Source: Coffea arabica
Lineage: Eukaryota; Streptophyta; Magnoliopsida; Gentianales; Rubiaceae
Assembly (NCBI RefSeq): GCF_036785885.1
Contig: NC_092326.1
Location: forward strand, 39,642,287-39,706,286
DNA: 64,000 bases
Direction: 5' to 3'
Below the pieces are notes generated by a model, which saw only the letters and a program-made list of their open reading frames with translations, had not been told where the DNA came from and made no database searches. Below, one piece after another: positions 1 to 64,000 of the stretch (position 1 is the first letter of the stretch; each line of letters opens with the position of its first letter). A program made the position numbers and the translations under genes.

Positions 1-439
1 TACACTGCCTGAGATGGTAGGTGAAGCTGTTTTTAATCAAGTTGAAAATTGGACGAAGTTAATCTCAGTCACTATGTTAGGAAAATCTTCTCTCCTAAGG
101 AAGTCAAAGTGAGGAAACTTTCAGGAGCACAAGTCGGGATCGTCGGAACCTGAATACTGCTTCAATTTTCTTGGTACATACTTGGCAGATATCTGAAATC
201 CAAATTCGGATGTGTCTGAAACCAATCTGTTGGCAATGGGTTATTTTAATTAGGCATATGGCAGATTTCAACTGGTTGTTACATGATGCTGACTTATGTC
301 TAAGTACGCAGTAAAATACATCATTGCTCAAAATAGGAAATGTTATGTTACTGACTATAGTGCTGCCATAAACAGCTGTATACCATTCTTGTGTTCACCA
401 CGTGCAAGGCCTTGATTTGGATTGTCTTTAATTGTGTAG
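1..439 (+). other. Intron of the transporter gene (window starts inside it)
   Basis: I see no coding sequence here. The next exon opens right after a 3' splice site ending in TGTAG at 435-439. The preceding exon of this family, which encodes the helix before the DTILKKYSS block, is not in the window, so the window most likely begins inside an intron. Confidence 0.6.
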
Positions 440-2046
440 ATACAATTTTGAAGAAGTATTCGTCAACTGTTGCAACAATTTTTACTGGGATTGCATCTGC
501 AGCATTGTTTGGTCATACTTTGACAATAAACTTCATCTTAGGAATCTCCATTGTATTTATCTCCATGCATCAGGTAACTCAGCAGAAGGCAATACAATTA
601 GCTTTATATTCTCTCAATGGATTTCTTACTTTTTTTTTTCCTCTTATTTTCATGTTTGATAATCTAAATCCCTTTTATCATCTATTCTACTTTATTATGT
701 TGAACTGCTTGAGGTTGAAGAATATATGATCTAATGTCTCTCTTGTAAATTCGTCTTACATTATTATTCTATTTCCAGTTTTTTTCACCCCTTTCAAAGG
801 TCAAGGATGAAGTACAGAATGGTGGTATGGAAATGATGAAAACTCAACATAACTTTAGGTATGAGATTATCATTATTTTTCGCCTTGGGAAGCATATGAT
901 GAGTATTCTTGTTTAATAAACTCTTAAGCTCTGGAAAATGCTATTACATGTTATCTCTTGGTTAGATACACAAGGAACTGTGGTAAAAACTAGGTTTCTG
1001 TGGCCTACACTCCTCTTTAAACAAAGGCAGTTCTTTACTGTTTCGGTGTAATGTCATTAGTAGTCTTTCTACATAAATTAGTGCTTGGGGCTGGATTTTT
1101 AGGCTAAGCAAGCCTGGGAATAGATAGGGTACCGGATTGAAAAAGTCAATAGCTATCCAGTTGATTGTGAGCGAAAGTAGGGCACAAAAGCAATAGTGGT
1201 CCTCATGATGAAAGCGAGACATTCGCCTTTGTAAGAAACCTTTATATCTATGAGACATCAGTAAGGCTAACAGTATTGTTCTTCATCCATTCCGATTCAT
1301 TCTGTAGAACAAGTAACTTTTGAAAAGTTACACTTTTTTGCAGGCTTGATTTCAGTTATCGGCTTCCATAGATACACCTTTCATGAGTATATATGTGGTG
1401 TTGGTGGATTGGACATTTGCCTCAGTGATTGTCTAAGAAGATTTTGACAAGTTTTGTGCTTTGTGCTGCTAAACTTCTCGGTAGATATGGGAGGAAATGC
1501 AAAAATGAAAATGCTGAAGTTCCATGTTGCACACAGGTCTTTAGATTACCATGAGATAATTGGATTGACCTTTTACCTGTAAAGTTAGATGGATCTGAAA
1601 TAAAGGATATGCCAGAATGTATTACAAGATTATAATAACTCGAGTCTAACCATAACTTTCTTGAAAATAAAAACAGCTAAGTCAATGGCAGAATCACACT
1701 GGATAGGAAACTGACATTTCAGAATGTCCATGTCATCTTTTCTTAACCGGTTGCTCCTTTTGGTAGACATGCTTTATGCGCTGATGACATGGCTGTATGT
1801 TTCTGTTGTTTCTTTACTATTTTAGAAAATGGTTTGACACGTAATGTTTCCAGGTCTAAGGATGCATCCTTTGTGGACATGGCAGCTGGGGCTCATGACG
1901 AGGTAAGACTCCACTACTGCATGCTTAGAATTTACGTATATATATGGATTCACTTATTACATGCACATGTGATTTCTCTCTTATCAATTTTACAGGCTAG
2001 CCATCGAGTGGAACATGATGAAAGAACCCCTCTCCTTCCACTATAG
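440..2046 (+). CDS. CMP-sialic acid / nucleotide-sugar transporter-like protein, C-terminal part
   Basis: Four 3' exons are visible: 440-573, 779-858, 1854-1902 and 1996-2046 (stop TAG). All junctions are GT-AG and the phase is continuous, giving the last 104 residues. The first block reads [17 protein letters not shown], followed by a hydrophobic helix ending in FISMHQ. This is the last membrane segment of the plant CMP-sialic-acid-transporter-like group of the nucleotide-sugar transporter family (the Arabidopsis At2g43240/At3g59360 group, from memory). After it come [11 protein letters not shown] and a hydrophilic cytosolic tail ending RTPLLPL, also typical of that group. Such proteins have about ten membrane spans and exchange nucleotide sugars for nucleotide monophosphates across the Golgi membrane; the true plant substrate is uncertain. 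Only the 3' end is present, so the N-terminal part cannot be judged. Confidence 0.9.
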
Positions 2047-3925
2047 AGTACTTATAGGTAATACATCTTAACTGTCTCAAATAAGACAGCATTGAACATA
2101 TCTATCATTTTATCTGGCTGCCATAGGCCTACACACTACATTATGTTTCAGTTAATAAATTGCTTCAATTTAAGTTAAAAAATTGAATTTTTTTTTCTCT
2201 GAGAAAGAAAGTTGTTTATGGTCACTGAGAGCCCTCAGGAGAAACACCGTGATTATTGTATGCCAAATCATGCGCTGTTATGTGCACTCCAACTTGGATA
2301 TTGAGCTGCAGCTTTGCTGCTTTCATCATTGCTTGCCCTACTACTTTCCCTCGTTCGACAAATCAATCTGCTGGGGTACTAACAGTAGTGAAGGCATTAT
2401 ATGTATACTTTCTTTTTTGTTTTCTAAAGAAAATATCAATGGAAGTGTCACTTTTGTTACGCAAAGCTGCTGCCCTTCCCAGAAGGCATTCGTACTTTTG
2501 AATGAATGGAACTACATGTTTCTGTTTTCTTGTGCCTCAGGAATACTACTGGGAGCAACATTCATTGGTTGTTGACACTAGAGTTGAGAATTGGACCGGT
2601 CAATAGATTTTAGTACAAAGACAACAGGGATTTTCTCTTCTTCCCTTTGGAAAGCTGCTAGGATTCTGTTCCGTGAGAGTCCGCCCAGTTGTGCAGCATC
2701 AAAGCACACTGAAATATACATACAAGGATGGATGTCTTGATTCCATGGTAATGTGCCCGGATCGTTTTATTAGTAAAAACACTGCTGTGACTCATCTGTA
2801 CAAGGGACAGTCAAATTGTTATCAACATGCATTCCTTCAATTTTATTACGAGTATCATTTACAAATTTTGTGTCCTTTAGGCAGCTGAACCAATTGATGT
2901 ACATCTGATCTGATGAGAAATGCTACTGCGAATGTCCTCATATCACGCAAACTGTCATATTGATACATGATTAGATTTCAATTAGCACAATGGACGAAAT
3001 CTAATATTACTTGGTGGATCCCATATTTGCTATATTTTGCATCTCTCTCTCTCTTTGTTAAAATTAAACCAAAAAAAAAAAAATCGATCGTTTTTTGTTA
3101 AATTCCTCATTGTTGCTCAAAAGTGTAGCGAACTCGTGATTAAAAGAAAATGTACGTGATAGCACGCTTTTAAAGCCTCGATTCTTAGAGGCGTGGCTAA
3201 ATAAACTTCAATGGTATGTGAGTTATGATAAAAATAATTCTAAAGCCTAAGTGATAAAACTACATTGAAGTACACATGCTGTTTCTTTAAGGTACAATTC
3301 GAAGTTTATTCAATTGCAGATTCAGTTCATTTGGAGTTGTTATGGTAAGAGGGATGCATCTTGCCATATTTGTGGCACCATGCGCAAAACACCACCCTCC
3401 GCCCCGCTCCACCGATTAGGTCAAGCACAATGGCTACAAAATTAGACGGACACACAAAGCTGTTTTTGGGGAGCCACCATGCACCCAAACCCCCTTTTCC
3501 CTTCTCTTCCAAGAATTAGGCTAGGCTTGACTATACGGCCACACCATTTACCAAAGAGGCGTGACACATTTACTTTAACAAACGGGCACGCCTTCATTTT
3601 ACTACTTCTAATCATCTGCATGCCGTAGTGACTGCAGGAGGTGGTTTGACCAACAAATCTGAAGGCGTGATCTGTTACGGTAATACAGCATGACGCCTTC
3701 ACTTTAGATTTCCCTTCCGGTGAGGTGACCACTCCCTAAAATTTTCCTAGCTGGATTGACTGGCAGTAAAAATGTAAAATACAGCAGTCAACCAAAAAAA
3801 AAAAAAAAAGGGAAAGAGTGAATAATACGCTAGATTCCATCATCATTTCAATATTTAATTTTAAAGGCAGCGGTTATTGAATTCTGACGGAAGCAGGACC
3901 CCGCAGCTGCCAGCCAAACCCAGCC
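2047..3925. other. 3' UTR of the transporter, then spacer and gamma-SNAP promoter region
   Basis: No recognisable gene lies in this stretch. The first several hundred bases are presumably the 3' UTR of the transporter gene; open frames around 2183-2575 match no family I know. A CT-run and A-run at 3042-3083 are simple sequence. The part from about 3300 to 3740 is less AT-rich than its surroundings, has an open minus-strand frame at 3442-3732 that I do not recognise, and contains a strong inverted repeat at 3660-3701. Confidence 0.5.
3660..3701. repeat. 42-bp imperfect palindrome upstream of gamma-SNAP
   Basis: The left arm TGAAGGCGTGATCTGT (3660-3675) and the reverse complement of the right arm (3685-3701) match except for one mismatch and one extra base. 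The loop is about 9 bases. It lies roughly 225 bp before the gamma-SNAP start codon. Related GGCGTG strings occur nearby, around 3190 and 3558. The function is unknown. Confidence 0.6.
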
Positions 3926-6900
3926 ATGTCTTCCGATCCCGACAAGTTGATCGCAAAAGCCGATAAACTGTCAGTCTCCAAACCCCTCTCTCCCTAGCAT
4001 TGATATTTGTATTTGCAGAAAAAGTTTGTTACTCAACGAAATACAGATACGGGTGATGTGATTCTCGAATATTTACAGCTGAATTTGATATCCTGACATT
4101 TCTCAATTCATCGGAGAATGATTGAGAAACGAGGGAGAATTCTGTTATTATTATTATTATTATTATTATTTTGTGTGGTCTTCTTGAAGCTGATCTAAGT
4201 TTTTTGGGACGAGAATAATAATGTTGCCGATTTCGGCATTTTTATGTGGTTTGGCTACTGGACTAGTTGAAATGTTCTTGAGATGGATAATGCGAGTATT
4301 GTGTTCAATTTGGACGCGAACTTTGTGGATTAGGAGTAGGAATTCTATCGTGACCAGTGAACATCTTCTGAATCGTAATTTGTAGTGACTGGAAATCATG
4401 AGCTGTTTTTAATACTGCTTTTTGGTTTTTGGAGTTTGTGCATTTTCCGATCTCGATTCCATGTAAATAAATTTGAAGGGTGGAATTAGGAAATTTACAT
4501 TTTAGGAAATGTCAATTTCAAACATTTATGGTGGATGTTTCCGATTGCAGAAAAATAGCACTAGTACTGAATTTGATTCTTCATGATACATAATATGCTC
4601 AGCTAGAGACTCTTCTATATGAGAATTCTCAGCTCATACGGGATTTCTTGGAGATGGAAATGAAGAAAAAAAATTTACAATATTTTATATACGAACTGTA
4701 TATGAATCGCGTTGCTTATATTGTATGTCAAACTCAATGTTTGATTTTATGATTCTCATGTCAGAATGGAGATATTATTTTTAAGTTATATGTATAATGG
4801 ACATTTTTTGCAATCTAACTTACTTGCATACGGATTTTGTAGAACAAAACTTAGTTTAACTAGATGGAGTGCTGATTGGAAAAGTGCCACAGTTTTGTAT
4901 GAGCAGGCAGGTAGTTTTCCAATTTTAACTATCATTCCATGGCATAATAAGAAGTTTAAATACTAGTTACTCGTCGTGTGTTTTCTGGATGTTTACTTTG
5001 TTTTTATTTTTGTTTTGTTTTGTAGCTAATGCATTTAGGCTGTCAAAAAAGCATGAGAAAGCAAAAGAGGCATTTGAGAAAGCTTCCAAGGGACAGGAGA
5101 TGTTATCTTCATATCCTGTCTATGACTACTATTTCTGAATTTTCATATTTTTTTACATTCCGCTTCCTTGACTCGTAAATTAGACCTTGGGATGCTGCTA
5201 AACATATGGAATCTGCTGCTACTGTGGCTAAAGAACTAGGAAACTGGCGTGAAGTTGCTGACTTTTATAGACGTGCATCTGAGTTATACATTGAATGTGG
5301 ACGGTCACAACCTGCATCAGATGCACTTGCTAAGGGTGCTCGGTAAGCAATGATTTCTTGCTGGACTATAATTTTTTTCTACTTTGTTAGGTATACTTAT
5401 TTTCATTTTTCATGGATTTTTTTCTCATAATAAATTAAACATATTGTTCAAAGTGTCTCCTTCATGTAATGCATATTAGAGCCCCCCGGGGGGTGGGGGG
5501 TGTGTGTGTGCGTGTGTCTTTTGTTGTGTCTAATATAGTTGCATTTCTGCAGCTGTTTCAAGTTGAACGTGCTAAAAAGCGATGGATATTCATAGCTGTA
5601 CAGAGTTATAGTTGAAATTTATACTTCAGAACTTGGTCCTTTTATGTTATGCCACAATCCAATAACACTAGAAGAAGCTAACTATGTGTTTAAATTTTTT
5701 TCTTTTGTTCAATCTAGCTGAAATACTTAACTGTCCTAGAAGGAGTGGTATTACATTTCACTGGTGTAGGAAATTGGCTTTGTCATATGGGTCAACTTAT
5801 GGATCGACCTATCTGTATGTTATTTTGGATACAGATCTGAGCCCATCTTCCTTCAAATCTATTCTGATCATTATGGATTGTGTTCATATTGGGTGGCTGG
5901 TCATGTTAGATTAACAGGGATCATATTGAGTAGGTGGTCATGTTAGAATCACCAGGGAGGAGAAAAAGGGAGGTAGGAGTAGAGTTCGGGGAAGTGATGC
6001 TTGATCACCCACTAGAAGTTCTTACTTTAATGGATGCTTTGGCTTGTATCTTTCTTTGCTGCAAACCTTGCACAACAACTTTCATTTTCTTCTATTGCTT
6101 CTGCAACTTTATCTTCTACCCTTGATTTTGAGGCATTTGTTGCATTTAACATCTAGAAGGATTTATTGCATGAATTGGTACTTTCTATGAGAGTTCTTTT
6201 AGAAAGAAGCAACTCTTACAAATGTATGGCTATTCGAAAGAGAAATTTCCTTGTAATTTTCCCGGAGTCAAATATACACTACTAGCTACTTGGGGGATGA
6301 TATCCTTTTCCTTTTTGTGCCTCTTTTCTTTCTTTTTTCATATTTAATAACCTTTTGCACAGTTTAAAGAAAGGTAAATTTATGACAGTGCTTTAGAAGA
6401 TGCTCTGCCTGAGGATGCTGTCAAGCTATATATTGATGCTTGTGAAACTCTTGAGGAGGACGGCAAGGAACAAATGGCCTTTGACTTATATCGTGCCGCT
6501 GCTAGTGTCTATTTGAAACTTGAAAAGTAAGAGGGCCTTCGTTCATTTTAAGTTAATAAATCTGAGTGATTACTGTTGATTGTTGAGTCTCTCTTCAACT
6601 CTTTTTTTAGTTCTCATGTCTAAGCACTAAGTGATACCAAATCTGAAACTTTTAAGTTAATCCTTTTTTTTCGAATTATTTGTTGGTTTATGCTGTTAAT
6701 TTATGAATGGAAACCGTGACTTTTGGCAAATATAAGGTGTGTTGCATTTTCGCCATAGCAAAATACATCCCTGACACCTCTATTTTGGTTCCTCTCATGC
6801 AACCTTTTCTGTCATCAGGTGACTATGTGAAGTATAAATGATAAGTAAAAAAATTTAATAACATTTTTGGGGAGGATTCATGTAGTTCAAGTAAAACTTG

Positions 6901-9900
6901 CCATTTTACTCCATAGAACCTGAAAATACTTGAATGGGGGATGCTTCTGAACATAAATTCCTAGAGGCCTTGTTAGGTTTTTACAAATTTGAGAAGTTAG
7001 TCTTTTTTTTCCCCTCATCTTTAAGATGGATAGCAGATGATGGTGTTGCTTTAAATCTTCGAGCTAATTGTTTATTCCTTTCATCTTGACGTGGAAGTTT
7101 GGTGAGTTGTGAAAACATGTAATACTCGAATACAAATTGGGAATGTGTGGCAAAGTAGGGAACATGTGGAACCCTGACAACTGATTTTGAAACTATGTAG
7201 ACATGATGATGAAAAGTTAAAGTTTTTGAGGTATTAAGCAATTATAAGCGAATGTGAGTCATTGAAAGTTGTACTGCTAAGTGAAAATAGTTGGTAGTAT
7301 AAGAATACAAAAGAAAATCAAGATTCTCAAGAACGTCATGAGTTAAGCCTCAAAGGTCTGAAGCATTTATCACATAACAACGTAATAAAACATTTTAGTA
7401 GTTATTGTGTCATAACTCATAACCATACTTATTAACATGACTTTTATCCAAGAATTGTATGTGCAAGTAATTCGTCGGCTCTCATCTTCCACAGGTATAC
7501 AGATGCAGCAACTGTTCTGTTGAGATGGGCATTGGCAGCAGATAAATGTAATGCAACTCATAGTCAATGCAAGGTATGAAGGTTTTTAGCATTTACCTTT
7601 CACCTCTAGACACCAAGCATATTTCTTGCTTTTACTCAGTGAAACTTTAGACATTTCGTGTCAACTGTCAATTGATTGTTTGCGTCAAACATCTTTGCAA
7701 GTGTATGTTCTTTTTTAAATAATACAATTAACCATTTTCTCTTGTCTTTGCGAGTCCTGATGTTCCAGTTAATCCTTCTTTGATAATGTTATCTATTAAT
7801 CTCGTATAAATGTAAATTTCTAATAATGAGTTAGGAAGAGGTTAGCCATTTGGGTGTTATGTGATCTTTGAAGGGTGGTTGAGATTGAGAAGAAATTGAA
7901 GTGTGAAAGCCAGGCACCTAAAACATAATATTGGGGAAAGAGCAATCTCAGTTTTTCTAAAAGCGGTGTATGCATATATAATGGCTGCGAAGACAAAAGT
8001 TATCCTAAGTCTAGGGTGCTCACCAACTTCTTTTCCTAAATTTTTTAGTGGTTGGAGCATCATTTTCTTCAATGAGTTGATGCCATTTAATTTGAGCCAC
8101 AATCTTGCAGATCCTTAGGTTTCCTTAGATGATGTGAGCTCAGAATTGAAGACATTAAGTTTGAAGGTAGCCCTAATACTTGGATTATCTAGCTGTTTGT
8201 TGAGGGTCAAGGTTCCTTTAGGTCTGGGTGATCTTCATCCTAAAGGTGGTGCTGTGGCCTGTTGATTCCCATAGGCTAATTTCAACCTGATCTGCACGTA
8301 TAGTTACATATTTAACTCTTATTCTTTTGTGACATCATCAGCAATCTTGTGATATGCAGAAAGCATGATCTTTCCCTGAATACCATCTTATATCTCAGTG
8401 AAGTCATGGAAAATCTAATGCTTTTAGTGTTTCTTTGTGAAACAGGGGAGATGTTCTCAGCCTATTTTATTGTGTGGACTGTGGACAATGCTGTAGTAGT
8501 TAACTCGTTGCTCATATTGTTAGCCTAAAGTATCAAAGTCAAACAAGATATATACAAGCAAAAACAGAACATGGTTCCTATAACGTTTCTCTTTGATAAT
8601 CCTCAATGACATTCCTATGACAGATTGCCGTTGGGTCTGAGATAGAGAAGGATATAAAAATTTAGGTTCTTATTTGTGAACTTTTGAGGGATTGCTGGCA
8701 CAAATGGCTGGTCTTGATAAAGAGATCCCTAGGTTATTGATCCCATGCATGCACACATATTGGCAGTTTTACTAATAACTTGATTCCAGACTGTCAAAGG
8801 CTTTCGTCATTTGTGAACCCAAGTAAATCTGTTTTTCTTTTTTTTTTTTGGGGTGTCATTAAATGTTTGATGATGACTAATTAGTTGCATAGCTTCAGCT
8901 AAATTTTGTGAATATCTTGCGTGTTACTGAATTTTGCTATATCTTGTAACTTCAGGTCGCACTTGTGCATCTAATATTTGTATTTGAATTTGTGTAAAGG
9001 ATTGTATTCCACTTTTAGAATTGAAGTTGACATGTCTGATTTGGTTCTAGGCTTATCTCAGTGCCATCATTGTATACCTTTATGCTCATGACTTCCAGCA
9101 AGCAGAGAAGTGCCACAATGATTGTTGCCAGTACGTTCAAATTCTAATTTTTTGCATCATTCACAACACCTCAAATCCTGGCATAGAACAAGTTTTTTTT
9201 TTTCCTTTCTATTTTTTAAATTTCTTAGTTAAGAGTTTTCTTGTTTTCTTAGCTTTCAGTTTTTCAAGTAGCACATTCTCCTTTATGACTGTTTAGCTGA
9301 CATGCATGCCAAAGAAAGAAAGAACAGGTAAAACGGTAAAGGAATAAATGGTTCGAAAAGGAAACTAACAGAATAGAAGAATCAAACGTTCAGAGTTGTC
9401 AATTTCCTTCAAGTAATTGTACGCATGTACACCATTTAATATGAATTAAGATCTCTTCAATCACTGTTTTATCAGAAAGGTTTAGCTCATATAGGACAGA
9501 GAATTTACATTGTCATATATCTTGTATTGGCCTCTCCTATGTGGGCTGGATTTGTTTTACCTGGTCAGATATTCAGCAGACTGGGGTGGGAGAAAGTATT
9601 GTGATTATATGAATTTCCTTTGTTGGATTAACTCTTAAACTTCTAACATGAAGGATTTGAGCCTTTTTAAATGTTTGTACATTTCATCAATACCAAAGAA
9701 AACCCAATCCTTTCTTAGCAGTCCTTTACCAGAATTTTCTTATGAACTTGTCATTATTGGCTCTTCTTTTGCAGGATTGAAGCTTTCTTGAACAGTGATC
9801 AAAATCGTTGTGCCAATAGACTTCTTTCTGCTTATTCTGACGGGGATGTGGAGGAAATCAAACGGGTGGCTCAATCAAGCACTATTTCCAATCTAGACCA

Positions 9901-10736
9901 CGCGGTAATCCATCTTTTCAGTTTATTCCGCACCATCTGATGGCAGGGGCGGAGGGAAGGGGGTCCAATTGTTAAAAAAAAAAATTTTCTAAGTAAAAAA
10001 ATTTTTTTAATATTGTTTTGCCCCCCCAAATATTGATAAAAAATTTCACTTTGCCCCCCTTCCAATTGTTATAAAAAAATTTCTAAGTAAAAAAAATTTT
10101 TCTTATATTGTTTTGCCCCCCCCCCCCAAAATATTGATAAAAAATTTCACTTTACCCCCTCCTAAGGACCCAAATAATAATGTTTGAAAGTTATTTGGAC
10201 TTTGTCCAAATAACAGAGACTCGCCCCCCCTAATTGCAATTCCTAGCTCCGCCACTGTGACTGATGGTGTCTATGCATTGGGCTATAAAATCACCAAAAC
10301 GTCTTTGTCTGCTTCAAAATGATGGAATATATTAGCCTTGATTTTTCATGGACGGTTAGGTGTGGTGTCTAGAAAAAATAATTAGGATTCAAACTGTCCC
10401 ACTCCCACGGTTATTTTTATGCATTTATATATACTTCATTGGCGTGTCCTCATTTGTTGGATGTCATGGTAGTTGTATCGACAAGTAAGAAAGGAACTGG
10501 GGGTAGAAATTATTGGTACCGCAAATGACATAAACACAAATTTGCTATTTGAAAAAATCATGCAATTTTTTACATGGTCTTATTGTTGTGTGGATATAGA
10601 GGTTTGGAAGAACTTTTTGACAGTGTTACTGCTGCAGATCATCAGGCATGCTCGGAAATTGCCGATGGGTGATGTGACTTCGTTGAAGGGTGCTGCCCCA
10701 GAAGAAGAGCCCTTAGATGAAGATGATCTTACCTAG
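3926..10736 (+). CDS. GSNAP: Gamma-soluble NSF attachment protein (gamma-SNAP)
   Basis: Nine exons: 3926-3969, 4843-4910, 5026-5110, 5184-5342, 6389-6526, 7495-7573, 9051-9130, 9775-9904 and 10638-10736. They sum to 882 nt, a 293-residue protein, close to the Arabidopsis protein as I recall it. It starts MSSDPDKLIAKADKL and ends in the acidic tail EEEPLDEDDLT. The body is a series of TPR-like helical hairpins, recognisable as RWSADWKSA, SSPWDAAKHMESAA, FYRRASELY and STISNLDHA. SNAPs are cytosolic adaptors that bind SNARE bundles and recruit the NSF ATPase so that SNAREs are recycled after membrane fusion; gamma-SNAP is the divergent isoform. Eight introns separate the exons; seven are GT-AG, while intron 3 (5111-5183) carries U12-type AT-AG signals. 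Intron 8 contains a small transposon. Confidence 0.96.
5111..5183 (+). other. U12-type AT-AG intron in gamma-SNAP
   Basis: Only removing 5111-5183 (73 nt) keeps the conserved reading ...MLSS-PWDAAKHMES... in frame. The intron starts ATATCCTG, one base from the minor-spliceosome 5' consensus ATATCCTT. It carries TTCCTTGAC at 5164-5172, one base from the U12 branch consensus TTCCTTAAC, with the branch A about 12 nt before the terminal TAG. The nearby GT at 5118 would shift the frame. The splice signals are seen directly; use of the minor spliceosome is inferred from them. Confidence 0.88.
9944..10257. mobile_element. Short non-autonomous DNA transposon (MITE-like) in gamma-SNAP intron 8
   Basis: The left end CAGGGGCGGAG and the right end CTCCGCCACTG form imperfect terminal inverted repeats of about 10 bp with hAT-like CAG..CTG termini. 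CTGATGG flanks the left end directly (9937-9943) and recurs three bases after the right end (10261-10267), so a target duplication is likely but not exact. There is no coding capacity. The interior is made of C-runs and A/T-runs plus a 97-bp tandem duplication. Superfamily assignment is tentative. Confidence 0.6.
9965..10159. repeat. Two tandem copies of a ~97-bp unit inside the intronic MITE
   Basis: CCAATTGTT begins at 9965 and again at 10062. Each is followed by the same order of blocks: A-run, TTTCTAAGTAA, T-run, TATTGTTTTGCCCCCC, ATATTGATAAAAAATTTCA. The copies differ mainly in homopolymer length. Confidence 0.75.
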
Positions 10737-11493
10737 CCTCTCACATTGATTGACATAGCTTCTGAGTGTGTGTGAATATATTTTCATTATGTGCATTTGA
10801 TTTGAAGATAAGAAGTTGATGCCCTCTCATTTTCAAGTGTATTTTCAGATTAAATTGTGCGAAGTAGAATGGTCAAGGGTCTTTACATGATCATGAGGGT
10901 TCGAACTCCATGGTTTCCAATACCCCCTTCTTTTCCAGCTTGTTTCTTTTCACATCTCACCTGCTGAACCTATCCAAAGGGAGAAGAAGAATTTGTAGCC
11001 AATGAAAAATGAAGAGGAGACATATTTTCGTTTTTCTTTGTAACAGCCATTTGCAAACTAAGCGCCTTTATTTTCTGGTGGTATGTTCTCCATTACATAT
11101 TCCTTGTTCATATCTAATGCTTCTGACTGATATTTTGTGTTATTGAAAGCGAACTCGTTTATCCAAATGAGAGTCATCGGTACATGTTTGTTTAGGTCCA
11201 CCGGCCCCTTCGGTGCCTTGTGCTGATCGACTTGTTACGTTTCGGAAGTCTTTACCGTCTTTTTTCATTTCGATCTCTTACATTTCAATGGTCCTACTTT
11301 GTCAAGTTGTAATCAACCATTAAATGTTACTATCATGTTGATGTCCTTCGTACATTAAACGCCCCTTACGGTACTGGGCTACTGCTTCGTTCAAAAAATT
11401 TTTAAAAATTGAAGAATTTAGTCAAGACACGCACAATAGCTTTTAATATGATTTTGATAATTTAAGTTAAAACTTTGAATTGGAGAAATTGGA
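10737..11493 (+). other. Gamma-SNAP 3' UTR and spacer up to the Harbinger element
   Basis: No gene is visible. The first few hundred bases are probably the gamma-SNAP 3' UTR, and the rest is AT-rich spacer. A tRNA-like promoter pair lies at 10862-10920. Confidence 0.5.
10862..10920 (+). repeat. tRNA-like (SINE-head-like) sequence
   Basis: ATGGTCAAGGGT resembles an RNA polymerase III A box, and GGTTCGAACTCC about 30 bases later is a good B box. The stretch cannot fold as a full tRNA in any way I can see, so a decayed tRNA-derived SINE head is more likely than a tRNA gene. No target duplication was found. Confidence 0.3.
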
Positions 11494-11530
11494 GGGTTCG
11501 TTTGGATTGACAGTTTTTTCAAAAACTGTT
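11494..11530 (+). repeat. Left terminal inverted repeat of the Harbinger element
   Basis: GGGTTCGTTTGGATTGACAG is followed by a short palindrome, ACAG-T6-CAAAAACTGT, at 11510-11529. It pairs imperfectly with the right end near 16890-16926. Confidence 0.7.
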
Positions 11531-13152
11531 TTTGTCTTTGAGAAACAACACTTATTGATAAGTAAGTCTACAGTGGGTCTTTAATAAAACTGCGACGTTT
11601 TTGGCAAAATAGCCAATTGTCTTGTTTTTGGCTTTCCTTTGCCGACGCTACTTTACCAAATTGCCTTCTGTGCTGAACGCGAAGACATATTCAGAACAGG
11701 GACCAGTCAGGAGCTTGTGCAAAGTACTCCTCCGAAGCACCATTGCCGGCCATCGAGAGGCGAAATTATGAGTAATCGAAGCAGATTTTAGCTCGCAACC
11801 TTCGATTCCAACCTCCTTCAGCTCGCGACTTCACTTCCAAACCTCCTCTGAGCTCCAACCCCCTCTTCGATCTTCGATCCATCTTGCTAGTACGCCCCTC
11901 TTTGAGATGTGACCTTGTCTGCAAGAGCCCATCATCGCGCTTCAATCCATCAGGATCTTAACCCCCTTTCACAGCGAACAACACATCTCGAGTGACTGGC
12001 AGCTCCAACCCGTCTTCGCCCTTCGATGTACTGTTAAGGTTATGTTTCTAAGGCATTTTGCGACTTTCACTTTACTGTTCTTGCTGCGTATTGTAAAGAA
12101 TAATGTGTGGGATGTTCAAAATTTGATGTCCGGAAGCCCCAAAAATTTGACTGTGAGGTCAAAATTTGTGCGCTGCTTTCAATTTTCCAAATCATCACAT
12201 TTAGAGGTGTTGGACAGTAGAGTTACAGATTAGTTGTGCAGAGTATTGTGGTGGATGAACCAAGTCTCGGCAATGCTGAAAATGAACCATGAAAAATTGA
12301 GCTGGTTTGAATATTGAGACGATAAACTGGCCATGCTCTGAATTCAATGTCAGATTTCATTTTTCAAAATATTGAGAAAGTGGATGACCACAATACGGCA
12401 TTGACTTCAATTCATATGAGTTGGTCATGAATTTTGAAGGGTGCTGTTTTGTCGGAGTTGGTGGTTGTATTCGATAGTCCTTATATAAATTTACCAAGAT
12501 TGAGATTCATTAGAATTGCCTAAATTCAGTGAATGAAGCATATGTTTGTGCTTCTGATGGAAATTACATGGAGAACTTGTGCTTCTGATTGTGCTTTGGC
12601 ATATTATTGCCCCCATGAGTGTGTCTCGCTTTGTTGAAATGCGACTGCAGTCATGTTTTCATATTATTGTAGCATTAATTCTTGTGTTTTTACCCCAAAA
12701 TGAACTCTCTGATGCTATTTCTGTGATTTTAAATTGTCTTCTCCGGCTATAAATGAGATTGGTATCTGCAGTCTAACTTCATACTGCTGTTTGGTGCTAC
12801 AAAACAGGGTAGGTTGGTGTTTTCATTGCCGTTCTCTAAAGTTACATGCCCCCTATTACCCGCCGTGCTTCCAAAGGTAGTTTGCGTGGTTCTGACTCTG
12901 TTTACTGCCTTGTTTAGTGCGACTAATTTTGACTCGTATGCAAACACAGCATTGAAGACGAAAAATTGTGACAGTCCAAGGGGATCCAACTCAGCTTGGG
13001 GGGAAAACGATTTACAAACGTGCATTTCTAACTACTACAAGGTAATACCTGCTAGTCCTCTACTTTCGCTACTTATTATTTCATCTCTGTTTTGTCCCGC
13101 CGATAGTATAAGTACCAACGTGTCTGATTGCCTTTGTTTATGGATTAATAAG
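11531..13152 (+). other. 5' region of the Harbinger element
   Basis: About 1.6 kb of leader or promoter sequence precedes ORF1. A CT-rich, less AT-rich block runs from 11640 to 12030. Frames such as 12042-12233 match nothing I know. The ORF1 frame stays open upstream to 12814, but there is no ATG supporting that longer start. Confidence 0.5.
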
Positions 13153-14245
13153 ATGAGAAAACAAAGGCGCAATCCAGGTGGACAGAAATTTTATTTCACT
13201 AGGAAGCAGGAAATAGAAATTGCTGAGCGCCTAGTCAGCATGCATAGAGCTAGTGAAATTAGGGACAATAATATTGGTAGCTACGTGGTTCCCGAAATTC
13301 AACAGCAGTTGAACAGCCAATTTGGCACATCGTTCACTTGGGACAGCATAAGAGCCAAATACTATGCCTTGCGAGAACTTACCAAGCTGTACATTGGCTT
13401 CAAGAGGCGGGAAACGGGACTGGGTTGGGATAGCCAGAACTTTACCTGGCTCATGGACGATAGCAAGTGGGCTGAGCTTGCACAGGTATTTTTTGTCAAG
13501 TAAACTGTTTTTATATCAATTTAATGGCTGTTAAAAGTTAATCAGATTATACGTGCAACTCCCTCAAATATCCTTTTGACTGTGTTTTTTTTTTTGTCAG
13601 GTGAACCCAAAATTTTTAAAATTTCAAGATGACTGCACCGTCTACCACTTGCTTGAGGAGGTTTTTGTCAACCAAGGAGCAACGGGAGATTTCAGCGCTG
13701 GCTTTGAGAACGAGCCCCGTACTTCACCCGAGGAGAGATACATGGAGAACCTTGCCCGATCGTCACGGGGAAAGGGAAGGTTGGATGCTGTGCATGAGGG
13801 TGTTCAAACTGAGTTAGCAGGAGCAAATGAAGCGAAAGGGAGAAAGGGCAAAGGAAAGCGAAAATCGGGGGACATGTCAAGCGGTAGTCCTATGTCCACC
13901 GCCTCCCATTCTGATAGGTACATGAAGGCTCTTGACACCATTGAGTCCCTGGTTAGTCGCCATAAGAGCAGCAGCATGGGCGTGTCAGTCAGTTCTCCGG
14001 ACAAGCAGTGTTCCGGCCGCGGTGGCCCGACCAAAACCACCTATGAAGTTGCCATGGATCAACTTCGGGGAATGGAGAACATTTCATACGCCTCCAAAAT
14101 GGCCGTGGCTGAAATATTGAAGGATAAGCAAGAGCTGGCCATTTGGAATTTAGCAAAATCGGACGCCGACCGCATCACATTTATGAAAACGAAAGGCTGT
14201 TTCCCACCTGATACGCAGGAGCCCCCTCCCCCACCTCCGTTCTAG
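13153..14245 (+). CDS. Harbinger ORF1: Myb/SANT-like DNA-binding protein
   Basis: Two exons, 13153-13485 and 13601-14245, with a GT-AG intron in phase 0, encode 325 residues. I chose the ATG at 13153 (MRKQRRNPGGQKFYF) because it lies just before the domain; the frame extends upstream only with non-ATG codons. Residues about 12-125 (from FTRKQEIEIAERL through FKRRETGLGWD and the WAELAQ / VNPKFLKF junction) match the Myb/SANT-like domain of plant transposon ORF1 proteins. A basic, low-complexity region follows (KGRKGKGKRKSGD), then a helical C-terminal part and a proline-rich end. In PIF/Harbinger elements this protein works with the transposase, helping nuclear import and binding to element ends. 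No stop or frameshift interrupts it. Confidence 0.85.
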
Positions 14246-15107
14246 GCGTTTCATTTCCATCGGGAGCTTGTATCTGAGACTTGAGTTGTTGACTTACTTT
14301 CTTTATAGCCAACTCAGCTTGTTGTAGCATTTGCTACCGATACATTTGAGTGTTTTTTTTTCAGAGGTGTTGTGATTTGTCTATTTGGATTCTGGCCCCG
14401 TACTGGCCATGAGTTTGTTCAGTTTTTATTGCATTCGGCTGGAGTTGTTGGGTTTTTATTATTATTGATGATGTGTTTGTGGCATTGACTGTCTTGGTTA
14501 ATTTCTAAATTCAGGGGGGCTTTGTGTCCATGAATGCCCTGGATATGATATGTCGAAACGCAGGATTTGAGTTAATTGTGTTTGGTCCTCTGTTGGTTGC
14601 TATTTAAAACCATGAGTAGTATATATTTTTGGGGATGACTTTGTGGGATAATTTCTAAGGATAGGATTAGGAATGTGGTGCTAGTTTTCATTAACAACAG
14701 GTTACTCGTTTTAAGGCATTTGTTCATAGCTACAAATGTTGTGAACTGAAATGGCAAAGTAAAATGCTGTCCTAAGGTATATGATTGGCCAGGTTTTGTT
14801 GTTGTCCAAATATTCACTTATTGGCTTGTTAGTAGCTGTCTTGACTTGAAATCTTATTCACTGTGATGAATATATATTCCAAGAGCTATTGCCATATTAC
14901 TAGCTATCATGTGGTGGATTTTTTTTTTTTCAGATTTGTTGCCTGAACTAGCACATAAGCTGCCTTCTTGATTTGCTGATGCTATATAGCTATTTGCCAG
15001 TATGCTTTAATTAGGAGATAATGGCGTTGTTGTTGATCATGCCTTTTGAAAATAGCCTTTTTTCTCAGGATCACGAGTGACTTTGGCTGCCGAGATCACA
15101 TTTGGAA
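14246..15107 (+). other. Spacer between ORF1 and transposase
   Basis: AT-rich, with no coding signal. It presumably holds the ORF1 3' end and the transposase promoter. No terminator motif can be assigned. Confidence 0.5.
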
Positions 15108-16498
15108 ATGGAGTATGAGCATTATTTGCAAGGTGGGGATTTCTTCGACGAAGGAGATGAGGAGGAGATACTTTTGACCTTCACCTACTTTGTGCTTGTT
15201 GGATTGGCTCTGTTCGACCCATACCTAAACCCTGTGGAACGCCGACGAATTCGAGATGGTGCACAGTCGGGTGCTCAATGGGTTGTAGAACTCATAAACG
15301 GCCATCGAGACAGAATATTCGACAACCTTCGAATGGAAGCTTCGCTTTTCCTCCAGTTATGTGATTTGTTGATTGAGAGGGGCTATTGGGAGCCCCACCC
15401 GACAGGACGGGTAGGCATTCACGAGTCTCTCGCCATTTGCCTTCTTTGCTTGAGTCATAACGAGCGACATAGGGTGCTAGCCGAGAGATTCCAACGCACA
15501 ACCGAGACCACAGACCGTCATCTTCGACGATGCCTTCGATCTCTCGTTCGCTTGGGACGTGATTTTGTCCAGCCGATAGATTATCACACGACGAATCCAA
15601 GAATACAGAACAGTGCTACGTTTTGGCCATGGTTTAAGGTTAGGGATATTTTGTGAAATCTCTTATTAATTATAATCTATAGGAGACTGAACGTCTACTT
15701 ATTGTGATTAGGATTGTGTTGGAGCTATTGATGGAACGCATGTTTCAGCTTGGTGTAGAGCTGAAGACAGGGAGCGTTATCGGAATAGGCATGGCGGCTT
15801 ATCGCAAAATATATTAGCAGTGTGTGATCATAATATGCGATTCACTTATGTCAGGGTAGGGTGGGAGGGTAGCGCACATGATTCTAGGATCTTAAAAGAT
15901 GTCTTACTTGATCCTAATTGTGCTTTTCCATGGCCACCAGAAGGTAATTTGGGTATTAAATCATCCATTTGGAATTTATCGCATGACTTTTCTTAAAACA
16001 TTTATAGTAATATTTATAATGCACTTAACTATAATTACATTGTGTGCAGGGAAGTATTATGCGGTGGATGCGGCATACACGAACATGCCAGGATTTATGG
16101 CTCCCTTTAGGGGTGCACGGGGAACCCAACAGGAGCGGGCAGCAAGAACACTTTTCAACAGACGCCATGCATCGTTACGGAATATTATAGAACGCACGTT
16201 TGGTGTTCTTAAGAAGCGATTTCCGATACTTAAGGGCCCCATGCAGAACTATTTGATGGCGACACAGAATAATATTGTCCTGGCTTGCTGTGCATTGCAC
16301 AACTTTATGCGCGATAATGTCCCGAATGACGCATATTTTGTTGAAGAAGAGAATATTGCAGCACAGGCAGATAATATAAATCATGTGGTGGACCAAATGG
16401 CCGGTGCAGAACCACTGGATATGTCGCCTCAAGGAATTGCTGGTTGGAATGAATTCAGGAGCGGCTTGGCAAACAGCATGTACTATCACCAACATTAG
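15108..16498 (+). CDS. PIF/Harbinger transposase (DDE superfamily nuclease)
   Basis: Three exons, 15108-15638, 15712-15943 and 16050-16498, with GT-AG introns, sum to 1212 nt and 403 residues. The start is the ATG at 15108. The N-terminal half has the helical region usual in these transposases (ESLAICLLCLSHNERHR, then a QRTTETTDRHL helix-turn-helix-like stretch). The C-terminal half is the DDE_Tnp_4 fold, with GAIDGTH (D184), GSAHDSRIL (D234), YYAVDAAYTNMPGF (D261) and NIIERTFGVLKKRFPIL (E302). D184, D261 and E302 are the likely catalytic triad. It would cut at the element's inverted ends and reinsert it. All key residues and the whole frame are intact, so activity is possible, but expression is unknown. 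Confidence 0.92.
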
Positions 16499-16750
16499 TA
16501 GCTCCATTTTGTCGTTATCTATTTTGTAGCTTTTGTAACTAGTTGGCGGATTGCGAATGGCAAACTTTTTCCCTAATGGTTCCACGGTGGCTATTGTATA
16601 TGACATGTACACTTATGTAAAATCTCTATCTATTAATCTATAGTTTTAATTATACCAGTGTTGTACTGATAAAGTATTTTGTTGAATGAAATTTATTGAT
16701 TTTTTTAATTACCAATTTGAATGAATGTTTTTCGAAAATAGCTAAAAAAA

Positions 16751-16850
16751 AGCTTGTTTTTGAAAAACAAGCTGTTTTTCAAAAACAGATAATCCAAACA
16801 AGTTTGTTTTTGAAAAACAAGCTGTTTCTCAAAAACAGCTAATCCAAACA
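16751..16850. repeat. Two tandem 50-bp palindromic subterminal repeats
   Basis: Units 16751-16800 and 16801-16850 are identical at 47 of 50 positions. Each contains two abutting palindromes, AGCTTGTTTTT-G-AAAAACAAGCT and CTGTTTTT-C-AAAAACAG, then the terminal-repeat motif AATCCAAACA. A further partial copy continues toward the right end. Subterminal repeats of this sort are often transposase binding sites; that role is inferred here. Confidence 0.85.
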
Positions 16851-16889
16851 ACATTTGCTGTTTTTCAAAAAATGAATAGTATAGTTTTT

Positions 16890-16926
16890 AAAAAAACAAC
16901 CCCAAAAACAGCTAATCCAAGCGGAT
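16890..16926 (-). repeat. Right terminal inverted repeat of the Harbinger element
   Basis: Read on the minus strand it begins GATCCGCTTGGATTAGCTGT, matching the left end at TTGGATT and in the following CAG/CTG plus T-run block. Confidence 0.65.
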
Positions 16927-17105
16927 CAGGAATTTTTTGAGAAAATTTGTTTATATTTTTCGTGAACATATTTTTAAATTTTTTTATTATATATATATGT
17001 GTATGTGTCAAATAATTACATTATAATTTGTTATAAAAGCTTTAAAAGTTAACAATACAAATGAGTACGAACAACAATTATTTCACTAAATAACAATATT
17101 TCATG

Positions 17106-17955
17106 TAGAGGGGGGCGGAATGGGCGGGATTTGCTTGGGTTTGAAATAGAACCGAGTCATATGGACTTGGGTTTTGGGACTAACTTGGGCGGGATCACTT
17201 TGGGATGGTTTAGATTGATCCCGTCTAATACCCAAATATATTTTCTACATATTTTTTTCCTTTAATTCATTTTTTATTTTTTATTTATTAAATTTCTTTT
17301 AGTTTTGTTAAATAAACATGCAAGTGCTTTATACTCAAGATTCCCACCAAAATTTGGATTAACAAATAAAGGAAAAGATAGATATACAGCCATATTCCAA
17401 CATATATCAAGATGGTCATGGTACTTAGGGTGTTGAACATTTATTCTCATCATTGTCCAAGGATGGCAGGTCTAAATTGACTGAAATGCTGGAAATTCTT
17501 GTGGATAATGACTAGGAAGACTACTAGATTATATTCGCTGATATAATTATAAAAATTGTTAAAAATAATATTTGAATCTAAGACTCCGTTTGGATTGGCT
17601 ATTTTTTCAAAAAATAAGTTTTTCAAATACAATGTTACCGTAATATTCAATAACTCAAAAAACATTCCATCCATATTAGCATATCAAATATTTAAAAAAA
17701 AAATTTATAGTAAAAATTTTTTATATACACTGCTACAATAAAATATTTTAAAAACATATCTCAAAAACAGCTAATCCAAACAGAGCGCTTGCTATTTGAG
17801 CCCAATGGGTACCCAAGTGTTTCCCAAAATTTTCCATCAATTAATGGGTACAATTGAAATTTGTCCCATTTTAAATCCAATATCAAATTTCAGTACCCAT
17901 CCCGCCCAATGGGCATAGATAATCCATTGAGAATTGGGACAAATTGTCACCTCTA
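17106..17955. mobile_element. Non-autonomous hAT-like element with 8-bp target duplication
   Basis: ATTTCATG occurs exactly at 17098-17105 and 17956-17963, directly flanking TAGAGG at the left end and CCTCTA at the right end. An 8-bp duplication and short inverted ends are the hAT signature. The subterminal regions are GC-rich with GGGCGGGAT-type and CCCGCCCAATGGG-type repeats in opposite orientation. No transposase is encoded. A second, unrelated element is nested at about 17583-17787. Confidence 0.8.
17583..17787. mobile_element. ~205-bp MITE with Harbinger-like ends, nested in the hAT-like element
   Basis: The left end (17583 on) reads CTCCGTTTGGATTGGCTATT, and the right end on the opposite strand reads CGCTCTGTTTGGATTAGCTG. 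The two are inverted repeats of about 22 bp. They share GTTTGGATT and the CAAAAACAGCTAATCC block with the Harbinger element 650 bp upstream. The interior is AT-rich and non-coding. No clear target duplication was found. Confidence 0.7.
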
Positions 17956-18475
17956 ATTTCATGTAATTTGAAATATGATGTGATTCTTGTTCATATAAAT
18001 TATTCCTAGTATTCTATTGTTCTACTTCTATATCACGGATTTGCTCCACATATATGCCTTTTATTTATTTATTTTTTTTGGAAAAGGGTATTAAATATTA
18101 AGACTAATGAGTAGGTGTAAATCTTGAAAAATGCATTGCTTTAGTTCAAAGCATGAAAGTAAGGAATAGAAGGAATGTGAAAAAGATTTTAGGGTCATTT
18201 TAGTAATTCCATAAATTTCCAATAATGACGACATCAGTAACTACATTATTGCTTTTTCGTCTACGTCTCTTCCCACCTTCCCCTGTCCTCCACCCATAAA
18301 GCTATAAATAACAAAGTCCTCTTTCTCTTTCTCTCTCATCGACCAAACAAATACGAGTTGAGGTACTCATCATTTCGGCTTCATCAATCTCTCGCATTTT
18401 TAGGGCTTTATTTCTTCATCTGCAGCTGCTTATAATTTTTTTGTATCGTATATCTACAGCCGGAGAGACAGAGAA
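17956..18475 (+). other. ARIADNE promoter and 5' UTR region
   Basis: AT-rich upstream DNA with a TATA element at 18303-18310. It is followed by a CT-rich stretch (18320-18345) typical of plant transcription start regions, and about 130 bases of leader before the ATG at 18476. Confidence 0.55.
18303..18310 (+). promoter_or_regulatory. TATA box of the ARIADNE gene
   Basis: TATAAATA lies about 170 bp before the start codon and is followed by a CT-rich tract. A transcription start near 18335-18345 is inferred. Confidence 0.55.
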
Positions 18476-21400
18476 ATGGATTCCGAGGGCGCAATGTTGA
18501 TGCACGACGCCGAGTCCTTAGACGATAACTTTTACAGCGGCGACGACTCCGATGACGCCGACGTAATCATGTATTACGACTTCACAGATAATGACTCCGA
18601 TGATTCCGATGAGCTTCCCTCCCACCACCGCTTTCAGGTATCATTTTCTTTTCATCATTGTCACCGTCATGTTCTCCTGTAAATTTTTTATTATAACGAT
18701 ATATATATATATATGGTTGGACGATCGATCAGCTTAGGTATGAATTTGCATGTTAGGTGTTAATTTGCTGGTAATTTTAATACGATTCAGCTGTTTGAAA
18801 AGCTGATTTTTTCCCCTGAGGGCTGGATCATGGTTTTTCTTCATCTGGGCTACTTCATGATCGTATCTCTGGAAAATGATTGAGAAATGAACCGGGTAGT
18901 TTGAATTTAGCTGAATTCAGTGTTAGTGTATTTGATAGGAGCTTAGAAGTAAGAAAAGATACCATCAGCTTGATGAGCTGTATTTCGCTTATTGTTGCAA
19001 ACTGATGTCTGGAACATTCAGCTTCTTTTTACGCTTGTTTCCGGCGGTGGCATTATGAGTTTTGTGCTTGGATATGTAAATGCGTTTTACATTCGAGGAG
19101 AACAGTTGGAGCCACTTAGCTTATAACTTTTTTAAAATTTCTGTCGTTCCTTGTTACTCTATAATTAAGAATAATGTGGGTTAACTTAGACCTAAAAAGT
19201 TGAAAAAGTTGCTCTTTGACTTGTTTCTCTGTCTAACCTGATTTTGACTGAAAATTAACACAAAGGAATGCTGAGTCTCAGGGATTAGCATTACTAATTT
19301 GCTGAGTTGTTCATCTATTAAATCAACTTGACAGGGAACTTGATGATTATACAAGTTTAAAGCATGGCCTATATTGGAGGAGTCAAAGGAATGGTTGGAC
19401 ATTATCGAGAAACAAATGAAATCATCAAAATCTCTTTTAAACCTGGGGTATTTTTATAACTTTTCCCAAAAAAGGGAAAAAAAAAAGAAAGAAAATACAG
19501 TGAACTAGGATTCTTCCTTCCATTTGTTACCACTTTTGGACAAAACAGAATTGCTGATAGCATCCATTATTTGACCTCCATCTGCTTCGTTTTTCTGTGC
19601 TTTCTTACCCTCTTTAAAATAATCAAAGAACAATGAACTTAATCTCTTATTCCTTTCCTTTCTTATCTTCTTGTTCTGTTAAGCAAAAGATAGGTATTGA
19701 GTTTATGGACAAAGTGAGATGAAATATTTGTTTTGCTTGTTGTGTGAAGTTGAGCCTTCACGTTGTACCTCACCTATTGTACCTTCCAACATTCTACATG
19801 TGCGCATCCTGAAATTTTCATTCTTTAGTTTCTTCATCTTTTCACAAGATATGTTTGGGTGTAATTTAGACTCCTAACATGGTCAATGTTTATTGACTGA
19901 ACAACTTCTGTGAACTGTATTATTCTGTTCTGATAAGTTTGAATTTTGTTAAGAAATGACAGAATTCAAATTGATGAAGCACTCAGTTTTACTTATAATT
20001 GATCTTTATTGTGCTTTTATCACTATTGTGTATAATATTGTTGAGAATTGTACCTCAGTGATTGCTTTGTGATATATGCTTTATATAAGTAACAGATCCA
20101 ACACGTTGCAGTCTCCAAAGAGCATATTTCTAGATTGGCAGGGTAATGCCCTCTCATAAAAATGCATGAACTCTAAATCTGGATGTCAAATAATTGAAGT
20201 GACTATTGTTATATCAGATAAGATGTTTCTGAGGGCTCAATTATCCAGGATATGTATGAAATTGATTTGGGTGGTTCTTGCATGTAAAAAAGGCATTTTC
20301 TGATTATCTAGCAAGCTTCCGTTGTGGGTGAATGCATTTGTCTAATGGATTAGAAGAAGAAAAAGAATTTCTAGTAGTATTGCTGAGGTTTGTTGTTCAT
20401 GATAAGTTGAAAGAGGCAAACTTGGGTAAAGATGAGTTCAATTTTTGGAACATCTTCGTGCTTAAATGGAGTAAGTTCATCTGCCTGCATAAGCTTAATA
20501 CTTTTCCCCTGCTGTTATCAAGCTAACATATGTTCTAGACCCATGGACTTTGGTTTGATGATACACACACTATCCATGAGCATGTAATTTTTATCAATGT
20601 TTCTCAATCCTGTGTTAGAGAAGTAGTGTTAGCCATTTTAGAAAGAGAATTTGATTGCATCATTTTGTCTAGCTTTGGTTGGAAAAGCTTAATGAAGTAC
20701 TACTCCTGAAGTTTGTCAAGTACCTGCTAATAAGAGGAGACTCTTAGAAGTGTTGCATTCTCTCACCTTATGACATTCCACTAGATTAGCACATTCCCCT
20801 GCCCTTATGGCATCCTGAAATCTGGTGGTCAATAAACCAGCCAGAATTTTACCCAATTCTGCTTCTCTGCTGACTACTTCTTAATCTTTCTGTAGAAAAT
20901 TTCACCTAATCTGCAACATAAAATGGGTAAAATAGTACTTATACTTTGAGAGTTCAATGGTAAACATCTACTAAATAATCAAGGACTCATTGCTAATCTT
21001 TACTCTTTGTATGGTTATCTTTGTGATTTATGAGACTGAGCCATGACTCAAGGAGCTTGATACTTGTATGCATGTGCTGGCAGTTCTGAGTCCTTCCTTT
21101 CTGTTCTGCCTGCTTGTTTGCCTTGACCTACTGTTTTGTCCTGTTATTTTAATTTGAATTGTGCCTCTAAATATAGGTTTCATGTGTTGCATGATTGGAC
21201 TTTGAAGTTAATTTTCAAATTCTGTTGCAGCCAAACTATACCGTTTTGACTGAAGCCGATATATGTCAGCGTCAAGAGGAAAATATCACACAGATATCTA
21301 CGGTGCTTTCAATATCAAGAATTGCTGCTAGTATTCTGCTGCGCCACTATAATTGGTGAGCTGTCTTTCTATTGGTTTCCGTATTCCTATTTGTGTTAAA

Positions 21401-24400
21401 AGTAAATTTTAGAGCATTTTTCTGTGTTCTCTTCTTTGAGATGTCAGTTTTCTCAACCTCCTAAAGAAGCCCAACTATGTTTTGATTAATAGGAGTGTTA
21501 GTAAAGTGAACGATGAGTGGTTTGCAGATGAAGAAAGGGTCCGGAGGGTTGTTGGATTGTTGGAGGATCCTATCCCACTTCCTGATGCCAAAGAGGTGAC
21601 TGAATTCTTCATGCAAAGCCAAAGTTTCAACCATTCCAGATTAAAAAAATTTCTGTGGCTAGGTTTAATTTTCTGGGAATTAATATTTAATTGGAGTCCT
21701 TGACTTCATTTGTGTCTCATTTATTTACAGCTGACTTGTGGGATCTGCTTTGAGACATATCCTTCTGATAGGATGAGTTCTGCTGCCTGTGGTCATCCTT
21801 TCTGTGTTGAGTGTTGGCAAGGTAGGTTTGTTTGTTTGGTTTTTTTTTTCTGGAAATTATGGCTTTGTCTAGTTTTTGGGAAAAGAATATATGAAGTAAT
21901 ATCATGTTGTCATTGGGCAAGCGGCCAAGAGAATGAATTCTTAGGGTGAACGACCTATGTTGTCTCTACTGGCATGACTTGCAATTACTGCATGGCTGTT
22001 CAAGATTAATGAACCAAAAAAACTGAAAAATTAATTCTTCTGCTGTTCTGGAAACTTCTTATCAAATTGACATGGTTCACTAAAAGTTCAAATGAAGTGA
22101 TTTTTGGGAAAAATCTTCAAGGGTAGTTTTTGAGTGCATTTGTAGATGTTGTCAAGATCTACTGAAAATATTGATAATTCAGAGTAAATGAAAATATTAA
22201 TTGGCTGCTTTCCTTCAAATAGATAACATGGGAGCTACAGATCCCTATGAAAGCTGAATGGTTTATGAGCTAAGTGAAGATTTTTTGTTTAATCTATTAG
22301 TTGAAATGATGGAGAGATTGGCAGTAGACACAAGCATGAAATGGGACATCAGCACTGGCCTATCTCTGTAATTCTGATTTGACTTTTCTTGGTGCAGGAT
22401 ATATGAATACTTCAATAAATGATGGTCCTGGTTGTTTGATGTTGCGATGTCCTGATCCATCTTGTTGTGCTGCTGTTGGTCAAGATATGATAGATTTATT
22501 GGCTGTAAGGGAGGATAAAGAGAAATATAAACGCTACTTCCTTAGATCCTTCATTGAAGACAACAGGAAGGTAATTGCATGGAAGAAGATTTTGTGGAAT
22601 ATGACCTCGTACTTGGCTAGTATGACTGGAAATTTTCCAGCAATATTTGCCAAAATTGTTGTTTGGATTTTATAAGCTATTTTTCCATAATTGATTCTAA
22701 ACTTCAAGTGCTCAGACAAGGTTTTGTTTGGTAGTATACTATTATTTTCATTGGAGTAGTTTTGGGCGGTGAAAGTTTGGATAATCATGTAAAATTCTAG
22801 GATATTCATTATAATCACTTCAACCAAAGCAGTTCATTTATTCCACTTGAGTGTGATTTTTTAGGTTATAAACAAAATTGCTGATTAATGTCAATGGAAA
22901 TTAGGGTGCCAGTATTAATCTTAAGCTAGATGCATGTCAAGCGAGTCGATGCCTTCATGTCATCTCGTGGTAGAAAGTTCTTCCGCTTATTGTTTATAAG
23001 ATGTCATACAGCTGTGGGTCTTACTTGCCTCTTGTGCAACTTGGAGAGCATTTGAAATTGTCCAAGGTCTTGAGAGTGAAATCACCTCAGATTGACAAAA
23101 TTTATACTAATTCTCTTTGGTTTTTAATGTGTTCATGATATGATAATAGTATGAGTTGCTTTGTTTAGCCAAAAATAAAAAGTTGTTATGCATGTGAAGC
23201 AACCTGACAAACATTCTCCACCTAACTCTAGTATTCTTTTTGTTTGGCTGGTTTTTACATGAAGAATTAATAAAAATTTTATAAATACTGATTGTGCACC
23301 TTGCTATTTCCAAAAGCTATGTTATTGAAAAGTATTGGTCTATATTTCACCTCCTTAAACCCAGAGTGTTATCTATTGTTATCTGTAGACCAAATGGTGT
23401 CCAGCACCAGGATGTGAGTACGCTGTGGATTTCATTGTTGGCAGTGGAAGCTATGATGTGACATGCCGCTGTTCATATAGTTTCTGTTGGAATGTAAGTA
23501 TTATATATAAATGTTCAGTTTTCTGGACATGTACGTACAGAAGTCCTCTTCTCTCTCGATTGTTTCTTTGTTTTCAATCTTATCTCATATCTTAACTTTG
23601 TTTTTTTGGCCACGTCAAAGTTTTCTTATCTGAATATGAACTTGCAGTGCACTGAGGAAGCTCACCGTCCCGTTGATTGTGGAACTGTAGCCAGATGGAT
23701 TTTGAAGAATAGCGCCGAGTCTGAAAATATGAACTGGTATTGACCTTAACATTATAACTTAGAGATTTCACCAAAAGAAAGATGAAATAAAATATTTATT
23801 GGAGTTATAATTTCAAGAAAAACCTGATGTACGCATCGAGTTGGCTAGTATGATGGTGGAGCAGATATTTGGGAATGCCTTGGGAAAGATGTATAAGAGT
23901 TTTAGCTAAATCATGTGACAGTTGAAGGCCTATATCACTAATTATTTTCTTGGAGCATATATAATGCTATTTCATACTTTCGATTGTTTTCTTTGCCAGA
24001 TTTTTGTCTTTGTGAGGTGCTCTCTGCAAACATGCAATATTAAATTATTGACCCCAGATTCATTGAGGGGTAAAAGCTAGCTGCTTTGGCGTTTCTGGAT
24101 GTAAGAATGGGGAATTTTTATTCTCTGATGAGTCAATGATTGTACAGACTTGAAAAATAAATAAGAAGATTGATTTGTGAAACAAAAATTTGGAGAGTAT
24201 TCAGAGAATTGAGAATTGGTAGTCAAATAGATCTAGTATGTTTCTACATAGTGGATCCTTTTTATTTTTGTGGTAACAGTGATAGTGTTGCATTGTAACA
24301 AATAAGTTCTTTCTCCAGCCCTTGAATATCCTTACTTTATGGCCCTTAATGAAGTCTTTATTCAGTATGTTAATGTTTCTGTAGTATTTGTTGTTGCATT

Positions 24401-27400
24401 TGCAAGAGTTTGTCTTAGGTACAGTTTAGAGCCCCTTCATTATAAAACAACCACACTAGTACACTAGAATTACCGTTGTTCACTTTTAACTTTCGGAAAC
24501 TAAAAAAAAAAACATTTAAGAAGCACGATTTCCTCTGTTATCTGGTTAACCATGTGCTGAACTTGTTATAGACATGGGGGAAAATAAAATGGTCTCATTT
24601 AATAGATTGAACCTAAATCTCTGCAATATATGGTTCTTTATTTTGTGCTAACGGTAAACTTTTATTGATGTGATGTCTTTTCAGGATATTAGCTAATTCA
24701 AAGCCTTGTCCAAAGTGCAAGCGACCAATTGAGAAGAATCAAGGCTGCATGCACATCACATGTACTCCACCATGTAAATATGAGTTTTGCTGGTAGGTTG
24801 AATTAGTTTGTTTTTGCACATAGATGTACTTTACTCGTATCTCTTCACATCCTGTGTAGAAGAATTAGTTGATTTTTCTCATGCACAAATCTGCTTATTT
24901 GTTTTTCTATTTGTTGCTGTTTCTTCAGAAAAACCTCTCTCTCAGAGTCATGTTGTGGAAGCCAGCAATCTAAATGAGAAACAACATTTTTTTCATTTTA
25001 GACAAACTAATTGTTCTTGATTGATTGAAGAACAATATAATCTGAAATTTTTGCTATTATTAGTTCCTATCCTCAATTAGGATGTTTTTCCAGGCTTTGT
25101 CTAGGTGCATGGTCAGATCACGGTGAAAGAACTGGTGGTTTTTATGCATGCAACCGTTATGAGGCAGCCAAGCAAGAGGGCGTGGTAAGATTAGCTAGTT
25201 TGTGCAATGGCTCTTTTGTATAATGTCTGAAATTTTTTGTTGCATACAGTTTTGAAATCATTTACCTTTTTTATTTTATAAAATATGTTGGTACAGTATG
25301 ATGACGCTGAAAAGCGAAGGGAAATGGCTAAGAACTCCTTAGAACGATACACTCATTACTACGAAAGATGGGCCACCAACCAATTGGTAGGTACAGTTTT
25401 TTACCGTCCACTTTCTCCTCAATAGTACATATAAGCTTGATCCAGTAACATGAAATTAATGGTTGAACTTGGGGAAATTTTTATTGCAAAAAAAAAAAAA
25501 AAAATTATAATCACTCCATTGCCAACAAAAAACAATATTCTTGCTCCTTCTGTATGTCACTTAGCATTTTGCTTGGTTGCCAGCTGACTGATTGATTCAT
25601 TTGTTGAATTTTCATCTAAGAAGCATGTCATGGAGAGTAGGAATTGGATTCTGAGAAGTTGGCTAGACTTCATGTAAAATGTAATAGTGATTTTTATTTT
25701 GCATTGGTAATAAAGCTTGTGAAGTATCAACTTACTTCAGAAAGAATCAACTCGATGAAGTGTAATCTACTAAGGACTTGCAATTTGGTTGCAATGACTG
25801 GTTAGGGTATAGTGAAATATTTGTTCAATGACAGGATTCTATGCAGCATTCTCTTCTTTGTCTTGCTATCATGTGGATGCATGGGCTTTTGATCTCAAAA
25901 ATTCATTAAAGCTGGGTCAATTGGTTTTAAATAAATTCTAGAACCAGGTGCCAATTAGATTATAGAACTATAGAAGTGGTTGGTTTCAAAACTATTGCCT
26001 CAGGACTTATTTTTATGGCCTTTTCCAGTAAGCTAAAACCTGCATGTATTACAATGCGCTACTTGATTCTTGTGCAACAATTTTAATGCCACTTTTCATT
26101 TTCTATATACCTGGCTTTAAAAGAGTTACAAGTACCAGTATATCTCTCCAAAATCAAAATTCAATTGACTTACAAATGGATAATGCTTCATGCCAGAGGA
26201 AATTTCTTTAAAAGATAGGTAATCCAGCACTTCCTAGTGTAAGTGCTTTTTAATGTTTTGCTTGTGCGTTTATGGGTCTTTTTTCTCATGATAGAAATGG
26301 CACAATTCAGATAGACGCAGTGTTTGAAAAATACAACTGATGGGCTGTTAATATTGATATTTGACTCTCTTTAAAGCAATTGGAGAACCATTTGAATAGC
26401 TTGAAAATTGATTTTTTTTTTGGTTGGGGGGGGGGGGGGGGGGGGCTGTGGAGGATTTAGATTCTTCTCTTTTATATGTGGTGCTTTTGTTTCCTTTTGG
26501 TAGAAATTTGAGCCATGTGCTTTTTTAGTCAATAATCATAAAATTGTTTCTAGGAGGAACTCTTTTATCTGTATTAAACTGTTTCTAAACTTTCTAGTTG
26601 AGTGCGATTGCCCACAATAACTTTATTTCTGTCTCTTCTGCAGTCTAGGCAAAAAGCTCTTGCAGATCTACACCAGATGCAAGCTGTTCAAGTGAGTGAA
26701 ATTATTTGCTTAGTCCTGTACTCTTCTTAATATCTTTCTTAAATTTGCTGATTGATAACAATACCTGTCTGCCACATATAGAAGTCTCGTACCAAATGAT
26801 GCTGTCTGCCATTTATGAATTGGACATCTTGCCAGTTGAAAGTTTCCCTTTCTGATCTCTCTCCATCATTGAATTCGGTGTAGCTACTTTAATAGGTTAA
26901 CATAGATGATGTTAGAAAAGATCAGTTTTATAGCTTAAGGGAGAAAATGATGTCCGCAATGCTAGCACCCATAAAAGAAAAAAAAAATAAAACATTTCGT
27001 GTCATATCCTTTAAGATTACTGTTGCATACCTTATACAGCCTCTATTTGTTCACAACCAAGTAATTTACAAAATTTTCTCTCTTTTTATATTTTTGTTAA
27101 TGTTCACCATTCTTATCTTTCTATCTTCTTTTTTTATTTTTAGGCCTGACCATGCAGTTTTCCACATGGTTAGAACTTAGTGTCTACTACGTCTTTTATT
27201 TTTGTTTTTATTTGTTATTGTTATCACTGATTTTGGTTGAGAAGGTACGTCTCTTTAGTATAGAAATAAGATGAGCCACCAAGGGCTGCAACCCACTGAG
27301 ACATGCTGTCTATTTCACTAAACTTCGTTATTTTTAAATTCAAACTGTAAACAATGGCTGTTTTGATCTAAGAAGTACAATATATTCCAGAAAGCTATTA

Positions 27401-29049
27401 TCAGCTTAAGCACACTTTTCTGAAATGTGCATCCTAGGGTCTACTTCTATGCGTTTTGTTCAAAACTAGTCTGCCATCATGAATAATTTCTCAAAAGCTG
27501 TTCATGTTCATGGATCATGGTTGTGTTCAACAAAAATGTTCATGAGCTATGGATAATACTATTTTCTCCCTTGGTATGTGCTGTTTCAGCAATAGAAAAT
27601 CAAGTTATCATGGATAGTTTTGGCCTTCCAGCTTTCTTCAGTCTCATTGACTACCCACAATTTCTAGTTCTGTTGATACTTATCCTAACCATGCTATTTT
27701 CTACTTGCTGCATATCTTGATATTACAGTTGCTTTATTTTGTGCCATTTTTTGGATATAGGTTCCTGCACAATATGCTTCTTGTCATGTTTATTCTAGAT
27801 TGTGTGGCCCTGAATGAATGCCAGATAACTGTTTCAAGTCTGAGAATCGTATAATGTTGTTTACATCAAGCTTTTCCTTTTGTATCTTTTTTTTTTGGGT
27901 TGCTTTTTCCCTGTTTTTGATTGAATCAGAAATGCATGCAGCATGATTACATTAATTGATACTATTTGCAGCTTGAGAAGCTAAGTGACAAACAGTGTCA
28001 ACCAGAGTCACAGCTCAAGTTTATTATAGAGGCCTGGCTACAGGTAAGTCTAATTTTAGCTCTATTGAAGTATATTTATGCTCTGCTGTTGTTATGATCT
28101 GCATTTGCAATTTGCAGATAGTGGAATGTAGGCGGGTGCTGAAATGGACCTATGCTTATGGATATTATTTACCGGAGTATGAACATGCCAAAAGACAGTT
28201 CTTTGAGTACTTACAAGGTCTACATTTTCTAGGTTCTGGAAGCAGATTTCTCAGTATGTGTTGGTTGCTTTTCTGAGTCTGAGTTATTGTATACTGTAGG
28301 TGAGGCTGAGGCAGGATTGGAAAGACTTCACCAATGTGCTGAGAAGGAACTACAAGGGTACTTTGAAGCTGAGGGTCCGTCAAAAGAATTCAATGAGTTC
28401 CGCACAAAGCTTGCAGGACTTACCAGGTAATAAACTGATACTGTCTCTGATGATGTTCTCACCTCAAAGTTCAGGAATTCTGGTGTAGAGTCCATGCCAA
28501 GATTTCCTATCTCTCTCTTTTTTTTTTCTGAAACTACTAGTCCTCTTTTTTCCACTACTATCCAAGGCAGTATTTTGCATTTTCTCTTGGCATTATCTGG
28601 CGCTTTGGTCTCATATTCTGTGCTCTCTTCGCTCCTTTCTGCCCTATTCTTTCAACCTGTTTTGACTTGCTTCGCGCCTTAACTTGGATCTCATGCATTG
28701 CTTCCTTTCGCTACAAAAGATCAGATTCAGACAAGCAGATACATTGTCTTTTGATACCTTACCTCGTCTAATTTGCAGCGTCACAAGGAATTACTTTGAG
28801 AATTTGGTCCGAGCTTTAGAAAATGGTCTTGCAGATGTTGACTCTCATGGAGCTTGCAGCCGAGCAGCTAGCTCAAAAAGTTTGGGAAGTGGGAGCATTA
28901 AAGTTAAGGGAATTAGAGGGAAGGTAATTGGGTGCAGGTCAAGTAATTCTAGAAATATTGATGATTCAGGACACTGGTCATGTGACTACTGCACATTTGC
29001 CAATGTCAAGTCAGCTACCGTGTGCCAAATGTGCCAGCAATGCCGTTGA
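18476..29049 (+). CDS. ARI8: ARIADNE-type RBR E3 ubiquitin-protein ligase (ARI7/ARI8 group)
   Basis: Fifteen exons: 18476-18637, 21231-21355, 21493-21595, 21731-21821, 22398-22570, 23389-23493, 23648-23736, 24685-24792, 25094-25184, 25297-25386, 26644-26691, 27972-28043, 28118-28217, 28300-28426 and 28779-29049. All introns are GT-AG; the sum is 1755 nt and 584 residues. Order: an acidic N-terminus; RING1 from C133 ([17 protein letters not shown]); the in-between-RING domain ([23 protein letters not shown]); RING2 ([19 protein letters not shown]), where C309 is the expected catalytic cysteine; the coiled-coil Ariadne domain ([38 protein letters not shown]); and a C-terminal RanBP2-type zinc finger ([17 protein letters not shown]). 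RBR ligases take ubiquitin from an E2 onto the RING2 cysteine and then onto the substrate. All zinc ligands look intact. ARI7 and ARI8 are too alike for me to choose firmly. Confidence 0.96.
26426..26445 (+). repeat. 20-base G run in an ARIADNE intron
   Basis: A run of about 20 G follows a T-run, within the intron 25387-26643. The length may be partly a sequencing estimate. Confidence 0.7.
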
Positions 29050-31757
29050 GCTCATTTTTCAGAGTGGCTATTGGATGAGAAATATCTGGTGTTGGCTAAC
29101 ATGGCTGGTGGTGAAAAGCGGAGCCAGCCATGTTGGCGGAAGCTAATACTCCGCCTTCCCAACTGGCTAATGTGCTGACCATGAAGCACCGGTTTGGGGT
29201 AAAAAATGAGAGAGAGGAAACCCTCTGCATGAAAGGCTTTGGTTTCGTCGATTACAATTGTAAATAATTTGTTGTCTTGTAACTTCTTACCAAGGTCAGC
29301 AGGCACAAATTGACCATGTGCTGTTGATTCTATTGCTAGGAGATAGCGTGTTGTATGTTTGTATGGACTGTAAATTGCTGCAATCACTGGCAGTAAGCCC
29401 TTCCATTTCAACTTTCCATATTTGGGCCCCGGAGGACTCCCAAGTGTTCAATGGCCCTTACACGAGGTTCTGAATTTCCTGTGTCATTCAAGATCCCCTT
29501 TGTTTTCTACATCTTCTGAAGCACTTTTGGCTACAAACTGTATTCCCCTGGATGAAAGTTACAAAACACTTTTGTGAGTTTGGTTAATGGGTCGAACTTC
29601 TTGTTGGGCTACTCGTGCTTCCCTATCTATCTATTTCCTATACTATATTGTTATTACTATCTTAAAATTGTGATGAGTCTTGACATTGTAAGGTGTAAGC
29701 AATTTTTTTTTTTTTTTTTCATTTTAGTTTTTTGTTGTGCCCATATTACCCTCAACTGTCAACTAGAGTTATTGCATTTTAATATAGGTAGTAATTAAAA
29801 ATAGGAAACATTCCGAATGATTAAATCTCAATAATAATAATAGTAATCAAAATGAAAAACTCCCCATTAAAACTATTTAGCAATTCTCAAATTCCACCTC
29901 TAATTCTTATGTGCACCCGAGGCAATTTCTTACTTGAAATGGTGTAGCCAATTGCATTACTACAATTTGAAGATCGTCAAAAAAAAAAAAGATTAGTATC
30001 AAAAGAATATATGCTCTTAGAACGAAAGAGAAATATATTAAGAAGAAAAGAGCCTGTATTCATTTGAAGAATTTTGATACGAACATCATAAGATAGATAT
30101 ATAATTACGTACTATTTATTGGTATGAAAAAATACTCCAAGAAAAGCAAAAATAAAAGAATCCAACTATTTCTACAATTATTTATTATTATTTTTTTTTA
30201 AGTGGGAAGTCTTGATCCCAAAATCTCTTACTTACAATTCATCACACTTTACTCCTACTATAATTGAATGTCAATTGACAACTAAATAGCCAATCTAATT
30301 GAGCAATATAAATCATTTACACTCTTTATTGACGACAATAATATTTAGAAAAAAAATGTAAATAAAACAATGCATCTCTTGCATTATTTAATTCAACATT
30401 ACAAAACAAAAAAGGTTGAAAAGTTCAACTAGAAAGATATAAAATAGAATAATTAAATATTCATGCAATGTTGAATATGAGCAATGTTCATATAAATCAT
30501 GCTTAAATAATTAATTCATTCTATTTGTACAATTGCATTTTTTGTTTGTCTTAGCAAGGAAAAATAACATTCAAAATGTTGATACAAAATTTTTCATTTG
30601 TTAAAATTTGTTGATTTTATCAAAAACTTAACCATGGGTTTTATTTTAAGTAACAAAAAAAAAAAAAAAAATCCACATCTAAATTCTGGCTGATAAACGA
30701 GCTTGCCTAGAAGTAAAGGAATGGATGAGTGCGGTGAAAAAAATTTTAATATGCACTTTTCGGCACAGTTCCATAGGCACAAGCATCATGACAAAGGTTT
30801 CAACATGTCACCTTTTCTAAGTAAGGTGCCAAGAAATGTACATTTCCGTTCAGATCCTACTCTAGGTATCTTTTACTCCTTTATATCCAACACAGAGAAG
30901 ACTTCATCTGTTATAGTTTATCTCAGTTATCAAAATTCTCAAAAAGAAAAACTGTTTTCCCGATGTGGGGAGTGAAACTTCCAAACTTTTTCTTTATGCA
31001 AAAACTGACTGTTCTATTAATAACTGAGTACAATACAGAGCTGTTAGTATCCTTTTTGATCCTATTCTGAAGGAGCTCCTTCCAAATGCTTCGAGAAAGG
31101 GACAGAAATTCTGTTGTGTATGGCCATCATTGTTTTATCTTAGGGACTAGAAATACATTAGTATCCACTCTGCAAGCCTTGCCTTGCCTTACCTTTTCCT
31201 TCAGCATTATAGCAGCAGGGCCAAAATGTGCTATTTTGAAAATAACTGATGCTGCAGGACCAAGACATGCCAAATGTTTGCCACATAAAATGAAGTTAGT
31301 GCTTTGTTGTTCCAGCATCCTGCAAAGCTACAATCGTTTTAGTAACCGCATAAAAATTTTCGAAGCAATTTTAAGAGGCAACAACAAACTGTAGCTTGAA
31401 AAGGGATTGAAGCTTACTTCTTTATGCTGCTTCTTAAATGTTCCCAGTTTTGTATATAGTATAAGCCAGCATCAGAGGAATCAGGAGGCTATATAAAGGG
31501 AAATGAATGATAGGATTCATCTCGTATGCTTTCATGAGAACTCTACAACTCTGTATTTCAGAAGTAAAAAGAAGCAGAGAATTTATGAGTTCTAATTTCT
31601 CATACCATCTAGGGTTGGTTAAATTAAACTAAACATGGTATGCATCAGTTAAGCTTTTGTATCAAGAGAAGAACTGCATTTATCTAGCAAAAGGGGTATG
31701 CGAATATGTAACTTAATTAATAGGACACAGGAATAAAAAGAAACCCCCGACAGCTGA
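29050..31757. other. Convergent intergenic region between ARIADNE and the metallophosphoesterase
   Basis: The first ~500 bases are probably the ARIADNE 3' UTR and the last few hundred the 3' UTR of the minus-strand gene. The middle (29700-30690) is very AT-rich with homopolymers. Open frames at 30703-30975 and 31086-31394 match no family I recognise and lack splice support. Confidence 0.5.
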
Positions 31758-34700
31758 TTAGAGAAGACTTGCCTTAAAATGCACCCAACAAATTGCCAAA
31801 GAAACTACCAGGAGTATGTTTCTAGTCCACCTCTCTGAGGAAAGGAATTGTGATCTGTTATGTCTGCCATCACTAGATGGTGCATATCCCCTTATTTCTG
31901 ATTGATTTTCTTCTTTTTTCTTTCCTGAGAGTGAAAGAAGATAATCACGATATCTTCCCCTTTCAGCAGCCAATCCCCCAATTACCACTATTGCAGGCAG
32001 GACCACAAAAAACAGATGTGGAAGAACGACAACCATTATGTCTGGAAACCCAAGAAATTCTAAATTCCCATTCTTGCTGGGTTTCAAAACCCAGCCTTTG
32101 TAAGTCATGTACCCCCTTTCTTTGCCATCTGTAAACACTTGGCCAAAAAGCCAAGGACATAATATGAGGTAAAACAAGTAAGCCACCAAACAGCCCCACA
32201 GGATTGGAATATTATACAGCTCTGTGAAAATCCAAGCCAGACAATTTACGAATCCTCTATTGGCTATGTAATGCTTGTAACTGTAGTGCCTTCTAGAGAA
32301 AAAGAGTAAAATTTTTGGAACAAGAATGGTAGACAGAACAAGAAAATAGAAGGACCAGAATATCGGGAAATAGAGCGCAGCCCAATGACAACCCATCAGG
32401 ATAAACTCTTTCCAGCTCCACGAAAGCTTGGCATGAAGACCATTTATAGAGAATGGTCTCAGTTCACTCAAAGTTGATCTACCCAAATTATCTATAGCCT
32501 CTATTTGCAGCAAATATCTCTCAGGAGATGGATCCTCAAAAGCCTTAAAATTCCAAGGGGCACAGTACAGATCTCCCCTAGAAGAGGTACTCTCCAACTT
32601 TCTAAGAGATGTCTCCACCACCTCAAGAAGATATCCAGGCCTTGAGTCATAGATCCTAGCCACAACTGACACAATTGGAGAAGCAGAAAATACCAGAACT
32701 CTAATAGTCTCATATAATGAAAGATCCATTGAGTCACAATTATGCTTGTGATATGATGCTGCCATAAAGCGTGAGTCCAGTGGAAATGTTGGCAGTATGA
32801 TAGTGTTTTTAGCCCCCAACTTATAGTCAATGTCAATAAATGATATATGACCTCTATCAATGGCCAAGATGCGCATGGCTCTACTCTTCCTCCAGTCACC
32901 CATTTCCCACTCCCAAAATTCTTCCACAGATGTCAATCCATCTGAACAATCTTTTCTATTATCGGAAGGTATTGTATTTGCATTGAACTGGATCATTTTA
33001 TGAGGGTATAAAGGATGAATGGATTCATGACGCCGTTTTAAATTCTTACCAAATTTTGTATGCAGATGGCCACATATGTAAGCTGATAAGGAGTGCAGTA
33101 GAAACACATCCTCTAATGTGTTTCCAGAAGACGAGGCTGCAGAAAAAGAAAGGGGAAAATGACCAAAGGAAATCTTGGTTATTGGTTCGGCAGACTGAGA
33201 ATCCCACTTTCTGAGTGCAGAACTTAGTTGACTCAATAATTCATCCGTTGGATGGCCAAAAAAGTTAGTTGGGCCTCGCAATCCTGAAGATGATGTGGTG
33301 TCAATCCCAGCAAAAAGAAGCTTTCTTTCACCAGTCTGGATGATTACATACGCCATGAAAGCTATGAGAATACAGTAAAAGGCAATAAAAGTAACCTATC
33401 TCAATGGCATGGTAGCACTACTACAAAAGAGTAAACCAACATAGATATCACCTAGCTCCAAACCTTTCATTGACATTTGGAAAATGAAAGACATATGAAG
33501 TAGATGATCACTGATAAAATGAGTAGTAGAAAAGTGAGTGTATATTTAAGAATGACAAACTGAGAAGAAAATTATCATTTATGCTTACTTCTTAGGATCT
33601 GCAATTGGAAAAAATATAGTACGGAGCAGCCATCTGCACATTAAAAATTTTACTGGTTTATCGAACCATCTCAAAAATTAGATTACTAATCTCCAATTTC
33701 CTGGTTTATTAAAAAATTTAAGCTTCTCAATTTTTCAAAAATTATAAGTTTTGCCTTTGCAGACTGAAAGAATTTATATGACACACCTGCTTTGACACTG
33801 CAAGGGATGGTAAGAATATAGAATAAGAGATCCAGGCCTCAAAATCCCACTATATGTCCCAGGAACAACCAGTATTAACATGAAGCAAACATGACATGAC
33901 ATGACATATATAAAGGACATTATCTACAAAATATGATTACAAGGAAGATGGCATGCAAGCTGCCGCAGTAGAATGGTGACAGCAAACAGGATAATTACCT
34001 GAATGATGATGCTATCAACTGGGCCATTTCTCCCCAGTTGCCCGTTGAGGCTATATCTAGAGAAGAAATCAGATGGGCCACCAAAAGATGATACACCAAA
34101 ATTGTCGTGATTCCCTCTAAGGTCATGGAAGATGCTCTTGTTAAGTCCACTTCTTCTGACAACATCTTCCATGATATTCTGGTATTCAATCCACTCTTCT
34201 TTATCTTGCTTCGTTGTTAGTAAATCTTTGCTTTTCCCATCTAACAAAATTCACGCATAAGAAGTAAATAAGTCGCCATACTAGCAAAAAGAGTTGCATT
34301 GTTCTACTCAATTCAAGAGATTATTGAATCACAATCTCAACTAGGCCAGCTAAATAGCATATGAAGACTTCATTTCTGAACTCTAGCTTAAATGAAAGAA
34401 ATGGCTCATGAACGGGACTTTGACATCCTTTTTTGGAAGATGGACCTAACGTAAGCTTTATCAAAATAAAATAGAAAATCCAACACGTTCAAATCACTTA
34501 ACAGGGATGTCAGAACCAATTTATTCATGTTTCAACTGCATGCGTTCTGCAATATAATTGACAGAATTTTAATTCTCAATCAGTTTATCAACAAAATCAC
34601 TTCCAACAGCCAATTAACAGTCAAAACTACCACCCTTGCAAATGTTTTCTTCAGAAAAACTATCATATTCTCAAGGTAATAAATTAGTTGTTCAAACATA

Positions 34701-35723
34701 TTGCACGCGGAATAGGCTATTTCTACTAATGATACCATAAAGAAAAGTAGATTCATCGGTCTGTCGCTGACATGAAAACACAAAGAGAAAGAATGCCCAC
34801 TTGAGTTACAAGCATAATCTTATGAGGACAGCTGTCATCGTCCAAGCTTTAAAAAACTAGCAAAACAGCAAAGTAAATGAAATTTCATCGATTGATAAAA
34901 GCCAAATGTTAGCCCTCGACCTCGCTGCAATGTGAATGTGAAAGCTAAAGTAATTCAATCTCATGCTCTTTCTCTCTTTATTTATTTATTTTTTCTTTGT
35001 GTGTTTGTGTGATTTGACCAGCGTTTTCCCTCTCTATTATCCTCATAACAAACCATTCCTCGTCCTGGGAATAATCCTTTGAAGGACTAAACCGGAAAAC
35101 TGAGCTGCCAACAAATTCAACAACTTCATAAACACCAAGCAACTTACACCTTAGTTGTGGGTGCAAGAAGCAAAAGATGAGGAAAAAATAAACAAACAAA
35201 TAAAAAAGAATCTTTATCACACGCCATTGACAAAAAGAAAATATGAATAGCAACAAAACACAAGACCCATTTAAGTACACATCAACTAGGATGATTAAAC
35301 ATTGCCCTCGCAATTAGAAAAATTATGAGCAGCAAAGATATAAATTTGACCAAGAAGATGAAAGAAATAAAACAAACAAAACTTACCAGTGAGATCACCA
35401 GTCATAAGAACCAAAGAAGGGTTGATCATGGAGAGAGTAGGGCCCACAATAGACTTGAAATCTTGAGCCCTCTCAGGATGGTGTACACTGAAGTGGAGAT
35501 CAGAGAGCTGCACCACCCACACCACATCCTCTGGCGCACTCTTCACTTCTATAAACTGCCCTTCATCAACAATTTCCTTAACATTATTCTTGTTCTGGTT
35601 ATTTTCATCACCATTGTCAGATTTGTTTGGATTATCAGAGAAGCAACAAGGTACTAGGATTATGAAGCATAAGAGCAAGCCAAAAACCAGAATTGGGATT
35701 CTCAGGCGACTACTACTACCCAT
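31758..35723 (-). CDS. TMEM62-like membrane metallophosphoesterase (At3g03305-type)
   Basis: Three exons in transcript order, 35723-35387, 34240-33999 and 33335-31758, with GT-AG introns, give 2157 nt and 718 residues, slightly longer than the Arabidopsis homologue as I recall it. Residues 1-29 form an N-terminal hydrophobic signal or anchor (IPILVFGLLLCFIILVPCC). The calcineurin-like metal-binding motifs follow in order: SDLHF (D75, H77), TGDLT (D110), RGNHDNF (N156, H157), SFGHFPLS (H252) and CGHLH (H283, H285). The C-terminal third has several membrane helices (around WAALYFPIFWSFYFLVLSTI, WGCLVAYLFYLILCPW, VVVLPHLFFVVLPAIVV and ILLVVSLAICWVHF), as in human TMEM62. The substrate of this family is not established. 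All metal ligands are present. The catalytic part should lie on the luminal or outer side, by inference from the signal sequence. Confidence 0.93.
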
Positions 35724-37324
35724 TGCTTCCTTCCTTCGGTCTTCTCTGTTGGTTTGCTTGTCTATTGCTTTCGGTCAATTGGAAATTTTGTGGGGTTGAG
35801 GAATACTTTTACTGGGAAGATTTTACTTTTGGTCCCTGATGTCCTGGATTAGTTTCAATAAGTCACTCAATTTACACGTTTTATACTTTGGGTCCCTTAT
35901 GTTATAAGTTTTTTGAGTTCAATGATAGAGTAGTATTTTAGATACTTTTCTTTCATGAATTTCCCTTTAGTCACATATTCAGTATAGGAATAAATTAAAG
36001 AGACTTTACAATCTTCAATTTAATTATATGTCGACATTGTGTATGTCAACCTATATCGAATGAGACAAAAGTTAGTATTTTATTTAAATAAATAAAATCA
36101 CGGGATAAATAAGTTATTTTATGTAATGTCATAATCTATACATTTGATAGGTACTGAAATGTTTGACCTCGATCCTTTTTAAATTTAAGAATATGTCAAT
36201 AATATGTAGGTCAACCTATTGCATAATGAAAAATGTATGCCTTTTTGGAATAAAATAGAAAAGGGCATGCTAACTAGATTATTCCATGTATAATATTTTG
36301 ATAAATATGTTTATAGATATCCGTGCATGCCTAATTATAATCCCATTTCTAAACAATAGTAAAAAACTTGAATTTGAATCAATGTGTGAAGAAATTCTAA
36401 TATAAGAATATTAAGTATAACACGACTTTGGTTGAATATTCAAGAACTAAAGTATTTATAAATGATAGTAATAACTAACAAGTATAGATATCCAATGTTC
36501 TTACCAAAAAATAAAAAGAACATTTAATCCAATTTTTGATGGCATGGTGGTTGAAGTCTTGAAAGTACCGAACTTAGGACTAAACTGGAAGATTCTTAAA
36601 ATGTCAAAGAGAAATTTGAATAAGTTTAAATCTAAGAAACTACAATAAGATCTTTCAAAAACTACAGGACTTGTACAGCAACTTTCCCACCTCCCTTGGG
36701 TGCCACCCATTTCTCCTGTGTTCTTCAGCCCCTGAGCAGCAAGCTCCATCACTCGCCATCCTTTACTTGGGACGCTCATCCAACAAAACCGACAAACCCA
36801 CCTCATAAACCGCCTCTCTCGGCCTCCTGAGCCACCATTCTCAGCTTGCTGCTTTCAGCTCTCCACCACCAACGGGCTAAGGTAGTAAAAATGTCATCTT
36901 TATGAGGTAAAATTAATTGAATTCATTCTTGTTCTGTTTTACCAATACAGTATCTATACAATTAAACTGCTTAATGGGTTTGTTGATATGCATTTTTCCA
37001 GCGAACCCTTTTCGTTTTTTGCCAATTGAAAAGTTTTTTAGATTCAGTTCAATACTGAATCTTTTGTAATATTTGTAGCGGGCTGTTTGATAGAGGCAGT
37101 AGTAAAAAATTCAGTTTTGGAAGAAGGGAAATGGAGTTCTTGGCTTATTGTTGAAGTTTCCCTAATCAGATGCTTTTCTGGTGCAATGGGTGGTTAGCTT
37201 TTCATATGTGAAACGACTTAAATGAAGGCAAAGTTCCTCTCCTCTCTCTTTATTATTATTATTATTTTTTTTTTGCGAAGTATTATAGAATTCACTTGGT
37301 CTTTTTACATGTGTTCTGCAGGTT
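35724..37324. promoter_or_regulatory. Divergent promoter region and spliced 5' UTR of the Ycf20-like gene
   Basis: The metallophosphoesterase (minus) and Ycf20-like gene (plus) are head to head with about 1 kb of AT-rich DNA between them. A GC-richer block at about 36670-36881 ends in a good donor (CTAAG/GTAGTA). The coding exon begins just after an acceptor TTCTGCAG at 37314-37321. I therefore infer a non-coding first exon ending at 36881 and an intron 36882-37321. Confidence 0.55.
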
Positions 37325-39037
37325 ATGGCTGCTAGAATGGACATCATCATACCACGAAGTTTGTCCGTGATTGAAAATGCATGTTTTGAAAGATCATCTA
37401 CAGATTTTAGGAATTGTAATGCTCTCTCGGAGTGGAATGAAAAACAGAATTTAGTTGTGCATATTGCAGTGGTTGCTACGAAGTATGCAAGTTCTCAAAT
37501 AAAGAGGTAGGATTTCAGCTTGCTTGTGTTTTAGTTATAACCACTCTTCCTGAAAATATATGGAACTTGTAGATGTAAAATTTTGTTAGGATCTATGTGG
37601 TTGGTGGCAGTATTTGTTAAGGGATCTGGCTGTCTAAGGAAAAACTTGACGAAAAAAACGTGTAAGATAGACTAAACTTGAGGGATGGAGATGTACATGT
37701 ATGCTCATAAGTAAAATTCCCTTGGTGGTCCACGTGAACCTCTGGTACAAATTGTATATCCTAGCTACAACATAATCTTATATAAGCTTTTGACCTTAGG
37801 TTTTTTGTTGAATCTGAATCATTGATACCAAATGCAATATTTATTTTGGAATTTTCATAGTTTTTTTCTATGACCCGCCATGTACCCTGTGATATTAACC
37901 TTATCCAATATATTCTGGAGTTAGAATACAATTTAAAGCTGTACTTCTCAATATCTTGTTTTAATGTTACTTCAGTTGCTGAATTCTACGCAGATTTTTT
38001 TTTTTTGGGCTACATGTTGTAAAAATGAACATGTAGAGTAGTCTTTTGTGCTTTGATGTGGAATTGACACACTTTTACCTAATAGTATCCTGATGACAGA
38101 AGCCATAGAAAATTGTATATGTTACTAGTTTAGCTATCATATACAACAAATTTGTACTGGAAAACTTGTTCAAGACATTCAAATGACACATTTGTGATGA
38201 TTTAACTTCAAAATCGGATAATGCATTAATGTGGCAAAGCTGTTGGTAGGGCAATCTGATTACTTATCTGTTATATTTTTATTGAAAAAGAGATTAAGTG
38301 TCTTTTAAACTGACGGAAATAACTTGACTATTCTCAAAAAGGCAAGTCGTATGTAAGTCTAGAGAAAATCTGCAATATAACCAGTAAAGGAGCTATTGCA
38401 GGTGGAATTTCCTTTACAATGTTGTTGACTGTGAGATGAAAAGATGACAGCAATTGATCAGTTTTCTTAGCTTTGGTAGTCTAATAAAGATGTAACTGTA
38501 TTTTGTTCTTCTGTTTATCTCTATCTAAATGCCTCCAAATGCGTATTAATGCCTTTTGAGATGTGAATTTTTTATGGTCTTATTTGAAATAGTCCTCAAC
38601 CAATTAGACGTGGTTGGAGAACGGCATTTGCTTTAGACACAGGTGGACTTCCAGATAATGATGACCAAGACAGCTTTAACAATTTTGGCGCTGGCCTTGG
38701 TGGAACTCGTTTGGGCCGCATAGTAAGTGCAGCAGGTAGGCAGCTTTTGGAGAAGCTTAATTCAGCTCGGAAGAATTTTCCAATGAAGATATTTCTCCTC
38801 CTCCTGGGATTCTACACAGCTAATGCCTTGGCTACAATTCTTGGGCAAACTGGTGACTGGGATGTTCTGGTGGCTGGGGTGGTTGTTGCTGCAATAGAGG
38901 GTATAGGTATGCTTATGTATAGAAAGCCTTCCTCTATGTCCAGGGGTAGGCTGCAGTCTCTTGTGGTGATGATAAACTATTGGAAAGCAGGTATTTGCTT
39001 GGGCCTTTTTGTGGATGCTTTCAAACTAGGTAGTTGA
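37325..39037 (+). CDS. Ycf20-like protein (DUF565), plastid-targeted
   Basis: Two coding exons, 37325-37506 and 38593-39037, joined by a GT-AG intron, give 627 nt and 208 residues. The conserved part is GTRLGRIVSAAGRQLLEKL followed by NFPMKIFLLLLGFYTANALATILGQTGDWDVL. It has three hydrophobic segments: the one just quoted, VLVAGVVVAAIEGIGMLMY, and the terminal WKAGICLGLFVDAFKLGS. This is the Ycf20/DUF565 family, encoded in the plastid of many algae and in the nucleus of land plants. The first ~70 residues are poorly conserved and fit a chloroplast transit peptide. In Arabidopsis, members (NPQ6, NPQ7) affect non-photochemical quenching; the biochemical role is unclear. It resembles the NPQ7 type (At1g65420) most, from memory. 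Confidence 0.92.
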
Positions 39038-40626
39038 CTTCTTGAACCTGCACATAATTTCTTAAACCCAATAATTTATAGTGTCCATTGAGCTTTTCTT
39101 TGCTGGTCCCCTTGGCCCGTCGTACTTCAATTCTGGTGCTGCCTTTTGAGAGGCGAGAATGTAAGCGATAAAACTTAGTGAAGTATATTCTTTTATTGGT
39201 TATTATGAAATAATCTAGATTTATTAAGTCAACTGATCCTTTTGTGTCATAAATGGCGTTATAACCCTAACAAACTTTCTTGCCTATGCCTACACCTGAT
39301 CGGTTTAAAACATGAAGCAATTGCAAACCTTCAATTATAATATTTGTAAATGCTCATTCATTCTCGGCAGATGGTCAACAGGGTTGTACATTTTAGAGTC
39401 GTGGAGTCTGTTTAGATGATTATAGATGAATGTATTTCAAAAATATATGGTGGAAATGATACCAATCTCCATATTGGAGATTTGTACGTTAAAAAAGGTG
39501 GAGCTGTTGAAGGTGGTTGACTGAGATGGGAATTGATGATGGTGGTCATGGACAGTTTAGATGGTAATAAAGTGGTACAGAAGATGCGGTGGTGGTGGTG
39601 GGGAAGGTTAATAGCTTGGCGATGATTAATAGTAGTATGCTAGAGGAAAAGATGAAGGATGAGCATAGCTATATTAAGGTGGATGGGATGAGGAAGGAGA
39701 CGGTGGAGACTAGTGGTAGTGGTAGTAGTAGCAGTAGTATGTCCTTGGAGAAAATTTTTCCTGGTAGAAAAGTTTTATAGTAGTAACCGGAGGTGTGGAT
39801 GAAGTTTGTGCGAATGACATAGAGGAATATGCAAGGTGTGAAGGGAACAAGAAGTTGGAAGAATTTGGGAATAGTAATCTATTGTTTAATTCACTTTAGG
39901 GGGTGATGGAGGCTTGTTATGTTTTGCGCATTTTGGTGAAGATGGTATTACAAGTTCCTGGCCTGGGCTTTTCAAGAAAAGTAGTAGCATAAATTGATAA
40001 TCAGTCAGTTAGTTATAAGCCGTGGAGTACAAAGTCCACAAGAATCCTCCTCCAGCAGTCTACCATGTCCTGGAGGCATATTACATCAGAAAAGCCAAAC
40101 TGGAGGCAATCTCCTGGAAACTATCCTCAAATGGAGTCTTGAGGTTGCTTTTACTCGAGAACATAAGAGGAGAAGCCTGATGTGCAGCCACCAAATATTA
40201 CACCGAACACTGGCATTTTTGGGTTATAAAACAAGAGAAATAGAATACTCCCATTCTTTGTATTAATGTTATTCAAAAACTACAAAGCCTGGTATGCTAC
40301 TTTCCGCGAGGATGCATTAGACCTAAGTTCCAAAATTCATAGCAGGTGACAAACGCTGAGAATTCACATATGCTATTGACGAACTTTAGCCATATCCTAA
40401 TAAATTTGCATGCATGCATCAAGCAAGCAAATCAAAGGGGAAAAAAAAAAGCTAGTTTAAGCCCACCTATCTTGAATTTCAGTCAATATGGTTGATCAGG
40501 AAAACTGAAAGATCAGCAGGAAAAGAAAAAGGAGAAAAAAAAATCAGTAATGTTATGTATACATCCATACTTTTTCCCTGAGCCACACCATCTTGTATGC
40601 CCCCATCTTCTGATTCAGGACAAATT
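39038..40626. other. Convergent intergenic region between Ycf20-like gene and BABY BOOM
   Basis: 3' UTRs of both genes presumably lie at the ends. A purine-rich block at 39440-39960 has GGT/GGTGGT repeats and a low-complexity open frame on + (39589-39780, rich in S, G, E, K). I do not recognise it; it may be a decayed gene fragment. Confidence 0.45.
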
Positions 40627-43600
40627 CTATGTGTCATTCCCCACTGTAAAAGTAGAAGATCCATGACAAACAGCCATATTGTTAGTCCTTGCTGCTAGAG
40701 CTGGAACTCCAGTGGGCACCCAAGTGTTACAAGATGAGCCCTGATCATAAAGACCAGCCCTCAATGTCCCATTTGATGATGGTAGGGGATGATAATAGAA
40801 GTTCCTTGTTTGGTAGGGATCACTTGAGCCAAACATGTTTTCATAGCCAATTGCTTTTACCCCATTCTCTCCAAAGCCATTTCCCTGATTCTGACTACCT
40901 TCTTCAGCAATAACTGTAGTACTCATTGGCAGCAGATAGCTACTACTGCTTCCATATCCAACGCCTTGATAGGTAGCATTGTCATTCGAGCCATTGCTGT
41001 AGATGACAGAGTTACAGCTAGAACTGTGTTCCATGGATGAAGAATCCAAGCTCATGAGGTTGTGAAGTACAGAAGGTTGAAGGAAATTGTGTGTGTTCCC
41101 CAATTGAAGTTGATGCAAATCATGAAAGCTGTGGCTGACATCCGAATCATTTTCTTGCTTGCACCATAACCTTTGCTGTTGACCATAAGGGTAATGCATG
41201 GTTAATGGCTGGGCTTGCTGGAATGCAATTGTAGGCCAGGCATGCTGAGCTCCATAGCTACTCATTCCATCTGTTAAATGTGAACTTAAGTTATCATTAT
41301 TTGTTCTATGAGCATCCAAAGCCATTTCAGCTTGTTCAGCGTCCTTCAAACGCTTAGCAGCTCCACCTATTGGTAAAGTGCTGCTCTCAAGTATGCTCTT
41401 GACATCATATCGACTAATCTCAAAATTAGTAACTGCATTCAGTCCACGAAATTTAATTGCTGCAATGTCGTAGGCTTCTGCTGCTTCCTCTTGTGTGCCT
41501 AAAGAATTTATTAAGCCACAGAATTGAGAATAGAGGAATAAAAGAGTCACAATCACTAAAGATATGCCAACAACATAGTTTCATTGGAACGGTTAGTGGA
41601 ACAGCCACTGATAATTAAACCAAGTAAAAAAATTTTATGTGCATTCATTCAAGGTACATGACATGAGTAATTGATCTCTAGCCTAATGTCGCGGTATCGC
41701 AAAGAACAAAAAGTTGAAATTGAGGACTTACTGAAAGTTCCCAAGTAGAGATCCTTGTTTCCAGCAACTCTTCCAATTCTTGCTTGCCATCTTCCATGCT
41801 GATGGTGTCTGTTAGCAAAGACAGCAACCATATAATTTAAGAAGAGTGGCAAGAAACGGAGTCATTGATCAGCATTTACTAACGGCAGAAGAAGCCTAGA
41901 TTCAATTGCCATTTTGATCAACATAAACATGATCCTATGAAACGACATATTTTCCAATCTTATAGTCAGTAAACAAAGGCTTTAGTTCCTCACTGGTGAT
42001 GTGCTTGTTGGTTACGATGGTAGTTCAAGACAATAATCAATCAAGCATGTCAAGCAGTAACACCATGTGCCATTATCTTATTGATAAGTCTAACTAAGCA
42101 TGACAATATATTGAACCTTGGTAGTACCCAAGAATTTGTTGAACATATAAAAGACATCAAATACTCCACTGAAAAGTTTCAAACCCCCTAATGATGAAAT
42201 GAAATAATTGCCTCATGATAAGGCATAAAATAAACTGGTTCATGCCTACACTTTCCTTCCACCGACATTCCGAAGCACCCCCATCAAAGCAAAAGACAGA
42301 AGAAAAAGAATTACCTTGTCACTCCTCGATAGATGGATGCACCACGGGAAAACCCACTACTCTTCCTGAGTTCAGTAAAGAATCCAGGCCATCAGCATTC
42401 GCATGTATTAATAATCATTTTTGTCTCAACGAATAACTCATTCTATTGCAGATTTGCAGGAGAGTACCTTCGTAAAGATGCAACGTATTCCTGCCTCGTC
42501 ATGTGTTTCATTTCTTCTATTTCTTTTTCGTAGTTGCTAATCTAAGAAGTTTGAAAAGATACATTATTAGTAATTGGAGCTATTTATGCTTCAATTTCTG
42601 GAGTGAAGGAATATTACTTATATATTATTAATTTTTTTTATTAGTTATCACTGTTTGAGATCGACCTCTACGTTTATTATTTAGTCGTCGTCAAGTAATT
42701 TTGTACCACTTCAGAATATTCAAAAAACAAAGTCGAAATGGTGCAAGACACTCACTGGAAAATTTGTAGTGGTAGTAGTACCCCAATACTTCAATGCTGC
42801 TAAATCATAAGCTCGAGCTGCCTTTTCTTCCTTGTCATAACCCCCTGATTTTTTTCCCCAACAATAAAAATCAAGAGTGCCCACAATGAAACAAACATAA
42901 GAAACAATAGCTTTAATCCCATGCACAAAATTGCCCTTTAGGCCACTTAAATTAAAATGGGAAAGGCAACATGCAATAGACGAAAAGCCATGGAAAAAGA
43001 CGCTTTCCACTCACCCAAATAAACTGCAAAACAATTGTATCCGCCACCCATCAAAACATATGCAAAATGGGAGACAAAGAAAAAAATGGTTAGAACTAAG
43101 AGACTCAAGTTTAACAAAAAGATGAAAAGCAATGAAATAGTAACTAATAATGGCAGACAATATATCACCATACCTTGCCTTCCCTTCCGAGTTTGTCCCT
43201 CTCTTCTACAACTATTATCCCAAAGATGTGCCTCATATCTTCCAGTCCATCTATGCCTGCACTGACAAAAACCCCTAAAGCATTAAATCTCATCCGCCAT
43301 TGTAGAATAAATATGGGAAAAAAAAAATTGTGTCCATGAAAATAAAGAAAAGAAAGAAAGAATGAATGAAAGAGAAAAAGAAAGCAAGCTATTCTTGCTT
43401 ATAGCACGAATGTTAAGAATTTATCATTAAGAATTTCAAAGGGAAAAAATGTAAAGAATATTTTTGTGTAACTTGTTAGAGATATACTATAAAGTACCTT
43501 GTTACACCACGGTAGATAGAAGTCCTTTGGCCAAAAGTATCGATAGACTTTCGAGGCACCGCTTCAATTGCACCGCTTTGGCCGTCAAGACTAGTTATCC

Positions 43601-44514
43601 CAATCCCACCGTTTTGCTGCTTATTAGTATTAGTATTATCAGAAGTGGAACTCTCCCCACCGCCTCCTTCACCATCTGAGCAACTTGCTGCAGTCAAGAG
43701 GGGCAAAGCAGATGTTGATTGTGACCCCGTACTCATAGAAAGTGACAAGTTTTGAGCATTATTAGAGCAACCCACAGCCCCATCATTTCCATTGATGATC
43801 TTGTTCTCGGGTTGGGATGTACTGGGATTATTCCTCAACCAGTTCTTGATCATTGAGAGACCTATGGTACCATTACCATTGGAAGAAGAAGCCTCAACAG
43901 TTTGTGAAGGAAGGTGCAAGGAGTTTTGTCCACCAACTCCAAGGAAGTTTTCTAGTTTTGGTTCTTGGTTCTCAAGGTTGTGATTGTTGTTGTTGCAAGA
44001 CCTTCCCATCAACATAGACATCTCCGAACCGGCGGTTTTGTAGCTTGTGTTAGAGTTCACGTTCAGTTCCTTGAAACTCCAATCTGCATAAAGAGTGAAA
44101 AGGGACACCCCAAAAAGAAAATGAAGGTTTTTGAATTGCATGAAGGTGAATGAATTTTTTTTCTTTTTTTTCCCCTAAAACAAAGGTCCTCAAACAAGTT
44201 TTTGTAATATACAAGGAAATTCAAGAACTTAACCAAAACTAAGTTAAAACCAGTTTAGGATGCGTACCTTGTGATTGGTTATTTCGGTTGAAAGCTTCTA
44301 ATATGCCAAAAGGGGCAGGGAGATTAAGAGAAGGGATGGTTGAGGCATGAGAACTAAGATCAAAGCAATCTCCTGAGACATCTGTACCGGAGAGTTCTTC
44401 TGAGCTAAAAGTATCAAGACGAGGGACTGTGTTTTGGGAGTGATCTTGATGAGGTTGTGAACGGATTTCTTGAGGTGATAAAGAGAAGCCAAGCCAGTTG
44501 TTCATGGAAGCCAT
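40627..44514 (-). CDS. BBM: BABY BOOM-like AP2 (AINTEGUMENTA-LIKE/PLETHORA) transcription factor
   Basis: Nine exons in transcript order: 44514-44268, 44083-43498, 43256-43174, 43023-43015 (9 nt), 42844-42756, 42541-42468, 42365-42315, 41808-41732 and 41498-40627. They sum to 2088 nt and 695 residues. It starts [16 protein letters not shown], a motif shared by BBM and other AILs. PKLENFLG and the bbm motif [14 protein letters not shown] follow, then two AP2 domains (about 271-338 and 373-432: [21 protein letters not shown] and [20 protein letters not shown]) joined by the conserved [34 protein letters not shown] linker. The protein ends STFTVGNDT, like BBM. This nuclear factor promotes embryonic and root-stem-cell identity and acts with other PLETHORA genes. 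I saw no miR172 site, as expected for the ANT lineage. PLT2 is the main alternative. Confidence 0.94.
43015..43023 (-). other. 9-nt microexon of BABY BOOM-like gene
   Basis: TTTATTTGG (minus strand) lies between an acceptor TTTTGCAG and a donor GTGAGT. With one base from the previous exon it encodes VYL and the first base of the following G, restoring [20 protein letters not shown] in the first AP2 domain. Without it the frame shifts by none but the conserved beta-strand is lost. Confidence 0.93.
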
Positions 44515-47500
44515 AAGAAGTTAAATTGTATGTAGAGATTACAATATTTTAACTTCACTCTGCAGGTTTGATAGAGAAGTTAAACAGAACTAGTAAAAAG
44601 AAGTGCATGCATGAGGAGGGACTGTGAAGTGAAAAAGCCCAAACAAGTATTTTGATGGAGAGGAAGAAGAAGAAGAAGCAGAATAGGAAAGGTCTAACTG
44701 AGGAAAAGAGGAAGAGAAATCAGTTCTTTCAAGGCAAAATCAAGATTTATATGAAACCTCTCTCCATCTCTTTGGTCATAAATGGGGTGCCCTCTACTCC
44801 AAAGGGCAGTCACTACTCTAATCCCAAAAAAATATATGATTTCAACGAGGAGCAAAATGAGGGTTGATGCGGGGCGGTTTTGTAACTTCATCGTGTGCCC
44901 AAAAAAATAGGTTGTAGAGGTGGAAAATAGTATTGTACTATGTACTAGTAGAAGTAGGGCACTTGGATTTTGAGTATATTCTTCCTTCCCGTCTAAGTAG
45001 ATTAATATCCATTTCTCCTGCTCAGAGCACCGATTTTTTCCAGTATTCTATTAGTATCTTTTGCTTTGGAAACTCTTGCTTAGAGCTAACTAAAGTCCAG
45101 ACCACTCAGTTACTAAAAAAGAACAAAAAGTACACGGGGAGCGAATATAAAAACAGTGCGCTGTAGCCTGCTGTATGATTGTGGAGCAATAGTAATAAAA
45201 GTTCTTCGTTTCTATCCAAGAATAGGCAGCTAGCAAGTTCAAAGTTGAACTTATCTTCATGCCCTGGACAGTTTGTGCTAGTATATTATTACTACTTACT
45301 GTAGAAATGGTAGGTTATTGCCTATTGGCCCTAAGACATGGTCATGACCCTAGCAGCATGTGGTTCCTTAACCTTAAAACAAGCTGAATTCTCCTTTCAA
45401 GTTTGAACTGCCAAAGATATTTGACACTAAAATAATTACAACTCCTACTTATTGTACCGTTGCTTAAAGTAGAGTATTTCTTACATTGCATATTTAGGGA
45501 CTAGACCTTTTAACACCATTTTAACGTAATTTATCATCTTTTTTGTTAAGGAAATAGATTACACTGATTTCGAACCAACTTTTTAAAGAGAAATATTACG
45601 CAGTTTAGAGAAGTATATGAGTCGTGATAAGTCAAGTCTCTTTGCTAAGAGAAAATATTACACAGTTATTTGCTCGTTTGATGAGGGTAATAGTTGCTCC
45701 TATAAATTTACCAACAACATTCTCTCCTTTCTTGAAGTTCTCCAAACATTCATGATACGTGAAAGAAAGAGTCTCAATGTTGATGTATAGACATTGTAGA
45801 TAAAGACACCTGAGAAAAGGAAGATATAAAATCTGATGAGTCTGACAAAAAGTGTGAAGAAAAACTCTTAATTCAGTAAAAACCCCCCAACAGTCCACAC
45901 CCATTTATTCATGGGCTGGAATTTATTCCATTCATAATTGATCATATGCCCAGTTGGAAATAAGTCATATCAGTGTCAGATATCTGCTCTCCTCTGCCAC
46001 AACCCTTAACCAACCCCAACACCCTCTTTCCCCCCTTCCATTCATTATCATCCCTCCTGCTCATCTCACACTCCTTTACTAGTCTCTCCTGCTTAGATTT
46101 CGCTACCCCCCACAGACCCCTCAGGCTCAGGCGGCCTTCAAGAACCCATAACTTCTTCACATTCCATCCATCCATTCTCTTATATTCTACTATTATCTTA
46201 CAATCCTAATCATCAAACTGCTCCCCCGCTACAAACGGGGGACTACCTGTACTGCAACTAGTACTAGTACTCCCTTTCTTTTCCTTTCTTGTTCTCTTTA
46301 CTTGGCTTTTGCCTTGCTTCATGTTAGTGAATAATACTAATGAATATTTGGATGGTGATTTGATTAAGTATTGTTTCTCTCTCCCCGAGCGTGTGCGTCC
46401 AAAAGAGCTAGAGCTCTCATTGTCTACTCTGTATGTAACGCAACAACAATAATTCGTTCATGCATGACTGACACTTGCTTTTCACTGTAGGCAAAGTTGA
46501 TTGAGAGGGAGGATCCTCCTAGCTTCATATACAGGAGAGTATACGACTTTATGTATGTCATGAGCTTAATTGAAAAGACAAGAGAAGATGAAAAAATTAA
46601 TTAATTAATGCGTTTAATGGAGAGATAGGTTTGCTGTTTGTGCCCCTGTACGAGGACACTAACCCTTGTCTTCCGGGTCTTAGGGGGTGGGGGGGGGGGG
46701 GGTTTATTTCATTCTCAAGATTTTGGGACAGATTGGATGGAAATCTTTATATCCAAGCTACTACATATTCACTATGCAAAAGCTTTTCTCCTTTTTTTTT
46801 TTAAATCTTTATTTGTTATAGCCAAAAACTCTTTTATAACACCAATGTCCACTCTCCCATCCATCTCCATATTTTTTTTTCTCTACAAAGATATATAGAT
46901 ATATATTTGTGAAAACTAGTCAAGTCCCTGACTAGTTTATGGCGACTAATAAACTAAAGTTTAGCGGTAATAAATAAAGTCGTTTCTAAGATTATAAGGT
47001 CTTAAATTCAAGTATCAAAGTCAAATGTATAAAAAAGAATTAGGCCATGACAAATAATGAGTTGAAAATATAAATAGTACAACCAATTTTGGAGAATGAT
47101 TAAGTGCTCCAAACACAGTTGATTATTATACGATGATCATGCCCTAACTACTAGTATGAATTAGCAAAGGATCTATTCATGTTTGATTTTATCTATCTCC
47201 GTCCTTATATCTTAAAGTCGGCGCCTATGGGAACTTAATGAATTAGTGCATGAAGGGTTACAGCAATTTTCAAAGTCAAAAGTAATCAAAAGTTTTGTCA
47301 GTGAATTCACCTGTTTTTTGGCCATCAAAAGGTCTCTAACTGGAACTAAAAACCATGCTTGAGATTTGACTGATGACCACGAGTGAATACATCATGTTTA
47401 CACTACTCTTTATCTTTATGGGAGTACTAAGTAATTAATACTACAATTAGTACAAAGTTGTGGTCTTTTTATTCTAGATAAATAAATGAATAGCTATACC

Positions 47501-47734
47501 ACATGACAACTATTCTAGCCTGTGAGGTTAAATTCCAAAATCTTTGAAAACCAAAATTAGGACTTGTTGATAAATCACCGAGCATCCATCCATATATATA
47601 TCAAGAAAAAGAAATAAATAATGCTCACATTACATAGTAATGGTGTTCAAGATTGCAAATGCAGGGAAGCAAAGACGGATATGGTGGTGGCAAGTGTGAA
47701 TGGTTTACGGAGTAATGTTGCAGAAAGGAGGGGG

Positions 47735-47759
47735 GAGAGAGAGAGAGAGAGAGAGAGAG
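47735..47759 (+). repeat. (GA)n microsatellite
   Basis: About 12 uninterrupted GA units follow a G-run. Confidence 0.85.
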
Positions 47760-47903
47760 GCATCTGTGTATTGTGTATATATTTGTATATGCTGAATGTA
47801 TCTTGAAGGGTGCAAAAACTCACTGGAAAGTTTGACCGTCAAGAAGGGAATCAAAAGACGGTAAAACATACACATGGCCAACCCTATTAGGTTTTTCTTC
47901 ATA

Positions 47904-47963
47904 TATTATTATTATTTATTATTATTAAAAGCCAGCCAGCCTGCCTGCCTGCCTGCCTGCCTC
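47904..47963 (+). repeat. Compound (ATT)n-(GCCT)n microsatellite
   Basis: An ATT-rich run (47904-47927) is followed directly by GCCA/GCCT tetranucleotide repeats (47931-47963). Confidence 0.8.
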
Positions 47964-48118
47964 CCCACTGTGAAAATAAATGCTCTCGGTAATCTCAGCA
48001 TAATCATGCATGCCCCAACCCAACATTTGCCCTCTCCTCTTTTCTTGTAGTATTTTGTTTGTCATTGAGTGAGAAAGAGGAGGAGAGAATTCTTGACTTT
48101 TGACCCTATTACCACAAT

Positions 48119-48125
<7 letters not shown>

Positions 48126-48170
<45 letters not shown>
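48126..48170 (+). repeat. (TA)n microsatellite
   Basis: About 22 uninterrupted TA units. Confidence 0.9.
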
Positions 48171-48172
<2 letters not shown>

Positions 48173-48560
48173 TAAATTTTATACATACTGACTGACGGTG
48201 CATACACTATCATTCACGATTAGATATACGATACATTTACGAAAATTGAGTTTCACATCTAAATTCAAATTATGTGTCACGCATCTAATGGTAAAAGTGT
48301 ATACACTATCAATGCATTAGAAGATTAATCCTATATATTGCTAGCTCCTTAATATTGCTAGCTCTAGCTAGCATCATACCCTTTTGGTTTGGATCTATTC
48401 TTGCTTCAAGAGATATACTACTACGTACACACAAATGACCCTAATGATTCACCTACCCTGCCTGCCACAGATACATATATGTATCAGTTGAGTTGGATCT
48501 TCACACAGTTCACATAGTCCATAATTGACCAAGTATCTAGGTTTTCTAATATTGACCAAT

Positions 48561-48618
48561 GCCACGTGTGAACCAGTTTAATTAGGATTTGTACCCATAA
48601 AAATATAACGCCACGTGT
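48561..48618 (+). promoter_or_regulatory. Pair of G-box/ABRE-like motifs GCCACGTGT
   Basis: The 9-mer GCCACGTGT occurs at 48561-48569 and again at 48610-48618, both on + and 49 bp apart. CACGTG is the core bound by bZIP (ABF/ABI5-type) and bHLH factors. It lies 4 kb upstream of BBM and 4.6 kb from the LCAT3 3' end, so any target gene is uncertain. Confidence 0.4.
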
Positions 48619-50666
48619 TTTAATTTGCAAGAATTCTTTCCACGACCCTTGAATAATTCTTCTTCCTTCTCTTCTTCTGGCATGTGCATTTGGAGTGATC
48701 AGGAGGACCATAATAAGTGATAAAGTATGAATGAATGAATGAATGAAGCAGGCACTTGTGCTGCATGTGTACGTATTTGGAGAAAGAAGCTGCTGCTACA
48801 AATTATACATACATATATATATATATATGATCGAGTAGGTAGGTAGCCCAGAAGGAAGAAAGTGTTGTACAGAGAAAAATGGGTTTCCATGCATGAGCAA
48901 TAGCTCCAACCAGAAAAATGCCAGATCGAACACATTAATTAATTTGTTAACTATTTTTTTTTTTTTGGTGTTTACAATTAAATAACTAATTTGTTATATT
49001 AATGTGTGCTCTCAATTTTCTTTTACCCTTAATTATAAGCACTTCACTTAGCTAGCTAGCGCTTTGATGTATTGCATTGCATTAATTTTCTAAGGCTAAT
49101 TGTGTTGCATGATCGATGCCTTGACTTGGACTGGTAGATAAGACAATTAAGTTATGGATGCTTTCTATCATGAACTCAGGGCTCAGTTTAATAGATATTC
49201 TTTTTAAGTGTACATGTTAATTAATTTTGTGGATATGGAGTTATTAATGAATTTTGTTAGTTGAATGAGGAATTAATATTGGGGCATAACATATTATTAT
49301 TATTGACCATGTTCATGCATGCATGGTCCTTAATTTATTGCCCAGAAAGAAAGTGTTGATTGATTGAAGCAAATAATAATATGTACAGATTCCATGCACC
49401 AGGATGCAATTTGTTCCTATTTGCATATTCCTGTGAATCTGAAATCCAGCTAGCCAGATAAGCATTATCAAGAAATGAATGAAGTATCCGAAATAAAAGG
49501 AACTAGCTAATCTTATATACAATGACAATATATATACTAGCGTAAAAATCGAAATTCAAGTTGAAACGAAGTGAAATGGTATATATACGGTTAGCATATA
49601 TATATACAAGATTAACCCAAACAAACAAAAATGAGGAATGTAGTTAAAATTGAGGCTGATCAGGATAAGATTGAATGGGGGGTGTGAATTACTGAAAGGT
49701 TAGAAGACAAGCAGGAAACTAAAAGCCTATATACATGAACTGATCCACTGCATAGAAATCCTCTCTTTTTTTTTTGTTCTTGTAGTTAAAATGGAGGGAG
49801 GGGGGGGGGGGGGGATACAAAGAAGTGATTTCGTTATGAAATTGGTATGGTAAAAAAAAAAAAAAAAAGTTAGAAAGACAATGGTCCGGGTAACAAGCGG
49901 GAGCAAATGACGGAATAATTAATCCTAGCTAGGCAGGTTCGTTTCATGCATTAGATTAGAGAGGCTTGTTCTTCGACCTCTGGAACAATATATGAATGAA
50001 GACACTTAACTTGGTGGGGGTTAGTGCAGTGAATTTATCAAAAGATCAAATTCCTTCTTAATCTCTTGCAAAAACATTTGATAAAGCTTGAAGTTGATGA
50101 TTAAAACGATAGTGGCCAATCCCGAAGATCAGAATTCCTTCGAGGTGGAGTTGCATTAACTTTAATAAACCAGTTTAAAGAATTAGTAGCAAACTTTATT
50201 TATAATGAACGAACAAAAATTTGACAGAATGAAAACAGTTTCAGATTTTCAGTACTTGGGTTTTTTGCCACGCCGGCCTTCTCTCCAGAGAATGAAAACT
50301 GGAGGAAACAACAAACAGTCTCTGCACTTAATTACGTACTCTAAACAAGGAGGAGAAATATTTTGACCTCATTCCTGTCCCTGCAGATAGGATTTAAAGG
50401 GTCTAGCCATAAAAGATTGAATACCTGGTATGATTAAGATTAAAGCCTTTAATTAGTTCATTATTCTGCCAAACCTTGAGCTTGATATTATTATTAATTT
50501 TCGGCTTTAAGTTGAATTATCAAACCGCGCGGGCGCCCTTGATCAAATTAATCACACAATTAATTTGTTGTGCATGGGAACAAATTAATAACTTGATGAA
50601 CCCTTAATTATACAAATTAGTTGTTTGTGATTGCACGTTCATATATAGTTACTTACTAGCAATTAC

Positions 50667-50693
50667 TATATATATATATATATATATATATAT
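50667..50693 (+). repeat. (TA)n microsatellite
   Basis: About 13 TA units. Confidence 0.85.
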
Positions 50694-51674
50694 TGATAAG
50701 AGTACAAGAAGCATCACTTGAGGTCATGTGTCGCACGGGAAGCGATGTGGGGAGACTGATCTCTTCTCTGGTAGTAAGACCAGAATATGTACTTTGACAA
50801 TAATTATTTACAGATCACACAGACACACGGAATTCAAAAGGAAAGAGACAGAGGAAGAGGAAGGCAACAATGGTGGGAACTGGGATTGCTTTGGAGAAAT
50901 CGGCGGAGCACCCGTGCCTTCTTGGAAAAAAATTACCTTTTGTAAGTGGAAATATAAGTACTACCCTTTCTTTAACTACTAGTACATACTACTAGTATTT
51001 AATTAACTTGTAGTATAATCTTTTTTTTTTTTTCTTGCCAATTCCCTTTTGCACGGTCTTACATGCAAAAATTGCCATAGCAAAGGGAATTCCAAGAAGA
51101 AAAGATTGTTGTTAAAGTAGAGATCGAGGTACCATCAACTTTATTAATCAAAGAGCTGAGAGGTCAAAAACAAAAGTGAAGGGGTTACGCATGCCATCTA
51201 CTAGTTGTATTGTATATCTCATGTGGAAAAAAATGTTGTAATGCGTACGAGTTTCTTGCACCGGCTAGTCAGTCCTATTGAATTTCATGATGTTAAAGTA
51301 TAGAGGTACCAACTTTCAGTTTTTTTTTTTTTTTGGTGGGGGGGGGGGGGGGGGAAGTAGGGATAGGCACATATTCAATGAGTGTGGTAACTCATCATCA
51401 TATATACAAAAAGAAATGTTAATAGCAATTCAAAAATTATTTTACACTCCTCTCACTGTCCTTTTTTTTTTTTCCTCTTCAATATGTGTCGTTTAATAAG
51501 CGACAAAAAATGTTGAAGAGGAGTGTGAATAACAATGACCGAAATGAATGCGATTAACATTGTACGTTCTTCATGTATCTCTATTCATCTAAGCTTTACG
51601 GTATTGGTGTTGTTTAGAAACAATAATAACTCTTCTACAAAATGAAATTTTATTCCGAGTTTAAGACGTACCAA

Positions 51675-51698
51675 AATAATAATAATAATAATAATAAT
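51675..51698 (+). repeat. (AAT)n microsatellite
   Basis: Eight AAT-type units. Confidence 0.85.
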
Positions 51699-52146
51699 GA
51701 GGAAAGCTACTCATGACTCATGAGAAACATCAATGATTGGTTAAATCATGTATACATGGAAGAGAAATTACATGCATCAAGCAATATCACAAGTAGCTAG
51801 TAGTATACTTGAAGCTGTACATATATAGCTAGTATTCTACAAACAAATGGGTGTGTGGGAATATAGGTGCGATTGCATATCTCAGCTCTGAGAGTCTAAT
51901 AATGTCAGAGAGAATGGTGGTCGTCATGAGCAAAAAACTAGGGTTTGCATGAGATGAATGAAAAACCAGCCCCGAGCTTAGCTAGCAGAGAGTGGGATTT
52001 CGATGTTTTTTTAACTATAAAGGAGAAATGCAAAAGAAATAAAAAGGAGCATAGCCCCATGCATGCGTATCTGTGATCAAAATGTATTCTCTCACAATAT
52101 CGAATCATCTCATAAGCTAACAAAGGCCTTGGAATGCTCATTCTCT

Positions 52147-52178
<32 letters not shown>
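52147..52178 (+). repeat. (CT)n microsatellite
   Basis: About 15 CT units. Confidence 0.85.
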
Positions 52179-52181
<3 letters not shown>

Positions 52182-53238
52182 TTGTGTTGTAATAATCCAA
52201 CCCTTGAGGGTTGAGTGGATACTATGCTAACTTGGGATTCAAACCCTTTGACTTGGACTTTCAGACCTCCCAATCCCATTTTGTTTTTTGCTTTGGAGAG
52301 GGGGGGGGGAGTAAATGAAGAAGTAAGAGAGATGTAGAGACAAATTAAACAACCAAAAAAAATGGAAAAGTTGTATTTTCTTAACTTTGTGAGTGAGTTT
52401 TTCATGCCTTTCTTACTTTTGTTTATTGAGCTCTAAGGTCCTTCCTTAGAGGTTGCCATGAGCACAAGTCAGTTTTGCACACCAGTATGCTTTTAGGCTA
52501 GACTGGTCTTAGTTAGTCTGTGGTTTTTGTGGCCAAAATGGAATTGGGCGTCAGCAATATCATTTAGAGTTGAGAATGGTTGAGACTGTAATTAAGCTCA
52601 TATACTTTACACTGTATTGGTCACTAACCAATGCAATGTAAGAAGCTGTTTGAATTGCAATTTTTAGGAGTTTTCGTAGAAAAATGCGTAGTGTAATGAT
52701 TTAACATATGTATAATAAAAAAGGTGATTGAAAAATGTGCTTATAAAAAGCACAAAAATTTATTAATTTGTGGGAAATTCCTACTGTCTCGTTTCTTGAA
52801 AAGAACATCCATAAGATGCTAGCTAAGGCAGATTTATTAGCCATCTGCATTCTTTTCAAACTTTTTTGAATTGCTACCTGGACATTTTTATTTGTTTTTC
52901 TTTCGTTTTTTCTGTTTTGTTGTTTTTTTTTTTTTTTTTTTTTCTCTTTTGGGGCATGGGAGGAATGGAACATTACAAGACAGATGGAAAATAACACGAG
53001 TTACTTTTTGGCAAAAGTATTACTTGAAACTTTCTTAGATTTATTTGCAGGATACAACTCGTCCATGTACATTCATCCAAAGCACCACCTATTCTGTACT
53101 CTAAATTCTAGTTCATATGCATTCAACTTGTAAAACCCAGTTGAATTCCAGACTATGCTATCCGATGTAAGAGGAAATGAAACAGTAATCTACATACAGG
53201 ATAGTCGCACTTTATTGTGGAACAAATAGATCTTTATA

Positions 53239-56200
53239 CTAACATTCACTTTGATAAACATCCATCACTTTAGATGTCTTCTTAGGATGTGATTTGACCT
53301 GTTCTGTTACTCCTAACCATTTTTTGACAAGTTCGAATACCTTTTCATCTCTTAATAATGCCCGGTGACTTGAAGCTACTCCTACTCTTTCCACTGCTTC
53401 AAAATTGTCTGCCTGCAGGATGTACAAAGTTTGTGTTTAGAGAAGCAGATAAGAGTGCCCAACACACAAAAGTAATGAGCTGCAGAAATTAAAGGAATTA
53501 ATATTTTATAGAGAAATCAAGAAATGCTTGTATGCTGTCTCACTAGACGCACAATATACTTGGGTGAGCCAGCTGCTTCTGATTAATTATCAACCAAAAG
53601 GGTCAATTCCACTAAACCTAGGACATATTCAGAGACACAAATCATCGTGACTACCACTAAGTATTACAAAAACAAGAGCTAAGTTTACTAACCTAACAAA
53701 GCCTTCTTTGACTGTAGCATGGAAGTATATATTGCTTGATCATGTTGGCAATTTAGTCATGCATATAATATCCCTCAGGCATAAATACTGGCTAGAATGT
53801 TGTTCTGCAATTTAGCCGTCGCTTTATATTGCCTCTGATATAAGGAAAATAAATCCACAGGATGAGATGTGGAATTTGGTTCCTGTAATACTCTTCTTCT
53901 TAATTCAGGACCTTCCTATGCGATGTCATTTGCAGAATTGTAAAACGTGGAGATTAGCTCAAAATTCACCTCCTCCACCCTTCCCCTTCCCCGCCCCACC
54001 CCCCCATCCCCCCCCCCCCCCACAAAAAAAACCCCAAATCATTATTGACAGTTATCATCTCTGTGTTGTGTCAACGATTAGCAGAAATTTCAGCATCTGT
54101 GGTCTTCTAATATGGAGCAGTTATATGGGGAGAGGTAAGGTAAAATGCCAAAATTTCAGGACTGTTTGTTAGAGGTACCTCTGGTGGAACTACTAACCAA
54201 TAGATTGCATTGTTCTCTTTCTCCTATCCAGTTATTTACATTCATTTTCTTATAATTGTTAGTGTTTATGTTGGTAATTCAGGAAAAACCGATTAATTAC
54301 CTTATCATCGAGATCTTCAGTTTCAGTTTGAGATTAACATTTTGGCTTCTGTTACCTAAACATTTTGACTTCTTTTTTTATAATTCTTCTTTAGTCTCAC
54401 CTACTTCTTCCCCTGGCCAAGGAAGCAAATCTTTGAACTGCCAAAGTTCTCTAATTGGAAATCTTTACTTGAATATGATTCAATTATTAAGGGCTTATCT
54501 CTGTCAGACAAGAAAGGGGCAGCAGGAATGTGTTTAGCTTTGTATTTATGCTCATTTTTGGAAACATGTTTGTCAATTGGCAGTGGTCATATGAACAGTG
54601 ATGAATCAAGTGCGTGTCCAGTTTAAGTTTATGAAGGATAGACTAGTTTTCTCATACCAGAATTCATAAATTACTTTTCCAATCATAATGATGATGGAGG
54701 ACTGTTCACTAGCTTCAAGTTTTCTAGGTGTTCCTTTCTTTCAGTTCCTCCTATACTGCATTTGTGTGATCTGTGCATGCTTAACTAAGTTAGCCAGCAC
54801 TATTTCCACATCTTTACTTAAATTAAGTTTTACTGATCCTACCCATGGTTAATATTCAGAAGATTACTCGTATAAACTGCAGTTTCCTTTAAAGGTGGAT
54901 CATAATTAGTTTTTGACATTCAAGCTCCATGTGCTTTATGTCTATAGGTCAGCATATCCCACCTAGGTTAAATTTAAGCCTTCCGAGGTTTAATAACTGA
55001 TTAAACTACAATGAGGAACGCATGCACACAAACATGGATTCTTGGATATCTCCGTGTCCAATTCAGGATCTTAAAGTATCAATAGAAGAGTTAAAAATTC
55101 GTACCTTCGCTGATTCCGCTGGGACAGTTCCATCGCCATCCACATACGAGTACTGAGGCTGAACAGGCATGTAAAATAAGTATATACATATTCATAAAGA
55201 AACAGTATGAAGCAGAAAGAAAATAAGTCATATTTCATGAACTTAATGGCCCAAAAATGAAAGTTAAGCCTATGGTGATGATGAACCCTGGGGGAGGAGG
55301 TCAAAGGTACTCTTTCTCAGTGAAAATAAATTAAAGAAACCAGTTAACCACAAAGGCTAAACCTGAATTTCAAGGATATAAGATACAAGTTTTCTTTTTT
55401 TTTTCCCCCTTCTTCTTATCTTTCTTATACTTTAAATCATAGAAAAATTACAGGTTTTATAAGCCTATGCGACAATTATATTAAGATTTGGAGAAAGGTG
55501 CAGAAACGGTACAAAATCTGAGCATCAGACTATCAAGAGACATTTCCCTCAAAAAAAAAAAGACTATCAAGAGACAGCACAGCAAATTGTTGATGCACTT
55601 ACTAATGTGTGGCATATCTCAGACATTTCCTCAATTGGAGAATCTTGTGTACCATAGCTGCAATAGGATGCAAACAAATGTGCACAAGAAATTCATCAAT
55701 ATAAGTCTCAGAAATATGGAATTCCATGAACTTTTTGCCATGATTCATCATCATGAAGATTATCTAATTTTAACCAAAAAATAATGAAAATATTTATTCT
55801 GGTGTAACAAATGAAGTTTGCATTTTACAACATAAGATTTAAAAGCCTAGCATGGAATTATACTTAAGCACAGAGGATGGGATTCTAAAACATGCTGGTA
55901 TCTTTTGCAGACAGATCTCACATCTAACTTGAGAAACTTCAGATGAATGATATATTAGCCTAATGATATAGCACCAATTCGAAGAAAAGTTCTTTCAACT
56001 TTCTGCTGCTTCCTTAGAAATGCAGATTTGTTTTTGTTTGGTTCAGCTTCCTAATATTATGGTTTTGGCAAGATCCGAGTTTGGAACATAAGTTTTTCCC
56101 TGAGGTCGTTTAATGTTATTCAAACATATTTGCAACCCATACCTCTTTGCACACACCGCCACTTCTTTCGATTTAGGGCAAATTTTTGCAATCTCTTTTG

Positions 56201-59200
56201 AAGTGTATCTGAAGATTCCCGTAAGCATCGGATCAGTTGGGAGGAGATCAGTATCTGAGGGAGGCTTGGATGTCACAAATTTGCATCCCCATTGCTTTTA
56301 GTTTCTCTAGCTAAAAGTTGAATTTCATTTTTCACTTTGGAGTGTTCTAGGCAACATACTTATTGCAGAGAATTTTCAATTTCTCAAGCTGATCTTGCTG
56401 TGAGATGCATGCAACAACTGGAAAAGAATATCGGTCAAAATCTAATAGTGAAGTCCTATAAAACCTGTTTTCTCAGAAAGAGTGACACTAATTTTTGGTG
56501 AGGAGGATGGACAACAGCAGAATTCTGAGGTAGAGATGTTCTCCTATTGGAACAACTAAGGTTGATTAAAAGTAATCTCATTTAGAATTTCAGACTAATC
56601 AAGCATGTGGCATGAGGAATTATCTTAATACTGCTATCTGGTATGCTAAAGAATTTTACGCAAGCTAATACAAGCTTATTGGGCTTAGGTGACATATTAA
56701 TACACAAACTTTCTCATATAAAATTTCAACTTATTTTCAAATTTTTGTAGTGCACAACACCATTGAGAATTTAATTTTGGAAATTGAAAATTCTCAAGAG
56801 AGAGTTGATAAAATAGCTGTCAGAGAACATGAATTTCATGTCAATTTTCAAAGTTTTCTTAATTGCATAACAACGTTGAAGTTTTGATTTTCTTCATTCT
56901 AGGAAATCCTTTAGATACAGTAAGGATAGGAGCACATTAAAAAATGCTGGTAACTACCAGAAGCAGTGCACTGTCTGCGCAAACACATAAAATCTAACAT
57001 CATGGATCAGAAAGTGTGCTATTCTATTAGTGCAACTAACTTTTCTATTTACTCTTCGCGGTTTTTGAATTAATGAATAAACAAAATCCATTACATTTAA
57101 TTCATGTTGCTATTGTTACAAGTAAATAGGTAAAGAAATGTGGATTTACAAAGACAAGTCCTACTAATAGCATTAAAAGTTAGTCTGGTGGATATTAGTG
57201 ATTACATTGATACAGAATTACTAATCTAATGAGATCCCAATAGTTTGATAGAATGTAGAAATCTTAGGAAAAAGATGCATTTACTCTTTGATTGGCCCAG
57301 CAGACGATAAGTTCAATACAAGCTATTTTTTTGAAAGAATATCTAAATCCATAGAACTCACTCGTACTTCTGCATATTCTACAACTACTTGGATGACCTG
57401 GAAATTCATTCTTCCCAGATAAATGACTATCTAAGTAAGGTGTAATTTGGATATGTAGCATTAAAAGAGAAGCAGAATGCATATACCAAATTGCAAGGAA
57501 CAGACACAATCTAGCTAATAGCTTTAAACAGAATTTCTGCTAATGGAACAGATATTTGTGGGAAATATCACCATCAAAATATTAGGAATCTATCCAGTCT
57601 ATATTTACTCTAGCACGTAAAGAAGTAATCTGCGGGTAGAAATATAAACATGATGAAGTAGGCTAGAGTAGAGAGTAAAACTGTAGCCTCAGTAAAGGCA
57701 CCATCCATAAAACTCATCATCATGGGCTCAATTCACAGCGCTCTTCTTTCCCTGAATGCAATATTGAACGCAATCCCTCCCCGTCTCCCTCAAAACAAAA
57801 ATGAAAATTGCTCTAAGCCAAACCCCATAGATTTATCTTTATTGGTGTCAGCATTGCAAATCATAAAAGTCTGACATTAACTATCAGCAAGAAGAAAAAA
57901 TAACAGTTTCCATCTTTTAAAATCTTACTCATATACTGGAAAAGAAGATGCTATGAATCACATACCAAACATCAAGAGGCGTGTCATTAGATATCCCATA
58001 GATATTGTAGAAAGCAATGCCTTTTGGAAGTTGAGCACTATTGAGAATTTGGCGAGTACCATTAGCCCATTTAAGAATGGAAAAGTTGAAAGGTAGAGCA
58101 AATTTCTTGCCTCCATAATCAAGCTGCAATGTCAAACACAGAATTCTGTAAATGATTCATAGGTTGCTAAGCCAGCAAACACATAGATGAGCTCTAAGTG
58201 CAAGTGCCAAAGGTCACAAACCATTCGAGGATAAGTATAGTTCAATTATTATACTGGGAAAAAAAAAGTTTCTTTCTACTAGTGGGCACTACAACCGCCA
58301 GGAAAATGACAACCAGGCTGGCAGATCACTACATCAACAGCACTTAGGAAATGGAACATCATTTGCAATTCCAGAAGAGAATACTTCAATAGAATAGTAA
58401 AATCTAGCATACAATATCAAGGCGCCAGTTATAAAACCAAAATTTTGCCTCAGAAAGATAACCAGCTAAGAGGCACGAGTATGATTGCGTGTCTTTGAAT
58501 GATGTTGGACCTACTAGTTTTGAACTAACAAATCTACTTTATTGACATAAATTAGGGCAAAAGCAAAGAGTTTTAACACAATCTATTGGTATATCAAACA
58601 ATCCTACAACAACATCCTATATGAGAAATCATATAACAGATTAAAGACATTATTGTTTAGGAGATAAAGTTGGTAAATAATCTCAAGTAGAAGATCATGG
58701 AAGGAATTGCATATATAGAATGGGCTTTCAGGACTAATTTGGTGCAGCATTAGTAAGGATCAAGTATAAGAGAAGAAGGGAGACAATAAAGCAGAAAAGA
58801 GGTTGAGAAGAAACAATCAAGTTTCCTGATCCCTCAACAGATTGTCCAACTCTCAGAATTTCTCTTAAGAGAGTCAAAGCACAAGCCTTAGTCCTTAATT
58901 CAAGTTGTAAATGATATCAAGTAGTATGAAAAAGTCTTTGAAGTTGGGCAAAATGAAAGACTAGTTAAGTAAATTACCAATTGCAAATATCAACAAGATC
59001 AAAATCTTGGTAAATTTTATGTTGTCGCATGTGTGTTTAACTTTAAACCGATGCACCATCTCAATATGCTTACTTGCCAAAAGCTGGTAAAAAAAAATGA
59101 CACTATTTAGTGGTTATATGTTATATCTGAATGACATAGAATAATGAAATTGTCTTATAATGCCATGCCATTTTTAAGTCTTACCACCTCTTATCAGGTT

Positions 59201-62200
59201 TTGTTAATACATGTTGTATTTATAAATAAAACAGTTTTTTCTTTCTTTAAAGATTTTATTCCTATTCTGTCAAATCTAGAGTCAAGAAAGTTTGATGAAC
59301 GTCCTGATGACATGAATCTTGTTGTGCAGAGTATTTTACGCTAAATTAGCTTGTAATGTGACTCTTCTTCATCATCAGATCAATCAATTTTGATCTGGAA
59401 AACATTTTTAGTCAGTACATAGATTATATTATTTATTTCTGACTCCAGCTTCAATTAACTCCAAGCTAAATAACATAAACGAGAAACTTAAGGAAAAAAG
59501 GGGAAAAAATTAAATCTAGGAGAATTTAATTTGTTGCAGGTAAATGAAGTCAAATGAAACTACCTCATTATGCTTCAACGCTTCCTCAAAAAGAGTCATA
59601 CTGTCAGTTGGACCATAGGATTCCAGAACTACTGAAGTTTCCCCACCTTCTTCTGATTTTGATCGCCAAACCAGAATTTCAGGTTGCTTTTTCCACTTGA
59701 ACCATGGGTTTGGTAACATCTCATAGATTGAAGGGCACTCCACTACCTATATATGACAGAAACTTTTCTAATTTACATATAAATGGGAACCAGACACTTG
59801 TAGCCAAACATTATCAGGAAATGTCAACTCAATCAGGAGATGTTTATTTACAGCAAATTTATTGGTTTAATGTAAAACATTTCGGCAAAGATGTAATTGC
59901 AAAATTAGCCGGTCTAGCTATTAATATTTAGAGGTTGTTAAAAATCTTGTGCTAATGGAGAAGACTTGAGACCAGGAAGGTAAATTACCAATTGATGCAT
60001 CGACCATCTCGATACAAAAAAGAAGCTTTTAAAACCATCAACAAACTGCAATCCAGTTAACAGAGAATCATTGACGCAGCCAGGTGCACCTATTTATCAT
60101 GTTTTAGAGTAAGTATTCAAGCAGACTTGAGAGCCCCAAAAAAAAAAGATAGTTAAATTGAATAGTATTCAGACCATAGAACATGTTAAGTTGATCTACA
60201 TATTTCCGGGTTATGGAGTAAATGTTCAGATCCATCTCTAATATCAGTGACAATTAGAGTGAAGAAATGTGAATTGATTATCCTAGATACACAAATTCCA
60301 AATATTTCAGAGACCTTGTAGTTGCAAGTATATACCGTGGAATCCAAACTCTGAACATCAAGAAAACAAAGCAATTATCCTCTTGAGCTTCAATCTTACA
60401 ATTTGGAGTAAGCTGATAGTAAATGAAGATCAAGGGCAGAACTCAAAGAAACCAGAAAAAAGTAGCAAACAATTAATCCATTTCTCAACCTGAATTCCTA
60501 GATGTGTTTGGTTTTACTAGGCATTGCTCTTGAAATCCAGTCATAAGAAATGTAGGACAAGCATCGGAAAGGGACAAATAATTGCAATATGGCAAGTTAG
60601 CAAGCCTAAAAGCAGAGTAAAAAAAATCACCTTGAAAAGGGGTTGCAATGGTAATCCACTTATTAACATACTTCGTAAACACCTACATGATACATATGAG
60701 CAGATTCCATAAGCAGACAGGATATGAATGCAGATTTACCATTAATAGGCCAAAAGACTGATATAATTGATATATTACAGGAAATTAAATTTTGTACTGA
60801 ATATTCATGATCCACAAGTTTCTATAACATCTCATTTAGGAGATTTTCAAGGGTTCTGGCATTAAAGGCCATTTCATTTTTTCCTTCAAACAAAATCTAT
60901 TGTATGTCCTTACAGATGATAAATTAACCTGGTCTCACCGCAGGGATTTTAACCAGCTTTATCCTTTTTTCTTGAAAGTTGGCACAAACCTTCCCCCTAG
61001 ATGTATGACAGCCATATTTCCCAAAAATGATAGCCAAAGTAATGCAACAAAAGAAACTTCAAGGGTATCGAAACTAAAACAATATTGAAGAAAGTCCAAA
61101 CTTTCAAGAAGTATGCAGTTAACATTTTTGTCTTCCTAATCTGGCCAACCATATATTACATTCTAACTACAAGATTTACATGTTTTATACATGCTTACTT
61201 TGATAACCGCTGAAAATTGATTAAAGTTATCAATTGGTCATATAGACCTCTTTCTGAGAGTGCTTGGTCTGTCCCAATCTCAAAATTTACAATCCTGTCA
61301 GCATTATTATGTCAGCTTGAAAGCTCCAACATCAGATTTGATACTAATGATGCTAAGACTCCCCATGGTTATCCAGTACGACTAGCACCAATATTCTATA
61401 TATTATTTATTGATTTTCTAGCTATACTTTGTAAATTCACAACAATGGGATATACTATTTAACATCCGGACCTAGTAAAGGGTTCATAAGTGGTTAAAAG
61501 AAGAACAGGTAAACATTAAGATAACTCGAACTGCATGCACCATTATATTTTTTATTCGAGGAAAGATTACAAAAAAGAGATCGTTGACAACATTCATATA
61601 TCCACACCCTTTCATTGCGAGGTTTTTATGTGAAAACAATGATGTTCAAGAGGGAAATCCAAGAAAGTGGACCAAAACAGAAATAAAACATTCATATCTC
61701 CACACCCTTTCACTCTTGTAGCTGCAAAAAATGCATATGAAGAAATATAAGTTTTTTCTTGTCTAATGTGTAGGATTAGACAGATAGCTATCTTTTCATG
61801 CACTCCATGCAAGTTATGATTCGACAGGTAAATAATGAACCTCTACGCTAATAAGCACACCAGGAAGCTTTACATACATCATTATGAAGATACATGAAAC
61901 ATGTCACAAGCAATCCACCCATTGAGTGTGAAATTAAATTGACTTTTCTTCCTCCTGAAGCTTCATAAGCAGTTTCTAGCTTAGCTTTGAGGCCATCCAT
62001 TGCCTTGTCAATTCTGCAATATACAACATAAGGAAGCATTTAGCAAGAATTCACATAGCTTTAAAAGAACAAATTGAAAACTGAAAACAGAAGATCTTGG
62101 AATTGGCTGATTACAGTACTCAGATAACTGAAAAACACTTTTACAATCTTCGTTTTATGACAACTGAAACTTCCACTTGCTGACAAAAGATACCTATTGC

Positions 62201-63576
62201 TTTGTCGGAAGTCGTATCCATGGCCAAACAACGTAGTTCCCTTCTTATACCCACATTCAACAAGCATATCAATCATATCATGAAAATGGTATACCTCAGT
62301 CAAATGTAGAATCTTCACCCACTGCAACAGTAAAGCAACTGCATATGAGTTACATACACAAGTAACATATTATATTGGACTACTCGGTAAAGGCAATCAA
62401 TCATGAATGAAAAGGAACAGTGACAGCGAGAATTACCCAAGTTCAATAGCTCATTACCATTTACTCATAATAATTTTGGGGAAGGATGATTAAAATGTGG
62501 TAACAACTACTATAAGTTTTAACCTAATGAACTTGCACATAATTTTGCAAAACCACACTTTGTCCTCTTGTATATCCAGAGGAACTTTACTATAAGAGAA
62601 CTAATTTTTAAACTTTTTTTCCTATTCGATGATCCAGGTTAAAGAAATCAGACCCAATACTGATTTTCTGGCATTCTAGGTAGGCATATGCACTACCAAA
62701 AAGCTCCTTTACTAATACACTTAAGCATCTTTCTTCTTTTTTTTTTTTCTTTTTCTCACAAATATAAAAGTCTTCAAGCAAAGTGAGCACTATATGAATA
62801 TTGTTAAGACATACAAACATTACTAAATTGATCAAATTTTCCTTTTAAAATATTTTGGAAAGGGAGCTGAAAAAGGAACAGAGACAGCGAGAATTAAACC
62901 CTCGTTCCCAAGCCAGTAAAAAGGTTCTTAACCGTTGGCTATATTCGATTCCGGAGTCAAGTAACTTACTTGAGCATACCAACTCAGTTAGCATTAAAAG
63001 AACCTTAGCCATTGTGCTATATCCAATTTTAGGCAGGTTAATAAAGCATAGCTGAATCTTAGTTCTGAAAACAAGCAACGAATACCTTCAAATCAAGCAA
63101 CTTAGGCGACCATAACTTGGAAAATCTTACCAGTGCAGGGTCCAAAATATCAATAGCATACAGCCCATAATCATCTTCCGGCACGACTATTTCAATACTA
63201 TCATCCAAAGATTCTACATAGCCTGTAAAAACATCATCCCGAGTAAGAAAAAACAGAGGCAAAAGTTTCAGAATCAGAACTTTAAGAACAAAAGCCATGT
63301 TCATTGAATATGAAATCCCACCAAAAATTTTTAAAAAATAGTAAAAGAATTATTACCGGTTTCAGGATTGTAAAGGGACCAAATCTCCTTCCTGAACTCA
63401 AAATCAGCTAGAAGTAAACGGACCCAGACACGGCTCTCGAACCCGAAGAAGTTCTTCTTCTTAGAGTGAAGAATGGAGCCAGCAATGCCGGACACCAGAA
63501 GGACAGGATCACGGTCGGCAGGCTCGTCGTCAGATTTCTGGCCATTGAAGCAACAGCAAAAGGGGCTGTCGGGCAT
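53239..63576 (-). CDS. LCAT3: Phospholipase A1, LCAT3-like
   Basis: Eleven exons in transcript order: 63576-63357, 63222-63131, 62321-62194, 62013-61878, 60682-60631, 60089-59989, 59746-59564, 58123-57966, 55657-55603, 55158-55105 and 53412-53239. Phases agree and the sum is 1353 nt, 450 residues, against 447 for Arabidopsis LCAT3 as I recall. Motifs in order: [52 protein letters not shown] (nucleophile S177), [32 protein letters not shown] (D384) and ASSHRALL (H409). These triad positions coincide with those I recall for AtLCAT3. The enzyme is an alpha/beta hydrolase that releases the sn-1 fatty acid from phospholipids rather than making sterol esters. LCAT4 is a less similar paralogue. The start is the ATG at 63576; a longer upstream frame lacks conservation. 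Confidence 0.95.
56043..56276 (-). other. Unrecognised 77-codon frame inside LCAT3 intron 8
   Basis: The open frame lies between LCAT3 exons 8 and 9. It has mixed amino-acid composition unlike translated AT-rich intron (for example [19 protein letters not shown]). It matches no family I know. It could be a captured gene fragment or chance. Confidence 0.2.
62868..63050 (-). repeat. Candidate tRNA-derived SINE in LCAT3 intron 2
   Basis: Read on the minus strand it has two A-box-like strings (CAATGGCTAAGGTT and CAACGGTTAAGAACC) and then GAGGGTTTAATTCTCGC, one C-to-T change from a B box. A 28-bp piece from its end (62868-62896) recurs with one mismatch and one indel at 62408-62435 in the same intron. 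No target duplication could be fixed. Confidence 0.4.
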
Positions 63577-64000
63577 GTTTCAGTGACCGGTGCCGGTGGA
63601 AAGCCGGGCGGATGATGTGTTCCGGCGGGTCTGGTTTGGTCCTGGAAATTTTTGGAGGGAGTTGTTAAAAGAAGAATGGGAAGGGTAGGCAATGTGGTTA
63701 TGAACTGTGATCAGTGTGTATTATCATGGAAGTTTGAAAAATGGGTGCCTTAGAGCATGGGCAGGGCAGGGTGGACTTTTTGGAAGAGAAATTTGATTTT
63801 GCTGCTTATCTGTCCAAATTTTTGTGATGATTTCTTCATTCACCTTATCCACTGTTGATCTTGATGGATCTTTCCCTTTCATTGCATGGTTAGTAGCAAG
63901 TCAAATCCAATTTTCGGCTTGCAGGATATAAATAGTTAATTAATTTCTTGGACTATTTATCAAGTAGATTGTGGGTTCAAGTTTAACTTAGCTATAGTGT
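63577..64000 (-). promoter_or_regulatory. LCAT3 5' UTR and promoter region
   Basis: The first ~130 bases upstream of the ATG are less AT-rich and contain an open frame overlapping the gene. They are probably 5' UTR. Beyond them the sequence is AT-rich with no clear TATA box or gene. Confidence 0.45.

Follow-up and report, generated by a model that had tools for sequence, protein, structure and literature searches.

The gamma-SNAP gene carried by this 64,000-nucleotide stretch of Coffea arabica DNA (the window) has a 73-nt third intron that by its sequence is U12-type with AT-AG ends, and the homeologous gene on another chromosome has the same intron with GT-AG ends. We infer the splicing from frame and homology and the direction of the change from comparing the two copies, and consider it quite likely that a U12-type intron 3 is present in both homeologues, that a G to A change at its first base (+1) gave the window copy its AT-AG ends, and that this copy is probably still spliced to the same protein.

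A putative U12-type AT-AG intron in gamma-SNAP

The coding part of the gene occupies positions 3926-10736 on the + strand in nine exons (3926-3969, 4843-4910, 5026-5110, 5184-5342, 6389-6526, 7495-7573, 9051-9130, 9775-9904 and 10638-10736), which join into an 882-nt coding sequence for 293 amino acids with no internal stops. In a profile search this product matches PF14938 (E = 4.1e-26, 92.5 bits), and it matches zebrafish gamma-SNAP (2IFU) with E = 1.4e-27 and 100.1 bits but alpha-SNAP far more poorly (E = 5.7e-4, at most 22.6 bits). These matches place the gene in the SNAP family and, by best match, in its gamma branch, supporting the identification made in an earlier note on this DNA. Elsewhere in the window, the - strand holds at 31758-33395 an open reading frame for TMEM62-like Ig-like and C-terminal domains (PF24384, PF24394), and an Rfam scan of all 64 kb returned no matches.

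Intron 3 (5111-5183, + strand) reads ATATCCTG...TTCCTTGACTCGTAAATTAG. Its 5' splice site, ATATCCTG at 5111-5118, agrees with RTATCCTT at seven of eight positions, the exception being a G at +8 where the consensus has T. The putative branch site, TTCCTTGAC at 5164-5172, agrees with TTCCTTRAY at all nine positions and sets the branch A at 5171, 12 nt before the end of the intron, which closes with the AG at 5182-5183. The earlier note had given the same coordinates, letters and 5' score, all of which are correct, and had counted eight of nine matches at the branch site against a stricter consensus. The other seven introns of the gene are GT-AG, and agree at no more than 5/8 positions with the 5' motif and 5/9 with the branch motif.

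Motif pairs of this kind are by themselves common in the window, a loose scan (ends AG or AC, 50-1500 nt) finding 23 on the + strand, intron 3 included, and 27 on the - strand, and it is therefore the reading frame that carries the case for 5111-5183. When junctions between exons 3 and 4 were listed for seven terminal pairs and introns of at least 29 nt, 147 of them kept the frame open, and only AT at 5111 with AG at 5183 yielded exactly GQEMLSSPWDAAK. The exons then join in phase 2 as TCT TC|A CCT TGG, which reads GQEMLSS-PWDAAK. As had been claimed for splicing at C/AT and TAG/A, the 293-residue gamma-SNAP is thereby left intact, and 2IFU aligns across the junction without gaps. The MLSS letters themselves are hardly conserved in 2IFU, so that the length of the alignment, rather than identity, supports the junction. 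At a junction already set by the frame, moreover, both motifs would occur together by chance with a probability of about 2e-5, since in 2 Mb of first-order Markov sequence modelled on the window the probability of at least 7/8 agreement at the 5' end given AT is 0.0060, and that of a branch site with at least 8/9 agreement 10-14 nt before an AG is 0.0033. On the real + strand, 7 of 3901 AG dinucleotides have a branch site of at least 8/9 at that distance.

A GT at 5102-5103 (+ strand) could form, with the AG at 5182-5183, an in-frame GT-AG intron of 82 nt that replaces MLSS by I and leaves a product of 290 residues, three fewer. We regard it as very improbable that the major spliceosome removes 5102-5183, even though this intron is in frame and has GT-AG ends, because its context, GAT|GTTATC, is without the features usual at U2 sites (judged by eye, unscored), its product would no longer align gaplessly to zebrafish gamma-SNAP, and the U12 branch motif would have to be a coincidence. 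It is nevertheless plausibly the alternative that a gene finder would favour, and thus a likely annotation trap, which makes reasonable the earlier remark that programs demanding GT-AG would mis-annotate this exon. On frame and homology, the AG at 5183, rather than this GT-AG pair or the AC that lies just beyond, appears to be needed for the full protein.

A GT-AG counterpart on the homeologous chromosome

A protein search of the whole genome (131 contigs, 1,197,963,845 bases; C1 to C22 of 40-77 Mb each, C23 to C25 below 0.1 Mb) found two loci only, with ten exon matches between them, one on C17, which contains the window, and one on C18. Neighbouring contigs share sequence in all five pairs compared (C1/C2, C3/C4, C11/C12, C17/C18 and C19/C20), and the C18 copy is collinear with most of the window; in aligned pieces of at least 500 bases, 55,998 bases altogether, substitutions amount to 2.3%. 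As collinear copies on paired chromosomes at subgenome divergence, the two gamma-SNAP genes are a homeologous pair; the parental species are placed 4-6 million years apart in PMC11018527. Allelic heterozygosity was rejected as the source of the two copies, the assembly (C. arabica ET-39, HiFi) being described in the same source as that of a di-haploid line and identity between the aligned copies extending over at most 366 bases at a stretch. By length, C17 (44.25 Mb) and C18 (41.45 Mb) correspond to Chr09C (44.61 Mb) and Chr09E (40.98 Mb) of C. arabica Kona Typica as listed in PMC12307819, with a summed misfit of 0.83 Mb compared to 6.43 Mb when swapped. The other chromosomes but one fit these lengths worse, the worst being chromosome 11 (45.8 + 62.7 versus 43.9 + 47.3). 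Judged from the size of chromosome 9 alone, it is rather probable that the window copy lies on the canephora-derived subgenome.

Intron 3 on C18 agrees with that of the window in position, phase, 73-nt length, TTCCTTGAC motif and branch distance; it ends in TTAG and starts with GTATCCTG. Five of the 73 bases differ between the copies, namely 5111, which is A here and G on C18, and 5140, 5160, 5161 and 5174; none of the latter four falls within the 5' site, the branch motif or the AG. To judge from these letters, the C18 intron would be an ordinary GT-AG U12-type intron; the U12-type intron seems common to both homeologues, and the AT-AG ending, found only in the window copy, looks recent. The earlier reading of a U12-type AT-AG intron is thus supported by frame, homology, motifs and the 73-nt GT-AG counterpart as regards the window, but its AT-AG ending is missing from the homeologue.

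Two further features of the locus were also seen in this comparison. Intron 8 of the window gene contains at 9944-10260 an insertion of about 320 bp that is absent from the C18 homeologue; it has CTGATGG at each flank and ends CAGGGGCGGAG / CTCCGCCACTG, and resembles a small terminal-inverted-repeat element. Directly downstream of the gene, about 6.5 kb (11494-18020) is without collinearity to C18; DDE_Tnp_4 (PF13359, E = 6.3e-9) is matched by a reading frame within it, perhaps from a PIF/Harbinger-like transposon.

The coding regions of the two homeologues are both intact and differ at six of 882 nt, five of the differences being synonymous and one R/K, with a pN/pS of 0.055. If the +1 change were partly disabling, the AC at 5184-5185 (+ strand) might be preferred, giving a 75-nt AT-AC intron, a frameshift and nonsense-mediated decay, or intron 3 might be retained, with the GT-AG homeologue supplying the protein. 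The AC lies two bases past the AG and 14 nt from the branch A, the stop would come after 70 amino acids with the AC and after 74 with retention, five coding introns lie downstream, and AT-AG is described as disfavoured in PMC3584512. We consider this outcome unlikely, however, because 14 nt is beyond the optimum of 11-13 nt given in that review and the AG comes earlier, at 12 nt, and because the window coding region is intact at this pN/pS, although the time may have been too short for decay.

Direction of the change at the first intron base

On C18, the G that opens the intron follows an exonic C, so that a CpG spans the exon-intron border. Transitions between C17 and C18 are about ten times commoner at CpG bases (161 of 1684) than at others (541 of 53,662; 55,346 aligned bases together), a figure somewhat raised by counting a site as CpG if it is so in either copy. 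CG to CA is a frequent direction of such change. A table in PMC7367187 gives GT-AG a share of 73-86% among the U12 introns of four plants, and non-canonical termini make up about 4% of orthologous plant minor introns, almost 75% of those being AT-AA (PMC10639083), which bears out the rarity that the earlier note had ascribed to AT-AG.

Since GT-AG is the main plant form, AT-AG is rare and the +1 G of the GT copy lies in a CpG, the AT-AG ends most likely arose by a single G to A change at +1 in the window copy, a direction drawn from the two copies, the rarity of AT-AG and the CpG. Deamination of the CpG at the border, TTC|G to TTC|A, would most likely have turned a GT-AG U12 intron into an AT-AG one. 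The reverse course, from an ancestral AT-AG (or AT-AC) intron to GT-AG in the C18 copy, seems to us quite unlikely; two copies cannot by themselves polarise a change, but the plant frequencies cited above, the usual direction from CG to CA and the raised CpG transition rate between the copies all speak against it. That the A at 5111 stands in error for the G of the homeologue, through faulty assembly or base calling, we regard as extremely improbable. Only one base is concerned and it is seen in the assembly alone, but the assembly was built from a di-haploid line with HiFi reads (PMC11018527) and intron 3 differs from its homeologue at four further places, which implies that the window locus is not a collapsed copy.

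snRNA genes and predicted duplexes

Searches of the genome gave ten U6atac, four U11 and two U12 matches over the gathering score, together with six exon matches to CENATAC on C7 and C8, and on these genes the species appears to have a minor spliceosome. Extra copies of U6atac lie over the gathering score, among them, on C9 and C10 alike, a second, partial one at a distance of about 6 kb from the best; on C9 the stretch covers 278808-285084. A pattern for short AT-AC U12 introns, run over the whole genome, returned 15 matches versus 15 in the reversed control, so that this tally counted noise.

Pairing was predicted with two U11 forms, one U6atac and one U12 taken from the genome. The U12 snRNA carries GAGUAAGGAA, which is predicted to pair with UUCCUUGACUC with one purine bulged at -13.5 kcal/mol; of 3900 AG sites on the + strand, two, intron 3 included, have a predicted U12 duplex as strong. 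The predicted energy for the C18 copy is -8.4 kcal/mol. Two bases past the branch motif, at 5174, the window has C where C18 has A, which lengthens the predicted U12 pairing in the AT-AG copy. This difference could be compensatory or could be due to chance, and we keep the compensatory reading as a lead only, because the five differences in the 73 bases of intron 3 are no clear excess over the 181 in 5535 aligned bases of the gamma-SNAP introns.

At the 5' site, the predicted U11 pairing in the window copy covers +3 to +7 (or +2 to +7). The predicted energies with the two U11 forms are -4.8 and -6.4 kcal/mol for the A copy versus -7.3 and -7.6 kcal/mol for the GT copy, the A copy being weaker because the GT copy gains pairs that include, with the first U11 form, the +1 G and the exonic C at -1. 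With U6atac the predicted duplex of the A copy is slightly weaker (-7.0 versus -7.6 kcal/mol), and in its unconstrained form the outer pairs over +1 are not considered reliable. Predictions for other introns reach -10.4 kcal/mol with U6atac (intron 1) and -4.8 kcal/mol with U11 (intron 5), and 5' duplexes alone therefore do not mark intron 3 as U12-type.

Discussion

The change at +1 would leave the core contacts as they are, U11 and U6atac pairing with UCCU (+4 to +7) and U12 with UUCCUUGAC. It would alter the contact with U11-48K, which according to PMC7367187 reads +1 to +3, together with a few outer RNA pairs in the predictions, and the meeting of the first and last intron bases in the second step of splicing. 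Splicing probably still takes out intron 3 and leaves the protein unchanged, possibly at lower efficiency; AT-AG is called poorly spliced in the review cited above (PMC3584512). The suggestion of the earlier note that slow splicing could limit gamma-SNAP expression stands as a hypothesis. In human cells, AT-AN minor introns, AT-AG included, are reported to need CENATAC (PMC8280824), and in Arabidopsis AT-AC introns require DROL1, the orthologue of a CENATAC partner (cited in PMC11039992). By extension, the window intron should depend on CENATAC and DROL1, the factors for AT-starting minor introns. It is possible, if somewhat doubtful, that the two homeologues can be controlled separately by the state of the minor spliceosome, the window copy as an A-type intron through CENATAC/DROL1 and the C18 copy as a G-type intron, with some window transcripts spliced to the AC at 5185 and then decayed.

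The pair bears on how the minor spliceosome discriminates A-type from G-type introns; the selectivity of CENATAC/DROL1 has so far been compared, in the portions of the literature available to us, between classes made up of different introns. In coffee, one intron with an unchanged position and branch motif would be available with either A or G at +1, and the transcripts of the two genes are separable by six coding differences, so that the pair amounts to a natural splicing experiment. In addition, the AT-AG copy may represent an intermediate step in the switching of U12 subtypes, which a review considers rare, possibly because forms like AT-AG splice poorly (PMC3584512). What the comparison adds is a matched homeologous pair that differs at +1 and encodes nearly identical proteins. 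In the literature searched we found no report joining gamma-SNAP with a U12-type intron or the minor spliceosome, and none joining the minor spliceosome, a plant and a subgenome. At4g20410, which we take to be the Arabidopsis gamma-SNAP, does not occur among the matches listed, and Coffea is likewise absent from the matches listed in another search. In the accessible portion of PMC2426677, the terms SNAP, NAPG and At4g20410 give no matches.

Compared to plant GT-AG U12-type introns, coffee intron 3 has in common the 5' TATCC and the TTCCTTRAY branch site near the 3' end, but its first base is A instead of G. With the CENATAC-dependent AT-AN (A-type) introns it shares the 5' AT, in a genome with CENATAC genes on C7 and C8. 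AT-AG introns are already known in humans, and the coffee intron is therefore not the first of its kind. RNA editing enters into some of the human cases, and we know of no nuclear ADAR in plants. According to the available text of PMC4176328, human NUP210 and CRYZL1 have AT-AG U12-like introns whose AT is edited A-to-I to GT, and human ACTR10 has an AT-AG intron, so that AT-AG termini are common to these introns and to coffee intron 3. The ACTR10 intron, whose class is left unstated in that text, starts with AT in some primates and with GT in other mammals; in coffee, by comparison, the A and G states are found within one genome, as homeologues.
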